Part shown: one piece after another, positions 1 through 64,000 of the stretch
Layout of the letters: the number at the start of each line of letters is the position of its first letter
Numbering within the stretch: position 1 is the first letter of the stretch
NCBI RefSeq assembly: GCF_004116465.1
Contig: NZ_PDJV01000001.1
Coordinates: 186,001-250,000, forward strand
Length of the DNA: 64,000 nucleotides
Origin: Arcobacter sp. F2176
GTDB lineage: Bacteria > Campylobacterota > Campylobacteria > Campylobacterales > Arcobacteraceae
Reading direction: 5' to 3'
Notes under the pieces: generated by a model
The model's input: the letters and a program-made list of their open reading frames with translations, nothing else
The model's database searches: none
What the model was told of the DNA's origin: nothing
Program-made: the position numbers and the translations under genes

Positions 1-471
1 ACTTTCTTTTCCAATAACATAAGAAGGGATATTTTTCCAATCACTATTAACATTATCAATACCCATAACACCATGTTTTGAGCTAAATACTAAAGCATCA
101 AATTTTGTAAGATTTATATCTTTTTTTAAATATTTTATTTCAAATAAAGGAATGTTTTTTGCCCATTTTCTCTTTTGATTATTCAATAGATAGATATTTT
201 CTTTTGAATTATTATAATCTTCTATTTTATTTTTTATTTTATTTTTAATTCTATCAAAAATAGAAAACCTTTTATTAATTACTATCATATTATTATTTTC
301 GAGAATATCAAATCTTATATTATTTTTTGAAAGTACATAAGTAATTTTAAAAAATTCTTTTTTTATATTCTCATTAATATAATCTACTTCATTTAAAAAA
401 ATGTTTTTTTTATAATCATAGTCAAAATAAATAAGTTTAAGTGTTGGAATAATTTGTTCAATTTTTTTCAT
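1..471 (-). CDS. hemD: Uroporphyrinogen-III synthase-like protein, 5' part
   Basis: I translated this minus-strand frame by hand: ATG at 469-471, then 157 codons without a stop to the window edge, so the 3' end is missing. From about residue 92 it resembles uroporphyrinogen-III synthase (cyclises hydroxymethylbilane in tetrapyrrole synthesis): a start like ENIYLLNN, then FDALVFSSKHGV and a WKNIPSYVIGKES stretch, the usual first half of the fold. The first ~91 residues are not part of the normal enzyme and I do not recognise them. The nearest internal Met is residue 62, so the HemD part has no obvious start of its own. An AAGAG-type ribosome site lies about 7 nt before the ATG. The gene flanks the displaced tRNA fragment of the prophage, so it is ordinary chromosome. 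Confidence 0.55.
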   Translation of the reverse strand, partial: MKKIEQIIPTLKLIYFDYDYKKNIFLNEVDYINENIKKEFFKITYVLSKNNIRFDILENNNMIVINKRFSIFDRIKNKIKNKIEDYNNSKENIYLLNNQKRKWAKNIPLFEIKYLKKDINLTKFDALVFSSKHGVMGIDNVNSDWKNIPSYVIGKES

Positions 472-553
472 TTAAATACTCTTTTATATTTTATTTAGAT
501 GATAATACATTTTAATTAATAAAGAGTTAATAAGAAGTTTTTTTTAGTAATAA

Positions 554-599
<46 letters not shown>

Positions 600-708
600 T
601 ACGCTATTGGTTTTAAAATATAAAGGTTTTATCGTTGTTTATTACTTAATTTAAACTTAATAATTTTACTCATTAAGTGGTATTTTAAGAGGTAAAAATT
701 ATCTATTT

Positions 709-742
709 GTGACAGAGCTGCTTAATAAGTTTTGTGATTGAT
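709..742 (+). repeat. Diverged copy of the GTGAC-type dispersed repeat
   Basis: Aligns over 34 bases, without gaps, with 4219-4252: both start GTGAC and end TTTTGTGAYTGAT, with a conserved TAATAA core and about six mismatches. It lies outside any gene. A further GTGACTTAC match starts at 762. Position near the element end and recurrence at 4219 and 6279 suggest a protein-binding site (replication, repression or recombination), but that is inference. Confidence 0.5.
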
Positions 743-775
743 TTATTTGTTTTTATTGATTGTGACTTACCTGTA

Positions 776-795
776 TTGAAAACGGGTATTTTCAA
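776..795. other. Small hairpin downstream of the lysogeny operon
   Basis: TTGAAAA and TTTTCAA form a 7-bp perfect stem around CGGGTA. It sits 7 bases beyond the stop codon of the leftward gene 802-1344, where a terminator would be expected, but no clear run of T follows in the leftward direction. A weak terminator is possible. Confidence 0.35.
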
Positions 796-801
796 ATTTA
801 T

Positions 802-1344
802 TTATATTTGGAAGTCGTAGAATAGGGTTATTTTTTCTTTATTATTTGTAATTAAATCAAATCTTGAATCAATTATTGCTTTTTTTATATTTCTATTTAT
901 TTCGGGATATTTTGATTTTTTTTCGTATTTTATTTCACTTATATTTTTATTTTTATCTATTTTAAAAGCTACTATTATTTTTTCTCTTAATCCATGTTCC
1001 TTGTACAATTCAGGAATTGTTAAATGTTTTAATACAATTATTTCATTTATGTTTTGTTTTAAATATTTTTTATTTTTTTGTTCTTCGTTTAGCTGTGCAT
1101 CTATTTTATTTTGTCTTGTTTCTAAGTTAGTTAAATTATTTGATAAAGCACTTCCTTTTACTATAGTATCTTCATCAATTTTTTGTGTTTCTATTTTTGC
1201 TCTTGTTCTTCTTTCTTCTCTTACAACATAGTATTTTATTTTTTTAGTTTCTACTTGTTTAAAATCTGTATTAATTAAAGAGTTTTCTAATGATGAACTA
1301 AATAATATATTTGCTGTTATTATTGAAGTAATTATTATCTTCAT
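802..1344 (-). CDS. Secreted TonB/TolA C-terminal-domain-like prophage protein
   Basis: 180 residues. Residues 1-18 look like a signal peptide (Lys then a hydrophobic run, ending near FSSS). The middle, 45-100, is charged and Gln/Asn-rich like a periplasmic spacer. Residues ~108-180 carry the TonB C-terminal pattern: LREKIIVAFKIDKNKNISEI, then YPEI, a helix with KKAI, and a final strand. Last gene of the leftward repressor operon (overlaps the upstream gene by 4 bases), so it should be made in the lysogen. Many phages enter through TolA or TonB, so a free periplasmic mimic could block superinfection; that role is inference. There is no N-terminal membrane anchor beyond the signal peptide. Confidence 0.55.
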   Translation of the reverse strand: MKIIITSIITANILFSSSLENSLINTDFKQVETKKIKYYVVREERRTRAKIETQKIDEDTIVKGSALSNNLTNLETRQNKIDAQLNEEQKNKKYLKQNINEIIVLKHLTIPELYKEHGLREKIIVAFKIDKNKNISEIKYEKKSKYPEINRNIKKAIIDSRFDLITNNKEKITLFYDFQI

Positions 1345-1658
1345 ATATTTATAACCTTTTCATTATAATTAATTTCTTTTTCTTCTTCTTTTTTCTCTAT
1401 TTTCAATGTACTTTTTATATCATCAAATAATATTGCAGTAGGTGGTAAAAATATTAATGATATAGTCCAAACTATTTTATTAGATTCTTTTACATAGTCT
1501 GTTAGTAAATTAGTTATAAAACAATATAGCCATAAAATAAAATACATTATTCCTATGATTATCATCATAGATGTGTCATTTTCTCTTATACTCATATAAG
1601 TCATTCCTGAAAATGCACTTAAATATAGTATTGTTAAATATGGTCTATAAGGTTTCAA
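1341..1658 (-). CDS. Small prophage membrane protein
   Basis: 105 residues, not recognised. Three hydrophobic stretches (about 6-22, 31-50 and 62-80) predict an inner-membrane protein, followed by a highly charged Lys/Glu tail. It lies between the CI-like repressor (1-base gap) and the TonB-like gene (4-base overlap), so the three are surely one transcript expressed with the repressor. Genes in this position often alter the lysogen, for example by superinfection exclusion, but nothing in the sequence shows the function. Confidence 0.6.
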   Translation of the reverse strand: MKPYRPYLTILYLSAFSGMTYMSIRENDTSMMIIIGIMYFILWLYCFITNLLTDYVKESNKIVWTISLIFLPPTAILFDDIKSTLKIEKKEEEKEINYNEKVINI

Positions 1659-1659
1659 T

Positions 1660-1989
1660 CTATTCCTTTATTTTTAATCTTTCAGCATTTAATATATGAT
1701 AAAAAATTTCATTCATTTTATTATCTGCTTCTTCTATTATTTTGTGGTTTTCTTCTTTAAAATTAATGTTTTTTATTAATTTTTCTGATTTTTCTCCATT
1801 TAAAATATAATTTAAATCTAATTTTTCAATAATACAAATTGAATTTATTTCTTTATATGGAATTTTTTCTCTTCTTCTCCAGTTGGTAAATGTACCTTGT
1901 ATAATTCCCATATATTCGTACATTTCTTTATCTGTTTTTATGTTTAATTTTTCTTTTAATCTGTTAAAGACTTCATCAAAATAATTCAT
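1660..1989 (-). CDS. CI-like prophage repressor (helix-turn-helix, no S24 domain)
   Basis: 109 residues. Residues ~1-65 resemble the Bac_CI_repr helix-turn-helix family: FDEVFNRLKEKLNIKTDKEM, then GTFTNWRRREKIPY and a LDLNYILNGE segment typical of these repressors. The C-terminal 40 residues are helical and charged; there is no S24 self-cleavage domain, so induction would need another route, such as an antirepressor. It is transcribed away from the rightward gene at 2067, with the shared control region at 1990-2066. First gene of the leftward operon. Confidence 0.7.
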   Translation of the reverse strand: MNYFDEVFNRLKEKLNIKTDKEMYEYMGIIQGTFTNWRRREKIPYKEINSICIIEKLDLNYILNGEKSEKLIKNINFKEENHKIIEEADNKMNEIFYHILNAERLKIKE

Positions 1990-2004
1990 TTTTAATTATT
2001 TCCC

Positions 2005-2033
2005 TTGACATATAATTCATTTTGTTTTATAAT
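2005..2033 (+). promoter_or_regulatory. Consensus sigma-70 promoter of the rightward early genes
   Basis: TTGACA (2005-2010), a 17-base spacer, then TATAAT (2028-2033): a perfect match to the sigma-70 consensus, rare in this AT-rich genome. It points to the gene at 2067. The octamer TATAATTC is repeated at 2011-2018 and 2028-2035, overlapping the spacer and the -10 box, so it could be the operator bound by the repressor encoded on the other side. Confidence 0.7.
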
Positions 2034-2066
2034 TCCATAATCTAATATATAAAAAAAGGTTTATCC

Positions 2067-2303
2067 ATGCAAAATAAAACCTCTATAACTGATAATTATA
2101 ACAAAATTAACAAAAATAACAAATTTTCAAAAAAGTTTGTTTACTGCATTGTAAAGACATTACTAGGTAATACTTATAAATGTAAAATCATATATGAAAA
2201 TAAAAAAACAATTTGTATTAATTGGTTCAATGGAAAAAGATATTTTTCTCCTAAAACTCTATTGTCAAATGAACTTTCAATAGTAAAGTTTTTAAATGAC
2301 TAA
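2067..2303 (+). CDS. Small basic early prophage protein
   Basis: 78 residues, not recognised. The N-terminal 25 residues are polar (Asn/Lys/Ser-rich) and the rest has short alternating strands (KFVYCIVKTLLGNTYKCKII, then TICINWF). First gene behind the consensus promoter at 2005-2033 and facing the repressor, the place where lambda-like elements encode Cro or another early regulator. It has no clear helix-turn-helix. Its stop codon overlaps the start of the next gene. Confidence 0.55.
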   Translation: MQNKTSITDNYNKINKNNKFSKKFVYCIVKTLLGNTYKCKIIYENKKTICINWFNGKRYFSPKTLLSNELSIVKFLND

Positions 2304-2763
2304 TACATTTTTAAACACAATTAATTACTCTATAGAAAAGTTTTGTGATTCTTTGGGATTTAATAAAACATACTTTCATCAGTTTTTAAATTGTTCGCAA
2401 AAACAAGCACCAAAATTCTTAAATCCAAATGATGATTTAAAACAATTAAAAGTAATAGATTTAATTTCAATATTAGATAATTTAGATACAAAACATAGAA
2501 AAATCATACTAGATAATCTATGCCAAAAATATGACTTCGTTTGTCTTGATTCTGCAATAACTCAAAGCAATAATATTTCATTAGAACATATTTTATTAAA
2601 TATCACTTCGACTAATGGTGAATTATCATCAAATTTTCTTCAAGCTTTAGAAGATGGAAATATATCACATGATGAAAATAAATTATTAAAAGAAATAGCT
2701 TATAAATTTAGAAGTCTTTTAAGAATTTTTGAATTTAAAATTAATGGGATATCAAATGACTAG
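2296..2763 (+). CDS. CII-like phage regulatory protein
   Basis: 155 residues. The order of elements resembles the phage regulatory protein CII family (Phage_CP76): YSIEKFCDSLGFNKTYFHQF as a helix-turn-helix-like start, then a proline-bearing link, then the helix VIDLISILDNLD and a KIILDNLCQKYDFVCL segment. The second half is helical, without motifs. It overlaps its upstream neighbour and the integrase start, so regulator and integrase are co-transcribed, as in many temperate phages where CII-type proteins control lysogeny. Family assignment is by eye and moderate. Confidence 0.5.
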   Translation: MTNTFLNTINYSIEKFCDSLGFNKTYFHQFLNCSQKQAPKFLNPNDDLKQLKVIDLISILDNLDTKHRKIILDNLCQKYDFVCLDSAITQSNNISLEHILLNITSTNGELSSNFLQALEDGNISHDENKLLKEIAYKFRSLLRIFEFKINGISND

Positions 2764-3907
2764 ACCTAAAAACTATACAACTAGTTATCCAAATATATAT
2801 TATTATATTTCTCCTAAAACTAATAAAAAAGTATATTTTGGTAGATATTATAAAGATAGAAAACAAAAAACTATTACTTTAGGTTCTTCTTTAAATACTG
2901 CTATAAAAAAAATGAATCTTATAAAAAAAGGTATTTCAAAAAAAGATTCTTCTAAACTTGTTTATAATAAAGAAATTTTAAAAACTCATGATAAGCATTC
3001 TATTGAAGTTTTATATTTTGAGTATATAGATATAGAGGGTAAAAAATGGAGTACACAAGAGCTTAAAACTAAAAAGTCTAGGTTTAAAAGATGGATATTA
3101 CCACACTTTGGAAAAATGAATATACATGATGTTAGATATTCGCATATTCAAAAGTTTATAAACGATATAGATGATAAAAAACTTCTAGCAAGAAAAACAC
3201 AAGAGAATTTAAAATCAAGTATTCAATCATTTTTTAAATTCTGTATAAAAGAGGGTTATTTAAATACTGGAAACCCTGCACAATATGTTGATATTAAAGC
3301 CTATGATAATCATGTACCTATGACTTTAACTTTAGAGCAAATTATAAGATTCTATCAAACTATTATTGATATAGATTGTCATAGTTCCCCTAATCATAGT
3401 GCAAATTTAGATAATAGAAAAAAAAGATTAATGTTGATCCTTATGATTCATGGTAGAAGATGGAATGAAGCTCAAAATTTGTGTTGGTCTGAGATTGATT
3501 TTATTTCAAACTTATATATTATTCCCGCTCATAAGTCAAAAACTAAAAAAACTCAAAAACATAAAATGACAGATTTTTTAAGACTTGAATTGATGGAATT
3601 AAAAGTTATATCAAATGATGGTGAGGATTTTTTATTTATAAATCCACAAACTAAAAATCCTTATTCTTCAATAAATACATTTTTTAAAACTATCAAAAAG
3701 AAAGCAGATATTCCTAAAACTTTTAGATGTCAAGATTTTAGGCATGTCGTTGGAACTGTCGCATATCAAAACTTAGGTATACCACTAGAAAATATAAGAG
3801 ATGTACTTGCACATGGTTCAGTTACAACAACTGAAATATATAGTGATAAAGATAGTTTAAACAGTAGAAAAGTTTTAACTTCTTTATTTGAATTGTTTGG
3901 ATTTTAA
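2756..3907 (+). CDS. int: Phage tyrosine recombinase (integrase)
   Basis: 383 residues from the ATG at 2756, chosen over upstream TTG and ATG codons because it makes the usual short overlap with the preceding stop. Residues ~1-75 look like an arm-binding domain, ~80-180 a SAM-like core-binding domain (SRFKRWILPHFGKM, then HIQKFINDI). The catalytic domain has Arg235 in HGRRWNEA, Arg329-His330 in QDFRHVVG, His353 in LAHGS and Tyr362 in EIYSD. The usual His of HxLRH is Gln (326). All essential residues remain, so it should be active. It explains integration at tRNA-fMet. Unusually it lies about 2.1 kb inside the element rather than at the end. Confidence 0.92.
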   Translation: MTRPKNYTTSYPNIYYYISPKTNKKVYFGRYYKDRKQKTITLGSSLNTAIKKMNLIKKGISKKDSSKLVYNKEILKTHDKHSIEVLYFEYIDIEGKKWSTQELKTKKSRFKRWILPHFGKMNIHDVRYSHIQKFINDIDDKKLLARKTQENLKSSIQSFFKFCIKEGYLNTGNPAQYVDIKAYDNHVPMTLTLEQIIRFYQTIIDIDCHSSPNHSANLDNRKKRLMLILMIHGRRWNEAQNLCWSEIDFISNLYIIPAHKSKTKKTQKHKMTDFLRLELMELKVISNDGEDFLFINPQTKNPYSSINTFFKTIKKKADIPKTFRCQDFRHVVGTVAYQNLGIPLENIRDVLAHGSVTTTEIYSDKDSLNSRKVLTSLFELFGF

Positions 3908-3908
3908 C

Positions 3909-4205
3909 ATGAGCAATGTTTTTAGAACTGGCTTTATACATATTACAAAAGAACAAGCTATTGAAGCATTTTATAATCAAGAAAATTTATTTGTTTCTTT
4001 TAATTGTTCTCATATTTTTACTCAAGTTAATTTTGAAACTAAATTGTTAAATATGAATCTTGATACAGAATTTGAACAATGCTTTAATTTAGTAAAAATG
4101 AAACAAGTTTTCCCACATAAATTAAATGATACTTTTTTCTATATAGAAGAACCAAAACCAGTTGAAGTTATTGATAATCATTTATCTTTTAATTTTAGTG
4201 ACTGA
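3909..4205 (+). CDS. Hypothetical prophage protein
   Basis: 98 residues from the ATG at 3909, just past the integrase stop; an in-frame TTG at 3888 would extend it into the integrase gene but lacks a ribosome site. Not recognised. It contains HITKEQAIEAFYNQENLFVSFN early and a hydrophilic end. No signal peptide or membrane segment. It ends at the start of the GTGACT repeat cluster. Confidence 0.55.
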   Translation: MSNVFRTGFIHITKEQAIEAFYNQENLFVSFNCSHIFTQVNFETKLLNMNLDTEFEQCFNLVKMKQVFPHKLNDTFFYIEEPKPVEVIDNHLSFNFSD

Positions 4206-4298
4206 CCAGGATTAAAATGTGACTTGGCAGCATAATAAATTTTGTGACTGATCCTGGTATTAATTTTTATATAAATTTTCATTTGAATTTTTATATAA
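4199..4298. promoter_or_regulatory. Repeat-rich control region or replication-origin candidate
   Basis: Contains three GTGACT units (4199, 4219, 4244). ACCAGGAT (4205-4212) and ATCCTGGT (4251-4258) form an 8-bp perfect inverted repeat enclosing the middle unit. A 13-base direct repeat, AATTTTTATATAA, lies at 4262-4274 and 4286-4298. It precedes the strong ribosome site of the gene at 4339. This combination suggests a regulated promoter, an initiator-binding region, or both. Confidence 0.5.
4219..4263 (+). repeat. Dispersed 45-bp repeat, copy 2
   Basis: Starts GTGACTTGGCAGCATAATAA and ends GTGACTGATCCTGGTATTAA. It matches 6279-6324 with about six differences and one single-base gap, and 709-742 more weakly. 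Here it is intergenic; at 6279 it lies inside a gene, so it is unlikely to be just a promoter. Confidence 0.7.
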
Positions 4299-4338
4299 GG
4301 GTTAAAACCTTAAAACAAAAATAAAAAAGGAAAGACAA

Positions 4339-4752
4339 ATGTCTAAAGTAGCATTCACAAAAGAGCAAGAAGCAGAAATTCAGTTAATGATGCAACAAGC
4401 AGTTGCACAACAAAACAAAGAGTTAGAATTAAAACAAGCACAAAGAGAAACAAATAAAATTGTTTTAGGTGCAAGAATTCAAGAATTAATTAGTAAAGAG
4501 GGTTCTATTATTATTGATAAATCAACTAATCAACCAAAAACTAATGTTGATGGTTCTCCAATGCGTTATCCAACAAGATATTACGTAAAACTTGAAACTA
4601 TGGGTTTAGAATTAGAAACAGAAGTAAAACAAGATGTATTTGATTCTTTAGAAGAATTTAAAATGTACCTTTGTGAGGGTCGGATTGGTTTAGTTAATAA
4701 GTTTGGTAATGATGTTTTAGAACCAATTTTTAAAATATTTACAAGAATTTAG
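4339..4752 (+). CDS. Hypothetical prophage protein, possible nucleic-acid-binding protein
   Basis: 137 residues with a strong ribosome site (AAGGAAAG) before ATG. Residues 1-50 form a Gln/Glu-rich helix (MMQQAVAQQNKELELKQAQ). The rest alternates strands: SIIIDKSTNQ, then YPTRYYVKLETMGLELETEV and a final helix. Followed directly by a hairpin at 4751-4776. Short soluble protein made early and upstream of Rep, behind the repeat cluster: a single-stranded DNA-binding role is a guess from position and size only. Confidence 0.6.
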   Translation: MSKVAFTKEQEAEIQLMMQQAVAQQNKELELKQAQRETNKIVLGARIQELISKEGSIIIDKSTNQPKTNVDGSPMRYPTRYYVKLETMGLELETEVKQDVFDSLEEFKMYLCEGRIGLVNKFGNDVLEPIFKIFTRI

Positions 4753-4776
4753 TATTTAGGCTTTTGCCTATTTACT
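4751..4776. terminator. Hairpin after the 4339 gene
   Basis: TAGGC and GCCTA pair around TTTT, extended by AGTA/TACT outer arms, starting on the stop codon of the gene. There is no long T run directly after it. Probable terminator or processing hairpin. Confidence 0.5.
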
Positions 4777-5100
4777 AAGAATTGAAAAAGGCACACAAGA
4801 AACATTTTATTTTTTACTACGAATTTTTAATATGTGATGTTTTTCTTTTGTGTCTCTTTGAATTCTATTTTTGTCATTTTGTGAGGGCTTGCCCGAACTT
4901 GTAAAGGTAGAATTTAATTGTTTTTATTTACTTTCTGAAAGTTTTGATTCTAGTTTTGATTCTTTTTTAAAGAATATATGTGCTAGGCGATTAATTATCA
5001 AAAGTAAAATTTGTTTGAGGATAACGGACGCAATTAATTTAAATCCTAATGTTTTTGCATAAGAGAAAATCAATGTAAAAATGGAAGATTGAATTTGCCC
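4753..5100. other. Long non-coding gap with inverted repeats
   Basis: No convincing gene in 348 bases. It holds the hairpin above, an imperfect long inverted repeat (about 4787-4806 pairing with 4833-4858, core ACACAA/TTGTGT) and the 16-base motif TGAGGGCTTGCCCGAA (4882-4897), whose centre GGGCTTGCCC is a short palindrome. A 63-codon frame at 4871-5062 lacks a ribosome site. In a densely packed element such a gap is a good place for a replication origin or small RNA. Confidence 0.5.
4882..4897. repeat. 16-bp palindromic motif, copy 1
   Basis: TGAGGGCTTGCCCGAA occurs here and, identically, at 11961-11976. The centre GGGC-TT-GCCC can fold into a tight GC stem, striking in a region of about 25% GC. 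Copy 1 is in the non-coding gap, copy 2 between two genes. Function unknown. Confidence 0.65.
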
Positions 5101-5271
5101 CTAAACCGATAAAAGAAAGTTTTGTATTTCAATTTTTTCTTTTTCCGTTAAATCAGTTGATTGATTTATTTCTAGAATTAATTCAGATTTTATCTCTTTT
5201 AATTCATCAGGTGTTAACTTTTTAGTTATCTGTTTTAAATTGGTAATTTGATTTTTAAATTCATTTATCAT
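5101..5271 (-). CDS. Possible small leftward prophage protein
   Basis: 56 residues from the ATG at 5269-5271; an earlier start at 5343 would overlap the opposite gene. The translation (MINEFKNQITNLKQITKKLT, then a charged helix ending FLLSV) has protein-like helical composition with heptad spacing. An AAGG lies 8 nt before the start. It is the only leftward frame among rightward genes, which lowers confidence; it could be a small regulator made divergently from 5310. Confidence 0.3.
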   Translation of the reverse strand: MINEFKNQITNLKQITKKLTPDELKEIKSELILEINQSTDLTEKEKIEIQNFLLSV

Positions 5272-5309
5272 TTGAATTGCCTTAATTAGTTTATTTAAAG
5301 GAATATATT

Positions 5310-5600
5310 TTGACAAAAAAAGAATTAGAAGTTTATGAAGCATTTAAAAAACTCATTGATACATATTTTGAGTTAAAAATAAAACATAATTTTTCTGAGA
5401 AAGATTTAAAAGAACTTTTAAAAGATTCTAAAAATTATTTTGAAGTTGGTTCTACTCTTATTTCTTTTGAGAATGTTTTATTAATTGATAAATCAAATAA
5501 TGGTTTTTTTAGAGTTTTTACTTCTGATAATCCTGAATCTTTTTTTTCTGTTGATGACTCACAACTAGAAAATTATCTTAATTATCTTAATAAAAAATAA
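5310..5600 (+). CDS. Hypothetical prophage protein
   Basis: 96 residues starting at TTG, supported by AAAGGA seven bases upstream (5297-5302). Not recognised. Mostly helical at the N-terminus (KKELEVYEAFKKLIDTYF) with a strand-rich second half (GSTLISFENVLLIDKSNNGF). No signal peptide. It lies 11 bases before the methyltransferase gene and probably starts the long rightward operon. Confidence 0.6.
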   Translation: MTKKELEVYEAFKKLIDTYFELKIKHNFSEKDLKELLKDSKNYFEVGSTLISFENVLLIDKSNNGFFRVFTSDNPESFFSVDDSQLENYLNYLNKK

Positions 5601-5611
5601 GGTTTTAAATA

Positions 5612-6499
5612 GTGAATTATTTAACATTATCAATATTTAGTGGTCTAGATTTATTAGGCCAAGCTTTCCAAAATAATGGCTTTTGTGTTGTTTCAGCAGG
5701 TGATATACAATGGGGAAAAGATATAAGACAATTTAAACCTATTAAAAATATATTTGGTGGTGTTGTTGGTGGTCCTCCATGTCAAGACTTTTCAGGACTT
5801 AATCGAAATCCTAAAAATTACTCTTTAGAAATGTTACAAGAGTTTAAACGAATTGTTTTAGAAAGTTCTTGTGACTGGGCTCTTTTAGAAAATGTAAAAG
5901 GTGTTCCAGATTTAGATATAGAGGGTTATTATCATCAACGAATAGATATTAATCAAGGTTGGTACTCTGATACATCTAGATTAAGACATATTCAATTTTA
6001 TTGTAAAAAAGAATTTTATTTAAATATTCCAAGGGGTCAAATGAAAAATATAAATAATACTTGTGCTTTGGCATCAGATAATAGATCATATAAAGAACTA
6101 TTAAAGCTTCAAGGATTACCACAAGATTTTAATTTAGATTCTTTTACATTAAAAGGTAAAAAGAAACTTGTAGGTAATGCTGTACCTTTTGTTATTGGTG
6201 ATGTTTTAGCAAAAGAAGTAAAAAGAGTAATGATTAATTTTTATAAAGAATGTGACACAACTGTACAAATAAATAAAAGTGACTTAGCAGCACAACAAAA
6301 TATTGTGACTGATCCTGATATTAAAATTTATGTGACTGATCGGTCACGGTTTTGTGCTTGTGGTTGTAAGCGTGTCTTAACAGGTAACAAAAAATATTAC
6401 GATTTTTCATGCAGAAAAAGAGCAGAACGAAAAAGAAAAAGAGAAAAAAAAGTTAGTCCCCTTGCTGGATTAACAAGGGGGTCTAAGTGGGACATTTAG
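5612..6499 (+). CDS. Phage DNA (cytosine-5) methyltransferase with C-terminal Cys cluster
   Basis: 295 residues, GTG start. Motifs of C5-cytosine methyltransferases are in order: SIFSGLDLLGQAF (motif I), GGPPCQDFSG with catalytic Cys57 (IV), LLENVKG 91-97 (VI), SRLR 122-125 (VIII) and GNAVP 188-192 (X). The target-recognition region is very short. The end carries Cys248, 250, 252 and 267 in an ACGCK...FSCRKR pattern, a likely zinc finger, then a basic tail. The linker between the two parts is encoded by the dispersed repeat (6279-6347). No restriction enzyme is nearby, so it is probably an orphan enzyme marking phage DNA against host restriction or controlling gene expression. It overlaps the Rep gene by 13 bases. 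Confidence 0.85.
   Translation: MNYLTLSIFSGLDLLGQAFQNNGFCVVSAGDIQWGKDIRQFKPIKNIFGGVVGGPPCQDFSGLNRNPKNYSLEMLQEFKRIVLESSCDWALLENVKGVPDLDIEGYYHQRIDINQGWYSDTSRLRHIQFYCKKEFYLNIPRGQMKNINNTCALASDNRSYKELLKLQGLPQDFNLDSFTLKGKKKLVGNAVPFVIGDVLAKEVKRVMINFYKECDTTVQINKSDLAAQQNIVTDPDIKIYVTDRSRFCACGCKRVLTGNKKYYDFSCRKRAERKRKREKKVSPLAGLTRGSKWDI
6279..6347 (+). repeat. Dispersed repeat copy 3 with adjoining palindrome
   Basis: 6279-6324 matches the 4219-4263 repeat. It continues into GTGACTGATCGGTCAC (6332-6347), a palindrome with one mismatched pair. All of it lies inside the methyltransferase reading frame just upstream of the Rep gene. A binding site embedded in coding sequence, close to rep, fits an initiator- or repressor-binding array. 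Confidence 0.65.
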
Positions 6500-7878
6500 G
6501 AAATTTAAAAATTACAGTTTTAAATGATTTAGTAGATACATTAAAGCTACATTTCTATTCTTCTGATTTGTCAGATGAAAAGGAACTTGAAGATTATAAT
6601 AAAATCGTTTCTTTATTCTGTGATATAAAATCTGAAGCTATGCAAATAAAAAATGCAGATACACAAAAAAGATTTATATCACATGAATTTCATGGTTATA
6701 AATTTCGTGTTATGGCTTCGGCTCAAAGTGGTTTTAATGTAGTTATTCAAAATGGTGATGTTTCAATATCACTTTTAAAACATTCAGTTAAACATAATAA
6801 TCCTTTAATTAAAGTAGAGTTTAGAGCAGAATTTCTTTGTAGATACGGCTATATAAAAGCAATTCAATCTGTTAAAAATCTTATTCAAAACTTCTTATTA
6901 AATTATCATGTAAAAGTTAGTGAAATTCACTTGGCTAAAGATATACAAGGTTATGAGTTTTGTACTTTTGATTTTCATAGAGTAAAAACACTTTCAAAAA
7001 CTAAAACAATATTTCATAATGATATTTCATCTGAATATTATTTCGGTAATCGTTTTACTGGCTTTTCAGTAGGTAAGGGCGACGAAATGCTAAGAGTTTA
7101 TAATAAAACAGTAGAAATCACTCAAAAGAAACAAAAAGCATTTATAGAGGTTCTTAAGTGGGCTAATAATCCTGATTTTGATAATAAAAAAAATGTATGG
7201 CGTTTAGAATTTCAATTAAGAAGAGAAAGTCTTAAATATTTACTTGGTAATGATGGTCTTTTAGATTCTCTTGATAATGTTCTTAAATCTATCTCTAATC
7301 TTTGGAATTATTGTATTAATAGATTTGTTCATAAAAATCTAGATAATACACAAGTACAAGAACAAATAACACAAATGAAAATATTAAAAAATGGTACTTT
7401 TAAATATTTATCAGCTGAAACATTAAGAAAAAGATTTCAAAGGGCAGATACTTCTATTGTATGGGATAGTATTCAAACATTTGAGGGTAATGTTGGATAT
7501 GAATTACAAAAGGTAAAAGATATTAAAAAACCTGAAGTACAGTATGTTAAAAATGCTTTTAAAGCCATAATTTCAACTTTTGTAAAATTGAAAAGAGGGG
7601 ATTTTAATTCACATGAACTTACAGAAATATTACTTGAAGCAGATAGAGAGCAACGAGAAAAAACAGATATAAATATTATTGATAATGCAAGATTAAAAGC
7701 CTTAGATTATATGAGCCATGCAAAAGTATTCTATGAAAAAACTGGAATTATAGAAGATGGATTTGATAAATTCAATAAAGACTTAGCAAATAATCTACAA
7801 CATACTTTCGCATTAATAGAAAATGAACCATCAAGTATTTTAACTTTTGAACAATTCCAAAAAAGGTTAATAGCATGA
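6487..7878 (+). CDS. rep: Rolling-circle-type replication initiation protein (PF02486-like)
   Basis: 463 residues. The central region has the features of the phage/plasmid replication initiation factor family: VSEIHLAKDIQGYEF in place of the usual RIDxAxD segment, an FSVGKG strand, MLRVYNKT with the conserved Tyr-x-Lys, and NVWRLEFQLRRESLKY. Proteins of this family nick one strand through a tyrosine and drive rolling-circle replication of filamentous phages and plasmids. The C-terminal ~180 residues are helical and unassigned. It starts inside the end of the methyltransferase gene; the next gene overlaps its stop by 4 bases. Strong for family, weaker for the exact catalytic Tyr. Confidence 0.7.
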   Translation: MGHLGNLKITVLNDLVDTLKLHFYSSDLSDEKELEDYNKIVSLFCDIKSEAMQIKNADTQKRFISHEFHGYKFRVMASAQSGFNVVIQNGDVSISLLKHSVKHNNPLIKVEFRAEFLCRYGYIKAIQSVKNLIQNFLLNYHVKVSEIHLAKDIQGYEFCTFDFHRVKTLSKTKTIFHNDISSEYYFGNRFTGFSVGKGDEMLRVYNKTVEITQKKQKAFIEVLKWANNPDFDNKKNVWRLEFQLRRESLKYLLGNDGLLDSLDNVLKSISNLWNYCINRFVHKNLDNTQVQEQITQMKILKNGTFKYLSAETLRKRFQRADTSIVWDSIQTFEGNVGYELQKVKDIKKPEVQYVKNAFKAIISTFVKLKRGDFNSHELTEILLEADREQREKTDINIIDNARLKALDYMSHAKVFYEKTGIIEDGFDKFNKDLANNLQHTFALIENEPSSILTFEQFQKRLIA

Positions 7879-8072
7879 GTTTATATCTTCCACTTACAAA
7901 AATTCAACATGAGATAATAGTCGCAATTTCTGATTTAATTTGTATTAGAGAAAGTGAACCAAATAATAATAAAAAAACAAATATCAATGCTTTTAAAATC
8001 TCAAAACATATCAAAAGAGATTATAAAACAGTTAGAACAAATCTTAAAAAATTAAAGGAGATAAGATGTTAA
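7875..8072 (+). CDS. Small helix-turn-helix-like prophage protein
   Basis: 65 residues. The C-terminal half (NAFKISKHIKRDYKTVRTNLKKL) looks like a winged-helix or MarR/Lrp-type recognition unit, and the N-terminus (LTKIQHEIIVAISDLI) like its first helix. It probably binds DNA and may control the downstream lysis and virion genes. It overlaps both neighbours by a few bases (ATGA-type overlap with rep). Confidence 0.5.
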   Translation: MSLYLPLTKIQHEIIVAISDLICIRESEPNNNKKTNINAFKISKHIKRDYKTVRTNLKKLKEIRC

Positions 8073-8482
8073 TGGATAGAACTGAAAGAATGTTAATTAA
8101 ACATGAGGGATTACAAACTAAGGTTTATACTTGCCCTGCAAATAAATTAACTATTGGTGTAGGTAGGAATTTAGAAGATAGAGGTATCACAAAAAAAGAA
8201 GCTTTATATCTTTTGAATAACGACATAGTTGAATGTCATAATAAATTATCTTTAGAATTACCTTTTTATGATTCTTTAGATGATGTTAGGCAAGAAGTGT
8301 TAATAAATATGTGTTTTCAATTAGGTTTTACGGGATTTTCAAAATTTAAAAAGACTTTGAAATATATTAATGATTTTGATTTTGAAAAAGCTTCAAAAGA
8401 AATGCTTAATTCTTTATGGGCAAAACAAACTCCAAATAGAGCAAATGAATTAGCACAAATCTTAAGAAAGGGGGAATATTAA
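8066..8482 (+). CDS. GH24 phage lysozyme (endolysin)
   Basis: 138 residues, near the usual size of T4-type lysozymes. The E-8aa-C-5aa-T catalytic array is visible: Glu of KHEGLQ, Cys of YTCPANKL, Thr of LTIGVGRNL. The Cys in place of the T4 Asp is known in other members. Further on ALYLLNNDI, VLINMCFQLG and W...RANELAQIL fit the fold. It cleaves peptidoglycan, either for release or as a virion entry enzyme. No signal peptide or SAR segment, so export would need a holin or the protein is virion-borne. Two possible ATG starts (8066, 8072) follow AAAGGAG. Confidence 0.85.
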   Translation: MLMDRTERMLIKHEGLQTKVYTCPANKLTIGVGRNLEDRGITKKEALYLLNNDIVECHNKLSLELPFYDSLDDVRQEVLINMCFQLGFTGFSKFKKTLKYINDFDFEKASKEMLNSLWAKQTPNRANELAQILRKGEY

Positions 8483-8483
8483 A

Positions 8484-8684
8484 ATGTGGCAATCTTTATT
8501 AATAGATTTAGGAATTACTTTAGTTAAAAATTATATTAATTCTACTGAATCAAAAAAAGATGATAAAGTTTTAGAACTTGTTCAAACTGGTGCAAATTAT
8601 TTAGCTAATAAGCCAAATAATACTGTTAGTACAAATACTGCTGTTTCATTAAAAAATGAATCTATGCGTAAGATACAAGGATAA
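8484..8684 (+). CDS. Small prophage protein with amphipathic N-terminus
   Basis: 66 residues, not recognised. Residues 1-18 (MWQSLLIDLGITLVKNYI) form a hydrophobic to amphipathic helix; the rest is Asn/Thr/Ser-rich. Directly after the lysozyme gene, where lysis accessories or small virion proteins are common. Too weakly hydrophobic to call a holin. Confidence 0.55.
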   Translation: MWQSLLIDLGITLVKNYINSTESKKDDKVLELVQTGANYLANKPNNTVSTNTAVSLKNESMRKIQG

Positions 8685-8687
8685 TTT

Positions 8688-9767
8688 ATGTCTAGTTATT
8701 ACGATATATATGGAACTGGTGCTTATTCTCAAGTAACTGCAGGTTATCATTCTCTTACTACCACATATGGAAGTGGTGGTTGGGGAAATGGTGAATATAT
8801 TAAAAAAAATGAAAGACCTGCTTTTAAATCACTTTTTACTGACCCAAAATATTTTGATCCTGCTAATAGAAAATATATTATGCCACCTGGTACTCATAGT
8901 GTACCTACTGATATACATTCTCCACCTACTAGCTATCCAAAGTTATTTGATAAAAAGAAGATTGAATTAATTACAGTTCAAAAAGATGGTAAGAATTTTA
9001 CTACTCTTTCAGATGAAACAATTAATTATTTAAAAAATGCAGATATGAAATATGTTGAAACTGTCGCTTGGTTAATTGAAAGACGAAATTTTGTCCAAAA
9101 TACATTAAATAATTTACCAGCAAGAGAATATCAACAAAAACCATATTTAAAGGAAAATCTTAATTATCTTCAAAATCTTCTTAATCAAGCTGAATTGGAT
9201 TTTCAAAATTTTGTTGGTAATTTGGGTGAAACTTTAATTGACTTAAATCGTCCTTTTTTATATGAGGGTTCTGATAATGGTTCTGAAAATAATAAGTATC
9301 CTATTTCAATATCAAATGTTTCAGCTTATGAGCTTGATGGTTTTATTAATTCAATTTTTGGAAATGTTACGGGTGATAATTTTGTACCAATTGCTAATGG
9401 TTTAATTTATGATGCTAAACAACCAACTAGTTGTTGTATTGAATATTGTTTCAATAAAGACTATTACAGAATGAAAGATGTTCCTTATAAAGAATCAGAA
9501 CAAAAAACACAAGATGATATTGAATTTGAGAAGTATAAAAATAGTAGTTATTATGAACCATATTCACCACCATCAAATAAATTTCAAGAAATAAAACTTG
9601 ATACATTTATGCGAATGTTTAATGAAGGTAAAAATTTAGTTAATAGTCCAATTAGTTATTTATTTGACAAGCTTAAGCCTTTTTTAAATGAATTTGAAGA
9701 TTCTCATGGATGGTTTAAATATAAAATTGTTGATAATAATGTAAATATAGATTTAGATTTTAGATAG
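8688..9767 (+). CDS. Unrecognised probable virion protein (359 aa)
   Basis: 359 residues, no known family seen. The N-terminus is Tyr/Gly/Ser/Thr-rich (SSYYDIYGTGAYSQVTAGYH), followed by a Pro-rich stretch, a long helical middle (about 115-195, with ERRNFVQNTLNNLP) and a mixed C-terminus with a Cys-Cys pair (PTSCCIEYC). No signal peptide or membrane span. It is the largest unassigned protein of the element, in the middle of the late operon after the endolysin, so it is a reasonable structural-protein candidate. It lacks the size and pattern of HK97, microvirus or typical double-jelly-roll capsids as far as can be judged by eye. Confidence 0.6.
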   Translation: MSSYYDIYGTGAYSQVTAGYHSLTTTYGSGGWGNGEYIKKNERPAFKSLFTDPKYFDPANRKYIMPPGTHSVPTDIHSPPTSYPKLFDKKKIELITVQKDGKNFTTLSDETINYLKNADMKYVETVAWLIERRNFVQNTLNNLPAREYQQKPYLKENLNYLQNLLNQAELDFQNFVGNLGETLIDLNRPFLYEGSDNGSENNKYPISISNVSAYELDGFINSIFGNVTGDNFVPIANGLIYDAKQPTSCCIEYCFNKDYYRMKDVPYKESEQKTQDDIEFEKYKNSSYYEPYSPPSNKFQEIKLDTFMRMFNEGKNLVNSPISYLFDKLKPFLNEFEDSHGWFKYKIVDNNVNIDLDFR

Positions 9768-9779
9768 AAAGGATAAAAA

Positions 9780-9944
9780 ATGGCTGAAAATATAGGCGGG
9801 GGATGTGAAGAACTTCTACAAAAAATGGTTGAAAAATTAACAACTATTAGTGATAGCTTACATGATATAAAAGATAGTAATGAAAAAGTAATGGAAATAA
9901 TGAATAAAATTAATACTGATATTTTAGGAGGGAATAATGGGTGA
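9780..9944 (+). CDS. 54-aa coiled-coil prophage protein
   Basis: ATG at 9780 follows AAAGGA with good spacing; 54 codons to TGA at 9942-9944. The protein begins MAENIGGGCEELLQKMVEKL and continues as a helix with regular hydrophobic spacing (SDSLHDIKDSNEKVMEIMNK), so a short coiled coil. It overlaps the next gene by 8 bases, which supports it being real. Function unknown; small helical proteins in late operons are often minor virion or scaffold components. Confidence 0.7.
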   Translation: MAENIGGGCEELLQKMVEKLTTISDSLHDIKDSNEKVMEIMNKINTDILGGNNG

Positions 9945-10803
9945 TGGTGTAGATTATAGAATGGAAATTGTTGCCAATTCTAAAGGTGATAAAACAGAAG
10001 ATAATATTACTAAAGGCATTATGTCTAATGTAAAATCAAAAGGTTCTAATTTTGGTTCTGTTGATTTTAATAATAGTTTTTTTGATGATATTTCAGGAAT
10101 TGGTGAAGCTCCAACAGCTCCAACTTCTACAGTAAGTGGCGGTTTACTAAATACTATGAAAAATAATGCTGATACGATTTCTAAAAGTATGAATAATGTA
10201 GCAGAAGTATTAAATAAAAGTAATTTAGTTAGTAAAGAGCATGTAAATGCTACTCAGAACATGGCTCAGAGTATAACTTCTGCTATGACTTTACTAGCAA
10301 ATATTTTAAGTGTGGCAAATGGTCATAAAGAAGTTGGTAATCGACTTCAAAATTATCATAATAATGTTAATACTCAAAAGAACTTTTTGCAAATAGATAA
10401 ATTAGAGTATGACTCAAAACCATTATCTAATATAGTTGATGTAAATGGAAAACCAGTAATCCCAAGGCAAGAAAAAGTAAAAGCAAATGTAAATCAAAAT
10501 GAATATCATAACTTTAATAAAAATGGTGCTGAAAATTTAAAAGATACAAGTAATAACCGTATAGCTCCAAGAATGGCTAAGGCTCGTTACCATGAAGAAA
10601 AGGCACAAGATGAAGAAAGAATGAATAAATTTGATTGGGGTAATCATTTGGATTCTCTTACGGGTGCTAGTGATGAAATTAATAATCATGGTAGTAATTT
10701 ACTTGATGAAGTTATAAATATGCATAGCTTAGATGAAGATTCTATTAATAAAATAGATGATGAAATAAAAAAAATAAACTGGGGAGATATAAATAATGGC
10801 TAA
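9937..10803 (+). CDS. Unrecognised probable virion protein (288 aa)
   Basis: 288 residues, no family recognised. Start is Gly/Asn/Ser-rich; residues ~70-125 form a helical region (LLNTMKNNADTISKSMNNVA, then MAQSITSAMTLLANILSVAN) with a mildly hydrophobic patch; the rest is hydrophilic with charged helices. Good ribosome site (TAGGAGGG) and 8-base overlaps at both ends, so stoichiometry may be set by translational coupling. Position between other unassigned late genes suggests a virion or assembly protein. Confidence 0.6.
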   Translation: MGDGVDYRMEIVANSKGDKTEDNITKGIMSNVKSKGSNFGSVDFNNSFFDDISGIGEAPTAPTSTVSGGLLNTMKNNADTISKSMNNVAEVLNKSNLVSKEHVNATQNMAQSITSAMTLLANILSVANGHKEVGNRLQNYHNNVNTQKNFLQIDKLEYDSKPLSNIVDVNGKPVIPRQEKVKANVNQNEYHNFNKNGAENLKDTSNNRIAPRMAKARYHEEKAQDEERMNKFDWGNHLDSLTGASDEINNHGSNLLDEVINMHSLDEDSINKIDDEIKKINWGDINNG

Positions 10804-11599
10804 TAGTAAAGTTTCGCAAATTGCGGGTAGTACAAGTGAAGATTTTATTGATGAAGCTGTGAGTGGTTATACATATTGGTATACGAAACAAGCCTTTGAA
10901 CCACTTTTAAATAAAATTTCAGGTGGTAAAGAAGATAGTATATTAAGAGAAGCATTAGAAGGTGCTATTAATACTTTACAATTTGGAATAATGAATGCAG
11001 TTATGATAACAGTTACTGAATATGCATTTTCTAAACTTGCATTAACTGCTACTGCTACAATAGCATTTTTAAAAGCTACATATATTGCACAAAAAGCAAG
11101 AAAATTAATAACAGGGGCTTTGGGTGCTGTTCCATTTGTTGGTAAAGGTTTAGGGAATGTTGTTAGTGCTACTGGCTCTTTTCTTTCTTCTGATAGACAA
11201 CAAATAGCTACAATGGCAAATAATACTTCTAATAATTTGACTACAGTTGTGTCACAAGAAAGACAAAATCAAATTATGATAAGAGGTTATCAACATAAAT
11301 CAGCTGATAATAATACCTCAAATGCAATTAGGCTTAAACAAAATGGCGATAATAAATATATAACAATATTTACACATAAAACAATGACTGGTACATGGTT
11401 AAATACAACAGAAGATAAAAGAATCTATGAAAAAGCAACAAACACAACTGTAAAATCAAGTGGTACTGCTACATGGTCGGTTCTTTATTCAAAACTTAAT
11501 CAGTTTTCAGAATTTGCCAAAACTGCTGAGGGTGTTATTATGAATAATACAATGGCATCTGTTAAGATGTTGGAAGCTCAAGGAGCAAAATTGTCATGA
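10796..11599 (+). CDS. Probable membrane-associated virion protein
   Basis: 267 residues. Residues ~60-98 are strongly hydrophobic (FGIMNAVMITVTEYAFSKLA, then LTATATIAFLKATYIA), enough for one or two membrane helices, followed by a Gly-rich segment LITGALGAVPFVGKGLGNVV. The second half is soluble and strand-rich with Thr/Asn repeats. No cleavable signal peptide. A membrane-inserted protein in the late operon fits either a virus with an internal lipid membrane or a channel for genome delivery. Overlaps both neighbours by 4-8 bases. Confidence 0.55.
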   Translation: MANSKVSQIAGSTSEDFIDEAVSGYTYWYTKQAFEPLLNKISGGKEDSILREALEGAINTLQFGIMNAVMITVTEYAFSKLALTATATIAFLKATYIAQKARKLITGALGAVPFVGKGLGNVVSATGSFLSSDRQQIATMANNTSNNLTTVVSQERQNQIMIRGYQHKSADNNTSNAIRLKQNGDNKYITIFTHKTMTGTWLNTTEDKRIYEKATNTTVKSSGTATWSVLYSKLNQFSEFAKTAEGVIMNNTMASVKMLEAQGAKLS

Positions 11600-11958
11600 C
11601 TAAAATATTTCATGTAACATTAACACAAGGTAGGGCAGATACTTTTTATATAGAAGCAAATACAAAAAGTGATGTATTAACTTTTCTTTCTTCTGTTAGT
11701 ACTGCTGTAATATCAAATATAAAAGAAGTAGTATTTTCAAAAGAATATGATATTAATTATATTCCTCAAACTATTGAAAATAATACTTCTCATAAATCTG
11801 TTAAGGCTATTGCATTATCTAAAACTTATTCTAAAATCTTTGAATTTTTTAATATTAAAGATAGTGTGACTAACCAGGACATCATTAAACAATTAAAACA
11901 ATTAATGATTTTCAATGAACCAATTATTGATATTGCGTCAATAACATTTTACAAATAA
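11596..11958 (+). CDS. Hypothetical late prophage protein, paralogue of the next gene
   Basis: 120 residues, not recognised. Strand-rich start (KIFHVTLTQGRADTFYIEAN), a helix with SDVLTFL, a strand ending near EVVFSKEYD, and a helical end with QDIIKQLKQLM. The order of elements matches the protein encoded at 11989, so the two look like diverged tandem duplicates. Start overlaps the upstream stop by 4 bases. The coding sequence contains a GTGACTAACCAGGA repeat match at 11866-11879. Confidence 0.6.
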   Translation: MTKIFHVTLTQGRADTFYIEANTKSDVLTFLSSVSTAVISNIKEVVFSKEYDINYIPQTIENNTSHKSVKAIALSKTYSKIFEFFNIKDSVTNQDIIKQLKQLMIFNEPIIDIASITFYK

Positions 11959-11960
11959 TT

Positions 11961-11976
11961 TGAGGGCTTGCCCGAA
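11961..11976. repeat. 16-bp palindromic motif, copy 2
   Basis: Identical to 4882-4897 (TGAGGGCTTGCCCGAA). Here it sits in the 30-base gap between two genes, just before the ribosome site of 11989. Confidence 0.65.
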
Positions 11977-11988
11977 AGGATAAAAAAT

Positions 11989-12336
11989 ATGCCAAAATTT
12001 CAAATACAATATAAATATAATTCTAAAACTCATACTATGAATTTAGATAGCGATTCATGGCAAAAAGCTAGAGATTTTGCTTTGACTATGATTAACGGTG
12101 AAATTACAGATATAAGAGAATTCGTGCATGAAGATAATAGAGTTATAAAAGATGATAAAGATTATGTTCATTCTAAAACTTTAACACTAAAAAATGATGT
12201 TGGTTTTAATTCTCTTAGAATTCCTAAAATTAAAAAATCTGTTAATGATATTCTTATACAAAATCTAGTTTTTAATCATCTTCTAATCAACAATAAAAAG
12301 ATAAATAGTATAAAAATCGCTACAAAATTTAATTGA
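11989..12336 (+). CDS. Hypothetical late prophage protein, paralogue of the previous gene
   Basis: 115 residues from the ATG at 11989, preferred over a TTG at 11968 because GAAAGGA lies 8 bases upstream. Shares with its neighbour the plan FQIQYKYNSKTHTMNLDS, a helix, ITDIREFV, SKTL and a VNDILIQNL-like helix. Small strand-rich proteins in pairs could be penton, spike or minor coat proteins, but no function can be assigned. Last gene before the terminator at 12370-12390. Confidence 0.6.
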   Translation: MPKFQIQYKYNSKTHTMNLDSDSWQKARDFALTMINGEITDIREFVHEDNRVIKDDKDYVHSKTLTLKNDVGFNSLRIPKIKKSVNDILIQNLVFNHLLINNKKINSIKIATKFN

Positions 12337-12369
12337 TTTTTGTACTATTGTATTTTTAAACTCTCTAAG

Positions 12370-12390
12370 TGCCTTTAAATAGGCATTTTT
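12370..12390 (+). terminator. Rho-independent terminator of the late operon
   Basis: TGCCT (12370-12374) and AGGCA (12381-12385) form a stem with loop TTAAAT, followed by TTTTT. It closes the rightward operon that runs from about 5310. Confidence 0.75.
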
Positions 12391-12501
12391 ATTCTACTTT
12401 TTACCTATTGATTTACTTTTCTATTTTTTACATAATTTCAATACAGATTTATTTAGCCAAAAAATAAACCTAAAAAAAATAAAATAAGTGAGGAAAATAA
12501 A

Positions 12502-12909
12502 ATGGCAAAAAAATTTCAAATTACACAAAAAGTTACTGTAAATGGTAAAAGTCTTTCTATACCTTTTCAAATGTTTGGTGAGGCAGATGATGTATCAGCA
12601 ATAGGTGCTTTATTAGCTGGTGGCTATGAAGTTAAAGAAGTTAATGATGCTCTTTCAGATACTACTGGTGTTGATACTAATAATGCAACTACTAATCCAG
12701 TTAGTGCAATATTTTTAAATGGTCCTAAAAATCAAATGATGAGTATTAGACCTTATGAAGGTTCTATTCATTTTAAAAATACTGCTTCAGTAGATGATAT
12801 TGCAGCAGCACTTAGAACAACAAAACCTTTTGAGTTACTTCCTTCAGAAACTCCAACTAAGATCACTGTAAAAAGAAGTGAAACTTACGCAGGTACTTCA
12901 GAGGGATAA
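12502..12909 (+). CDS. Candidate major virion protein, separately transcribed
   Basis: 135 residues, no family recognised. Soluble and strand-rich: KKFQITQKVTVNGKSLSIPF, a Gly/Ala segment ISAIGALLAGGYEV-like, then VSAIFLNGPKNQMMSIRPYE and a C-terminal ITVKRSETY. No signal peptide or membrane helix, so not a pVIII-type coat. It stands alone between terminators at 12370-12390 and 12915-12934, with a 111-base leader and the ribosome site GTGAGGA. Its own high-output transcript is what would be expected of the most abundant virion protein. That role is inference from layout. Confidence 0.6.
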   Translation: MAKKFQITQKVTVNGKSLSIPFQMFGEADDVSAIGALLAGGYEVKEVNDALSDTTGVDTNNATTNPVSAIFLNGPKNQMMSIRPYEGSIHFKNTASVDDIAAALRTTKPFELLPSETPTKITVKRSETYAGTSEG

Positions 12910-12914
12910 TTAAT

Positions 12915-12934
12915 AAAGAGCTTAACCGCTCTTT
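12915..12934 (+). terminator. Hairpin terminator after the 12502 gene
   Basis: AAAGAGC (12915-12921) pairs with GCTCTTT (12928-12934) around TTAACC, 5 bases after the stop codon. The following sequence is GTTATTT, a weak T tract. Confidence 0.7.
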
Positions 12935-12995
12935 GTTATTTCTAAAGTTTTAAATAAAAGATTTTATAAATAACAAAATAATATAAAGGTATAAA

Positions 12996-14270
12996 ATGGC
13001 TACATCAATAGAAATTTTAAATAATATCCGTGATACTATCTCTAATCTTGTTGATAAATATAAAGAACAATCAACAGCAAATGAAACCACAAAAGATGAA
13101 CTAAAAGAAATAGACAAAGAGTTAGGCGACTGCTTAAATCTTCTTATTTCAATAGACACATCACTTACCAGTCTTAGTTCTGATGATTTAAAATCATTAT
13201 TAACAGATTTAGAAAATAAACAACAAAAAATTGATTTATTATTAGATTTAGAAACAACTATTAATGAAATGGTTGGTAAATATAATAATGGTTCTTTTAA
13301 TGGTAAAGATGGAGAAGATGGTAAACCTTTTACTTTTGATATGTTTTCACAATCACAATTAGCACTTTTAAAAGGAAATGATGGTAAATCAGCATATCAA
13401 ATTGCCGTTAAGGATGGTTTTATTGGTACAGAAACTGAGTGGTTAGAATCTCTAAAAGGTACTAAAGGTAAAGATGGCAAAATTATATTTGAAGAACTTA
13501 ATGATGAACAAAAAGCCACTTTAAAAGGAACTGATGGTATAGATGGAAGTAATGGTAAATCAGCATATCAAATTGCCGTTAATGATGGTTTTATTGGTAC
13601 TGAAGCTGAGTGGTTAGAATCTCTAAAAGGAATTGATGGTATAGATGGAAATGATGGTAAATCAGCATATCAAATTGCCGTTAATGATGGTTTTATTGGT
13701 ACAGAAACTGAGTGGTTAGAATCTCTAAAAGGTTCTGATGGGATTGATGGGATTGATGGTAAAGATGGTAAAGATGGTTCTTTTGATGGTACCTTAAAAA
13801 CAATTAATAATGAATCTATATTAGGTGAGGGTAATCTAGTTGTAGGTATTCCAAAAGGTTTAATCTCAATGTGGTCAGGAAGTATCGCAACTCTTCCAAA
13901 TGGTTGGTTTTTGTGTGATGGTAATAATGAAACTCCAAATTTACAAGATAGATTTATTTATGGAACTACAGTTGAAGAGGAAATAGGACAAACTGGTGGA
14001 AGTGCAAATGCAGTTGTTATTGCTCATAGTCATACTGGTAGTACTAATACAACGGGGAATCATAGCCATAGTGTCACAACCTATGGTGGCAGTAGTGGAA
14101 GTTCAGGCTACAATATAGCACAAGTTTATGGTCCAGTTGGTGCAAAAAACTTTTCAACAGCTTCGGCTGGTAATCATAGTCACACTCTTTCAATCAATTC
14201 AAGTGGTGAAGATGGTATAAATAAAAATTTACCACCATATTATAAATTAGCATTTATTATGAAAGGTTAA
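12996..14270 (+). CDS. Collagen-like fibre with phage tail-collar domain
   Basis: 424 residues. N-terminal ~100 residues are a coiled coil (LVDKYKEQS..., LLTDLENKQQKIDLLLDLE). Residues ~105-270 contain Gly-x-Asp collagen-like tracts (GIDGIDGKDGKDG) and three copies of GKSAYQIAVxDGFIGTExEW, a repeat common in phage fibres. Residues ~283-340 are a tail-collar domain (GLISMWSGSIATLPNGWFLC, then PNLQDRFIYG), followed by His-rich NHSHS turns and the usual end LPPYYKLAFIMKG. This is the receptor-binding fibre or spike. The three repeats are nearly identical in DNA (13383-13459, 13554-13630, 13656-13732). Followed by its putative assembly partner 3 bases on. Confidence 0.85.
   Translation: MATSIEILNNIRDTISNLVDKYKEQSTANETTKDELKEIDKELGDCLNLLISIDTSLTSLSSDDLKSLLTDLENKQQKIDLLLDLETTINEMVGKYNNGSFNGKDGEDGKPFTFDMFSQSQLALLKGNDGKSAYQIAVKDGFIGTETEWLESLKGTKGKDGKIIFEELNDEQKATLKGTDGIDGSNGKSAYQIAVNDGFIGTEAEWLESLKGIDGIDGNDGKSAYQIAVNDGFIGTETEWLESLKGSDGIDGIDGKDGKDGSFDGTLKTINNESILGEGNLVVGIPKGLISMWSGSIATLPNGWFLCDGNNETPNLQDRFIYGTTVEEEIGQTGGSANAVVIAHSHTGSTNTTGNHSHSVTTYGGSSGSSGYNIAQVYGPVGAKNFSTASAGNHSHTLSINSSGEDGINKNLPPYYKLAFIMKG
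13383..13732 (+). repeat. Three 77-bp near-identical fibre repeats
   Basis: Copies at 13383-13459, 13554-13630 and 13656-13732 differ at only a few bases, mainly in the GATGG and GAAGCTG/GAAACTG positions, and are separated by collagen-type spacers. All stay in frame, so recombination between them would lengthen or shorten the fibre by whole units. Confidence 0.85.
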
Positions 14271-14272
14271 AA

Positions 14273-14545
14273 ATGAATTTTAAAGATATTAAAGAATTTA
14301 CTTATTTTGATAATCAAGTAATAGTTGATGGTGTTCAACATGAAATTGATGTTTCTTTAGTTGGAATTTCTGCTGTTCAATTTCATAAAGGTTTTGAATT
14401 GAGAGAAGAGTCTAGTTATCCTTTTAAGAAAGTCCCTTTTACTAAATATCAATATGCACTTGATAAATGGAAAGAAGTTGATGATTCTTTAAAGATTGTT
14501 ATAGATAATGATTCAGTAGAGGATGTAATTGTAAATGAACAATGA
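14273..14545 (+). CDS. Probable fibre-associated or fibre-assembly protein
   Basis: 90 residues. It begins NFKDIKEFTYFDNQVIVDGV and has a FELREESSYPFKKVPF stretch followed by helix TKYQYALDKWKEVDDS. It directly follows the fibre gene (2-base gap), the usual place for tail-fibre assembly chaperones, which also have short strand-rich starts, but the match is by position only. Its end overlaps the next small gene by 11 bases. Confidence 0.5.
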   Translation: MNFKDIKEFTYFDNQVIVDGVQHEIDVSLVGISAVQFHKGFELREESSYPFKKVPFTKYQYALDKWKEVDDSLKIVIDNDSVEDVIVNEQ

Positions 14546-14675
14546 TTTTCTTATGCTTTTTATTTCTTTTATTGGTTTATTAAATACTATAGTTTTATTA
14601 CCAATTGCTAAATTTTCTTTTTATGTTATTAAAGAAATTAACTATATTAAGGGACATTTGAACATTAAAGATTAG
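14535..14675 (+). CDS. 46-aa membrane protein, holin candidate
   Basis: ATG at 14535 inside the end of the preceding gene, stop TAG at 14673-14675. The protein starts MNNDFLMLFISFIGLLNTIV and continues LLPIAKFSFYVIKEIN before a short charged tail, giving one long or two short membrane helices. Size, charge pattern and last-gene position fit a holin or spanin-like partner for the cytoplasmic GH24 endolysin; it could equally be a small virion membrane protein. Confidence 0.6.
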   Translation: MNNDFLMLFISFIGLLNTIVLLPIAKFSFYVIKEINYIKGHLNIKD

Positions 14676-14707
14676 ATTTGTTTTGATTAGTTTGTTATTT
14701 TTATTCT

Positions 14708-14785
<78 letters not shown>

Positions 14786-14797
14786 CCAATAAAATTT

Positions 14798-14872
14798 TGG
14801 ATGGGGTAGCAGGATTCGAACCTGCGAATATCGGCACCAAAAGCCGAGGCCTTACCGCTTGGCGATACCCCA
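14798..14872 (-). tRNA. tRNA-Gln (TTG)
   Basis: 75 nt on the minus strand. Acceptor stem TGGGGTA/TACCCCA, anticodon loop CTTTTGG with anticodon TTG, T arm GTTCGAATC, and CCA encoded (14798-14800 on the plus strand). It lies 12 bases upstream of tRNA-fMet in the direction of transcription, so the two are probably one transcript. Confidence 0.95.
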
Positions 14873-14948
14873 ATTTTTTGAGATGGGAATTATAGTAAAT
14901 TTTTACATTTTTGTCAAGATAATTAATATTTATTTTTATATATTTTGA

Positions 14949-14954
14949 TATAAT
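14949..14954 (+). promoter_or_regulatory. -10 box upstream of ribBA
   Basis: TATAAT preceded by TTTTGA, the -10-dominated promoter type common in Campylobacterota, 37 bases before the ATG. The gap back to the tRNA is too short for an FMN riboswitch and none is seen. Confidence 0.5.
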
Positions 14955-14990
14955 CACTTATATATAAAAAACAATTAAAAGAGATTTAAA

Positions 14991-16022
14991 ATGTCAGCAA
15001 TTAAAAGAGTACAAGAAGCTATTGAAGAGATAAGAAAAGGTAACATGGTAATCATGTTAGATGATGAAGATAGAGAAAATGAAGGTGATTTAGTTTATGC
15101 AGCAGCATTATCTACTCCACAAAAAGTAAATTTTATGGCAAGTCATGCGAAAGGTCTTGTTTGCGTATCTATTACTAAAAATACAGCAAATAGATTAGAA
15201 CTAAATCCAATGGTTGCAGCAAATACTTCATCTTATGAAACTGCTTTTACAGTTTCAGTTGATGCAGCAAGTGCAAGTACTGGTATTAGTGCAGGTGAGA
15301 GAGATGATACTATTAAAATATTAGCAAATCCAGTAAGTAATACAAAAGAATTAGTAAAACCTGGACATATTTTTCCTCTAATTGCAAAAGATGGGGGAGT
15401 TCTTGTTAGAACAGGTCACACAGAAGGTTCTATAGATTTATGTAAACTAGCAGGGTTTAATGGTGAAGCTGTTATTTGTGAGATTATGAAAGATGATGGA
15501 ACAATGGCAAGAAGAGATGATTTAGATATTTTTGCTCAAAAACATAATCTAAAACAAATCTATATCTCTGATCTAGTAGAGTATAGATTATCACATGAAA
15601 TATTAGTAGAAGAAGTTTCTTCCTCAAATATAAACTTTTTTGGAAAAGAAGTTATAAAAAAAGAATTCAAGGATCATTTAAATAATGTACATACTGCAAT
15701 TATATTTGGAGATTTTGAAGATACAACACATGTTAAATTTCATTCAGTAATTCCAGATATTCAACTATTTTTAAATGATGATAAATTGAATTCTATGATT
15801 AAAACAATAAATTTCCTACAAGCAAAGAATGGTATTTTAATTTTTCTTAATGAATTTATGAATCATCCAGAATCAAAAAAAGATTATGGAATAGGTGCTC
15901 AAATACTTAACTTGTTTGATATCAAAAATATAAAACTACTAACAAGTGGTGGGAAGCACTCATTTGTAGGTCTAACAGGCTTTGGTTTAGAAATTGTTGA
16001 AGAGATTCAAATAGAGGGCTAA
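14991..16022 (+). CDS. ribBA: 3,4-dihydroxy-2-butanone-4-phosphate synthase with degenerate GTP cyclohydrolase II domain
   Basis: 343 residues. Residues 1-200 are a complete RibB: MLDDEDRENEGDLVYAA with the acidic metal-binding loop, SHAKGLVCV, SAGERDDT and RTGHTEGSIDLCKLAGF. It converts ribulose 5-phosphate to the four-carbon riboflavin precursor. The C-terminal ~135 residues match a GTP cyclohydrolase II in position and in GFGLEIVE-like ending, but the zinc-binding cysteines and GDxxGS motifs are missing, so the cyclohydrolase step must be done elsewhere. Degenerate RibBA C-termini are known in related bacteria. Followed by a bidirectional terminator. Confidence 0.88.
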   Translation: MSAIKRVQEAIEEIRKGNMVIMLDDEDRENEGDLVYAAALSTPQKVNFMASHAKGLVCVSITKNTANRLELNPMVAANTSSYETAFTVSVDAASASTGISAGERDDTIKILANPVSNTKELVKPGHIFPLIAKDGGVLVRTGHTEGSIDLCKLAGFNGEAVICEIMKDDGTMARRDDLDIFAQKHNLKQIYISDLVEYRLSHEILVEEVSSSNINFFGKEVIKKEFKDHLNNVHTAIIFGDFEDTTHVKFHSVIPDIQLFLNDDKLNSMIKTINFLQAKNGILIFLNEFMNHPESKKDYGIGAQILNLFDIKNIKLLTSGGKHSFVGLTGFGLEIVEEIQIEG

Positions 16023-16028
16023 AAAGTT

Positions 16029-16059
16029 GTAGTAGGGAGACTTATTTTATCCCTGCTAC
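16029..16059. terminator. Bidirectional terminator between ribBA and the opposite gene
   Basis: GTAGTAGGGA (16029-16038) pairs with TCCCTGCTAC (16050-16059) with one G-T pair, between convergent genes. The right arm overlaps the last codons of the leftward gene. Confidence 0.65.
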
Positions 16060-16530
16060 TGTTTTAACCACTTCAAGTGATTTTTTTATCTTTATAATAT
16101 CTTCACTTAATTCTTTTTCATTTTCTTTATAATATGTAGAAGATTCAATTATATTTATCTTATTTTCAAGTTTTAATATAGAACTAGCTCTTGTATCTTC
16201 ATCTTCAATATTCATATAACTTAATGGATTTTGGCTAGAAAGTTTTTTTAACCTAAATAAAAAAAGATACTCATTATCAGGCGTCTCTTCAAAAAAACTA
16301 CAAATTTCATTATAAACTTCCTCTTTTGATGAATCAAATTTATTATATATTACATTTACATAATCATTTAAAAAAATTTCATAATTCTCATAATCAATAA
16401 AAAAATCTTTTAAAGAGATACTTTCTATATCTTTATTATTAAACTTCTCATCAATCATATGAACAGCACATAAGTATGCCACTTTAGAACATTTTCTCTC
16501 AATATCTTTTAAAATACTTTTAAATTCCAT
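16042..16530 (-). CDS. Hypothetical protein (162 aa)
   Basis: Not recognised. Soluble, acidic and mostly helical: ILKDIERKCSKVAYLCAVHM at the start, SLKDFFIDYENYEIFLNDYV in the middle and a charged helix near the end (ENEKELSEDIIKIKKSL). No signal peptide or membrane span. It stands alone between two terminators, transcribed toward ribBA. Base composition is like its neighbours, so no sign of recent transfer. Confidence 0.7.
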   Translation of the reverse strand: MEFKSILKDIERKCSKVAYLCAVHMIDEKFNNKDIESISLKDFFIDYENYEIFLNDYVNVIYNKFDSSKEEVYNEICSFFEETPDNEYLFLFRLKKLSSQNPLSYMNIEDEDTRASSILKLENKINIIESSTYYKENEKELSEDIIKIKKSLEVVKTVAGIK

Positions 16531-16550
16531 TATTTTATCCTTAAATAAAA

Positions 16551-16579
16551 AAAGGGAGATGATAAAGTCATCTCCCTTT
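16551..16579 (-). terminator. Strong terminator after the pckA-oad operon
   Basis: A 12-bp perfect stem, AAAGGGAGATGA / TCATCTCCCTTT, loop TAAAG, flanked by A and T runs on both sides, 22 bases beyond the pckA stop in the direction of transcription. Confidence 0.9.
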
Positions 16580-16600
16580 TTTAATAAAAATTACAAATTT

Positions 16601-18178
16601 TTATAATTGTGGACCAGCTGCTGTAAAATCATAATCACTTTCTAATGTCAAATATTTTTTGAAATTTTTAACATACATTCCTGCAAGTTTTTTTGACATT
16701 TCATCATAAGCTTCTGTATCTTCCCAAGTATGTCTAGGATTTAATACTCTTGTTTCAACACCATCAAGTGTTTTTGGAACAGCTAAATTAAATACTGGAA
16801 GTGTTTCAAAATCACTTTGCGTGATAGAACCATCTAAAATAGCATTTATACAAGCTCTTGTATTTTTAATACTCATTCTTGTACCAATACCATAAGGACC
16901 ACCAGTCCATCCTGTATTTACTAAATAAACATTTACTTTATGTTCATCAATTTTTTTACCTAAAAGTGCCGCATAAATAGTTGGATTTAAAGGTAAAAAT
17001 GCTTCACCAAAACATGAACTAAAAGTAGCAACTGGTTCTGTAATACCTCTTTCTGTTCCTGCAACTTTTGCAGTATATCCACTTAGAAAATAGTACATTG
17101 CTTGTTGTTTGGTAAGTTTTGCAACAGGAGGTAAAACACCGAATGCATCAGCGCATAAGAAAATAATATTTTTGGGATGTCCACCCTTCATATCAGGTGT
17201 ATGATTTTCGATATGACTTAAAGGATAAGAAACTCTTGTATTTTCAGTTTTACTTCCATCAGTAAAATCTACAACACCTTTTTCATCAGCAACAACATTT
17301 TCTAATATTGCACCTTTTTTAATAGCTCCATAAATCTCTGGCTCATGTTCTGCAGATAGGTTAATAACTTTAGCATAACAACCACCTTCAAAATTGAAAA
17401 CTCCATTATCATCCCAACCATGCTCATCATCACCGATTAAAGCTCTTTTAGGGTCAGTTGATAATGTTGTTTTCCCAGTACCAGAAAGTCCAAAGAATAA
17501 AGCTGTATCACCATCTTCGCCAATATTTGCAGAACAATGCATTGGTAATTTTCCCTCTAAAGGAAGCCAATAGTTCATCATAGAAAAAAGACCTTTTTTC
17601 ATCTCACCAGCATACCAAGTACCACCAATGATTGCAATATTTTCTTCCACATTAAATACCACAAAAACTTCAGAGTGAAGACCATGGCTCATATATGATT
17701 TATCTATTGTTTTACACGCATTATATACTGTAAATTGAGGAGCGAACCCATCTAAGTCTGATTCGTCAGGCATTATAAACATATTTTGTATAAAATTTGC
17801 TTGCCAAGCTATTTCTGTAATAAATCTAGCTGATCTTCTTGAATCAATAGAAGCACCACAAAATACATCAGTAACAAATAAATCTTTATTGCTTAACTGC
17901 TTTTTTGCAGTTAATAATAAATCATCGTAAACATCTTTTGTTACAGCACTATTTATATCACCCCAAGCTATATATTTGTTTGAAGGATCTTGATTTACAA
18001 AAAATTTATCTTTTGGACTTCTACCAGTAAAAATACCAGTATCAATCATTAAAGCGCCAGTTGAAGATATTTGCGCACCTTCATTTTTTACTGCATGATT
18101 AATTAATAAATCTACATCACTGTTTCTATATACAGTTTGAACGTTTTCTAAACCTAATTGGCTTCTAATATCAGACAT
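16601..18178 (-). CDS. pckA: Phosphoenolpyruvate carboxykinase (ATP)
   Basis: 525 residues, normal length for the ATP-dependent enzyme, which converts oxaloacetate plus ATP to PEP and CO2 in gluconeogenesis. Kinase-1a loop [14 protein letters not shown], kinase-2 [20 protein letters not shown], substrate motifs [10 protein letters not shown] and the [12 protein letters not shown] region are all present. It is the last gene of an operon with the oxaloacetate decarboxylase pump (21-base gap to oadB), so the two enzymes that draw on oxaloacetate are made together. Confidence 0.96.
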
Positions 18179-18199
18179 TATTCTTTTTTTCCTAATAAA

Positions 18200-19522
18200 T
18201 TAAAATATTGATAATAATACACCCGCCGCTACTGCAGAACCAATAACACCGGCAACATTTGGACCCATCGCATGCATCAATAACACATTTGATCTGTCAT
18301 ATTCCTGACCAACTTTACTAACAACTCTCGCTGCCATTGGTACAGCACTAACACCTGCTGCTCCAATTAATGGATTAATTTGATTATCTTCAGAACTAAA
18401 TTTATTCATAAGTTTAGCCATAAGTACACCAGCTGCAGTACCTGCAGAAAATGCCAATAATCCAATAACCATAATCCCTAATGTATCTAACACTAGAAAT
18501 TTATCCGCTGCTAATTTTGAACCAACTCCTAAACCTAAGAAGATAGTTACAATATTAATTAAAGAATTTTGCATTGTATCGGAAAGTCGCTCAACAACTC
18601 CTGATTGTTTTAAGAAATTTCCAAATGCAAATGCACCAATTAAAGGAGTTGATTCTGGAAGTACTAAAACAGCGAGCATTAAAATCAAAATAGGTAAAAA
18701 AAGTTTTTCTAATTTATGTACTTTTCTTAATTTTGGCATTTTAATTCTTCTCTCAGCATCAGTTGTAAGAGCTTTCATAATAGGAGGTTGAATAACAGGA
18801 ACTAATGCCATATAAGAATATGCAGCAACAGCAATTGCACCTAACATCTCAGGAGCAAGTCTATTTGCAATAAAAATTGATGTAGGACCATCAGCTCCAC
18901 CAATAATAGAAATAGCAGATGCAGTTTGTAAGTCAAATCCTATCATAACTGCACCAACAAGTGATCCAAAAATACCAAATTGTGCGGCACCACCAAGTAG
19001 GGCAGCTTTTGGATTAGCTAAAAGTGGTGAGAAGTCTGTCATTGCTCCAACACCCATAAAAATCAATAGTGGGAAAAATTCATTTGCTATTCCCATATTA
19101 TAAATAATTCCTAACATCCCATGTTCACCACCCATGTGGGCCAAAGGAATATTCGCTAATAATCCACCAAAAGCAATAGGAAGAAGTAATAAAGGTTCAA
19201 ACCCTTTTGCAATTGCTAGATAAAATAGTACAAAACAAATGATAAACATTATAATTCTACCAAATGATTGTTCAAAAAATGTCATGGGTCTTTCATGAGC
19301 AGAATTTGGCTCTGAAGTCATAACATCATCACTTGGATTAATTAAAGCATTAATACCTGTAGTATTAAAAAAAGAAACTACTAGTTGCCCAATAGTTTTA
19401 GAGTGATACTCTTTAGTTTTTGTTTGAGTTTCTGTCCCACTTTGGGTATCAGAAGCAAATGCATTTATGCTAAATATACACATAAGTGAAATTAACAAAG
19501 AAGCGATTAATTTTTTATTCAT
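18200..19522 (-). CDS. oadB: Na+-pumping oxaloacetate decarboxylase, beta subunit
   Basis: 440 residues. An N-terminal signal-like segment ([20 protein letters not shown], cleavage near AFAS) and a soluble insert precede the membrane core, which has about nine hydrophobic helices. [20 protein letters not shown] contains the conserved Asp of the sodium channel and [15 protein letters not shown] the second signature. It couples decarboxylation of carboxybiotin to outward Na+ transport at the inner membrane. Lies between oadA and pckA. Confidence 0.93.
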
Positions 19523-19543
19523 AAATTTTCTCCAATTTGTTTA

Positions 19544-21364
19544 TTAACCAATAATGGCAATAACTTGACCTTCTTCAACAGCTTCACTTTGAGTAACTAA
19601 GAAAGATTTTATTGTACCATCAACTGGCGCTTCAACATCAATTTCCATTTTCATAGCTTCTAAAATCGCAACAACTTCACCTTTTGCAACTTTATCACCT
19701 ACATTTTTAGTTATCTTCCATACATTACCACTAACAGTTGCCCCAACTTCTACCCCATCACCACTTGATACTGGCGCTGCAGCAGCTTGAGTTGTTGTTG
19801 TATTTTGCACAGGTGTTACTTGAATATCTGCATTTCCTTCTGCAACAGTTACATTAAATTTTTGTCCATCTACTACTACAGTATAGTTTCCAGTTGAATT
19901 ACCCATAACTTTATTTTCTCCTAATTTACAATCTTTATCATCTTCACATATATCTAAACTATTTTTTCTAACACTTAAAGGACTATTTCCTTTTAAAAAT
20001 GAAATTCCTTTTTCATCACAAGCAGCTGCTATAAAGATATTTTCTTCAGTAGTTTCAATATTTTCTTCAACAAGTCTATTTTCCCAATATTTCATAGTTT
20101 TCTTTTCATCTCTATCTGAAATATCTAATGGATTTTCTTTTGTTGGTTTTAATTTTAATTTTTCTGCTGCTAATGCTACAACCTCGGCATCTGGTTCAAC
20201 AGGAGTTTTACCAAAGTATCCAAGTACCATTTTCCCATAACCAGGTGCTATTTGTTTCCATGGACCAAACATTACATTTGCATATGCTTGTTGCCAATAA
20301 AATTGAGAAACAGGAGTTACAGAAGTACCGTATCCACCTTTTTCAACAACTTCTCTCATAGCTTTTATAACTTCAGGAAATTTGTGTAAAGTACCATTAT
20401 CTCTCATCATTTGAGTATTTGCAGTCAATGCACCACCTGGCATTGGTGAGAAAGGAATCAAAGGAGAAACTTGAGTAGCTTCTGGTGGCATAAAGTAATC
20501 TTTTAAACAATCATTTAAAACTTCTTCATATTTTAGAATTTTTTCTATTTCTAAACCACCAAGATCATAATTCATTCCTTTAACTGCATGCATCATAGTT
20601 AAAATATCAGGTTGGCTAGTACCACCTGAAACTGGATTTGCAGCTAAATCAATACCATCAGCACCAGCATCAAGTGCAGCTAAATAACAAGATACACTAA
20701 CCCCTGCTGTTTCATGAGTATGTAGTCTAATATGAGTATCTTCACCCACTAACTTTCTAGCCATTTTGATTGTATCAAAGATTTTTTGAGGAGAAGAAGT
20801 TCCTGAGGCATCTTTGAAACAAATTGAATCATAAGGAACACCACTGTCTAATATTTTTCTTAATGTTTTTTCGTAAAAAGGAACATCATGTGCACCAACA
20901 CATCCTGGAGGTAAATCCATAAGTGTTACAACAACTTCATGGTTCAATCCATATTTTTTGATGCATTCTGCTGAGTATTCAAGATTTTGAACATCATTTA
21001 AAGCATCAAAATTTCTAATTGTTGTTGTTCCATGTTTAGCAAACATTTTTGCATGTAAATCAATAAGATCTCTAGAACCTGTATCTAACATAACAGTATT
21101 AATTCCACGAGCCAGAGTTTGTAAGTTTGCATCGGGGCCAACTATTTCTCTAAATTTATCCATCATTTCAAATGCATTTTCTTGTAAATAGAAGAATAGA
21201 GATTGAAATCTTGCTCCTCCACCAAACTCAAAATGATTTATACCTGCCTCTTTTGCAGCTTCAACAGCTGGAAAAAAGTCATTCATTAAAACTCGTCCAC
21301 CAAAAACTGATTGGAAACCATCCCTAAAAGTGGTATCCATTATATCAATATATTTTTTTGACAT
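19544..21364 (-). CDS. oadA: Oxaloacetate decarboxylase alpha subunit (biotin-carrying carboxyltransferase)
   Basis: 606 residues. Residues ~1-460 are the carboxyltransferase barrel: MDTTFRDGFQSVFG with metal-binding Asp, ICFKDASGTSSP with the Lys that is carboxylated, and HTHETAGVS. A linker rich in Thr/Ala/Pro follows, then a biotinyl domain with EAMKMEID, whose middle Lys carries biotin. Moves CO2 from oxaloacetate to biotin, which OadB then decarboxylates. The start near YIDIMDTTFRDGFQ is canonical. Second gene of the operon, 5 bases after oadG. Confidence 0.95.
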   Translation of the reverse strand: MSKKYIDIMDTTFRDGFQSVFGGRVLMNDFFPAVEAAKEAGINHFEFGGGARFQSLFFYLQENAFEMMDKFREIVGPDANLQTLARGINTVMLDTGSRDLIDLHAKMFAKHGTTTIRNFDALNDVQNLEYSAECIKKYGLNHEVVVTLMDLPPGCVGAHDVPFYEKTLRKILDSGVPYDSICFKDASGTSSPQKIFDTIKMARKLVGEDTHIRLHTHETAGVSVSCYLAALDAGADGIDLAANPVSGGTSQPDILTMMHAVKGMNYDLGGLEIEKILKYEEVLNDCLKDYFMPPEATQVSPLIPFSPMPGGALTANTQMMRDNGTLHKFPEVIKAMREVVEKGGYGTSVTPVSQFYWQQAYANVMFGPWKQIAPGYGKMVLGYFGKTPVEPDAEVVALAAEKLKLKPTKENPLDISDRDEKKTMKYWENRLVEENIETTEENIFIAAACDEKGISFLKGNSPLSVRKNSLDICEDDKDCKLGENKVMGNSTGNYTVVVDGQKFNVTVAEGNADIQVTPVQNTTTTQAAAAPVSSGDGVEVGATVSGNVWKITKNVGDKVAKGEVVAILEAMKMEIDVEAPVDGTIKSFLVTQSEAVEEGQVIAIIG

Positions 21365-21369
21365 TAAAA

Positions 21370-21636
21370 TTAACCTTTTTGATTATTGTGATGTTGAATA
21401 GCTGCAGTAATAGCAGCAATCTTTTTTGCAGTAGTATCAGATGTTGCAACACTAGGTTGAACTTTTCTAGCAGGTTTTATATTTTCTTTTTCAGGAAAAT
21501 ACTTTTTTATAAGCCCTGCTTGAGCTTTCAAAGCTAAAACCATAATTATAAGGAAAGAAAAAACTATTCCCATTCCTAAAACCATAAATTTTAATGCTTC
21601 CATGACTAAATTTGTTTCCATATATTTCTCCGTCAA
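21370..21636 (-). CDS. oadG: Oxaloacetate decarboxylase gamma subunit
   Basis: 88 residues. One membrane helix at ~12-34 (LKFMVLGMGIVFSFLIIMVL) and a polar C-terminal tail ending in IAAITAAIQHHNNQKG, like OadG proteins that bind zinc and tie the alpha to the beta subunit. First gene of the oadG-oadA-oadB-pckA operon, with ribosome site GGAGA. Confidence 0.88.
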   Translation of the reverse strand: MTEKYMETNLVMEALKFMVLGMGIVFSFLIIMVLALKAQAGLIKKYFPEKENIKPARKVQPSVATSDTTAKKIAAITAAIQHHNNQKG

Positions 21637-21738
21637 AACACCGAATTCAAATTAAATTCTATAGTAATTAACCTTTGTTAAAATTAATTTTTTGGAAAAT
21701 ATATGTAAAATTTTAAAATTTACATTATTTATACATAT

Positions 21739-21834
21739 TTACAATATTTTGTTACCATATTTGTATAATAAATAGTCTATTCTTTTAATAGCTCTTGAAA
21801 TTGATGATTTTGTATCTAAAATTATTGTTTGCAT
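21739..21834 (-). CDS. Possible 31-aa protein divergent from the S24 repressor
   Basis: ATG at 21832-21834 (minus strand) preceded by AGGAGA with 6-base spacing; 31 codons to TAA. The peptide (MQTIILDTKSSISRAIKRID, then a basic-aromatic tail) looks like a small helix with basic face. It is encoded opposite the repressor gene, with about 95 bases between the starts. The ribosome site is better than chance would suggest, but the frame is short. Confidence 0.35.
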   Translation of the reverse strand: MQTIILDTKSSISRAIKRIDYLLYKYGNKIL

Positions 21835-21906
21835 GTCATTCTCCTATAAATATGACAAATCTTAATATAATTTTATAAAACTATTGAAAAATCTTTCATT
21901 TTGTAA

Positions 21907-21912
21907 TATAAT
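21907..21912 (+). promoter_or_regulatory. -10 box of the S24 repressor gene
   Basis: TATAAT 17 bases before the ATG at 21930. The 12-base string AATATAATTTTA occurs around it and again about 45 bases upstream, a possible pair of self-operator or alternative promoter sites. Confidence 0.45.
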
Positions 21913-21929
21913 TTTAAAAAGGAGACAAA

Positions 21930-22586
21930 ATGTTATTAGTTAATGAAATAATTGAAAGACTAAAAGATGTTTTAAGTACAGATGGTATCAAAGGAAAAAT
22001 ATTTGATAAAGATGTTGCAGATGCATTAAATTTATCACAAGCAAATTTTGCAACTATGAAAAACAGAAGTAGAATACCTTTTTCAAATATACTAGACTTT
22101 TGTGCAATAAAAAAGATTTCGATAAATTGGCTTTTATATAATCAAAATCCTGGATCACTTGTGGACTCAACAGATAAATATTGGATAAAATATTTTCCGG
22201 AAATTTCAGTTAGTGCAGGGGGAGGGGCATATGATAGTGATGAAAATTATGAAAATATTGAAGTTCCACCATATTTTGTAGATACTTTAGGTGGAGAGCA
22301 AAACTTAAAAAATATCGAAGCTATAAATGTAATTGGTGACTCAATGGAGCCTACATTAAATTCAAATAATATTATCTTTGTAGATAAATCAATAAAAAGT
22401 GGATTTAGAGATGGAATCTATGCTTTTACTACAACACATGGGCTTTTTGTAAAAAGAATACAAAAAAGAGTTGATGGAAAACTTGATATTATTTCAGATA
22501 ATAAAGACTATCCTGCTCAAGTTATGAAAATCGATGAATTAGAGGTTTTAGGTAAAGTTGTTGGCTCTTTTGGAATGGTATTCTAA
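21930..22586 (+). CDS. S24-family (LexA/CI-type) transcriptional repressor
   Basis: 218 residues. Residues ~10-75 are a CI-like helix-turn-helix (DKDVADALNLSQANFATMKN, ISINWLLYNQNPG). Residues ~95-218 form an S24 peptidase fold: Ser in IGDSMEPTL and Lys in FVKRIQKR make the self-cleavage dyad, and an Ala-Gly-Gly-Gly stretch (SAGGGAYD) lies where the cleavage site is expected. Proteins of this type control prophage or stress genes and are inactivated by RecA filaments. Strong ribosome site AAGGAG. It overlaps the convergent gene by 4 bases. No prophage surrounds it, so it is a chromosomal regulator. Confidence 0.88.
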   Translation: MLLVNEIIERLKDVLSTDGIKGKIFDKDVADALNLSQANFATMKNRSRIPFSNILDFCAIKKISINWLLYNQNPGSLVDSTDKYWIKYFPEISVSAGGGAYDSDENYENIEVPPYFVDTLGGEQNLKNIEAINVIGDSMEPTLNSNNIIFVDKSIKSGFRDGIYAFTTTHGLFVKRIQKRVDGKLDIISDNKDYPAQVMKIDELEVLGKVVGSFGMVF

Positions 22587-23572
22587 AAGAGTTCTGCACT
22601 TTCATGCAAAGATAGCTTTAAAGTCTCTTCGACTTTAAACTTATCATATCCCATTATATAAATTGCATTGAAATTTTCTTTTTTAATAACTTGTTTTAAA
22701 TTATCTAAATTTTCTAAGACAATTTGGGCTTCATCTAAACCTTCAATATAAATAGGACTTATGAATATAGTTTTACCATATTTATATTTTTTTTCTAAAT
22801 ATTTAATTTCATCTACCAGTAATTCTAAGTTTTTTTGACAAACAATGAACTTATTGCTCTTACCAAAATCTATTACATTTAAATATTTATCCACAAAAAT
22901 AGGTTTAAAGTGCGTTAATTTTATTAGTTTATGAAAATCAATATCTATATTTAAAAAATTGTAAACATCTAAAAATTGATTTATATAAAGTGATGGGATT
23001 TTTAGTTTGTTAAAATATTTTTCTTCATATGAAAATGATGTTTCAAATAACGAGTGTTCGATAAGATTATCAATTTTGTACTCTTTTGTAGAAAAAACTT
23101 TATAATTTGGATATATTTTTTTGATAAGCTCTTCATCTGCACAAAAAAATATCTCTTCTTCACTTAGATTTTCCATAATTTTTGTACTTCTTAATAAATT
23201 AGAAGAGATAAGATGAATCTCTTTTTTTGAAGACTTATATATGTTTATTAAGTCATAAGTAACTTTATCACAATAATAAACTTCTAAATTAAGCGTAGAA
23301 AACTTAAATCTAAAAAGTTTGACTAAAGCTTGATAAACTGAGGGTACTTTTATCCAAGCAATTTCTTTATCTAACACTTCAATTTCAAAATCATAAACAA
23401 TAGCAAAAGCACCATTTTGCATAGCAATTTCTATATCATCTTTATTTTTAACTAAAAATAAATCACCTTCAATTACTTTTTTTGGATCAGTTTTAATATT
23501 GTATATAAAAGAAATAGATGGAGAGTTTTGAAGCTCGCCATCTATAATATCAATGATAGAAGAAATATTCAC
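22583..23572 (-). CDS. MurE/MurF N-terminal-domain-like protein without ATPase domain
   Basis: 329 residues. Residues ~20-90 resemble the UDP-MurNAc-binding N-terminal domain of Mur ligases: IYNIKTDPKKVIEGDLFLVK, then AMQNGAFAIVYD and an IAWIKVPSVYQALVKL helix. The later part lacks the ligase P-loop (GTNGKTT) and the rest of the catalytic core, so it is not a working ligase. I recall an unassigned conserved gene beside metG in related genera. Last gene of the mobB-fbp-metG operon, 8 bases after metG. Confidence 0.65.
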   Translation of the reverse strand: MNISSIIDIIDGELQNSPSISFIYNIKTDPKKVIEGDLFLVKNKDDIEIAMQNGAFAIVYDFEIEVLDKEIAWIKVPSVYQALVKLFRFKFSTLNLEVYYCDKVTYDLINIYKSSKKEIHLISSNLLRSTKIMENLSEEEIFFCADEELIKKIYPNYKVFSTKEYKIDNLIEHSLFETSFSYEEKYFNKLKIPSLYINQFLDVYNFLNIDIDFHKLIKLTHFKPIFVDKYLNVIDFGKSNKFIVCQKNLELLVDEIKYLEKKYKYGKTIFISPIYIEGLDEAQIVLENLDNLKQVIKKENFNAIYIMGYDKFKVEETLKLSLHESAELF

Positions 23573-23580
23573 AATATTTC

Positions 23581-25524
23581 TTAAGAGATTTTCGTTCCAG
23601 AAACTTTTGGTTTTTCAGGACGAACTAAATTTAAACCATTTTCATCACGAGCAGCTAAAAGCATACCTTCACTTATCATTCCCATTAGTTTTGCAGGTTT
23701 TAAGTTTGCTACAACACAAGCTTGTGTTCCCACAAGCTCTTGAGCACTGTAAGACTCTTTTATTCCAGCTAAAATTTGTCTATTTCTTCCTTCTCCTAAA
23801 TCAACTTGAAGTTTTAAAAGTTTTTTAGATTTGGGAACTTCTTCAGCTTCTACTATTGTACCAATTTTTAAAGTAGTTTCAAAAAACTTATCAATTGTAA
23901 TTAAATTATCCTCTTCTATAACTTCTTTTACTTCCTCTTTTTTAGTAGGTTGTGTAGCTACATCAGCAGGTTTTGCTTGCTCTAATAATAACTCTTCAAT
24001 TCTTGGAAAAAGCTGTTCTATTTTTGTAATAGTAACATCTTCAAGTAATTCTTTATTTTCTATAATTTTTGTATAGTTTTCAGTATTTATTTCTACTCCT
24101 ATACATTGAGCTATCTTAGAAATCTTTTCAGGCATAACTGAGTCTAAAAGTAGGGCAACTTTAGCCATAATATTAGTAATCAAAGCAACTAAAGCCATAG
24201 CTTCATCAACTTTTCCTTCTTTCATTTTACTCCAAGGTTCATAATCACCAATTGCTTTGTTTGCAATAGTTAAAACCTTCCAAATTTCTTCAAGATATCT
24301 ATTTAATTGCATATTGTAAATATAATCTTTAAGTCCAGCTAAAATCTCATTTACTTCATCTAATTCTTTATTATGAAATTTAACTACATCTTTTGAAGTA
24401 ACTTTATGTTCAAAATATTTTCCACTCATACCAATGATTCTATTAAGTAAATTTCCTAAGTCATTTCCTAAATCAGAGTTAATTCTATCCATCAAAGCTT
24501 TTTGAGAGAAATCACCATCTTGACCAAAAGGTACTTCTCTAAGCATAAAGTATCTAAAAGCATCAAGACCATAAGCATCTGCTACTTCTTTAGGATTTAC
24601 CACATTCCCTTTTGATTTTGACATTTTATCACCATCTCTTGTCCACCAACCATGAGCTGCAATGTGTTTTGGCAATGGTAAATCTAATGACATCAAAAAT
24701 GCTGGCCAATAAATAGCATGAAATCTTAAAATATCTTTTCCAACTAAATGAATATTTGCTGGCCAATATTCCATATTTTTATCATCTGTCCCATATCCAA
24801 GTGCTGTAATATAATTCAATAAGGCATCTAACCACACATACATAACATGTTTTGGTTCATTTAATGATTCTGGTAATTTAACACCCCAATCAAATGATGT
24901 TCTAGATATAGATAAGTCTCTTAGTCCACTTTTTACAAAATTTATAATTTCATTCTTTTTAGAACGAGGTAAGATACAGTCTGGATTTTCTTCATACCAT
25001 TTTAGAAGTTTATCTTCATAAGCAGATAATTTAAAAAAATAACTCTCTTCTTTTACTATATTTGTAGGTTTTCCACAATCAGGGCAGAACTCATCTTCTA
25101 TTAATTGTTTTTCAGTAAAAAAGGTCTCACATGACACACAATAATAACCTTCGTACTCACCCTTGTAAATATCACCTTTGTTAAACATTTTTTCAAAGGC
25201 AAATTGAACACCAGTTTTATGTTCTTCATCAGTTGTTCTTATAAACTTATCATAAGAAATATCAAAATCATCCCATAAAGCTCTAAATTTACCAGAAACT
25301 TCATCTGCATACTCTTTAGAAGTTTTACCTCTTAATTTTGCACTCTCTTCGATTTTTTGTCCATGTTCATCAGTACCAGTAAGTAAGAAAGTTTTATTAC
25401 CAGTTAATCTTGAGTATCTAGCCAACATATCAGCGATGATTGTAGTATAGGCATGTCCTATATGTGCAACATCATTCACATAATAAATTGGAGTAGTAAT
25501 ATAAACATTTTTATGACAATTCAT
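23581..25524 (-). CDS. metG: Methionyl-tRNA synthetase
   Basis: 647 residues. HIGH motif in VAHIGHAYTT, KMSKS in DGDKMSKSKGN, and a four-Cys zinc knuckle (CVSC...CPDC). The last ~105 residues are an EMAP/Arc1p-type tRNA-binding domain (FFETTLKIGTIVEAEEVPKS, then GMISEGMLLAA), so the enzyme is of the long, dimeric bacterial type. Charges tRNA-Met and tRNA-fMet. Sits between the small Cys protein (13 bases) and the MurF-like gene. Confidence 0.96.
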   Translation of the reverse strand: MNCHKNVYITTPIYYVNDVAHIGHAYTTIIADMLARYSRLTGNKTFLLTGTDEHGQKIEESAKLRGKTSKEYADEVSGKFRALWDDFDISYDKFIRTTDEEHKTGVQFAFEKMFNKGDIYKGEYEGYYCVSCETFFTEKQLIEDEFCPDCGKPTNIVKEESYFFKLSAYEDKLLKWYEENPDCILPRSKKNEIINFVKSGLRDLSISRTSFDWGVKLPESLNEPKHVMYVWLDALLNYITALGYGTDDKNMEYWPANIHLVGKDILRFHAIYWPAFLMSLDLPLPKHIAAHGWWTRDGDKMSKSKGNVVNPKEVADAYGLDAFRYFMLREVPFGQDGDFSQKALMDRINSDLGNDLGNLLNRIIGMSGKYFEHKVTSKDVVKFHNKELDEVNEILAGLKDYIYNMQLNRYLEEIWKVLTIANKAIGDYEPWSKMKEGKVDEAMALVALITNIMAKVALLLDSVMPEKISKIAQCIGVEINTENYTKIIENKELLEDVTITKIEQLFPRIEELLLEQAKPADVATQPTKKEEVKEVIEEDNLITIDKFFETTLKIGTIVEAEEVPKSKKLLKLQVDLGEGRNRQILAGIKESYSAQELVGTQACVVANLKPAKLMGMISEGMLLAARDENGLNLVRPEKPKVSGTKIS

Positions 25525-25537
25525 TTTTTACCTTTAA

Positions 25538-25744
25538 TTAAAATTCAAATCCACCTGTAGAACCTTTGTTCATAGATTCATACACGGCTATAACATATTT
25601 TTTTCTTATTTCACAATCGAAAAACTTCTCACAAGGATTACAAGAATCTAAACCAAAAGACTTTTGACACTCTTTTAATCCAACTATTTGCTCTTCTAAA
25701 GCTTCTTCCCAATGATCAGGATTTTGATTATTTTCCATTTTCAC
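25538..25744 (-). CDS. Small conserved cysteine-motif protein
   Basis: 68 residues, with a second possible start at Met3. Four cysteines in [20 protein letters not shown] plus C of FDCEIRKK could bind metal. Function unknown; I recall similar short proteins in this gene order in Campylobacter relatives. It overlaps the end of fbp by 17 bases and precedes metG, so it is translated within the operon. Confidence 0.7.
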
Positions 25745-26576
25745 TATAAACTTTTAAAACTCTATTTATCTCTTCTTTTGAACCAAAGAAACAAGGAGTT
25801 GTATCATGAATATGAGTAGTAGGAACTTCTAAAACTCTTTTAAACCCATCAACTGCTCCACCACCTGCTTTTTCATAAGTAAGTGCAAAAGGAAAAACTT
25901 CAAAAAGTTGTCTTAGTTTTCCTTTTGGTCTATCTGTAGTTCCAGGATATGAAAATAACCCTCCACCTTTTAGAAGTATTTGATGAAGATCGGGAACCAT
26001 TCCACCGCTATATCTTAATCTATAACCATCATTAAAAATATCATCTATTAGTTGTTTATGAAAAGGAGCCCAACAATTTTGTGTAGAACCAGGAGCATTT
26101 AATTTCCCTTTATCATTTAATTTAATATCTTGAATAAATTTAAATTCTCCATTAAGTAATCTATACATTTTTACATCATCTGTTGTAATTACCATTTCAA
26201 CTCTAGGTCCAAACACTACATAAACAGAAGCTACTATATTAGCAGCATTAAACTCATTTGAATAAATACCAAAAATAGAACCAACTGATAAGTTAACATC
26301 AACTAAAGAAGATCCATCTAAAGGATCATAAGCAATTAAATACTTACCATCATCATGTAGATTTACAATATTTTCTTGTTCTTCGCTAACTATCGCTTTT
26401 ATTGATTTAACTTTTGAAAATATCTTTTCAATAATTACATCACTTTGGATATCAAGTTTTAATTGAGTATCTCCAGTTGAATTTTCTTGTTCACTTTTTC
26501 CTGTATCACCTGTCTCTATAAGATATTTTATCTTTATAGCTGATTCTTTTATAGCATCAAAAATTTCATTCATCAC
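25728..26576 (-). CDS. fbp: Fructose-1,6-bisphosphatase, class 1
   Basis: 282 residues. Metal and substrate motifs of class 1 enzymes are present: [29 protein letters not shown] and the sugar-binding [15 protein letters not shown]. Removes the 1-phosphate of fructose 1,6-bisphosphate, the committed step of gluconeogenesis, which fits the presence of pckA nearby. Slightly shorter than the E. coli enzyme. Overlaps mobB by 4 bases. Confidence 0.94.
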
Positions 26577-27076
26577 TTTACTCTTTTCGCATTTTGTTCA
26601 ATCCATTCAATTATCTCTTCTGGATTATTTAAATCTAATTTTTTCATTCCTTCAGGAATATCTTTTATACTCTCATCAGTTGCAATTACATCTGTTACTT
26701 CAAAATAAGATTCTTCAATTTTATCCCTAAATATTGCTATTCTTGGAAGAGGTAAAGTCTTAAGACCTTCAACTAACAAATAATCAAATTCTTCAAACAT
26801 ATTTATAATCTCTTCCAATGAAGAAGTTGTCTGTTTAAACATTGTAGTTCTAGTAGGCCCTACAACTGCAACATCTGCACCTGTTTGAAAAAACTTGAAA
26901 GAATCTTTTCCTTCTCTATCAAAGCTAGCCTTATCTTTAGGATCATGCTTTACTATGCAAACTTTGTATCCCATATCTTGAAGAATACTTGATACTTTTA
27001 TTACTAATGTTGTTTTCCCACTATTTGAGGGACCTGTAAATGCTACAGCCAAATGTTTTTTTGTATTTAATTTCAT
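26573..27076 (-). CDS. mobB: Molybdopterin-guanine dinucleotide biosynthesis protein B
   Basis: 167 residues. P-loop in [38 protein letters not shown] with the MobB switch-like region, and [14 protein letters not shown] as the Walker-B-like segment. A GTP-binding accessory protein of molybdenum cofactor assembly. First gene of the mobB-fbp-metG operon. Confidence 0.92.
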
Positions 27077-27154
27077 TTTGGGATTTTATCTAAATGATGG
27101 TTAAAGTATCTTTAGTGTAAAATCACGAACTTATTATATAAATTTGGAGAATTT

Positions 27155-27664
27155 ATGAACAAACTTTTGTCGATTATTTTATTTACTTATTTACTTTTTA
27201 TAACTGGTTGTAGCTCTTATTCTATAACAAAATATTTTAATAAAGATGAATTTTTTCTTAATTCATTACAATATACAAAGAAAGCAGATGTTGTTGAAAA
27301 TAATGAAGTTATATCTATATTTACTGCAACATATTTAAATAAAGTTGATGATAAATATGATGATAAGTACGAAAATTTCATAGTTTCTGTTTATGTTGCA
27401 AATAATAAAAAAGCTGGAACACCTAATATAACTTTAGATAAACAAAGTTATTCAAAAGAGGAAGAAGAAAATAATATAAGTTATAAAGAAAATTATATAA
27501 AAATGGAAGAGATAAGAAAAGGTTCAAAAATCATTGAATCAATACCTTTAAAAAATCCATGGGCTAAATATTATTTAATCAAATTTGAAAAAAATAAGAA
27601 TATAGAAAGTCCAGTATTAACATATAGTCTTAATGAGAAACAGAAAGTTGAGATAAGTTTTTAA
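27155..27664 (+). CDS. Putative lipoprotein
   Basis: 169 residues. Signal peptide with lipobox (LLFITGCSS; Cys19 lipidated) and no Lys-rich retention signal. The mature part is strand-rich and hydrophilic, not recognised. In Campylobacter a lipoprotein occupies the same place between mobB and slt, as I recall. Its 3' end overlaps the convergent gene by 35 bases. Confidence 0.8.
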   Translation: MNKLLSIILFTYLLFITGCSSYSITKYFNKDEFFLNSLQYTKKADVVENNEVISIFTATYLNKVDDKYDDKYENFIVSVYVANNKKAGTPNITLDKQSYSKEEEENNISYKENYIKMEEIRKGSKIIESIPLKNPWAKYYLIKFEKNKNIESPVLTYSLNEKQKVEISF

Positions 27665-29021
27665 AAAACTCATCTAAACTTAGTTCTTTTTTATCTATAA
27701 TCTTAGTATAAACAATAAAGTTTACAATAAAATCTTTTGCTTTTTCACTATCCATAAGCTCTAAACTTAAGTATGGTTCATACAAATTCTTTGTATTAAA
27801 CAAATCAAATTTTAATTTATCTTTTAAATATTCTTTATTATTAGAATATGAATAAAAGTACATTAAAGGATGAAAAAAATCAGTTTTTAAATCATCTAAT
27901 ATATAAGTAAAATAATCAATATTTATCTTAGGGTCAAGAAGTTCTTCTTTTTTTGTAGATAACTTATTTAAAACAATTATCTTTTCAGCTTTTTTTAGAT
28001 TTATTTGCATTAAACCTAAGTTAAAATCAGGTGAAACTTTATTTTCATCAAAAGAGCTTAGAGTCTTAGCAAAGGAGTTAATCAACACTTTTTTATCATT
28101 AGGATATTTTCTTAAAAAATCATAATCTAATACTTTAAATTCATCACCAACTTTTATTTTTTCTTTCAATTGTTGCTTTATATATAAAGTATAAATATTT
28201 AAGTTATTTGATTCTTTTAGTGCATTTAAGCTTTTTTCATCTTTGTTTAATAAATAAAGCCAAAAGTTAGCTTTATCTTTGTCTTTTTGAGTAATATCTT
28301 TTAATAGGGCATTTTCAAAGTATATATTTGTTTTAAGATCATATTTTTTGTTTAAAACTCTATTTAAACCTAATAAAAATGATATCTCATAATTATAATT
28401 TGTATCATCAAATTCTAAAAAAGTAGATTGCAAGAAGTTTAACTTGGGATTTGAAATAACTATTGATAAAAACTTTTCAAATCTTTTATCATCCTTTATC
28501 TTTTCAATAGTCTTAGAGGGAAATTTATAGTTTAGTTTTTCATTTAAAAAATTATTATTAACATTTAAATATAAATTATAAATCACATCTTTTGAAGATG
28601 AAACAACTTTAGTAAAAGGAATAGGGGAGTTTATAATTTTTAATTCTTTTGCTAAGAGAGGATAAGTATCTTGAATCTTTTGTATTATTGAATTTAATTC
28701 TAAGGCATTTAGAGATAAAGCTTTTTTTAGTGTAAGTCCAATAGCAATACAATCACTATATGAATTAATTAACTCTTTTGCTTGAGCATTTAGACATTGT
28801 GAAACTGCCAAAGTCTCATCAAGGTCTATTTTTTTTGCATATTCATCAAAAATGATTTTATTTACATTTGAGATATGTTCTAATATATTTATAGTATTTT
28901 CATATGATTTTTCACTATTTGATAGTTTTACATAATTGTCAAAATCATTTTTTGAAATATTCTCAGAGGAATATACATAAGAATTTATGAGAAAAAAGCA
29001 CAAAACAGTCTTAAATCTCAT
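27630..29021 (-). CDS. Slt-type lytic transglycosylase homologue lacking the catalytic Glu
   Basis: 463 residues with a signal peptide (~1-18). Residues ~30-300 are helical, like the superhelical U/L domains of Slt. At ~311-345 the lysozyme-like core is recognisable: INSFAKTLSSFDENKVSP followed by GLMQINL. In active enzymes the first segment reads with an E-S pair; here Leu321-Ser322, so the catalytic Glu is gone while SP and GLMQ remain. I checked the codons. The C-terminal catalytic domain also lacks the usual Tyr-rich end. Probably binds rather than cuts glycan, or is decaying. Operon with yggT and the gltX-like gene, as slt is in relatives. Confidence 0.7.
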   Translation of the reverse strand: MRFKTVLCFFLINSYVYSSENISKNDFDNYVKLSNSEKSYENTINILEHISNVNKIIFDEYAKKIDLDETLAVSQCLNAQAKELINSYSDCIAIGLTLKKALSLNALELNSIIQKIQDTYPLLAKELKIINSPIPFTKVVSSSKDVIYNLYLNVNNNFLNEKLNYKFPSKTIEKIKDDKRFEKFLSIVISNPKLNFLQSTFLEFDDTNYNYEISFLLGLNRVLNKKYDLKTNIYFENALLKDITQKDKDKANFWLYLLNKDEKSLNALKESNNLNIYTLYIKQQLKEKIKVGDEFKVLDYDFLRKYPNDKKVLINSFAKTLSSFDENKVSPDFNLGLMQINLKKAEKIIVLNKLSTKKEELLDPKINIDYFTYILDDLKTDFFHPLMYFYSYSNNKEYLKDKLKFDLFNTKNLYEPYLSLELMDSEKAKDFIVNFIVYTKIIDKKELSLDEFFKNLSQLSVSH

Positions 29022-29030
29022 AAAAAATCC

Positions 29031-29309
29031 TTACATTCCCATAAATAATCTTCCTAAAAATGTTTCTAGGAAAATAAGTATTAAAATAAGAATCATTGGT
29101 GCTAAATCCATACCACCAAATACTGTAGGAATATACTTTCTTATTAAAGCATATGCAGGTTCTGTCAATCTATATAGCATTTGAACTATTGGATTATAAG
29201 GATCTGGTCTAACCCAAGAAATAAGTGCCGAAATAATCACCACCCACTTATATAAAAATATAACACTCATTACAACTGTAGCAATTGAGCCTATTAATGC
29301 ATCTGTCAT
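29031..29309 (-). CDS. yggT: YggT family membrane protein
   Basis: 92 residues with two membrane regions (about 6-32 and 68-90). The YggT signature [20 protein letters not shown] is complete, followed by a conserved Arg-Lys-x-Ile-Pro. Function is poorly known; members are linked to cell division, membrane integrity or cytochrome-related roles. Its start overlaps the gltX-like stop by 4 bases. Confidence 0.88.
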
Positions 29310-30595
29310 TTTACAATCTCTCCCATATAATTTTTAATTAGTGAATAAATAGCTGATAAATTTGGACCTGTATGTGTTCCTGTTAAAAGATATCTCAAGT
29401 TTATTGATAAGGATTTATCATCTAATTTTGTATTTTCTATAATATATTTTTCTAATTCATTAAAATCATCCATAAAAGGAGCATATGACAAACATTTTTT
29501 TAAGTTAGAAAATTCATCTTCAAATCCTTTTAAAGAAACTTTTGAACTAAAAATCAAATCTATTTTAGCTTTAATCTCATTTATTGTACTTTCTTCATCT
29601 AAATATAGTTTTCCTAACTTTCCAATATCTGTATCAGCAAACCCTAATATTTTGGATAATCTCATTTCATCTAAATCAGCAATATGTTTTTTGTTGATAA
29701 GTTTTAATTTTTCTATATCAAATTCAACTGTATCTTTTGAAACTTTTTTAATATCAAACCACTCAATAGCTTCTTCAATTGTAAAAATTTCATTTGGAGT
29801 TTCATTTCCTAATAAGACTAAATAATTAGCAATTGCACTTGGTAAAAACCCTTGTTCTATAAATTGTTTTACACTATTTTCAGCATTTTTTTTATTACTA
29901 TTTACATTTAAAATAGAAGAAAGGTGTATATATTCAATACTTTTAGTATAGTTTAATTGATTTCTTACATGTATTTGTTTTACTGTATTTTCTATGTGTC
30001 TTTCATCTCTTATTACAGTAGAGATATCATAAAGCATATCATCAACAGAACAAGAGAAGTTATAAGTTGGTGTTTTATCATGTTTTAAAATGATAAAAGA
30101 ATCAACATTAGATGGTTCAAAAGAAAAATTTCCTTTAAGTAAATCAGTAAATTCTATAATATTTTCTGGCTTTTTAATTCTAACAGTAAATGGTGCATTG
30201 CAGTTTAAAACTGTTTCATCTGATAAGGTTTCGCAAAAACCATCATAACTATTTGGTTTCCCTTTTTCTTTACATTTAACTTTTATTTCTTCTAACTTTT
30301 CATTAGAACAAAAACAAACAAAAGCTTTTTTTGAACTCATTAATTGCATTGTTAATTTTTGGTGATATTTAAAATTTTCACTTTGATAAACAACAGATTT
30401 ATAATCAATAGAAAAAAGATTTAAAAGTTCAAGTATTTCTTTTTCATTTCCATCAATGTTTTTTTCTTTTTCAGTATCTTCTATTCTTACCAAAAGTTCT
30501 TCATTTAACTGCTTAGCAACAATATAATTGAATAAAGCAACTCTTAGGTTTCCTATAGTCATAAGCTCTGTAAGACTTTGCGAAAATCTTAACAA
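29306..30595 (-). CDS. GltX2-type glutamyl-tRNA synthetase homologue with lost HIGH and KMSKS motifs
   Basis: 429 residues, TTG start. The frame follows the GluRS fold end to end: [67 protein letters not shown]. The catalytic signatures are changed. The start reads [16 protein letters not shown] where RFAPSPTG..HIG is expected (His to Thr13), the GEDH segment reads DERH (197-200), and the KMSKR loop reads NSNKKNAEN (~232-240). ATP binding and adenylate formation should fail. It is thus probably a pseudo-synthetase or a decaying second gltX; a second, intact gltX would be required elsewhere. Confidence 0.75.
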
Positions 30596-30596
30596 A

Positions 30597-31880
30597 CTAT
30601 TTCCTTACTATCGAAAATGATAAATTCTTTATCTCAGTATGAGATTTAACATAATCATTAATCTGTTTTAAACTTAATTCTTCTATTTTTTCTAACTCTT
30701 TAGTTGAATAGTCTTGATTTAAACCTCTATAATAAAGAGTAAACGCTCGATTTAATCTTTGACTTAAAGTTTCAACTCTTAAAGGCTCACTTCCTGTTAA
30801 AAAACTTTTAGCAGCTTCCAATTCATCTTTTGTGATACCTTTTTTTACGAATTCATCAACAATTTTGTTTACTAAGTCTTTTGCTTCATTTGCTGTTTCG
30901 TTTTTTGTTTGTAAATAACCAGTAAAATATGTATGAGATTTATTTATGGAAATTTGACCATAAGCACTGTATGCTAAACCTCTTTTTACTCTTATTTCTT
31001 CCATCAATCTTGAACCAAAACCACTTCCACCTAAAATAAATGAAGCTACTTTTGCAATATAATTATTTTCATCATTTACTTTTACATCAAAAGGACTTCC
31101 AAAATAAATATATGCTTGTTCTGTCTCTTTTATCTGTTCTTTTATAACTTTTTTATCAGAAGCCTCAATATCAATCATTTTTGATTCTTTTCCATGTTTT
31201 AAAGAGCTTAAAAGAGGGGTTAAATCATTTTTTACTTCGTCTAAAGTAATATCACCACCTGCTACAATTATTAGATTTTCTAAAACTAAATTTGAATTAA
31301 TAAAGTTTTTAACATCATCAAGTGAGATTTTTGAAATAGATTCTGTTGTCCCACTTGATGGGTTTTCTAAAGAAGTACCCTTAAAAAGTATTTTATTTAA
31401 TTCGTTTCTTGATACATAATCAAAATCATTTTCTTTTCTTTTTAAAGAACCTGTTAAAATTGTTTTTACTTTTTCTAATGATTCATCTTTATAGTTGGGA
31501 GATTTTATCAATTCTTTTAATAATTCTAGTCCATTTTTGTAAACATCTTTAATAGATGATAATTCAATAACAAATGTTTCAAAACCATGAGAAACATTTA
31601 GTGAAATTGCTAAATTTTCTAATTTTTGTGCAAATTTTGTACTTCCATCTTCTAAAGTACCTTCATTTAATAATCTTGCAGATAAACCTGCTAATCCATT
31701 TTTATCTTTATCTTTTATTGAACCACTATTTTTGAAAACTAATTGTAAATTAAAAGTTGGCAAAGAGTGTTGTTCTTCAAAAATTATTGGTATATTTGTA
31801 TTTTCTATTTTAATATGCTCTATTTGGGCACCCATTAAAAATCCTTGTATTATAAATAAAATTAATGCTATTTTTTTCAT
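30597..31880 (-). CDS. M16-family peptidase-like protein without zinc motif
   Basis: 427 residues with a signal peptide (~1-17, [10 protein letters not shown]). Two M16 domains. Where active subunits have HxxEH this protein reads GLSAR (65-69), so zinc cannot bind. The second domain keeps the R/Y feature in [13 protein letters not shown] (~294-306), typical of the non-catalytic partner in two-subunit bacterial M16B enzymes. No catalytic partner gene is next to it. Periplasmic location inferred. It lies 1 base before the gltX-like gene and 7 after mqnC. Confidence 0.8.
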
Positions 31881-31887
31881 ATTAGAA

Positions 31888-32958
31888 TTAAAACCTTTCT
31901 AATATCTCATATGCAGTATTTCTTTTTGCTGGGTTTTCACCTATATCTCGAATTAATTCAATCATCTCATCTTGATTCATACAATTACTAGCACCTGCAG
32001 CAGCAACTACATTTTCTTCCATCATTGTACTTCCTAAGTCATTTGCACCAAATTTAAGTGCCATTTGACCGATATAGCTTCCTTGAGTCACCCAAGAACT
32101 TTGAATATTAGGGAAGTTATCTAAAAAAATTCTTGAAACTGCTAAAAGTCTTAAATATCTATTTGATGATTGAGGTTTCAAATCAGGAATATCTTCTAAT
32201 AGTTTAGTATTACTACTTTGAAAAGACCACATAATAAAAGCTCTAAAACCACCTGTTTCATCTTGTAGTTGTCTAATTAAATCCCAATGTTCTATAATTT
32301 CTTCATCTGTTTCAACAGTTCCAAACATCATAGTAGCAGTTGTTTTCATACCAATTGAATGGGCAAGTTTATGAACTTCTAACCATTTACTTGCATCTAT
32401 TTTTTTAGGAGCAATAATATCCCTTACTCTATCACTTAAAATTTCAGCTCCAGCTCCAGGAATAGAACTTAATCCTTTTGCTTGCAATCTTTTTAAAACT
32501 TCTAAAATAGTTATTTTAGAAACCTTTGCAATATAAACAATTTCTATTGCAGAAAAAGAGTGTAGGGTGATTTGCGGGAATTTAGTATGAATATGTTCTA
32601 CTAAATCTTCATAATAATCAATTTTCAATTTTGGATGAACTCCACCTTGCATAAGTATTTGAGTTCCACCAATTTCTAATAATTCTTCTATTTTTTTGTC
32701 AATTTCTTCATATGTTAATACATATGAATCACCATCTTTTCCATGTCTATAAAAAGCACAGAACTTACAATCTACCCAACAAACATTTGTATAGTTGATA
32801 TTTCTATCAACTACAAATGATGTAATTCTATCGGGATGTAATTGTTCTTTAATTTTAGAAGCCATTTCTCCTAATTCAACTAAAGAGGTATTTTGAATTA
32901 GATCTAAAGCCTCTTTTTTTGTAATTCTATTCTTTATTGTACTCATTTTTTTTACCAT
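31888..32958 (-). CDS. mqnC: Cyclic dehypoxanthinyl futalosine synthase (radical SAM)
   Basis: 356 residues. The cluster motif is CWVDCKFCAFYR (CxxxCxxC), followed by GGTQILMQGGVHP, SFSAIEI, GLSSIPGAGAEILS and the MMFGTVET stretch, all typical of MqnC. It forms the second ring in the futalosine route to menaquinone used by Campylobacterota. The preferred start may be Met5 (MSTIKNRI), since the preceding codons overlap the ribosome region. In the bamA operon. Confidence 0.92.
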   Translation of the reverse strand: MVKKMSTIKNRITKKEALDLIQNTSLVELGEMASKIKEQLHPDRITSFVVDRNINYTNVCWVDCKFCAFYRHGKDGDSYVLTYEEIDKKIEELLEIGGTQILMQGGVHPKLKIDYYEDLVEHIHTKFPQITLHSFSAIEIVYIAKVSKITILEVLKRLQAKGLSSIPGAGAEILSDRVRDIIAPKKIDASKWLEVHKLAHSIGMKTTATMMFGTVETDEEIIEHWDLIRQLQDETGGFRAFIMWSFQSSNTKLLEDIPDLKPQSSNRYLRLLAVSRIFLDNFPNIQSSWVTQGSYIGQMALKFGANDLGSTMMEENVVAAAGASNCMNQDEMIELIRDIGENPAKRNTAYEILERF

Positions 32959-32976
32959 AATTTACTCTTTATAATT

Positions 32977-35238
32977 TTAAAAAGATGACCCTAAAGCAAA
33001 TTCAAATGAAGATGTTTTATCTCCAGCTTCATCATCTAATGCTTGAGAGAAGATAAATTGAAGTGGCCCAAATGGAGATATCCATTCAAATAAAGCTCCA
33101 GCACCACTTCTTTTTATTTCTGAAAAGGAATCTTTCCCTATCATACCATAATCATAGAAAACTCCCCATCTCATTTTAGATTTAGGAATTAAAGGAAAGG
33201 ATAACTCAATACTATTTGCAAACATTTGTTTATAAACTGTTTTATTTATTAAGTTGTCATCTGGACCAAAGGCATATGATTCATATCCTCTTAATGATTT
33301 TGGTCCACCCATATACAATGAGTCCCCTCTATTTAAGTGTCCATTATCTATTAGATAATTTAAATTTGCTCTATATCTAAAAATCCAGTCATGATTAGTT
33401 AAATCTTCTAATGAATGAAAATATTTAAAGTTTGTTAAACTTTTCATATACTCAGAATCACCACCAAGTCCTGCATATTCGAAAGAAGTTCCGGCTTTAA
33501 TACCACTTCTTGGTATTAAATAATCATCAGTATTATCAAAATTTAGATATGGAGTAATTGAACTTGTAATATAGTCTTGATTAACATTATCTGGCAAGTC
33601 TATTCCATCACTTTTATCATTATCTGAATATTTTTCTTCAATCATGTCAAATCTATATTTTACACCTGCATATAAGTTTCTTATAACTTCTCTACCTGCT
33701 GAAACTGAAAATCCTTTTGAAGTTTTATCTAATTCATAATCACCATCATCAGTACCGCTATAATCTATCTCATCTTCTGACTGATGTACTTCTACTGATC
33801 CATTATATTTACTATCTCTAATAGCAGGGTTTGATAACGAAACTTTATAATTGTGGTTTTTTTCTGAAAAGTCTACATTTACTCCAAGTGCTAATCCCGA
33901 ACCAAATACATTCTTTTCATTAACTCCTGCACTTACTAATAATCCATCATATGATCCATATCCACCACCAAGCGTAATATTTCCAGTTGGAGTCTCTTTT
34001 ACATTTACTATTAAGTCCATTGTTGTATCAGTAATTCTTTTTTGTTCAATTGTTACATCATCAAAGAAACCTGTTCTTTTTAATTTATTTTTAGATTCTG
34101 TTAAATCTGTAAGTGAAAATAAATCACTAGGTGCTAGATAAACATCTCTTCTTATAACTCTATCTAATGTTCTACTATTTCCTGAAATAATTACATCATT
34201 TATATAAACTTTTTTACCAGGAATTATGTTAAATATTACATCAGCTGTACCATTTTTTTCATTTTTGTTTATATCATACTTAACTTGTGTAAATGCATAT
34301 CCTAAATCAGATACCTTTGTTTTTAAGAATTCAACATCTTTTCTAAGTTTTTCAATATTAAAAATATCATCTTTTTCAAGTTTTAAGTCACTATATAAAG
34401 TTTTAGGATCGATTATTGAAGCATCAACATATATTTTAATATCATTTGTTTTGTACTGTTCACCTTCATGAATAAAGAAATCTAAAACAGCATCATTTGA
34501 TGCAAAATTAACTTTCATAAAAGGATCTTTTACCACAGAATCTAAATAACCATTTTTAAAATACTGATCTCTAATTCTTGGAGCATCATAATCTAGTTGC
34601 TCTAAATTAACTTCTCCACTATTATTTCCAAACCACCAAGGAATAAAATCCCGTTCATTATTTGCAGTTACTTCTGTAAAATCATCTGAGTCTAATTTAG
34701 TTGCACCATAATAATTTACTTTTTTAATTAGAATTTCATCACCAACATTTACATCAAAAGTAACTGCCACTGCATCATTATCTAAGTTTTCTACATTTAC
34801 TTCAACAACAGAATTTACATAACCTTCTCTTTCTAAATTTTTGAGTAAAATTTCTTTTGCATGCTTAATTTTAGAAGGAGTATACATATTCCCTTTTTTT
34901 ATACCCATTCTTGAATATAATTCCTCTTTATCTTCATCTCTACTTTTGTAGTTATTCATTTCTATATTAGCAATAGATGGTTTTTCTTTAAATATAAACT
35001 CAATATTTCCATTGTTATTATTAACTTTTATATCATCAAAATATCCAAATTTATAAAACTTTTTAATTGCATTATTAATTGATTTATTATTTATGTCATC
35101 ACCAACTCTAAAGTTTATTGTTTCATCCGCGATATCTTGAGAAATTCTAGATAAGTTAATATATTTTATTGACTGTATCTCTTGCCCATGTAAAAATGTA
35201 GCAAGCATTAAAGATGTATATAAAGCAGTTTTTTTCAC
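32977..35238 (-). CDS. bamA: Outer-membrane protein assembly factor BamA
   Basis: 753 residues. Signal peptide (~1-18), then five POTRA repeats (about 20-345) and an Omp85 beta barrel. Barrel marks include GGGYGSYDGLLVSAGVNEKN, the MGGPKSLRGYESYAFGP lid-lock loop with the conserved Arg-Gly motif, and a C-terminal Phe (FALGSSF). Inserts beta-barrel proteins into the outer membrane. First gene of the operon that runs to slt. Confidence 0.95.
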   Translation of the reverse strand: MKKTALYTSLMLATFLHGQEIQSIKYINLSRISQDIADETINFRVGDDINNKSINNAIKKFYKFGYFDDIKVNNNNGNIEFIFKEKPSIANIEMNNYKSRDEDKEELYSRMGIKKGNMYTPSKIKHAKEILLKNLEREGYVNSVVEVNVENLDNDAVAVTFDVNVGDEILIKKVNYYGATKLDSDDFTEVTANNERDFIPWWFGNNSGEVNLEQLDYDAPRIRDQYFKNGYLDSVVKDPFMKVNFASNDAVLDFFIHEGEQYKTNDIKIYVDASIIDPKTLYSDLKLEKDDIFNIEKLRKDVEFLKTKVSDLGYAFTQVKYDINKNEKNGTADVIFNIIPGKKVYINDVIISGNSRTLDRVIRRDVYLAPSDLFSLTDLTESKNKLKRTGFFDDVTIEQKRITDTTMDLIVNVKETPTGNITLGGGYGSYDGLLVSAGVNEKNVFGSGLALGVNVDFSEKNHNYKVSLSNPAIRDSKYNGSVEVHQSEDEIDYSGTDDGDYELDKTSKGFSVSAGREVIRNLYAGVKYRFDMIEEKYSDNDKSDGIDLPDNVNQDYITSSITPYLNFDNTDDYLIPRSGIKAGTSFEYAGLGGDSEYMKSLTNFKYFHSLEDLTNHDWIFRYRANLNYLIDNGHLNRGDSLYMGGPKSLRGYESYAFGPDDNLINKTVYKQMFANSIELSFPLIPKSKMRWGVFYDYGMIGKDSFSEIKRSGAGALFEWISPFGPLQFIFSQALDDEAGDKTSSFEFALGSSF

Positions 35239-35307
35239 GTGTATCCTTATAACTATTCTTATTAAAGCAGATAATATAACTAAATAAACTTTATAGGATG
35301 ATTAAGA

Positions 35308-35313
35308 TATAAT
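35308..35313 (+). promoter_or_regulatory. -10 box upstream of tyrA
   Basis: TATAAT in TTAAGATATAATC, 33 bases before the GTG start of tyrA. The 108-base divergent gap also contains the bamA promoter on the other strand. Confidence 0.45.
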
Positions 35314-35346
35314 CTTTTTTCATAATAAATAACAAGAGGGAATATA

Positions 35347-36177
35347 GTGAATATTGGAATTATTGGATTAGGTCTTATGGGTGGTTCTATTGCGAAAGCT
35401 GTAAAAAAATATGCAATTGCAAAAAATGTATATGGTTATGCAAGAAATGAACAAACTGCAAAAGAGATAGAGGATTTAAAACTAGTCGATAAACTAATGA
35501 GTTTAGAAGATTTAAAAAAGAACTCAGATGTAATTATTTTAGCTATTCCAGTTGATTCAATAATTTCTATGTTTGGTGAACTAAAAGATACATCAAAAAA
35601 TACTACTATAATGGACTTAGGTTCAACAAAAGAGTATATTGTTAAAAATATTCCAAAAGAAATAAGAAAAAACTTTATTGCAGCACACCCTATGACAGGA
35701 ACTGAAAATTTTGGCCCTAAAGCTGCAATTGATGGTTTATATGAAGGTAAAACTGTTGTTTTGTGTGATTTAGAGGAAAATGATGAAATACATAAAAATA
35801 GAGCAATAAAAATATTTCAAAATATTGGTATGAGACTTGTATTTATGAAAGCCTCTGATCATGATATTCATGCTTGTTATATGTCACACTTGCCACATGC
35901 CATATCTTACTCTCTAGCTAATACAGTGATGAGTCATGAAGATCCAAGATCAATTATTGCCTTAGCTGCTGGTGGTTTTAAAGATATGAGTAGGGTAGCA
36001 AAATCAAGTCCCAATATGTGGACTGATATTTTTAAACAAAATAGAAAAAATCTACTTAAATCAATAGATTTATTTGAAACACATATGAAAGAAGTAAGAG
36101 ATATGGTTGAAAAAGAAGATTATGAAGCATTAGCTCTATGGATGAAAAAAGCTAATAGCTTACATGAGATACTTTAA
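35347..36177 (+). CDS. tyrA: Prephenate dehydrogenase
   Basis: 276 residues, GTG start behind AGAGGG. Rossmann motif GLGLMGGSIAKA, then LGSTKEYIV, the substrate loop AAHPMTGTENFGP and the helix HDIHACYMSHLPHAISYSLA. Oxidatively decarboxylates prephenate to 4-hydroxyphenylpyruvate for tyrosine synthesis. No ACT domain, so no visible feedback module. Convergent with folP, 4-base overlap. Confidence 0.93.
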   Translation: MNIGIIGLGLMGGSIAKAVKKYAIAKNVYGYARNEQTAKEIEDLKLVDKLMSLEDLKKNSDVIILAIPVDSIISMFGELKDTSKNTTIMDLGSTKEYIVKNIPKEIRKNFIAAHPMTGTENFGPKAAIDGLYEGKTVVLCDLEENDEIHKNRAIKIFQNIGMRLVFMKASDHDIHACYMSHLPHAISYSLANTVMSHEDPRSIIALAAGGFKDMSRVAKSSPNMWTDIFKQNRKNLLKSIDLFETHMKEVRDMVEKEDYEALALWMKKANSLHEIL

Positions 36178-36983
36178 AGTCTCTCTACAGCGTTAATAGC
36201 TTCTTGAACTTTTATCGCTTGAAAATGTTCTTTTACATCATGACATCTCACAATTGAAGCACCATTTTTAATTGATTCCAAGTGAATAGCTAAAGTACCA
36301 GGAAGTCTATCTTCTGGACTTGACTCTACAATAGTATTTATCATAGACTTTCTACTTGCTGCCATTAATAACTCAAATCCAAAATGACTAAAATAATTTA
36401 AGTTTTTGATAAGTGATAAATTGTGTTCTAAATTTTTTCCAAAGCCAATACCTACATCTAAAATAATATCTTTTATTCCAAAACTTTTTGCTTTTTCAAT
36501 TCTTTTTTTAAAAAAATTATCAATATCCAAAATCACATTTTTGTATTTTGGGCTTTGTTGCATATTTTCTGGATTATTTTGCATATGCATGATAATTACC
36601 TCTGCATTATATTTTGAAGCTACCTTACAAACTTCATCATTTTCTAGTCCTGTAATATCATTAACCATACTAAACCCTTTACATAATGCATAATCTAACA
36701 CTTTTGGTTCATATGAGTCCAATGAAAACTTAACTTTTTCATATAACTTTTCTTCATAGATTAAATCAATAATTGGTTTTACTCTACTTAATTCTTCTTC
36801 AACTGAAACGGCAATACTTCCTGGACGACTTGAAACTCCACCTAAATCAATTATATTTGCTCCATCACTTATCATTTGTTCTATTTTTAAAATTGCACTT
36901 GAACCGTAAAATCTACTATTTTTGAAAAAAGAGTCTTCATTGGCATTAATAATACCCATAATTTTTGTTTTATTAGTTTTCAT
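36174..36983 (-). CDS. folP: Dihydropteroate synthase
   Basis: 269 residues. MGIINANEDSFFKNSRFY is the pterin-binding start, IDLGGVSSRPG the sulfonamide/pABA loop (usual Glu-Ser-Thr-Arg-Pro reads Val-Ser-Ser-Arg-Pro), then VNDITG, ILDVGIGFGKN and SRKSMI. Joins the pterin and p-aminobenzoate in folate synthesis. Shorter than Helicobacter forms, close to the E. coli length. Last gene of rppH-lysC-hobA-holB-folP. Confidence 0.92.
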   Translation of the reverse strand: MKTNKTKIMGIINANEDSFFKNSRFYGSSAILKIEQMISDGANIIDLGGVSSRPGSIAVSVEEELSRVKPIIDLIYEEKLYEKVKFSLDSYEPKVLDYALCKGFSMVNDITGLENDEVCKVASKYNAEVIIMHMQNNPENMQQSPKYKNVILDIDNFFKKRIEKAKSFGIKDIILDVGIGFGKNLEHNLSLIKNLNYFSHFGFELLMAASRKSMINTIVESSPEDRLPGTLAIHLESIKNGASIVRCHDVKEHFQAIKVQEAINAVERL

Positions 36984-37008
36984 GAAATCTCACTTTTTTG
37001 AAGTTTTA

Positions 37009-37632
37009 TTATCTGTGTTTTCTATGAATAATTGTTAGAAGTAGAGTAGTTAAGATATTAATGGGTCTTGAGTTTAACTCCAAAAGTTTTATTCCATTTG
37101 AGAAAACATCTAACTCTTTTTGAGTTAATTTTATTTTTTGTAAATTAATTTTAATCATTACTGATTCTATAATAGCTTTTGCTTCTTTTTTACCAATTTT
37201 TTGATTATCCTTTAAAAATTGATATAAACTTTTTAAATCCATTCTAAAAAAATCAAAATCAATATCAACTCTATCTATTTTACTTTTAAGATATTTATGT
37301 GGCATTCGTGAAAGAATAGTAGGTAAAATATTAGATTTTGATGTTGTGATAATAACAAAAACTATATTTCTGGGTGGTTCTTCTAATACTTTTAGTAAAG
37401 AGTTTTGAGCCTCAACTCTAAAGCTATTTCCACAAAGAACTATATATTTTGTTTCATTTGATGAAATATAAGCTTCTTTAATAACTTGTTGAGCTTGAGC
37501 TGTTAAAAAATCATCTTTTTCTTCATTTCTTACAATCCTATAACTATGTGAAGGAAAGGAAGGAATTAGACTATTTAAAGTTTCATCTATATTATTAACA
37601 ATTAGTATACTTGAACTATTAATATTAATCAA
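37009..37632 (-). CDS. holB: DNA polymerase III delta' subunit, short form
   Basis: 207 residues. VEAQNSLLKVLEEPPRNIVF is the delta'/DnaX signature, followed by ILPTILSRM. The N-terminal ATPase region is reduced and has no P-loop, as in other Campylobacterota delta' proteins, which act as the stator of the clamp loader. Its gene lies 2 bases after hobA, linking clamp loading and DnaA control. Confidence 0.82.
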   Translation of the reverse strand: MININSSSILIVNNIDETLNSLIPSFPSHSYRIVRNEEKDDFLTAQAQQVIKEAYISSNETKYIVLCGNSFRVEAQNSLLKVLEEPPRNIVFVIITTSKSNILPTILSRMPHKYLKSKIDRVDIDFDFFRMDLKSLYQFLKDNQKIGKKEAKAIIESVMIKINLQKIKLTQKELDVFSNGIKLLELNSRPINILTTLLLTIIHRKHR

Positions 37633-37634
37633 TT

Positions 37635-38186
37635 TTAACTCTCAACATTAATCTCAGCAAAAAGAGCTGCACTTAAGGTTTTATTATATAATCTAAACAT
37701 CTGTAAAAGTTTCATATCTAAAGCTATATCGCTACTTTTTAAATTAAAAGCATCTTGTTTTTCTTCATCAAAAAGCCAAAGAAAAGAGTATTTAGAAACT
37801 TTTGGTATAAAAGCTCTTGCATCTTGACTTCTTCCTATGTACCAAAAACAATATCCATTTGGAAAAGAGATATTTAACATATCTTTTAAATAATTTACAT
37901 CATCTTCATTTTGAACATTGTCCATTAATTTATAAAATGATTTAAAATCATAAAAAGGCAAATATGGCCTATTTAAACTTTTTTTATTTATATTTGTAAG
38001 AATGTACTCTAAAAACCAATTTCTCTCATCATCACTTATAACAATAACAGAACAACCTTTATCTAAAATACTTAATACAGACTTAGCAACTAAAGGTGTC
38101 CATTCATATTTTTTTTCTTCTAACCAAGGAGATAATAACTTATCATCCCTGATTGTATCAACAGTCCAATTTAAAAACTCTTGCAC
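37635..38186 (-). CDS. hobA: DnaA-binding initiation regulator HobA
   Basis: 183 residues. The start FLNWTVDTIRDDKLLSPWLE, the VIVISDDERNWFLEYILTNI core and the LPFYDFKSF segment match HobA, the DnaA-binding protein special to Campylobacterota (functional equal of DiaA). Helps assemble DnaA on oriC. Same position between lysC and holB as in Helicobacter. Confidence 0.88.
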   Translation of the reverse strand: MQEFLNWTVDTIRDDKLLSPWLEEKKYEWTPLVAKSVLSILDKGCSVIVISDDERNWFLEYILTNINKKSLNRPYLPFYDFKSFYKLMDNVQNEDDVNYLKDMLNISFPNGYCFWYIGRSQDARAFIPKVSKYSFLWLFDEEKQDAFNLKSSDIALDMKLLQMFRLYNKTLSAALFAEINVES

Positions 38187-38188
38187 TT

Positions 38189-39397
38189 CTATTTATCCAA
38201 CTCATATGCATCATGTAAAGCACGAACTGCTAATTCTGCATATTTTTCTTCAACTATCACTGAAATTTTTATCTCACTAGTTGATATTATTCTAATATTA
38301 ATATTCTCATTAGCTAAAGCAGTAAATGCTTTAGAAGCAACACCTGTGTGAGATTTCATACCAACGCCTACTATTGAAACTTTACAAATTTTTTCATTGT
38401 AGTCAAATTTTTCAACTTCATCTTCAAATTTATGCATAATAGTTTTACAAATTTCTAAATCAGTTGTAGGAATTGTAAAGTCCAAAGATGTTTTTCCATC
38501 TACTGCAACTGTTTGTACTATCATGTCAACATTAATATTTGCATCTGCTAGTGCTGTAAAAATATATGATGCAATTCCAGGTCTATCTGTAACTCCATAC
38601 ATACCAACTCTTACTTGATTTTTATCCAAAGCAATACCACTTACTATTGGCTGTTCCATTATATTCTCTTCCTTTGTTATTAAAGTACCTTCTACTTCTG
38701 GAGTAAAACTACTTCTTGATATTAAATTTACATTTAATTTTTTTGCCATTTCTACAGATCTATTTTGTAAAACTTTTGCACCTAGACTTGCTAACTCTAA
38801 CATTTCATCATAAGATATTTTGTCAAGTTTCTTAGCTTTTGGCTCTATTCTAGGGTCTGTAGTATATATACCATCAACATCTGTATATATCTCACAGACA
38901 TCTGCTTCTATTGCTCCTGCAATCGCAACAGCTGTTAAATCTGAACCACCTCGTCCAAGTGTAGTTACTCTACCTTTTTGTGTGACACCTTGAAAACCAG
39001 CAACTACAACAATTTTACCTTGAGCTATTGATTCTTTCATATTTTTTGTATCTATATACTCAATTCTAGCTTTTGTATGTCTTTCATCTGTTACAATACC
39101 AGCTCGTCCACCACTCATTGAAATAGCATTATACCCAGCTTCATTTAAAGCAATAGATAGTAAAGCAGATGTAACTCGTTCACCAGAACTTAACAGCATA
39201 TCCATTTCAGAAGAAGCAGGCATTTTTGAAAAACTTTCAGCATATTCAATTAACTTATTTGTTTCACCACTCATTGCAGATACTACTGCAATAACATCAT
39301 GACCTTCATCTTTAATTTTTTTAATAATAGTTGCAACATTTTGAATTCGTTCTAATGTGCCAACGCTAGTACCACCAAATTTTAATACTTTTAACAT
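38189..39397 (-). CDS. lysC: Aspartate kinase
   Basis: 402 residues. KFGGTSVGT start, then LGRGGSDLTAVAIAGAIEAD and IYTDVDGIYTTDPR of the kinase fold, then two ACT domains (~265-400; VDMIVQTVAVDGK, VGVGMKSHTGVASKAF) for lysine/threonine feedback. First step of the aspartate family. Overlap-free operon with hobA (2 bases). Confidence 0.95.
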   Translation of the reverse strand: MLKVLKFGGTSVGTLERIQNVATIIKKIKDEGHDVIAVVSAMSGETNKLIEYAESFSKMPASSEMDMLLSSGERVTSALLSIALNEAGYNAISMSGGRAGIVTDERHTKARIEYIDTKNMKESIAQGKIVVVAGFQGVTQKGRVTTLGRGGSDLTAVAIAGAIEADVCEIYTDVDGIYTTDPRIEPKAKKLDKISYDEMLELASLGAKVLQNRSVEMAKKLNVNLISRSSFTPEVEGTLITKEENIMEQPIVSGIALDKNQVRVGMYGVTDRPGIASYIFTALADANINVDMIVQTVAVDGKTSLDFTIPTTDLEICKTIMHKFEDEVEKFDYNEKICKVSIVGVGMKSHTGVASKAFTALANENINIRIISTSEIKISVIVEEKYAELAVRALHDAYELDK

Positions 39398-39414
39398 CTA
39401 ATTCATAATCCTTT

Positions 39415-39918
39415 TTAAATATAACCTTCTTTTTTAAAATACTTCAATACTTGCTTATAAACTGTTCTTTTAAAAAAAGTTATATAATCATAAATATTTT
39501 TTGTTGGAACAAATTTATATTCACTAAATTCAGGTGTGTGATGTGTATAAATATCTATTCTAGCACCATCATTTAATTTTACTAAATAATACTTTTGTAT
39601 TTGACCATCATATGGTTTCATTTTTTCGGCAATTGCTGGAGGGAAGTCATAACTTACCCACTCAGGATACTCTGCAATGATTTTGATATCACTAGTACCA
39701 ATTTCCTCTTCTAATTCTCTAAATAAAGCTTCTTTGGCTGTTTCACCATCATCAATTCCACCTTGAGGAAATTGCCATGCATTTTCGACATCAGTTCTTG
39801 AAGCTATGAAAAGTTCGCATTTTTGAGGATACTTTGCTGATAAAACAATTGCTGCTACATTAGGTCTATAATTTTTACCACTTACATTTGTAGGTATATT
39901 CTCACTTTTATCAATCAT
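39415..39918 (-). CDS. rppH: RNA pyrophosphohydrolase / dinucleoside polyphosphate hydrolase (Nudix)
   Basis: 167 residues. Full Nudix box GGIDDGETAKEALFRELEEE with the following IG, preceded by NAWQFPQGG. Length and neighbours match the Helicobacter NudA/RppH gene at the head of the lysC-hobA operon. Removes pyrophosphate from RNA 5' ends or splits diadenosine polyphosphates. First gene of its operon. Confidence 0.92.
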   Translation of the reverse strand: MIDKSENIPTNVSGKNYRPNVAAIVLSAKYPQKCELFIASRTDVENAWQFPQGGIDDGETAKEALFRELEEEIGTSDIKIIAEYPEWVSYDFPPAIAEKMKPYDGQIQKYYLVKLNDGARIDIYTHHTPEFSEYKFVPTKNIYDYITFFKRTVYKQVLKYFKKEGYI

Positions 39919-39973
39919 AAATATCTTTTCCCTTATAATAAGGGAAATATTATAATAAACTTAGGATTAAAAA

Positions 39974-41035
39974 TTGCTTTTATACATACATATTCCATTT
40001 TGTGATAGTAAATGCTTTTATTGCGCATTTAACTCATATGTAGATAGATTTCACTTGAAACAAACTTATATGAAAGCTATTGAAAAACAACTAATTTACG
40101 ACATTGAACACTATTTAAAAGATGAAAAGATAGATACGGTATTTATTGGTGGAGGGACTCCTAGTTGTGTAGATTTTAAAGAGTATAAAAATATATTTAA
40201 AATCATATCACCATATTTAATTGAAAACTGCGAAATAACAAGTGAAGCTAACCCAAATTCTGCAACAAAAGAATGGCTTCAAGGTATGAGAGATTTAGGT
40301 GTAAATAGAATCAGCTTTGGAGTACAAAGTTTTAATGATAAAAAACTAAGATACTTAAATCGAGCGCATAATAGTAATAGTGCTATAAGTGCTATACAAA
40401 ATGCCAAATGTATAGGTTTTAATAGTATTAACTGTGATATTATTTACGGTGTACAAGGTGATAACTTTGAAAAATTAAAGTACGATTTTAATATGATAAA
40501 TGAACAAAATATTGATCATATAAGTGCATATTCTTTAACTTTAGAAGAGGGAACAAAGTTCTTTAATAAATCCCATGTAAAAATAGATGATGAAGAGCTA
40601 TCTTACAAGCTATTTGACTATTTAAAAGGCTTAGGCTATGAACAATATGAGATTTCTAACTTCTCAAAGTCTAAAAACACTCAATCTAAACACAATTTTG
40701 GCTATTGGGAATATACAAACTACTTAGGAATTGGAACAGGCGCTGTTGGCTTTGTAGATAATTTCAGATACTATCCCAATAAAAATATAGAAAAATATAT
40801 AGAAAACCCTATTTCTTATGAAAAAGAGTATATGGATGAAGTAGATATTAAAACAGAGAAAGTACTATTAGGTCTTAGATCTAATGTGGGAGTAAATTTA
40901 GCTATTTTTAATGAAAATGAATTAAAAAAAATAGAAATATTAATCGAAGAAAAAAAGCTATACAAAGTAGATAATAAAATCTATAATTACAATTTTTTAC
41001 TCTCAGATGAGATATCTTTATTTATATTAGATTAG
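39974..41035 (+). CDS. hemW: HemW-like radical SAM protein (heme chaperone)
   Basis: 353 residues, TTG start with AGGA seven bases before. The cluster motif is IPFCDSKCFYCAFNS (CxxxCxxC plus Phe), followed by VFIGGGTPS, SEANPNS, ISFGVQSF and the HISAYSLTLEEGT segment. It lacks the extra residues of HemN needed for coproporphyrinogen oxidation, so heme chaperone is the better call than HemN. Alone between rppH and prmC. Confidence 0.9.
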   Translation: MLLYIHIPFCDSKCFYCAFNSYVDRFHLKQTYMKAIEKQLIYDIEHYLKDEKIDTVFIGGGTPSCVDFKEYKNIFKIISPYLIENCEITSEANPNSATKEWLQGMRDLGVNRISFGVQSFNDKKLRYLNRAHNSNSAISAIQNAKCIGFNSINCDIIYGVQGDNFEKLKYDFNMINEQNIDHISAYSLTLEEGTKFFNKSHVKIDDEELSYKLFDYLKGLGYEQYEISNFSKSKNTQSKHNFGYWEYTNYLGIGTGAVGFVDNFRYYPNKNIEKYIENPISYEKEYMDEVDIKTEKVLLGLRSNVGVNLAIFNENELKKIEILIEEKKLYKVDNKIYNYNFLLSDEISLFILD

Positions 41036-41067
41036 CTTCTATTAAAGAATAATTTATACTCTATATG

Positions 41068-41073
41068 TATAAT
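41068..41073 (+). promoter_or_regulatory. -10 box upstream of prmC
   Basis: TATAAT 21 bases before the TTG start of prmC. Confidence 0.4.
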
Positions 41074-41094
41074 ACGGTTTTCAAAGGAGTTTAA

Positions 41095-41919
41095 TTGACA
41101 ATAAAAGAGACCATTAAAAAATATTCACAAGAGCTAAAAGAAGTAACACATATACCAGCAAAAGAAGTAGAAATATTGATTATGTTTCTACTAGAAAAAA
41201 ATGTTATTTGGATGCATTTAAATGGTAATTTTGAGTTTACAAAAGAGGAAGAACTAAAAGCTTTAGTTAAAAAAAGAGCCACACATTTTCCACTAGAATA
41301 TCTTACAAATAGAGTTTCTTTTTATGGTGAAACATTTATTATAAAACAGAATGTTTTAATACCTAGACCAGAGACTGAAATATTAGTTGAAAAAGCATTC
41401 GAAAAATTAAAACAAATAGAAAATCCAAAAGTAGTAGAAATTGGAACAGGAAGTGGAATAATTTCAGTAATGCTTTCAAAACTACTTCCCCAACTAAAAG
41501 TTACTGCAGTTGATATAAATGATGATGCCTTAGAATTAGCAAAAGAAAATGCAAAAAAACACTCAGTAGAAAATCAAATTTCTTTTATAAAATCTGATTT
41601 ATTAAAAGAGGTTAGTGGAGATTTTGACATGTGTATTTCAAATCCACCATATATTTCAAATAATTATGTTTTACCACATAATGTTAAATATGAGCCCAAA
41701 AATGCCCTTTTTGGAGGAGAAATTGGTGATGAACTTTTAAAAGATTTAATAGAAGAAGTTACATCAAAAAATATAAAATATCTATATTGTGAATATGGAT
41801 ATGATCAAAGAGAATCTATAAAAAATTATATGAAAAAATTCAATGTAAAATCACTAGAGTTTTATAAAGACTATTCTGATTTTGACAGAGGGTTTTTAAT
41901 TGAATTTAATACTAAATAA
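41095..41919 (+). CDS. prmC: Release-factor glutamine methyltransferase
   Basis: 274 residues, TTG start supported by AAGGAG six bases upstream. N-terminal helical domain, then SAM motifs VVEIGTGSGIISVML and AVDINDDALELAKENAKKH, and the NPPY motif in CISNPPYISN. Methylates the GGQ glutamine of peptide release factors. The next gene starts just after its stop. Confidence 0.94.
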   Translation: MTIKETIKKYSQELKEVTHIPAKEVEILIMFLLEKNVIWMHLNGNFEFTKEEELKALVKKRATHFPLEYLTNRVSFYGETFIIKQNVLIPRPETEILVEKAFEKLKQIENPKVVEIGTGSGIISVMLSKLLPQLKVTAVDINDDALELAKENAKKHSVENQISFIKSDLLKEVSGDFDMCISNPPYISNNYVLPHNVKYEPKNALFGGEIGDELLKDLIEEVTSKNIKYLYCEYGYDQRESIKNYMKKFNVKSLEFYKDYSDFDRGFLIEFNTK

Positions 41920-41929
41920 AAGGAATAAT

Positions 41930-43897
41930 ATGTTTGAAGAATTTAATGTAAATAATTTAGAAAAAATGAAAAAATTATTAGAAATAAAATTAGAGGAGTC
42001 AAAAGAGCAAATAGAGAAGCTTTTAAAACTAGAAAATAAAACTTATGATAACTTTGTAAAGCCATATCAAGAAATAGGGGAGTGCATAAATGAATTCTTA
42101 ACTCCTATGTTTCACATTGATTCTGTAAAAAATACAGAAATAACGACAAAAGTACATGAAGAATGTCTTCCTTTGATTTCAAACTACTCAACTGAGTTAA
42201 GTCAAAATGTAAATATTTATATATCTTTAAAAGATATACAAGATAATGATAATACCTCTTTAAATAATATACAAAAAAAAGTCTTAGAAAATGAAATTAG
42301 AGACTTTGAATTATCAGGTTGTCATTTAAATAATAATTTAAAAAATAGACTTAAAGAGATAAATTTAAGACAAAGTGAGTTATCACATAAGTTTTCTCAA
42401 AATCTATTAAATGCAACAAACTCATATGAAATGATAATTGAAGATTATGAAGATGTAAAAGAAATACCAGAGTCTGACCTAGAACTTGCCAAATTTGAAG
42501 AAGATGGTAAAATAAAATATAAATTTACTCTACAAATGCCTTCTTATATTGCTTATATAACATATGGTAGTAATAGAGATAAAAGAGAAGAGATATATAA
42601 AGCATACTGCACTAGAGCCCCAGAAAATGGAAAAATCATTGAAGAAATACTTACGTTAAAAGATGAAAAATCTAAAATACTAGGATTTAACTCATATGCA
42701 CAGTATTCACTAAGTACTAAAATGGCTAAATCAGAGGATGAAGTAATAGATTTCTTATATGAATTAGCTAAAAAAGGAAAAGAAGGTGGTAAAAATGAAG
42801 TTGAAGAGATAAAAGAGTTCGCTAAAAAAGATGGAATTGAAGAATTAAAATCTTTTGATTTATCTTATTATTCTGAAAAATTAAAAAAAGAAAAATATGA
42901 TTTAGATGAAGAATTATATAGACCATATTTTGAAAAAGAATCTGTTTTAAAAGGATTTTTTGAATTTCTAAATTCTATATTTGATATTGAATTTAAAGTA
43001 TCAAATACTCCTACTTGGGATAAAAAAGCAACTGCTTATGATATCTATGAAAGTGGAAAATTATCTTCTAGAATTTACATAGATTTAGAATCAAGAAAAG
43101 ATAAAAGAGGTGGTGCATGGATGAACAATTGGCACTCTTATTATGTTGATAAACATAATAATATTCATTTACCGACTGCTTACATTGTTTGTAACTTTCC
43201 ACAATCAACAAAGGATACCAAATCACTGTTAAGACACTCAGATGTTGTAACACTTTTTCATGAAATGGGACATGCTCTACATCACTTATTAAGTAAAGTT
43301 CCTGAACCTTTTGTTAGTGGAATTTCTGGTGTTGCATGGGATACAGTTGAGTTCCCTTCACAGTTTTTAGAATACTTTTCTTATGATAAAACTGTATTAA
43401 AACAGTTTGCAAAACATTATAAAACAGGTGAAATATTATCGGATGAAGCAATAGATAAAATCATAAAAGCTAGAAATTTCCAATCTTCATTAAATATGAT
43501 TAGACAAGTAGAATTTGCTCTTTTTGACTTTAAACTTCATCAAAAATTATACAAAAATGAAGATGATGTGCAAAAATTATTAAATGAAATTAGAGATGAA
43601 ATCTCGATCATAAAACCACCAGTTTATAACAAGTTTCAAAATGGATTTTCCCATATTTTTGGAGGAGGATATGCAGCTGGATATTACTCTTATAAGTGGG
43701 CAGAAGTTTTAAGTGCAGATGCTTATTATATGTTTATAGAATCAGAAAATACATTCAATAAAGAACTAGCTTTAAAATATAAAAAAGCAATTTTAGAAAA
43801 AGGGGGTTCTTCTGATATGAATGAACTTTTTTATGAATTTGCTCTAAGAGAGCCAAGTGTTGACTCTTTATTAAAAATTGATGGAATTATTAGCTAA
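41930..43897 (+). CDS. prlC: M3-family oligopeptidase A
   Basis: 655 residues from the ATG at 41930 (AAAGGAAT before it); an earlier TTG at 41900 lies inside prmC. Zinc motif HEMGHALHHLL with the downstream Glu in FPSQFLEYFSYD-type context, and the closing GGYAAGYYSYKWAEVLSADAY typical of oligopeptidase A / thimet family. Cytoplasmic cleavage of short peptides, including released signal peptides. Confidence 0.92.
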   Translation: MFEEFNVNNLEKMKKLLEIKLEESKEQIEKLLKLENKTYDNFVKPYQEIGECINEFLTPMFHIDSVKNTEITTKVHEECLPLISNYSTELSQNVNIYISLKDIQDNDNTSLNNIQKKVLENEIRDFELSGCHLNNNLKNRLKEINLRQSELSHKFSQNLLNATNSYEMIIEDYEDVKEIPESDLELAKFEEDGKIKYKFTLQMPSYIAYITYGSNRDKREEIYKAYCTRAPENGKIIEEILTLKDEKSKILGFNSYAQYSLSTKMAKSEDEVIDFLYELAKKGKEGGKNEVEEIKEFAKKDGIEELKSFDLSYYSEKLKKEKYDLDEELYRPYFEKESVLKGFFEFLNSIFDIEFKVSNTPTWDKKATAYDIYESGKLSSRIYIDLESRKDKRGGAWMNNWHSYYVDKHNNIHLPTAYIVCNFPQSTKDTKSLLRHSDVVTLFHEMGHALHHLLSKVPEPFVSGISGVAWDTVEFPSQFLEYFSYDKTVLKQFAKHYKTGEILSDEAIDKIIKARNFQSSLNMIRQVEFALFDFKLHQKLYKNEDDVQKLLNEIRDEISIIKPPVYNKFQNGFSHIFGGGYAAGYYSYKWAEVLSADAYYMFIESENTFNKELALKYKKAILEKGGSSDMNELFYEFALREPSVDSLLKIDGIIS

Positions 43898-43919
43898 TTT
43901 TTGGCACAATACGACTTGA

Positions 43920-43925
43920 TATAAT
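43920..43925 (+). promoter_or_regulatory. -10 box upstream of the coiled-coil gene
   Basis: TATAAT 18 bases before the ATG at 43944, in the 46-base gap after prlC. An upstream TGGCAC looks like half of a sigma-54 site but the -12 part is not correctly spaced. Confidence 0.45.
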
Positions 43926-43943
43926 ATCAGATAAGGATAGTTA

Positions 43944-44420
43944 ATGAGTAATAATAGTGATACAATTTCTAAATTGAGCGATGCTCTTTCTAATTTAATA
44001 AATGCATATGAAACTTTACAAAAAGAAAAAGAAGATTTAGAAAAAGAAAACCAAGGATTAAAAAATACAATTGAAGATTTAGAATCTTCAAATGGAGATT
44101 TAAAAAGTAAATTAAATGATATAAACTCTACAAATGAAAAACATGGAAGTAATATAAATTCAATGTTACATAAAATTGAAAATATACTAAAAGTAGGTGA
44201 TAAGAAAAAGGATAATTATTCTAGTAATAACTATAATAATGATTCTTTATCAAAGGATGATGATGAAGAATTTTCAACTACACCTACTATTTCTAGCGAC
44301 ACCTTTCCTAAACAAAAGGCAGAATCAGTTAGTGTTGATGATATTCAATTGGAAAAAAAATCAGATGATAAAATTGATTTAAACAGAATGGCTTCATTAC
44401 TAAATGGATTTAATAAATAA
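43944..44420 (+). CDS. Coiled-coil protein (158 aa)
   Basis: Residues ~5-85 form one continuous coiled coil (LQKEKEDLEKENQGLKNTIE and onward, like ZapB or a division/segregation coil), ~90-130 are Ser/Asp/Asn-rich and disordered, and the end (DLNRMASLLNGFNK) is a short helix that may be a binding tag. No enzyme motif. Two genes upstream of xerH in the same direction, so a part in terminus or cell-division work is conceivable but not shown. Confidence 0.65.
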   Translation: MSNNSDTISKLSDALSNLINAYETLQKEKEDLEKENQGLKNTIEDLESSNGDLKSKLNDINSTNEKHGSNINSMLHKIENILKVGDKKKDNYSSNNYNNDSLSKDDDEEFSTTPTISSDTFPKQKAESVSVDDIQLEKKSDDKIDLNRMASLLNGFNK

Positions 44421-44440
44421 AGGTGATTTAATACAATAAT

Positions 44441-44716
44441 ATGACACTACTTCTAAATAAAATATCTTTATATTCTACTTTTGGGGTAGATGATTTTAAT
44501 TCATTAGATAAGGTAATAAATAATATGGCACCATCTATGGTAGAATACTATTTATCTGATTTATCTGATGGCTTTGAAAATGTATATTTAAATAAAAGAA
44601 ATATACAAAATAGTCTAATAATAGGTGACTTTGCCATATATTTAGATTATGCAGATGAAGTTTATTTAGAAATTGATGATAAAAAAGAAGATTTAGAAAC
44701 TTCAAGTTTATGGTAA
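44441..44716 (+). CDS. Hypothetical protein upstream of xerH
   Basis: 91 residues, acidic, not recognised. Contains NNMAPSMVEYYLSDLSDGFE and a strand-rich second half (SLIIGDFAIYLDYADEVYLE). No signal peptide. It ends 4 bases before xerH and is surely co-transcribed with it, and likely with the coiled-coil gene 20 bases before. Confidence 0.65.
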   Translation: MTLLLNKISLYSTFGVDDFNSLDKVINNMAPSMVEYYLSDLSDGFENVYLNKRNIQNSLIIGDFAIYLDYADEVYLEIDDKKEDLETSSLW

Positions 44717-44720
44717 GTAG

Positions 44721-45776
44721 ATGAGATATCCTTTAGACTGTGAAATATCTTTTAATAAAACCTTTTTATTTTGGCTAAGTAGATTTGTTAGAAATAAGAT
44801 TACATCTCTTTCAAATAGACAAGTTACAAATAAAGATCGGCTTGCAGAAATAATTCAAGAATTAATTAATGGATTCAATGATATTAATGATTTAAAAAAC
44901 TTAATTAAAGAAGTCAGGAATATCGGGATGAATGGAATTTCTGTTTATTATTTGCCCTTAGAAAAACTATATTTTTATCTAATGAAATTTGGTGCTTCTT
45001 CAATGCGTGAAATAGACGAAGAAATATTAAGTGATTTTTTAGCATCACAAACTGCAAATTTATCAGATGCGAGTAAAAAAAATCATAGAATTGCATTAAT
45101 TTCTTTTTTTGGATATATAGATAAACAAAATGAAGAAGAAAATGGTAATGCATATAGATATGGAATAGAATTAAAAAATTGGGGTGGATTATCAGGTAAA
45201 AGTGGAACAAAACTGCCATCTTATATGAATAAAGAAGAAGTTAACAAATTTATAAATGCTATTGAAGAATTCCCTTTTAAAAATCCTATTATTGGTAGCA
45301 GAAATAGGTTAATTATAAAAATCATTTTATATACAGGTATTCGAGTAGGTGAAGCAATTAGTATTAAAATAAAAGATATTAATAAAGATGGTGATGCTTA
45401 TATTGTGCAAGTTAGAGGAAAAGGTAACAAGCCAAGAATTGTTATGATAAAAGAACATATAATAAAAAATGATCTTTTAATTTGGTTGGAAAACAATTGT
45501 TGTGAAGAAAATTTACTTTTTTGTAATCAAAAAAACAAAAAAATCACTCAAGCGTACATAGGTCGATTGGTTGAACAAATCTTAATAAGTTGTGGAATAA
45601 GAAAAGAAAAAAATGGACCACATATGTTAAGACACTCATTTGCTACATTACTATATCAAAATAGTCATGATTTAATACTCGTTCAAGAATCACTTGGTCA
45701 TGCAGATATTAATACTTCAAGAATATATACACATTTTGATAAAAATAGGTTAAATAGGACTACAGATATATTTTAA
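44721..45776 (+). CDS. xerH: XerH tyrosine recombinase for chromosome dimer resolution
   Basis: 351 residues. Close along its length to Helicobacter XerH as I remember it: FLFWLSRFVRNKITSLSNRQ start, SKKNHRIALISFFGYIDKQN, then catalytic Arg in TGIRVGEAI, HMLRHSFATLLYQ, HADIN and Tyr in SRIYTHFDK. XerH replaces the XerC/XerD pair in Campylobacterota and acts at the dif-like site difH at the replication terminus. I could not find a convincing difH in the window. It directly precedes the T6SS cluster. Confidence 0.9.
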   Translation: MRYPLDCEISFNKTFLFWLSRFVRNKITSLSNRQVTNKDRLAEIIQELINGFNDINDLKNLIKEVRNIGMNGISVYYLPLEKLYFYLMKFGASSMREIDEEILSDFLASQTANLSDASKKNHRIALISFFGYIDKQNEEENGNAYRYGIELKNWGGLSGKSGTKLPSYMNKEEVNKFINAIEEFPFKNPIIGSRNRLIIKIILYTGIRVGEAISIKIKDINKDGDAYIVQVRGKGNKPRIVMIKEHIIKNDLLIWLENNCCEENLLFCNQKNKKITQAYIGRLVEQILISCGIRKEKNGPHMLRHSFATLLYQNSHDLILVQESLGHADINTSRIYTHFDKNRLNRTTDIF

Positions 45777-46019
45777 ATATTGATATATACATTCATATAC
45801 TCTTTTTTACTAAAAATTTAATTTATAATAAGTCTCTTTTCATCATAAAATTTTTGCCCAAAATCTTTAAATATCATATTAACACATTTTAAAATGTCAC
45901 AAAAGTTTCAATAAATTTTAATATTATAATAATAATGAAATAAATTATTCATTTTAAAGTACTATTAAAGAATTAAAATAGTAGAATCCGAAATTAAAAA
46001 ATAATAAAGGGAAACTATA
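45777..46019. promoter_or_regulatory. Control region upstream of the T6SS operon
   Basis: 243 bases without a gene. It contains a perfect 14-base palindrome, ACATTTTAAAATGT (45884-45897), and a 7-bp inverted repeat, TACTATT/AATAGTA, with a 10-base spacer (45960-45983), ending 36 bases before the tssA start. Several TATAAT-like boxes are present but the AT content makes them unreliable. Either repeat could be a regulator site. Confidence 0.45.
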
Positions 46020-47498
46020 TTGAACTATTTAATTCTAAATCAAATTAATTCTTCTTTGGTTTGTGGTCAAGATTGCAAATATGATGACACCTTTTTATTA
46101 ATTGAACAAGAAATTGACAAAAGTCATAGTGCAAATCAAGAAGAAGGTACTAATTGGGAATATGTAGTAGAACACTGCGAAAAAATTTTATTAGAAAAAA
46201 CAAAAGATATAAAAATTTCCTCATGGTATTTATATGGAATTATTAAACAAAATTCATTTAATAATTTTGAAAATTCTTTAAAAATTTATATTGAACTTTT
46301 AGAGACTTTTTCAACTCAAATGTATCCAAGTTCTAAAAAAGCAAAAAAAAATATTTTCTTATGGATTGAAGAATTACTTAGTACCGAGTTATTAAATAAT
46401 ATAGGAAAAATAAAGAAAGAAGATTTTTCTAATTTTTCTAATTATTTTATCAGATTAGATTCTGTTATTAAAATAATACTAGAAGATAATTCAGAAAGTT
46501 ATTTTAAAAAGATTATTAGATATTTAGAAGATAATAAAATAAAAGAAATTTCTCCTATTACTTCTAATAATAAAACAAGTTCTACAAAAGAACAAGAAAT
46601 TAAAGAAATAACAAATAAAGATGAAGAACTAAAAGTTATGAGAAGCTTTAAAAAATATGCTTCTTTGTTGACAAAATATTATAGAGATAATGATATCTCT
46701 GATTTAAAAGCTATAAGAATCACAAGACTTTTATCTTTTTTAGAAATAGAGGGTTTACCGCCATCTGAGAAGAATATTACACTTTTAAATCCACCTTCAA
46801 TATTAGAGATAAATGAAATAGAAGATAATTATAAAAATAAAAATTATGAAGAGGCTTTTGTACTAGTAGAAGAGATTTTAGAAGTGTGCCCCTTTTGGTT
46901 AGATGGACATTATTATGCTTTCAATATTTTAGAAAAAACAAATAATAATTTAGCATCTTTTGAAATAAAAAAGAATTTCTTAAACTTTATAGAAATAAAT
47001 GAGAATATCGAAAAATTATATTTTAATGATGAGACTCCTTTTGCTTCAAATAAAGTAAAAAATTGGTTAAAAGAAAATCTAGTATGCAAATTAAAAGACT
47101 CTGAAAATATATTAATTCAAACCTCTAAAAATCAAAATGATTTGGATAAAGCTTATGAGTTGGCAGAAGAAAATAAAATAAAAGATGCAATGCGACTATT
47201 AGAAGAAAATTATAATAATGCATCATCTTTTGAAGATAAATTCAATTGGCGTTTAAATCATGCAAAACTATCTTTGCAATATGATAAAAATGATATTGCA
47301 TTAATTTTATTAGAAGATTTGGAAAAAGAAATTGATAGATTTTATTTATATGAATGGAACCCAAAATTAGCTGCAAATGTCTATTCTTTAATTATAAATT
47401 CTTTTAACAATACAGATATAGATACTGAAAAAATAAACACTATTTATACCAAACTATGCAAAATTGATATAAATAGTGCATATGAACTTAAAATTTAA
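46020..47498 (+). CDS. tssA: T6SS protein TssA
   Basis: 492 residues, TTG start with AAGGGA seven bases upstream. The ImpA N-terminal domain is clear: VCGQDCKYDDTFLLIEQEID, then TNWEYVVEHCEKIL and TQMYPSSKKAKKNIFLWIEE. The C-terminal half is helical (repeat-like, with LLEENYNN and DLEKEIDRFYLYEWNPKLAA). TssA caps the growing sheath or stabilises the baseplate during assembly. First gene of the T6SS operon, 11 bases before tssB. Confidence 0.85.
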   Translation: MNYLILNQINSSLVCGQDCKYDDTFLLIEQEIDKSHSANQEEGTNWEYVVEHCEKILLEKTKDIKISSWYLYGIIKQNSFNNFENSLKIYIELLETFSTQMYPSSKKAKKNIFLWIEELLSTELLNNIGKIKKEDFSNFSNYFIRLDSVIKIILEDNSESYFKKIIRYLEDNKIKEISPITSNNKTSSTKEQEIKEITNKDEELKVMRSFKKYASLLTKYYRDNDISDLKAIRITRLLSFLEIEGLPPSEKNITLLNPPSILEINEIEDNYKNKNYEEAFVLVEEILEVCPFWLDGHYYAFNILEKTNNNLASFEIKKNFLNFIEINENIEKLYFNDETPFASNKVKNWLKENLVCKLKDSENILIQTSKNQNDLDKAYELAEENKIKDAMRLLEENYNNASSFEDKFNWRLNHAKLSLQYDKNDIALILLEDLEKEIDRFYLYEWNPKLAANVYSLIINSFNNTDIDTEKINTIYTKLCKIDINSAYELKI

Positions 47499-47509
47499 TA
47501 GGAGAAAAA

Positions 47510-47998
47510 ATGAATAAACAGTCAGAATCACCAAAAGAGAGAATCAATGTCACATATAAACCTGCAACAGGAGATGTGCAAGAGGATGTAGAAATTCCTT
47601 TTAAAATAACATTATTAGGTGAATATAATCCAAATGAAGAAAAAAAACCAGTTGAAGAAATAAAAGCGATAAAAGTTGATAAAAATAATTTTAATGATGT
47701 ATTAAAAGGACAAAATTTATCTGTTTCATTTAATGTTGAAAATAAATTGGTTAAAGAAGAGGATAGTTCTTTAGGTGTAAATTTAAAAATTAATACAATT
47801 AAAGATTTTTCACCAGAAAATGTTGTTGAAAATGTTCCCGAAATGAAAGTTTTAATGGAATTAAGAAAATCATTGATGGCATTAAAAGGGCCATTAGGCA
47901 ATGTTCCAGCATTTAGAAAAGCTATTGAAAGTGCTATTTCTAACAAAGAAGAAAGAGACAAATTAATGTCTGAATTAAATTTAGATTCAAAAGAATAA
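47510..47998 (+). CDS. tssB: T6SS sheath small subunit TssB (VipA)
   Basis: 162 residues. ERINVTYKPATGDVQEDVEI near the start and MKVLMELRKSLMALKGPLGN with the following FRKAI near the end are the standard TssB signatures. It pairs with TssC to form the contractile sheath. Ribosome site AGGAGAA. Followed by tssC after 9 bases. Confidence 0.95.
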   Translation: MNKQSESPKERINVTYKPATGDVQEDVEIPFKITLLGEYNPNEEKKPVEEIKAIKVDKNNFNDVLKGQNLSVSFNVENKLVKEEDSSLGVNLKINTIKDFSPENVVENVPEMKVLMELRKSLMALKGPLGNVPAFRKAIESAISNKEERDKLMSELNLDSKE

Positions 47999-48007
47999 AG
48001 GAATTTT

Positions 48008-49483
48008 ATGTCAACAAATGAAATTTTAGAACAAAATAATAATAGTACTACAAATAGCTTATTAGATGCAATTGTTGCACAAACAAAATTAACTCAAGAT
48101 GATGATACATATGATGTGGTCAAATCAGGAGTAGGTGCTTTAATAGAAGAACTTATAAGTTCAAACAATGATGATGAAAAAGTTAATAAATCAGTTATTG
48201 ATAAAATGATTGCAGAAATTGATAAAAAAATATCTTCACAAATGGATGAAATTCTACATAATAAGCAATTTCAAGCATTAGAATCAAAATGGCGTGGATT
48301 ATATATGTTAGTTGAAAGAACTGATTTTAGACAAAATATTCTTATGGAATTTATCAATGTTTCAAAAGAAGATTTAATTGAGGACTTTGAAGAAAGTTTA
48401 GATATCACTCAATCTGGTTTATATAAACATGTTTATACATCAGGGTATGGTCAATTTGGTGGAGAACCAGTTGGTACAATAATCGCAGATTATGAATTAT
48501 CACCTTCAAATGTTGATATTAAATTTTTAAATAAAGTTGCATCGATTTCGGCAATGGCTCATGCTCCATTTATAGGAGCAGCTGGCCCTAAATTTTTTGG
48601 ATTAAATAGCTTTGAGGGTTTACCTGATTTAAAAGATATAGAAGATGTAATGAGTTCTCCTCAATTTGCAGCTTGGAGAGGATTTAGAAAAAATGAAGAC
48701 TCAAGATATGTAGGTCTTACTTTACCTAGGTTTTTACTAAGAGCACCTTATGATCCAGAAGATAATCCAATCTCTAACTTTGTTTATAAGGAAGATGTAT
48801 CAAAAGATCATGAAAATTATTTATGGGGGAATACTGTTTATGCATTTGCAAGTAAATTAACTGATAGTTTTGCAAGTTTTAGATGGTGTACAAATATTAT
48901 TGGTCCTAAAGCAGGAGGAGAAGTAAGAGATTTACCTGTTCATACTTTTGAAAGTATGGGAGATATTGAGATGAAAATTCCTACAGAAGTTTTAGTGTCT
49001 GATAGAAGAGAGTATGAATTATCTGAACAAGGCTTTATTCCTTTAATTATGAGAAAAGGAAGTAATACTGCTGCATTTTTTGCTGCAAGTTCTGCTCAAG
49101 AACCAAAAATTTTTCCAAATACTCCAGAAGGAAATGAGGCTCAACTAAATTATAAATTAGGAACTCAGTTACCATATTTATATGCAATTACAAGAATGTC
49201 TCACTATATAAAAGTTTTACAAAGAGAACATATTGGTTCATGGAGAGAAAGAGCTGATTTAGAAAGAGAATTAAATAGATGGGCTAAACAATATGTTGCA
49301 AATCAAGAAAATCCTACTGCAGAAATAAGAAGTAAAAGACCATTTAAAGATATTGCAATTAATGTTGAAGATGTGAGTACTGATCCAGGTTGGTACAAAG
49401 TAAGAATTTCTTTAAGACCTCATTTTAAATATATGGGTGCAAGTTTTGAATTATCTTTAGTGGGAAAACTAGATAAAGAATAA
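48008..49483 (+). CDS. tssC: T6SS sheath large subunit TssC (VipB)
   Basis: 491 residues. LESKWRGLYMLVERTDFRQN, IIADYELSPSNVDIKFLNKV, FRWCTNIIGPKAGGEVRDLP and the RMSHYIKVLQREHIGSWRER segment are classic. The C-terminal handshake region RPFKDIAINVEDVSTDPGWY is intact. Forms the sheath that drives the Hcp tube on contraction. Confidence 0.97.
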   Translation: MSTNEILEQNNNSTTNSLLDAIVAQTKLTQDDDTYDVVKSGVGALIEELISSNNDDEKVNKSVIDKMIAEIDKKISSQMDEILHNKQFQALESKWRGLYMLVERTDFRQNILMEFINVSKEDLIEDFEESLDITQSGLYKHVYTSGYGQFGGEPVGTIIADYELSPSNVDIKFLNKVASISAMAHAPFIGAAGPKFFGLNSFEGLPDLKDIEDVMSSPQFAAWRGFRKNEDSRYVGLTLPRFLLRAPYDPEDNPISNFVYKEDVSKDHENYLWGNTVYAFASKLTDSFASFRWCTNIIGPKAGGEVRDLPVHTFESMGDIEMKIPTEVLVSDRREYELSEQGFIPLIMRKGSNTAAFFAASSAQEPKIFPNTPEGNEAQLNYKLGTQLPYLYAITRMSHYIKVLQREHIGSWRERADLERELNRWAKQYVANQENPTAEIRSKRPFKDIAINVEDVSTDPGWYKVRISLRPHFKYMGASFELSLVGKLDKE

Positions 49484-49484
49484 T

Positions 49485-49901
49485 ATGTATAGTGGTAGTT
49501 TATTTGAAAGATTATCTTCTAATTTTAATCCTAATGATTATGACAATGAAGATGAAGCGATATATGCATCAATAGCTAATAATTTATCAAAAATATTTTC
49601 AACAAATGCTGGAAGCTCAGAAATATCAAAAGATTATGGGCGTCCAGATTTAAACAATATTGATTTTAGTATGAATGATTCTATTGAAATTATTGAGAAA
49701 AGTTCAGAATTGTGTATAAAAAAGTATGAACCTAGACTTTATAAAGCAAAAGTTGCCGTATCAAAGCAAAAACTAATTTTAAATGAAATGAATATCTATA
49801 TAGAAGGTCATGTATTTATTAACGGAAAAAGTAAAAAAATCAATTACAGAGCAGATTTATTAAAAAATGGAAAAGTGAAGATATATAAAGATGGCATTTA
49901 A
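49485..49901 (+). CDS. tssE: T6SS baseplate protein TssE (gp25-like)
   Basis: 138 residues. LFERLSSN start, then ASIANNLSKIFSTNAGSSEI, DYGRPDLNNIDFS and the I...YEPRL segment, as in gp25-type wedge proteins. It starts sheath polymerisation at the baseplate. One base after tssC; its end overlaps tssF by 11 bases. Confidence 0.92.
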   Translation: MYSGSLFERLSSNFNPNDYDNEDEAIYASIANNLSKIFSTNAGSSEISKDYGRPDLNNIDFSMNDSIEIIEKSSELCIKKYEPRLYKAKVAVSKQKLILNEMNIYIEGHVFINGKSKKINYRADLLKNGKVKIYKDGI

Positions 49902-51663
49902 CGATTATTATAAAGAAGAATTAATAAAACTTAGAAATGATGGTGCAGAATTTTCCAAAAAAAATCCTGGACTATCAACTTATCTTTCAAAAGAAGGGCA
50001 AGACCCTGATGTAGAAAGGTTATTAGAAGGGTTTTCATTTTTAACAGGAAGATTAAAACAAAATTTAAATGAAGAATTACCGGAAGTTGCACATACTTTA
50101 GTTCAATTGCTTTGGCCAAATTATGTAAAGCCAATACCTTCATATTCTATTATCCAATATGACGCCATAAAAGACTCAACTGAAAATGTTCAAATTAAAA
50201 AAAATACTGAAGTTTTAAGTAAACTTAATTCAAGTAAAACCCAATGTAAATTTAGAACTATATATGATATTGATGTGATGCCATTTATGTTAAAAAATAT
50301 TAATTATTTTATTCATGGCAAAAAAAGTACATTAGAATTAAATATGAATATGACTGCATCAGGAACTTTAAAAGATTTAATTTTTAAAGATTTAAGAATT
50401 TATTTAAGTGGTTCTAAGTTTATTGCACAAAATTTATATTTATTTTTAACAAAATTTATCGAAAGAATAGAAATATCAATAAATAATGTGGATAATAAAT
50501 CTATTTATAATATCAATATAGATAATAATTCAATTGTACCTGTTAGTTTTGATTTAAAGAATAATATGACACCTTATTCTTCAAATTTATTTGATGGTTA
50601 TATTCTGTTGCAGGAATATTTTTCATATAAAGATAAATTTCTTTTTTTAGATTTTAGAAATCTTTCACAAATAGAGAATATTCCAACCGAAATACTTGAA
50701 AATAGCAAAAATTTTACAATAAAAATTGAATTTAAAGAATCACTTTCTAGATCAGAGATACCAGATAAAAGTAACTTCTCTTTGTATTGTACTCCAATTA
50801 TAAATTTATTTGAAACAGATTCTATACCTATTCGAAAAAATGAAGAAATAGAAGAGTTTTTAGTTGTACCTTCAGATTTAAATAAAGATGCATGTGAAGT
50901 CTTTTCTATACAAAATGTAAGAGGATGGATTAGTAATAAAAAAACTTACCAAGACTACTTACCTTTTGAATCATTTGAACATATAGATGAAGAAAATGAA
51001 TACTATTCATCAAGAGTAAAATTAACTTCTGATGGAAAAAGAACAAATACATATCTTCGTTTTTCAACAGCACAAGGAAGAGAAAACAGTTTTTTAACTA
51101 GTAACTCTACAATTTCAGTAAAAATATTATGTACAAATTTAAATATACCATCTTCTCTTTTGTTAGGAGATATTTGTGTTCCAAGTGCTTCTTCATCAAA
51201 TAGTTTGGCTTTTAAAAATATAACCATACCGACAATAAGTTATCCTCCTCCAATAAAGGGAGATTTTTTATGGAAAATTATTTCAAATATGTCATTAAAT
51301 TATTTATCTCTAAAAGATATTAAAGCACTTAGAACGATACTTGAAACACATGACTTTTTTGGTGCATTTGATGTAAAACAAAAAGATAAAACAAATATGA
51401 TTTTAAAAGGAATTGAGTCTATTTCTTTTGATACTGCAGAACTTATAAATAAAGGATTACCAATAAGGGGAATGAATATAAATCTTATTATTGAACCAAG
51501 TAATTTTTCATGTATAGGGGAAGCATATTTATTCTGTTGTGTATTAAATGAATTTTTTTCATTATATGGAAATATAAATTCATTTCATAGATTAACAGTT
51601 AATATGAAAAATGAATATTTGATTGAGTGGGTACCTAGAATGGGTAGCTTAACACTAATTTAA
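49891..51663 (+). CDS. tssF: T6SS baseplate protein TssF
   Basis: 590 residues. YYKEELIKLRNDGAEFSKKN, PDVERLLEGFSFLTGRLKQN and LVQLLWPNYVKPIPSYSIIQ form the conserved TssF start; the C-terminal PIRGMNINLIIEPSNF and FFSLYGNINSFHRLTV are also typical. Part of the wedge complex with TssG and TssE. Confidence 0.95.
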   Translation: MAFNDYYKEELIKLRNDGAEFSKKNPGLSTYLSKEGQDPDVERLLEGFSFLTGRLKQNLNEELPEVAHTLVQLLWPNYVKPIPSYSIIQYDAIKDSTENVQIKKNTEVLSKLNSSKTQCKFRTIYDIDVMPFMLKNINYFIHGKKSTLELNMNMTASGTLKDLIFKDLRIYLSGSKFIAQNLYLFLTKFIERIEISINNVDNKSIYNINIDNNSIVPVSFDLKNNMTPYSSNLFDGYILLQEYFSYKDKFLFLDFRNLSQIENIPTEILENSKNFTIKIEFKESLSRSEIPDKSNFSLYCTPIINLFETDSIPIRKNEEIEEFLVVPSDLNKDACEVFSIQNVRGWISNKKTYQDYLPFESFEHIDEENEYYSSRVKLTSDGKRTNTYLRFSTAQGRENSFLTSNSTISVKILCTNLNIPSSLLLGDICVPSASSSNSLAFKNITIPTISYPPPIKGDFLWKIISNMSLNYLSLKDIKALRTILETHDFFGAFDVKQKDKTNMILKGIESISFDTAELINKGLPIRGMNINLIIEPSNFSCIGEAYLFCCVLNEFFSLYGNINSFHRLTVNMKNEYLIEWVPRMGSLTLI

Positions 51664-51672
51664 AGGTTATTT

Positions 51673-52662
51673 ATGAGAATTGATGAAATAAATTATAATA
51701 TAAAACCTTCTACTTTTAAATACACTTTACCTCAAGCAATAAGAATTTGTTATGGATATTTAAAAATAATTTACAAAAATAAGAATTCTGATGATTTATA
51801 TGACAATCATATAGTTTTTAAATCAAATCATAGTTTATCTTTTCAAAGATCAGAATTATCAAATATTGAATTTATAGAAACAAAAGAAAAAATATATGTA
51901 GAAATCACATTAAACTTTTTAGGAATATTTGGAAGTGCATCTCCTCTTCCTGTTCATTATAGTGAATTAGTATTAGAAAGTTTTGATTCAGATAGAGTTT
52001 TATATGATTTTTTAAACTTATTCAATCACAATTTGCAAAAATTCATTTATCCAATTTGGGAAAAACATAGATACTATGTTCAATACAAAAAAGGACTAAA
52101 AGATAGATTTTCAAAATATATTTTGTCTTTTCTAGGCTTGTATGGACATCTTGAAAACTCATCTTCTTTAAACTTAGAAAAATTAATACCTTATATGGGT
52201 ATTTTAATAATGAAACACAAATCTGCAGGAACATTAAAATCAATACTAAGACACTATTTATCTCATAATGAAATTGAAATTATTCAATGTATACCTGCAA
52301 ACTATAATATACCTTCATTTCAATATTCTTCACTAGGAGAAAAAAACATATCTCTTGGAAGTGACTTTCTAATAGGGGAATCAATTCTAAGCAAAAATAT
52401 TAAATTTAGAATACTTTTGGAAAATGTCACTTCTGAAGATTTAATAAAATTTAGTATCAAAGGGGATAAATTAACTCAGATAAATGATTTAATATCTTTT
52501 TCTCTCAATGAACCACTTGAACACGAAATTTGTTTGAAAATAAAAAAAGAAAATAAGGTTAAATTTTTACTGAATAAAAAACAAAATAGATACTTAGGTA
52601 TAAATACTTGGTTAGGAATATCTGATTATGATGAAGAAATTATAATGGCACAAGAAGGATAA
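51673..52662 (+). CDS. tssG: T6SS baseplate protein TssG
   Basis: 329 residues. TLPQAIRICY-like start (shorter than usual), FLGIFGSASPLPVHYSELVL, DFLNLFNHNLQKFIYPIWEK and the Y...GLYG stretch are the TssG landmarks. Wedge subunit with TssF. Nine bases after tssF and 2 before tssH. Confidence 0.93.
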   Translation: MRIDEINYNIKPSTFKYTLPQAIRICYGYLKIIYKNKNSDDLYDNHIVFKSNHSLSFQRSELSNIEFIETKEKIYVEITLNFLGIFGSASPLPVHYSELVLESFDSDRVLYDFLNLFNHNLQKFIYPIWEKHRYYVQYKKGLKDRFSKYILSFLGLYGHLENSSSLNLEKLIPYMGILIMKHKSAGTLKSILRHYLSHNEIEIIQCIPANYNIPSFQYSSLGEKNISLGSDFLIGESILSKNIKFRILLENVTSEDLIKFSIKGDKLTQINDLISFSLNEPLEHEICLKIKKENKVKFLLNKKQNRYLGINTWLGISDYDEEIIMAQEG

Positions 52663-52664
52663 TA

Positions 52665-55199
52665 ATGAAAATTGAATTAAATGAAATAATAAACGCACTA
52701 GATGTTCAAACAAAGTTTTATATAGAAAGTTCTGCACAAAGATGTATAGAAAGAAGTGGAAATGAAATATTAATAGAAGATATTCTATATACAATGTTAG
52801 AAAAAGAGGATAGTCTTTTCAATAAACTATTAGAACATTATGAGATAGATGTGCAAGAAATGCATAATCAATTACAAAAAAGTTCAAAAACAACAAATAC
52901 AGAAAGTAAAAACCCTATCTTTTCTACTATGTTAGTACAATGGTTAGAAGAGGCATTTTATACTTCTAAAATGTCATTAGCTTTAAATAAAATAACAGAA
53001 TCATCTTTAATTCTATCATTATTTGATAACTCTGTAAAGTATTCAAATACTTCATATTTTAAACTTATTAAAAATATAAATACTAATGAATTAAAAGAAT
53101 TAATTTTAGGATTAAATGAAAAGAAAAGAAAAAATACCACTAAACAAAAAATTGAAACAAATGAATTAGATAAATACACAACAAATCTAACTAAACTAGC
53201 AAAAGAAGGGAAAATTGACCCTGTTTTATGTAGAGATGATGAGATAAAACAAGCAGTTGATATCTTATTAAGACGAAGAAAAAACAATCCTATTTTAGTA
53301 GGAGAAGCAGGTGTTGGGAAAACGGCAGTAGTTGAAGGGTTAGCTTTAAAAATCATAAATAAAGAAGTTCCCAATTATTTATACGAAGCACAAATTTTAT
53401 CTTTAGATTTAGGAGCTTTACAAGCAGGAGCAAGTGTAAAAGGTGAATTTGAAAGAAGATTACAAGCTGTAATAAAAGAAATACAATCAAGTACTCAAAA
53501 TATTATACTATTTATTGATGAAGCACATACACTTATAGGTGCAGGTGGAAATGAGGGAGGAGGCGATGCAGCAAATTTACTAAAGCCTGCTTTAGCAAGA
53601 GGTGAGTTAAAAACAATTGCGGCAACAACTTGGCTTGAATATAGAAAATATTTCGAGAAAGATCCAGCATTATCAAGAAGATTTCAAAAGATAAACCTGC
53701 TTGAACCAAGTGTAGAACAAGCAATTACAATATTAAGAGGTCTTTCAAAAAAATATGAAGATGTTCATAATGTCTATATAGAAGATGATGCTTTAAGATC
53801 TGCTGCGATTCTTTCTGCTAGATATATCACAGGGAGACAATTACCAGATAAGGCAATCGATGTTTTAGATACTGCTTGCGCTAATGTAAAAATAAGTAAA
53901 ACAAATATACCTCATACATTACAAAAAATCAATACAGAGATTATAGAAAAACAAAGGGAAATTGATTTTCTAAAAAGAGATCATGAAAATGAAATTAAAG
54001 ATTACCAATCAGTTATTTTAATACTTCAAGAAGATTTAAAAGAATTAGAAAGAGAGCGTGAAGTTATAACAAATTTATGGAATGAACAAAAATTATTATT
54101 AAACAAAATATACGAAACAAAAGATAAAGAAGAGTTAAGTCTTTTAAATATCAAATTAAATCAATTGCAAAAAGAATATTCATATATTTATAAAAATGTT
54201 ACAAAAGAACAAGTAGCTGAAGTTATTGCTTCATGGACAGGGATACCTTTAGGAAATATGGTTCAAGAACAAATAAAGAATATTATGAAACTTGAAGATA
54301 ATATGAAAGAGAGAATAATAGGTCAAAATGAAGCAATATCTTATTTAACTACATTCTTACAAATATCAATGGCAGGATTAAAAAAAGAGGATGCTCCAAA
54401 TGGAGTGTTTTTGTTAGTTGGACCAAGTGGTGTAGGTAAAACTGAAACTGCAAGAGCAATTGCTGATTTAATGTATGGTGGCGAGCGCTTTATCACTACT
54501 ATAAATATGACAGAATTCCAAGAAAAGCATACTGTTTCAAGGTTAATTGGTTCACCTCCTGGTTATGTTGGATATGGAGATGGAGGCCAATTAACAGATC
54601 CCGTTAGAATTAAACCATATTCTGTTGTATTATTAGATGAAATTGAAAAAGCACATCCTGATATCTTAAATCTTTTTTATCAAATATTTGATAAAGGAGT
54701 GGCAAATGATGGAGAGGGTAGAGTAATAGATTTTAAAAATACAACTATTATAATGACTTCAAATTTAGCAACAGAAAAAATAACTGAGTTATGCGTAAAT
54801 ACACCTAATTTAACTATGGATTTTTTAACAAAAGAAATTGCACCAACTCTTTCTTCTTATTTACAACCCGCCTTATTAGGAAGAATGAATGTAATTCCAT
54901 ATTTTAATTTAAAAGATGAATCTTTATTAAAAATTGCAAATCTAAAATTGGATGTAGTAAAAAAGCAATTAATGAAAAAAAACATCTCATTACAAATAGA
55001 TAATAAACTTTTAGAGTACATTGTTACCCTAAGTAATGCAGTAGATACTGGTGCGAGAAATATTGATTTAATAATTAATATCAATATTATGCCAAAGTTA
55101 TCAAAATATATTTTAAATTGCATAGTTAACAATATACCTATTGATAAATTAAGTGTGTCAATTAATTTAGACAATGAAATATTAATATCTCATGAATAA
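52665..55199 (+). CDS. tssH: T6SS sheath-recycling AAA+ ATPase ClpV
   Basis: 844 residues. Clp N domain (~1-150), first ATPase with GEAGVGKTAVVEG and IILFIDEAHTLIGAGG, a middle coiled coil (~405-480), second ATPase with GPSGVGKTETARA and VVLLDEIEKAHPD, and a C-terminal D2-small domain. Unfolds contracted sheath so it can be reused. The position in the operon separates it from ClpB. Confidence 0.95.
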   Translation: MKIELNEIINALDVQTKFYIESSAQRCIERSGNEILIEDILYTMLEKEDSLFNKLLEHYEIDVQEMHNQLQKSSKTTNTESKNPIFSTMLVQWLEEAFYTSKMSLALNKITESSLILSLFDNSVKYSNTSYFKLIKNINTNELKELILGLNEKKRKNTTKQKIETNELDKYTTNLTKLAKEGKIDPVLCRDDEIKQAVDILLRRRKNNPILVGEAGVGKTAVVEGLALKIINKEVPNYLYEAQILSLDLGALQAGASVKGEFERRLQAVIKEIQSSTQNIILFIDEAHTLIGAGGNEGGGDAANLLKPALARGELKTIAATTWLEYRKYFEKDPALSRRFQKINLLEPSVEQAITILRGLSKKYEDVHNVYIEDDALRSAAILSARYITGRQLPDKAIDVLDTACANVKISKTNIPHTLQKINTEIIEKQREIDFLKRDHENEIKDYQSVILILQEDLKELEREREVITNLWNEQKLLLNKIYETKDKEELSLLNIKLNQLQKEYSYIYKNVTKEQVAEVIASWTGIPLGNMVQEQIKNIMKLEDNMKERIIGQNEAISYLTTFLQISMAGLKKEDAPNGVFLLVGPSGVGKTETARAIADLMYGGERFITTINMTEFQEKHTVSRLIGSPPGYVGYGDGGQLTDPVRIKPYSVVLLDEIEKAHPDILNLFYQIFDKGVANDGEGRVIDFKNTTIIMTSNLATEKITELCVNTPNLTMDFLTKEIAPTLSSYLQPALLGRMNVIPYFNLKDESLLKIANLKLDVVKKQLMKKNISLQIDNKLLEYIVTLSNAVDTGARNIDLIININIMPKLSKYILNCIVNNIPIDKLSVSINLDNEILISHE

Positions 55200-55211
55200 A
55201 AAGGATACAAA

Positions 55212-55343
55212 GTGATAAAAAAAAGTTTAATTATTTTAAATATTATAATCGTATTAATGGCAAGTGGTTGTGCTTCTTTTAAAGAAACATATAAACCTCT
55301 ATATCAAGTAAAACCAGAAACAGAAACAATTGATGGATTTTAA
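55212..55343 (+). CDS. 43-aa lipoprotein in the T6SS operon
   Basis: GTG start at 55212 after AAGGATAC, 43 codons to TAA at 55341-55343. It is a signal peptide with lipobox (VLMASGCAS), then only about 25 mature residues rich in Tyr, Lys, Pro and Glu. It lies 12 bases after clpV and 3 before the FHA gene. A true tssJ follows later, so this is an extra small lipoprotein, perhaps an entericidin-like or envelope-tether peptide tied to the T6SS membrane complex. Function unknown. Confidence 0.75.
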   Translation: MIKKSLIILNIIIVLMASGCASFKETYKPLYQVKPETETIDGF

Positions 55344-55346
55344 TAA

Positions 55347-56606
55347 ATGAAACTTACTTTTGACATAATAAAAAGTGGAAGAGATATTCCAAGTAGAAAT
55401 AACTATCATTTTGATAAAGATGATGTGATTATAGGTCGTTCAAGTGAATCTGATTGGCAATTACCAGATAGACAGAATTATATTTCAAGTAAGCATATAA
55501 TTATAAAATATATTGATGGTTCTTACTTTATTCAAGATGAAAGTACAAATGGCACATATCTAAAAGAGCCTTATAGAAAGCTGCCAAGAAACAAGCAAAT
55601 AAAAATCAATCCTAATGATATTTTTATCGTAGGTGAATATGAAATTCAAGCTAGATTTATTGATAATGATTATTCAAAAAAAGATATTTTGCAATCAAAC
55701 TATAATAACTCCTCTTCTAGTAAATCCATGGGAACAATTATTCCTGACGATTTTGAAATAATTGAAGATATGAATAGTTCTTTTGTTAAAGAAGATTCTA
55801 AAATAGAAATAAATGATAGTCTTTTTAATATATTTGATCAAGAAAATAAGCATAATTCAGAAGTAATTTATGATTTTGAAAAAGAAGAAGTTTTATTTAC
55901 TATTGATGAAGAAGATAGTGTAACTAGAAATCCGATGCAAGAGCACATTATTGTTCCTTCTTTTAACAAAAAAGAAGAGCAAAAAGAAAATAAAATTGTA
56001 GAAGATACTATTCAAGATCATAAAAAAAATAATAATATTATGAAAGAAGATAAAAGTTTAAAATTTTTGGAAGAAAAATTAGGTATTAAGCTCTCTTCTT
56101 TAAGTGATATTGAACAAAAAAGAATACTAAATGAAATAGCTAATATCGTCACCTTTTCCCTAGATGGATTAAAAAATTCATTAAAATTAGTTGATAAAGT
56201 AAAAAATGATTTAAATATTGAAGATTCTTTTTCACATCAAAATTCTAATAATCCCGTTTTATTAGGGCAGTTTGCATTAAATACAGATAATAAAATAAGT
56301 TTATCAGATGCTGTTAAAAAATCATTTAAACAACTGGATAATCATAACATTGCACTACATATGTCAAGTAAAAACCTTGTAAATATTACATTAAATAAAT
56401 TTAACCCAAAAAGCTTAGAACATCATTTTAACAAGCAAGGTGAAATAAATTCAATTCTACCTAAAAAGCCTCAATTATGGGATTCATATGAAAGAATGTT
56501 TGACAAATTAACTAATAATTCTACTCTTGGCATAGATTTAATTTCTGAAGATTTTTCTAAAGAGTACAACAAAATTGTTTATACAATTAAATTAACATCA
56601 ATTTAA
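55347..56606 (+). CDS. tagH: T6SS FHA-domain protein (TagH/Fha-type)
   Basis: 419 residues. N-terminal FHA domain (~1-100): VIIGRSSESDWQLPD, SSKHIIIKY and DESTNGTYL are the phosphothreonine-binding loops. The middle (~110-240) is acidic and disordered. The C-terminal domain (~245-419) resembles the type VI FHA-associated domain (LDGLKNSLKL, KPQLWDSYERMFDKL, FSKEYNKIVYTIKL). Reads phosphorylation by the PpkA kinase to trigger assembly. Confidence 0.88.
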   Translation: MKLTFDIIKSGRDIPSRNNYHFDKDDVIIGRSSESDWQLPDRQNYISSKHIIIKYIDGSYFIQDESTNGTYLKEPYRKLPRNKQIKINPNDIFIVGEYEIQARFIDNDYSKKDILQSNYNNSSSSKSMGTIIPDDFEIIEDMNSSFVKEDSKIEINDSLFNIFDQENKHNSEVIYDFEKEEVLFTIDEEDSVTRNPMQEHIIVPSFNKKEEQKENKIVEDTIQDHKKNNNIMKEDKSLKFLEEKLGIKLSSLSDIEQKRILNEIANIVTFSLDGLKNSLKLVDKVKNDLNIEDSFSHQNSNNPVLLGQFALNTDNKISLSDAVKKSFKQLDNHNIALHMSSKNLVNITLNKFNPKSLEHHFNKQGEINSILPKKPQLWDSYERMFDKLTNNSTLGIDLISEDFSKEYNKIVYTIKLTSI

Positions 56607-56616
56607 AAGGAAAAAA

Positions 56617-57066
56617 ATGAATATTAAATTTAGTATATTTATGTTAATAAGTTTTATTATACTTATTACAGGGTGTGCCTCTAAACCTACTCATTTAGAG
56701 TTAGTAATAAAATCTGCAAAAGATTTAAATCCAGATATTGATACTGTCTCTTCTCCTCTTATGTTAACTTTTTACGAACTAGAGAGTGCTGAGAAGTTCT
56801 TAAAATATGATTTTTGGAGGATAGTAGATGATTCTGGTAAAAATCTTGAACCTGAATTGATTTCACAATCAAAACAAATCATTATTCCTTTACAAGAACA
56901 AACTTACAATATAGTTTTTGATAATAGAGCAAAATTTTTAGGAATTATTGCAAAATTTAGAAATATTGATGGAAATAATTGGAGACAAGTAATCAATTTA
57001 GAAAAAGACTCTTACAATTTTTCTGAGTTTGAAATAAAAAAATTTACTATAAAGAGAGTTGAATAA
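56617..57066 (+). CDS. tssJ: T6SS outer-membrane lipoprotein TssJ
   Basis: 149 residues. Signal peptide with lipobox IILITGCASK. The mature part has the TssJ beta-sandwich pattern: THLELVIKSAKDLNPD, PLMLTFYELESAEKFLKYDF and a final VINLEKDSYNFSEF. Anchors the TssJLM complex to the outer membrane. Overlaps tssK by 1 base. Confidence 0.9.
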   Translation: MNIKFSIFMLISFIILITGCASKPTHLELVIKSAKDLNPDIDTVSSPLMLTFYELESAEKFLKYDFWRIVDDSGKNLEPELISQSKQIIIPLQEQTYNIVFDNRAKFLGIIAKFRNIDGNNWRQVINLEKDSYNFSEFEIKKFTIKRVE

Positions 57067-58397
57067 TGCAAAATAATGTTGTATGGAAAGAGGGATTATT
57101 TATTAGACCCCAACATTTTCAACAAAGTGATAGATACTATAATAATGAGATAATAACAAGAACGTTGAATGCAAGACCTAATAATTGGGGTTTTTATAAT
57201 TTAGAAATTGATGAACATTTACTCAATACAGGGAAAATTGTTATAAAAAGAGCATCAGGAATAATGCCAGATGGTACACTTTTTAATATAGACCCAAAAG
57301 TTAATAGTCTGATTTTAAATATTGAAAAGATAGACAGTGGAAAAAATGTTTACTTAGCTTTGCCAATATTTATTGACAGAAGCGATACTGTGCATTTTGA
57401 AGACCAAAAGAATTTATCTACTCGACTAAAAGCTGTAAATAGTTCAAATATACCAAATACCAATGCAGGTGAGAATAGTAGTTGTGATATTTTAACAGCA
57501 GAATTAAATTTCAAACTTTTATTAGAAGATGAATTAAATGAAAATTATACATTTTTAATAATAACAAAAGTAGGTTCTGTTTCTACAAGCAATATTGTTT
57601 CTTTGGATACAAATTTTACTCCTACATTTTTGCATTTAGATTCTGCATCAGTGTTATCATCAAAAATAAAAGAAATAATATCTATGATTTCATATAGAAT
57701 TAAAAAGTTATCTGAAAAAATTAGTGATTCTTCTTTACAAGCAACTGAACTCTCTAATTATTTGATGCTTCAACTATTAAATAAATCAGAAAATAAGTTT
57801 CATTTTTTAATTTCACAAAATAAAGTTCATCCTGATATTTTATTTTATGAATTAAGTAATTTAGTAGCTGAACTAGCTGTTTTTATGAAAAAAGAAAAAA
57901 GAATCATCAATCACATTACTTATCTTCATTTAGAACAAAATGAATCCTTTGATAAAATAATTGCAGAACTTAAAGATATGCTTACTTTAGTTCTTGATGA
58001 AAATAGTATTTCTTTACCTATTGAAAAAAGAAAATTTGGTATTTATATATCTGCTTTAAAAGATAAAAAAATTATTCAAGATTCAACATTTATTTTTTCT
58101 GTTTCGACAAGTATACCTTCTAATAAAATCAAAGAAATACTAGTTGCAAGTCTTAAATTAGGGACAATTGAAACAATAAAAAACCTTGTAAATTTTCATT
58201 TAATTGGATTTAAGATCAAGCCTCTTTCTACACCACCAAAAGAGATTCCATATAGAGTAAATTTACTTTATTTTAAAATCGAATTAACTCAAGAAAATAG
58301 AGATGAATTAATGAAATCTGCTGGTTTTGCTTTTCATTTAGGTTCTGAAATACCAGATATAAGTTATTCACTATGGGCAATAAAAAACAACAATTAA
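57066..58397 (+). CDS. tssK: T6SS baseplate-to-membrane connector TssK
   Basis: 443 residues. VVWKEGLFIRPQHFQQSDRY is the diagnostic start, followed by GIMPDGTLFNI and a C-terminal domain with FHLIGFKIKPLSTPPKEIPY and the FHLGSEIPDISYSLWAIKNN end. Links baseplate wedges to TssL/TssM. Normal length. Confidence 0.95.
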   Translation: MQNNVVWKEGLFIRPQHFQQSDRYYNNEIITRTLNARPNNWGFYNLEIDEHLLNTGKIVIKRASGIMPDGTLFNIDPKVNSLILNIEKIDSGKNVYLALPIFIDRSDTVHFEDQKNLSTRLKAVNSSNIPNTNAGENSSCDILTAELNFKLLLEDELNENYTFLIITKVGSVSTSNIVSLDTNFTPTFLHLDSASVLSSKIKEIISMISYRIKKLSEKISDSSLQATELSNYLMLQLLNKSENKFHFLISQNKVHPDILFYELSNLVAELAVFMKKEKRIINHITYLHLEQNESFDKIIAELKDMLTLVLDENSISLPIEKRKFGIYISALKDKKIIQDSTFIFSVSTSIPSNKIKEILVASLKLGTIETIKNLVNFHLIGFKIKPLSTPPKEIPYRVNLLYFKIELTQENRDELMKSAGFAFHLGSEIPDISYSLWAIKNNN

Positions 58398-58414
58398 AGG
58401 TTTAATGAATATTT

Positions 58415-58441
58415 ATGAATAATAAAAGAATATTAATATAA
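58415..58441 (+). other. In-frame ATG and stop codon just upstream of tssL
   Basis: ATG at 58415 is in the same frame as tssL but meets TAA after eight codons (58439-58441). Nineteen codons separate this ATG from the TTG used by the open frame. AAGG (58397-58400) is better placed for 58405/58415 than anything near the TTG. Either a leader peptide or a nonsense change in the true tssL start. Confidence 0.55.
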
Positions 58442-58471
58442 AATAATCAAAATAGAAATTTTTCTAATAAT

Positions 58472-59281
58472 TTGACTTCAAATCAAAGAAAAACTATCAA
58501 TAGGGATAATATAAACAATTATCAAAGTAGGTTTAAAAGATCAAAACAATCAAAATTTAAGAATTATGAAATAAGTTTTAATCCATTTATTACAGCAGCA
58601 ATGCCAATCTTCAAATTAGTCTTTGAAATTAAAGAAGATATAGAAGATGCAAGTATAAATGATATAAGAGAAGAGTTTATAGACAAAGTAAATACTTATA
58701 CAGAAACTGCTTCTTCTCTTGACATAGATGAAAATGAAATATTAGTAATTCGTTATGTTCTTTGTTCTTTTGTCGATGAATTTATGAATTCACATTTTTT
58801 AAGTAAAGATTATAATTGGTCAAATAATAGTTTGCTAAGTATATTTCATAATGAGACTTATGGTGGAGAAAATTTCTTTCATCTATTAAATAGATTTTTA
58901 AAAACTCCTGCAAAATATATTCATATCCTTGAATTATTATATGCTTGTCTTGCTTTAGGATTTGAGGGTAAATATAGAGTAATAAAAAGAGGAGAAGTTG
59001 AATTAAACAATATAAAAGATAGTCTGTTTAAACAAATCAAAATTGTACAAGGTAGAGATCCCTTCACTTTTTATAGTAAACAAACACCGGCACAAGAGAG
59101 CTATAAATTATTTAATAAAATCCCTTATTCAACGCTATTTTTTAGCGTGTCATTATTGTTATTAATCATTTATTCTGGATTAACTTTTAGTTTAGCTAGT
59201 CAAAATAATGAATTTATTGATTTAATTAATAATAAAACAACTATAGAAATAGATGATTTATATGCAGGAGATAAAAAATGA
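58472..59281 (+). CDS. tssL: T6SS inner-membrane protein TssL (DotU-like)
   Basis: 269 residues from a TTG at 58472, which has no ribosome site; see the in-frame stop upstream. The first ~30 residues are polar. FNPFITAAMPIFKLVFEIKE, RYVLCSFVDEFMNSHFL, YGGENFFHLLNRFLKTP and CLALGFEGKYRVIKRG are strong DotU signatures. One membrane helix at ~224-243 (LFFSVSLLLLIIYSG) and no OmpA/peptidoglycan-binding extension. Forms the membrane complex with TssM and TssJ. Confidence 0.9.
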   Translation: MTSNQRKTINRDNINNYQSRFKRSKQSKFKNYEISFNPFITAAMPIFKLVFEIKEDIEDASINDIREEFIDKVNTYTETASSLDIDENEILVIRYVLCSFVDEFMNSHFLSKDYNWSNNSLLSIFHNETYGGENFFHLLNRFLKTPAKYIHILELLYACLALGFEGKYRVIKRGEVELNNIKDSLFKQIKIVQGRDPFTFYSKQTPAQESYKLFNKIPYSTLFFSVSLLLLIIYSGLTFSLASQNNEFIDLINNKTTIEIDDLYAGDKK

Positions 59282-62200
59282 AAAAACCTTTTTATAAAAA
59301 TATTATATTTTGGATAATATTTGTTTCATTTATTATTTCTTTATTAATTATATTTCTATTCCCTTATTTATTTGATTCTTTTAAAGAATTAAATTTTAGA
59401 TTATTACTCTCTTTTAGTCTATTTTTTGGCACAATAATAGCAATATTACTCTATATTGTGTTTAAAAAAGAAGAAACTCAAGAAATATTAAAAGAAAGAG
59501 CGGAACAAAAAGAACTAGAGAATGAATACAAAAAAATTATTTCAGAGAAAGTCAAAGATTTAAAAACAAAATTTAAAGATGCAGTAAGAATAATCAAAAA
59601 ATCTTCTCTTTATAAAAATAGAAGCAAAATTAATTATGAGTTACCTTGGTATCTTGTAATAGGCGATAAAGCAGAAGGAAAATCAACATTATTAGAATCT
59701 TCAGGATTAAACTTTCCTTTAAATGTAAATTTTGAAAAAAGAATAGCAATAGAAGAGACAACTACAAAATCTTTTCAATGGTATTTTTCTGAAAAATCTG
59801 TTTTTGTAGATATTCCAGGAAATTATATTGAATTAAATGAGAATCCAGAAGATAAAATTATTTGGAAAGAATTTTTAAAATTATTTACAAAAAAAAGATG
59901 GAGAAGACCAATCAATGGAATCATCTTAACAATTAGTGTTGATAGATTATTAAAAAATGAAAAAGAACTAGAAAAATATGCGAAAGACTTAAGAGACAGA
60001 TTTGATGAGTTATCCGTATCATTTATGTCTAGTATCCCTATTTATTTGATGATAACAAAGCTAGATAAAATAGAAGGATTTAGTGAATATTTTATTAATT
60101 TATCAGAAAATGAAAAAGATGAAATATTAGGAGTTACATTTGATGAAAATAAAAAAAATATTGATTCAAATATTTCAAAAATTGAACTTGAAAGTCTACT
60201 AAAAAAACTAAATAGTTCAGTATTAGAAAAGATGCATTTTGAATGGGAAAAAGAAAATAGATCTAAAGTATTTTTATTTACAGAATATTTATCTGACTTA
60301 TTTAATAAAACAAACCTTTTTGTTGATATTTGTTTCTCACAAACAAGATATAGAAAACCGTTACTTTTAAGAGGTATTTATTACACAAGTACTCCGTGTA
60401 GTGATAATCATCAACAATTAGTTTCAATTGATAATTTAGAATATGCAAGAGATAAAAAAGGTCTATTTATTAGAAAAGTCTTAAGTGATATTATTTTCCC
60501 TGAATCAGAAACAATAAAAATGGATGATAACTATCGAAAAAAAGTAAAAAAGAATCAAACTATTGCGTTGATAGTTTCATTTGTATTTACAGCATTTGTT
60601 AGTACTTTTTATATTAATGATTTCCTCAATCAAAATAACAGTTTAAGAAAGATGGAAAAAACCTTTGAAGTATATAAAGTCGCTAAAAATAAATTTCTAC
60701 CTTCAGATAAAGTTGATGATATTTTAATTTTATTAAATAATATAGAAAGAATTAGAAAATATAATGATATTCAAGATAAAAATTTTTGGAATTTGTTATT
60801 TAATAAATCAGAAGAGAGACATGATGAACTAACAAAAATTTATTATAATGATCTATTAACTTTTTTACTACCAAGAATAGCTACAGTTATGGAACAAAAT
60901 ATTTCAAAAGACTTAAATGATTTTGATTCAACTTGGGATAATACAAAAGCATATGTAATGCTTGAAAATAAACAACATCGAAATAGTAAGTTCTTATCTA
61001 AATATATGGCAGAAGAGTGGAGTAAACGATACCCTTATAACACTAAAGTACAAAGTGAATTAAACTATCACTTCTCACAATTATTAGATTTTGGGTTTCG
61101 TCCTTATTCTCTAAATGTAGATATATTAAAAGTAGCAAGAGATAGACTTACAAAAATAGGCTCAGAGAGGTTAACGTATAAAGAATTAATTTTAAAATCA
61201 AAAGAGATGAAACTAGAACCTTTTAAATTTTCTTCTGTTATGTTAAATAATATAAATGAATTCAAAAAAAATGACTATGAAATACCTGGTTTTTATACAA
61301 AAAATGGGTTTAATATTTTGATGAAAGAGGGTATGTCTCTGACAAAAAACATATTATTAAATAATTGGGTTATAGGTAAAAAAACAAATCTTAGTCCTAT
61401 TGAGATTAGTAAACACTACCAAAAAGTTTTAGGTTTGTATTTTTTAGATTATAAAGAATACTGGCTAAATGCACTTAGTAATCTTGCTATTCCTATTAAG
61501 ACTAATACCTCAAGTTTAAATGCCCAATTAGCTGTATTTTCATCTTCAGATTCACCAGTATTATCTGTATTAAAAGCTTTAAAAGAAAATACTGATATTT
61601 ACACTCCAAGTGAAATTATAAAAATGAAATCGAGTAAAAGTAATGTTTCTAACCAAATTATAAATGCAACTGTTAGTGGTCAAATTGGAAAAACTATTGC
61701 AAAAGAAGCACTAACTGACATTGAAAATGAAGTAGACAATAAAAGTATAGAAAGCTTGAGAAACTTTTTCAAAGATTATACAGCCTTAATAAATAAGGAA
61801 AATTCACCTAATGCTATTTTACAAAATTCAATTAATAAATTAAGTAATATTTATCAATTGATGTCGTCAATTTATAGTAGTATAAATCCAGATTTTGATG
61901 CTTATAAAATAATAAATAATAGGATAAATGGAAATACTACCTCTTTTACAAATGATTTAAATAAACTACCTTTATATGTTAAAAATTGGTATTTACAATT
62001 ACTTCGTTCAAATTGGGATAATATTTTAAGATATGGCAAAAACTACATCGAAAAAAGATTTAAAGAGGATGTCTATTCTTTCTATAAAAATAACTTAATA
62101 AATAAATATCCAATAGATAGGAAAAGCTCTACTTATGTAAGATTAGATGACTTTAGTGAATTCTTTAAACCAAAAGGAATTCTTGATTCATTTTATAATG

Positions 62201-62745
62201 ATTATATTTCAAATATGGTTTCTATTAATTCTCAATTTAATAGTTATTCACCTAAAGTCTTAGATGGAAGTATCATGAATTTCAATAAAAGTTTCATGAT
62301 TGGATTATTAAAATCGCTTAAAATAAGAAATCTATTTTTTACAAACTCAGGTATTCTAAAAATAGAAGGGAATATTAAACCTTATGTTTTAGCTTCTAAT
62401 TTAGCCACTATGGACTTCTTTTACGATGATGACTCTATTATTTATGAACATGGACCAATAAAAACTACTAAAATTGTTTGGCCACCAAAATCATCAAATT
62501 ATATTGTGAAGTTTGATTTATTTGATTTATCAAATAATTCTGTTGTTGAACACTATTTAGATAATGAATGGGCTTTATTTAAAATAATAGATACATTTAG
62601 AATTTCAAGAAATCTAAATAATTCAATAATATTGAAATATTCAAATAAAAAATTCACAGGTTCATATTATTTAAGTGGAGATTTAAGTAATATATTTGGT
62701 ACAAGCAATTTATTGTCTAACTTTAATTTAAGTGAAAAACTATAA
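59278..62745 (+). CDS. tssM: T6SS inner-membrane protein TssM (IcmF)
   Basis: 1155 residues. Two N-terminal membrane helices (~9-30, 38-62), a cytoplasmic NTPase-like domain with an intact Walker A (GDKAEGKSTLLESSG) and SVFVDIPGNYIE, a third helix (~427-445, IALIVSFVFTAFV), then a long periplasmic part ending in strands that bind TssJ. Spans the periplasm. Overlaps tssL by 4 bases and the phosphatase by 1. Confidence 0.95.
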   Translation: MKKPFYKNIIFWIIFVSFIISLLIIFLFPYLFDSFKELNFRLLLSFSLFFGTIIAILLYIVFKKEETQEILKERAEQKELENEYKKIISEKVKDLKTKFKDAVRIIKKSSLYKNRSKINYELPWYLVIGDKAEGKSTLLESSGLNFPLNVNFEKRIAIEETTTKSFQWYFSEKSVFVDIPGNYIELNENPEDKIIWKEFLKLFTKKRWRRPINGIILTISVDRLLKNEKELEKYAKDLRDRFDELSVSFMSSIPIYLMITKLDKIEGFSEYFINLSENEKDEILGVTFDENKKNIDSNISKIELESLLKKLNSSVLEKMHFEWEKENRSKVFLFTEYLSDLFNKTNLFVDICFSQTRYRKPLLLRGIYYTSTPCSDNHQQLVSIDNLEYARDKKGLFIRKVLSDIIFPESETIKMDDNYRKKVKKNQTIALIVSFVFTAFVSTFYINDFLNQNNSLRKMEKTFEVYKVAKNKFLPSDKVDDILILLNNIERIRKYNDIQDKNFWNLLFNKSEERHDELTKIYYNDLLTFLLPRIATVMEQNISKDLNDFDSTWDNTKAYVMLENKQHRNSKFLSKYMAEEWSKRYPYNTKVQSELNYHFSQLLDFGFRPYSLNVDILKVARDRLTKIGSERLTYKELILKSKEMKLEPFKFSSVMLNNINEFKKNDYEIPGFYTKNGFNILMKEGMSLTKNILLNNWVIGKKTNLSPIEISKHYQKVLGLYFLDYKEYWLNALSNLAIPIKTNTSSLNAQLAVFSSSDSPVLSVLKALKENTDIYTPSEIIKMKSSKSNVSNQIINATVSGQIGKTIAKEALTDIENEVDNKSIESLRNFFKDYTALINKENSPNAILQNSINKLSNIYQLMSSIYSSINPDFDAYKIINNRINGNTTSFTNDLNKLPLYVKNWYLQLLRSNWDNILRYGKNYIEKRFKEDVYSFYKNNLINKYPIDRKSSTYVRLDDFSEFFKPKGILDSFYNDYISNMVSINSQFNSYSPKVLDGSIMNFNKSFMIGLLKSLKIRNLFFTNSGILKIEGNIKPYVLASNLATMDFFYDDDSIIYEHGPIKTTKIVWPPKSSNYIVKFDLFDLSNNSVVEHYLDNEWALFKIIDTFRISRNLNNSIILKYSNKKFTGSYYLSGDLSNIFGTSNLLSNFNLSEKL

Positions 62746-63422
62746 TGGGTTTTAAAAGTTATTGCTTTACTCACCCTGGACACTTGAGAACATTAAACGA
62801 AGATTCTTTTTATATAAATGATGAAAAAAAACTTTGGGTTGTATGTGATGGAATGGGAGGACATGAAGAAGGAAATTTTGCAAGTCACTTAATAACTGAT
62901 ATTTTTGAGTACTTTCCCTTAGAAGGCAGTTTTGAAAATAAAATTGAGATGATAAACAAACAGATAAAAATTATTCATAATTTATTAGAAAATAAAGTAG
63001 AAAAAATGGGTGGAAATATAACTATTGGTTCAACTTTAATGTTATTACATATTGAAGATGATAAAGGTGTTTGTATTCATATGGGAGATACTAGATGTTA
63101 TTGTTTACAAAATGGCACTTTAAGAACTATTACTAAAGATCATGCTATTCAAATAAATGATTTTTATGGATCAAGAAGATATTTAACATCTGCACTTTCT
63201 GCTCCTGGAAATTTGATTATTGAAACTACCAGATTTACTGTTTATAAAGAAGATGTTTTTTTAATTTGTACTGATGGATTATATGATTATATTTCAAATA
63301 AAATTATAAAAGAAGCAATGTCTCAAGAGAATAAAGAAGAGGCTTTGTTCAAGCTAAAACAAAGTGTTTTAATAACTTCTGCAGAAGATAATATTACAGT
63401 AACAATAATTGAGAATATATGA
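62745..63422 (+). CDS. pppA: T6SS PP2C-type protein phosphatase
   Basis: 225 residues. Metal-binding Asp residues in VVCDGMGGHEEGNFAS, HMGDTRCY, ICTDGLYD and AEDNITV are all present. Removes phosphate from the targets of the neighbouring kinase, damping T6SS firing as PppA does in Pseudomonas. Its stop overlaps the kinase start. Confidence 0.92.
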   Translation: MGFKSYCFTHPGHLRTLNEDSFYINDEKKLWVVCDGMGGHEEGNFASHLITDIFEYFPLEGSFENKIEMINKQIKIIHNLLENKVEKMGGNITIGSTLMLLHIEDDKGVCIHMGDTRCYCLQNGTLRTITKDHAIQINDFYGSRRYLTSALSAPGNLIIETTRFTVYKEDVFLICTDGLYDYISNKIIKEAMSQENKEEALFKLKQSVLITSAEDNITVTIIENI

Positions 63423-64000
63423 AAAGTACATTCAAGAAAAACTTAACATATATAAAGAAAGAAAAAATATTTATATTAAATAATAGATATATAATAGAAG
63501 AAGAGATAGGAAGAGGGGGATTAAGTATTGTGTATAAATCATTAGATTTATACAATGAATACTTTAATATAAAAAGTAATATTGCAATAAAAATGCCTAC
63601 AAAAGAGTTATTATCAAAAAATCATATAGAAGACTTTGTATTTTCTGAATATTTATTCTTAAAAGAGATTGACAATGAAAATATTGTAAAAGTATTAGAT
63701 TTTGGAATTGATAAAAAGTCTAATATCCCATATTTAGTCCTAGAGTACCTCGAAGGAAAACTATTAAGTCAAATAACAATACCTGATTTAAGTAAAAAAT
63801 TTAAAATAAATCTATTCTTAGATTTATTTACTTCTTTATTATATATTCATAAAAAAGGAATAATTCATGCGGATATTAATCCTTCAAATATAATAATTAA
63901 TGAAAATCAAAAATCAAAAATTTTTGATTTTGGAATATCTCAATATCTTGATGCAACAGATAAAATTCAGCTTGATTATAAACAATTTAAAGGTTTTAGT
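63419..64000 (+). CDS. ppkA: T6SS Ser/Thr protein kinase, 5' part
   Basis: 194 codons from ATG at 63419 to the window end. Kinase domain: glycine loop EEIGRGGLSIVYKS, Lys58 in IAIKM, catalytic loop HADINPSN (150-157) and DFGIS (170-174). Asp152 and Asn157 are kept, but the usual Lys of HRDLKxxN is Asn154 and the Arg is Ala151. Probably the PpkA-type kinase that phosphorylates the FHA protein. C-terminal part unseen. Confidence 0.85.
   Translation, partial: MKSTFKKNLTYIKKEKIFILNNRYIIEEEIGRGGLSIVYKSLDLYNEYFNIKSNIAIKMPTKELLSKNHIEDFVFSEYLFLKEIDNENIVKVLDFGIDKKSNIPYLVLEYLEGKLLSQITIPDLSKKFKINLFLDLFTSLLYIHKKGIIHADINPSNIIINENQKSKIFDFGISQYLDATDKIQLDYKQFKGFS

Follow-up and report, generated by a model that had tools for sequence, protein, structure and literature searches.

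The window analysed here, a stretch of 64,000 nucleotides from Arcobacter sp. F2176, carries a gene, gltX2, which belongs to the glutamyl-tRNA synthetases by its sequence family and has lost the catalytic signatures of these enzymes. In Campylobacterota, GluRS2 (GltX2) normally serves as the glutamyl-tRNA synthetase specific for tRNAGln, and the locus raises the question of what became of this activity and what, if anything, the remaining protein does.

A second glutamyl-tRNA synthetase without its catalytic signatures

The 429-codon frame of gltX2 is uninterrupted, and an AAGGAA Shine-Dalgarno-like run lies closely upstream of its TTG start (Table 1). The protein scores 341.8 bits against TIGR00464 (cut-off 289.95), which places it in the bacterial glutamyl-tRNA synthetase family. 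There are exactly two gltX genes in the genome, and the product of the other one, GltX1 (contig C5, 467 aa), has all of its motifs intact (HIGG, GDDH, KLSKR); it is the GluRS1 orthologue, with H. pylori GluRS1 (6b1p, 514 bits) as its best solved relative. In epsilonproteobacteria HphiGN is the mark of GluRS2 and HphiGG that of GluRS1 (PMC3927822). Since HIGN is what the intact orthologues of the window gene have, this gene is assigned to GluRS2, the tRNAGln-specific type: it is orthologous to the second GluRS with HphiGN and stands apart from GluRS1.

The window protein was aligned first with 30 and then with about 170 orthologues. In the alignment the ATP-site signatures of a working enzyme, HIGH and KMSKS, were not recovered (TIGN, DERH and KKNAE stand at the three motif positions): SPTGDM upstream of the HIGN position of intact orthologues has become SLTELM, and their KMSKR loop, QTGKKMSKRDDASSV, is rewritten and four residues shorter. 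Such changes are far beyond chance, and broken motifs were seen again in 57 further Arcobacteraceae orthologues, so that decay confined to this strain is excluded. Judging from the motif changes, we infer that the window GltX2 no longer charges tRNA, the glutamylation of tRNAGln being predicted to be lost. The fold predicted with AlphaFold nevertheless matches GluRS structures (pLDDT 91.2), the former KMSKS loop being the only segment with pLDDT under 50. The preliminary description, which had reported lost signatures in an intact frame and fold and kinship to the second GltX of Helicobacter, is borne out in these respects; to it can be added that the gene lies on the minus strand.

Table 1. 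Positions of gltX2, its motifs and other features discussed in the text (window coordinates).
Feature	Positions	Strand	Basis or remark
gltX2 (GluRS2) pseudo-synthetase, 429 aa, TTG start	29306..30595	minus	frame, profile match, alignment
HIGH position: TIGN (HIGN in intact orthologues)	30548..30559	minus	alignment
Putative zinc site C-x-C...Y...C (C94, C96, Y117, C121), acceptor-binding domain	30233..30316	minus	kept in 57/58 dead Arcobacteraceae copies
GEDH position: DERH	29996..30007	minus	alignment
KMSKS loop remnant (residues 233-238, 4-aa deletion)	29882..29899	minus	alignment, predicted structure
Connection and anticodon-binding domains (residues 242-429), retained	29309..29872	minus	structure prediction, residue retention
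GGAGAG, Shine-Dalgarno-like run for yggT inside last gltX2 codons	29318..29323	minus	encodes conserved Gly-Glu
YggT-like membrane protein (presumed name)	29031..29309	minus	overlaps gltX2 by 4 bases (ATGA)
M16-like peptidase, next gene upstream of gltX2	30597..31880	minus	selection control
tRNA-Gln(UUG)	14798..14872	minus	U1-A72 acceptor pair retained; GlnRS-negative relatives have it too

Co-distribution with GlnRS and recurrence of the loss

In a sample of 104 Arcobacteraceae genomes gltX2 was kept in 102, and GlnRS, called by TIGR00440 matches above the cut-off, was found in 60. A fixed rule assigned the motif state of 100 Arcobacteraceae sequences, and a copy was called broken (dead) if two or all three of its motifs were lost. 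Where GlnRS was present (as a fusion with YqeY), GluRS2 was broken in 57 of 59 cases and intact in two (G091, G093); where it was absent, GluRS2 was intact in 40 of 41, the single broken copy coming from a 74% complete genome (G018). G025 and G096, whose GlnRS matches are partial or riddled with stops and whose GluRS2 is intact, were counted as GlnRS-negative. The association between motif breakage and GlnRS presence gave p = 2.5e-24 in Fisher's test, a statistic that ignores phylogeny. Broken copies are found in Malaciobacter halophilus, Poseidonibacter and Halarcobacter, and intact ones in Arcobacter caeni, A. cryaerophilus and A. vandammei. The GlnRS match of G025 (C171:7988-9214) contains 15 in-frame stops; in this genome it seems to be GlnRS, instead of GluRS2, that was lost.

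Across the order GlnRS was found in 136 of 399 sampled genomes. Outside Arcobacteraceae, GluRS2 was broken in 53 of 60 GlnRS-positive cases (three at KMSKS only) and intact by the rule in seven, and all 14 copies examined from GlnRS-negative genomes, a small and non-random sample, were intact. Intermediates exist as GlnRS-positive genomes with intact GluRS2; a Sulfurimonas copy adjoining glnS (L215) has HIGD and DEDH, yet its KMSKR is intact. A glnS gene lies within 1.5 kb of gltX2 for 25 dead and three intact copies outside Arcobacteraceae (e.g., L231, L234, L277) and near only one Arcobacteraceae copy; adjacency therefore does not provide a general functional link between the two enzymes. 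As a separate observation, one member of the order with an about 100% complete genome (G308) has no GlnRS match and no GluRS2, only GltX1 together with GatB, and its GltX1 is possibly non-discriminating; genomes of families f14 and f17 and of genus g56 likewise have a single GluRS-type match.

The altered residues and the deletion lengths vary from genus to genus. A neighbouring-gene tree requires at least 8 changes of motif state within Arcobacteraceae, five of them forced by well supported branches, and on a gltX2 tree built with the motif columns removed the minimum is 21 order-wide. Such counts carry no direction; loss was assumed because re-evolution of whole motifs is unlikely, and replacement of gltX2 by transfer is a possible alternative to it. 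In a GlnRS-negative genome (G063, locus L035) an intact GluRS2 is surrounded on the neighbouring-gene tree by broken Aliarcobacter copies, possibly as the result of a regain by transfer. Among phylogenetically independent pairs on the order-wide gltX2 tree, loss and GlnRS agree in about 9.7 of 11, with none opposite (median p = 0.002); the Arcobacteraceae tree alone gives 4.7 of 5, too few pairs for significance.

Taken together, GluRS2 was lost repeatedly, and on the trees these losses go with GlnRS; the dead state is old, being common to whole genera. That the acquisition of GlnRS relieved the active site of GluRS2 of selection is strongly supported by this co-distribution. The genome of the window itself encodes GlnRS-YqeY (C7:65647-67212, 722 bits) with HIGH and MSKR motifs intact, and we infer that GlnRS is its working tRNAGln-charging route. 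No co-evolution of tRNAGln with GlnRS was seen, as the acceptor stem and the arm are the same in GlnRS-positive and GlnRS-negative genomes.

Selection and residue retention in the dead copies

Selection was estimated on close clades as the maximum-likelihood omega of a codon model (GY, F3X4), for which pairwise NG86 dN/dS was abandoned owing to saturation. Omega was 0.068-0.084 in five dead Arcobacteraceae clades (0.084 in that of the window), 0.115-0.139 in two dead clades outside the family and 0.017-0.031 in five intact ones, while the flanking M16 peptidase gene, used as a control, gave 0.025-0.078. Constraint on the dead Arcobacteraceae copies is thus relaxed two- to fourfold and still strong. 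About 7% of random substitutions in gltX2 (24% GC) would create a stop; no in-frame stop was found in any of the 58 dead Arcobacteraceae copies, and all of their indels are in frame.

Retention was scored in the dead Arcobacteraceae copies at positions invariant in intact copies, the glutamate pocket (Thermus numbering), the zinc site and the domain borders being presumed from the general GluRS architecture. Overall, 89% of such positions outside the ATP site were retained, against 21% of those in the ATP-site signatures. The figure reached 98% at the putative zinc site and 96% for the connection domain together with the first anticodon domain; it was 76% for the second anticodon domain, whose R401, invariant in live copies, is kept in less than half of the dead ones. 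The presumed glutamate pocket fared worse than the remaining invariant positions, with 82% vs 89% in Arcobacteraceae and 64% vs 82% outside.

Outside Arcobacteraceae gltX2 is reduced to 380-400 aa, with a minimum of 278, and in one GlnRS-positive genome (G138) the match contains stops. Seven of the 80 GlnRS-positive genomes there have GltX1 only (G042, G129, G142, G143, G222, G272, G345), and one more shows neither GltX. As gltX2 is dispensable in some lineages, and GatB persists there without AsnRS, neither GlnRS nor GatCAB universally needs GluRS2, which weakens a universal role of the protein as a GatCAB scaffold.

The combination of lost catalytic residues with purifying selection on the remainder, seen both in omega and in residue retention, is that of a pseudoenzyme, and we are highly confident that the window gltX2 is a GluRS2 of this kind, displaced by GlnRS and held under selection. 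The dN/dS analysis thus favors the suggestion of the preliminary description that the paralogue may have gained a non-aminoacylation role. Its other suggestion, that the gene is at the beginning of its loss following a change of the other GltX to a non-discriminating enzyme, disagrees with the age of the dead state and the open frame of every dead Arcobacteraceae copy, the actual correlate being the acquired GlnRS-YqeY.

Possible function and alternative explanations

Since the remainder of GltX2 is under purifying selection, the dead protein very probably does some non-catalytic work that has gone unrecognised. In the scheme we propose, GluRS2 and GatCAB would once have supplied Gln-tRNAGln indirectly; GlnRS-YqeY, charging tRNAGln directly, would then have been acquired by the lineage, after which the ATP-binding signatures of GluRS2, released from selection, would have decayed and the mobile KMSKS loop would have been trimmed. 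The non-catalytic role was probably already a second role of the active enzyme. The best-held parts (the zinc acceptor-binding site, the connection and the first anticodon domain) face the tRNA, which makes tRNA binding its most likely job; judged from the conserved domains, we consider this assignment evenly balanced. The ligand would most simply be tRNAGln, whose acceptor-stem determinants are unchanged, and the protein may act as a tRNA holder, carrier or regulator beside GlnRS or GatCAB. The full scenario, in which a synthetase became a non-catalytic tRNA-binding factor many parallel times in one order, each time after GlnRS acquisition, is plausible, though we would put it slightly short of even.

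The gene downstream, which we take to be yggT (no NCBIfam profile matched it), offers another reason for keeping gltX2: the latter might have no function of its own and be kept translatable and soluble for a coupled yggT starting inside its stop codon. The neighbour is conserved beside nearly all gltX2 copies, dead and live, and the ATGA overlap occurs in 53 dead and 38 live Arcobacteraceae copies and in 42 dead copies outside, where gltX2 also shrinks, as a relic of this sort might. Coupling would, however, explain an open 3' end, not an omega near 0.08 over 420 codons, and it has no need of the conserved zinc cysteines and full-length fold. Moreover, 98 of 108 dead copies have a GGAG run for yggT within the last gltX2 codons, so that most of gltX2 may be unnecessary for the initiation of yggT; this run, encoded by the C-terminal Gly-Glu, explains part of the C-terminal conservation. 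We consider this explanation unlikely. Rather less likely still is an ATP-independent deacylase that hydrolyses Glu-tRNAGln in the old site against mischarging by GluRS1. H. pylori GluRS2 reportedly hydrolyses excess Glu-tRNAGln (Huot et al. 2011), and R3, S7 and E/D39 persist in 58, 55 and 56 of the 58 dead Arcobacteraceae copies, respectively; the presumed glutamate pocket shows, however, less conservation than sets of invariant sites drawn at random, the opposite of what a pocket in use predicts.

That gltX2 is a pseudogene decaying after the arrival of GlnRS, with the window strain as one snapshot, appears very improbable: some GlnRS-positive genomes outside Arcobacteraceae have indeed lost the gene or keep fragments, but omega is far below 1 in every dead clade, and the open frames, in-frame indels and genus-wide dead state in Arcobacteraceae do not fit such decay. 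The idea that GltX1 turned non-discriminating and serves both tRNAs through GatCAB is scarcely credible. It could draw on the broken copy without a GlnRS match in the incomplete G018 genome and on the retention of GatCAB (GatB in 102 of 104 Arcobacteraceae genomes). With AsnRS in none of the 104, however, GatCAB remains because Asn-tRNAAsn must form indirectly, and as it is needed for asparagine, its presence is uninformative on glutamine. Motif loss, in turn, follows GlnRS almost perfectly, which indicates that it was GlnRS which took over from the GluRS2/GatCAB route, and not a GltX1 that had become non-discriminating. The reading we prefer is that the dead GluRS2 is kept for a non-catalytic role, probably the binding of tRNA.

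Synthetase folds without their original aminoacylation role are known in HisZ, which regulates HisG, and in GluQRS/YadB, which keeps the ATP site and activates Glu. The window-type GluRS2 is predicted to be similar in retaining the fold without the role, and differs in that its dead state is recurrent and tied to a displacing enzyme. With H. pylori GluRS2 it shares the subfamily, by its signs, the fold and the pairing with GluRS1 and GatCAB; H. pylori, however, is without GlnRS (PMC9976931), whereas GlnRS accompanies the window copy and its dead relatives, in which the catalytic signatures are missing. The second GluRS of Thermotoga maritima and other hyperthermophiles is likewise reported to be unable to glutamylate tRNA, as is predicted for the window copy, but it is described as a duplicate of the GluRS1 catalytic domain keeping HphiGG (PMC3927822), while here a once-active tRNAGln-specific enzyme repeatedly lost HIGH, GEDH and KMSKS alongside GlnRS. 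The same 2014 survey recorded both GlnRS and GluRS2 in 6 of 10 epsilonproteobacteria and suggested, as GluRS2 was always present, that the GlnRS does not function (PMC3927822). Our data indicate the reverse: in genomes with GlnRS it is usually GluRS2 that is dead. A literature search, mostly outside subscription journals, found no published description of GluRS2 motif loss.

The case amounts to a replicated natural experiment in which a direct tRNA-charging enzyme displaces an indirect route. The annotation 'glutamate--tRNA ligase' of many conserved proteins is probably wrong as to activity, since the motif-blind TIGR00464 profile still passes them. If the preferred reading is true, GluRS2 would have an unrecognised second function that outlives catalysis, e.g., the handling of tRNAGln for GlnRS or GatCAB, and in culturable genera such as Malaciobacter or Poseidonibacter this hidden role becomes testable.
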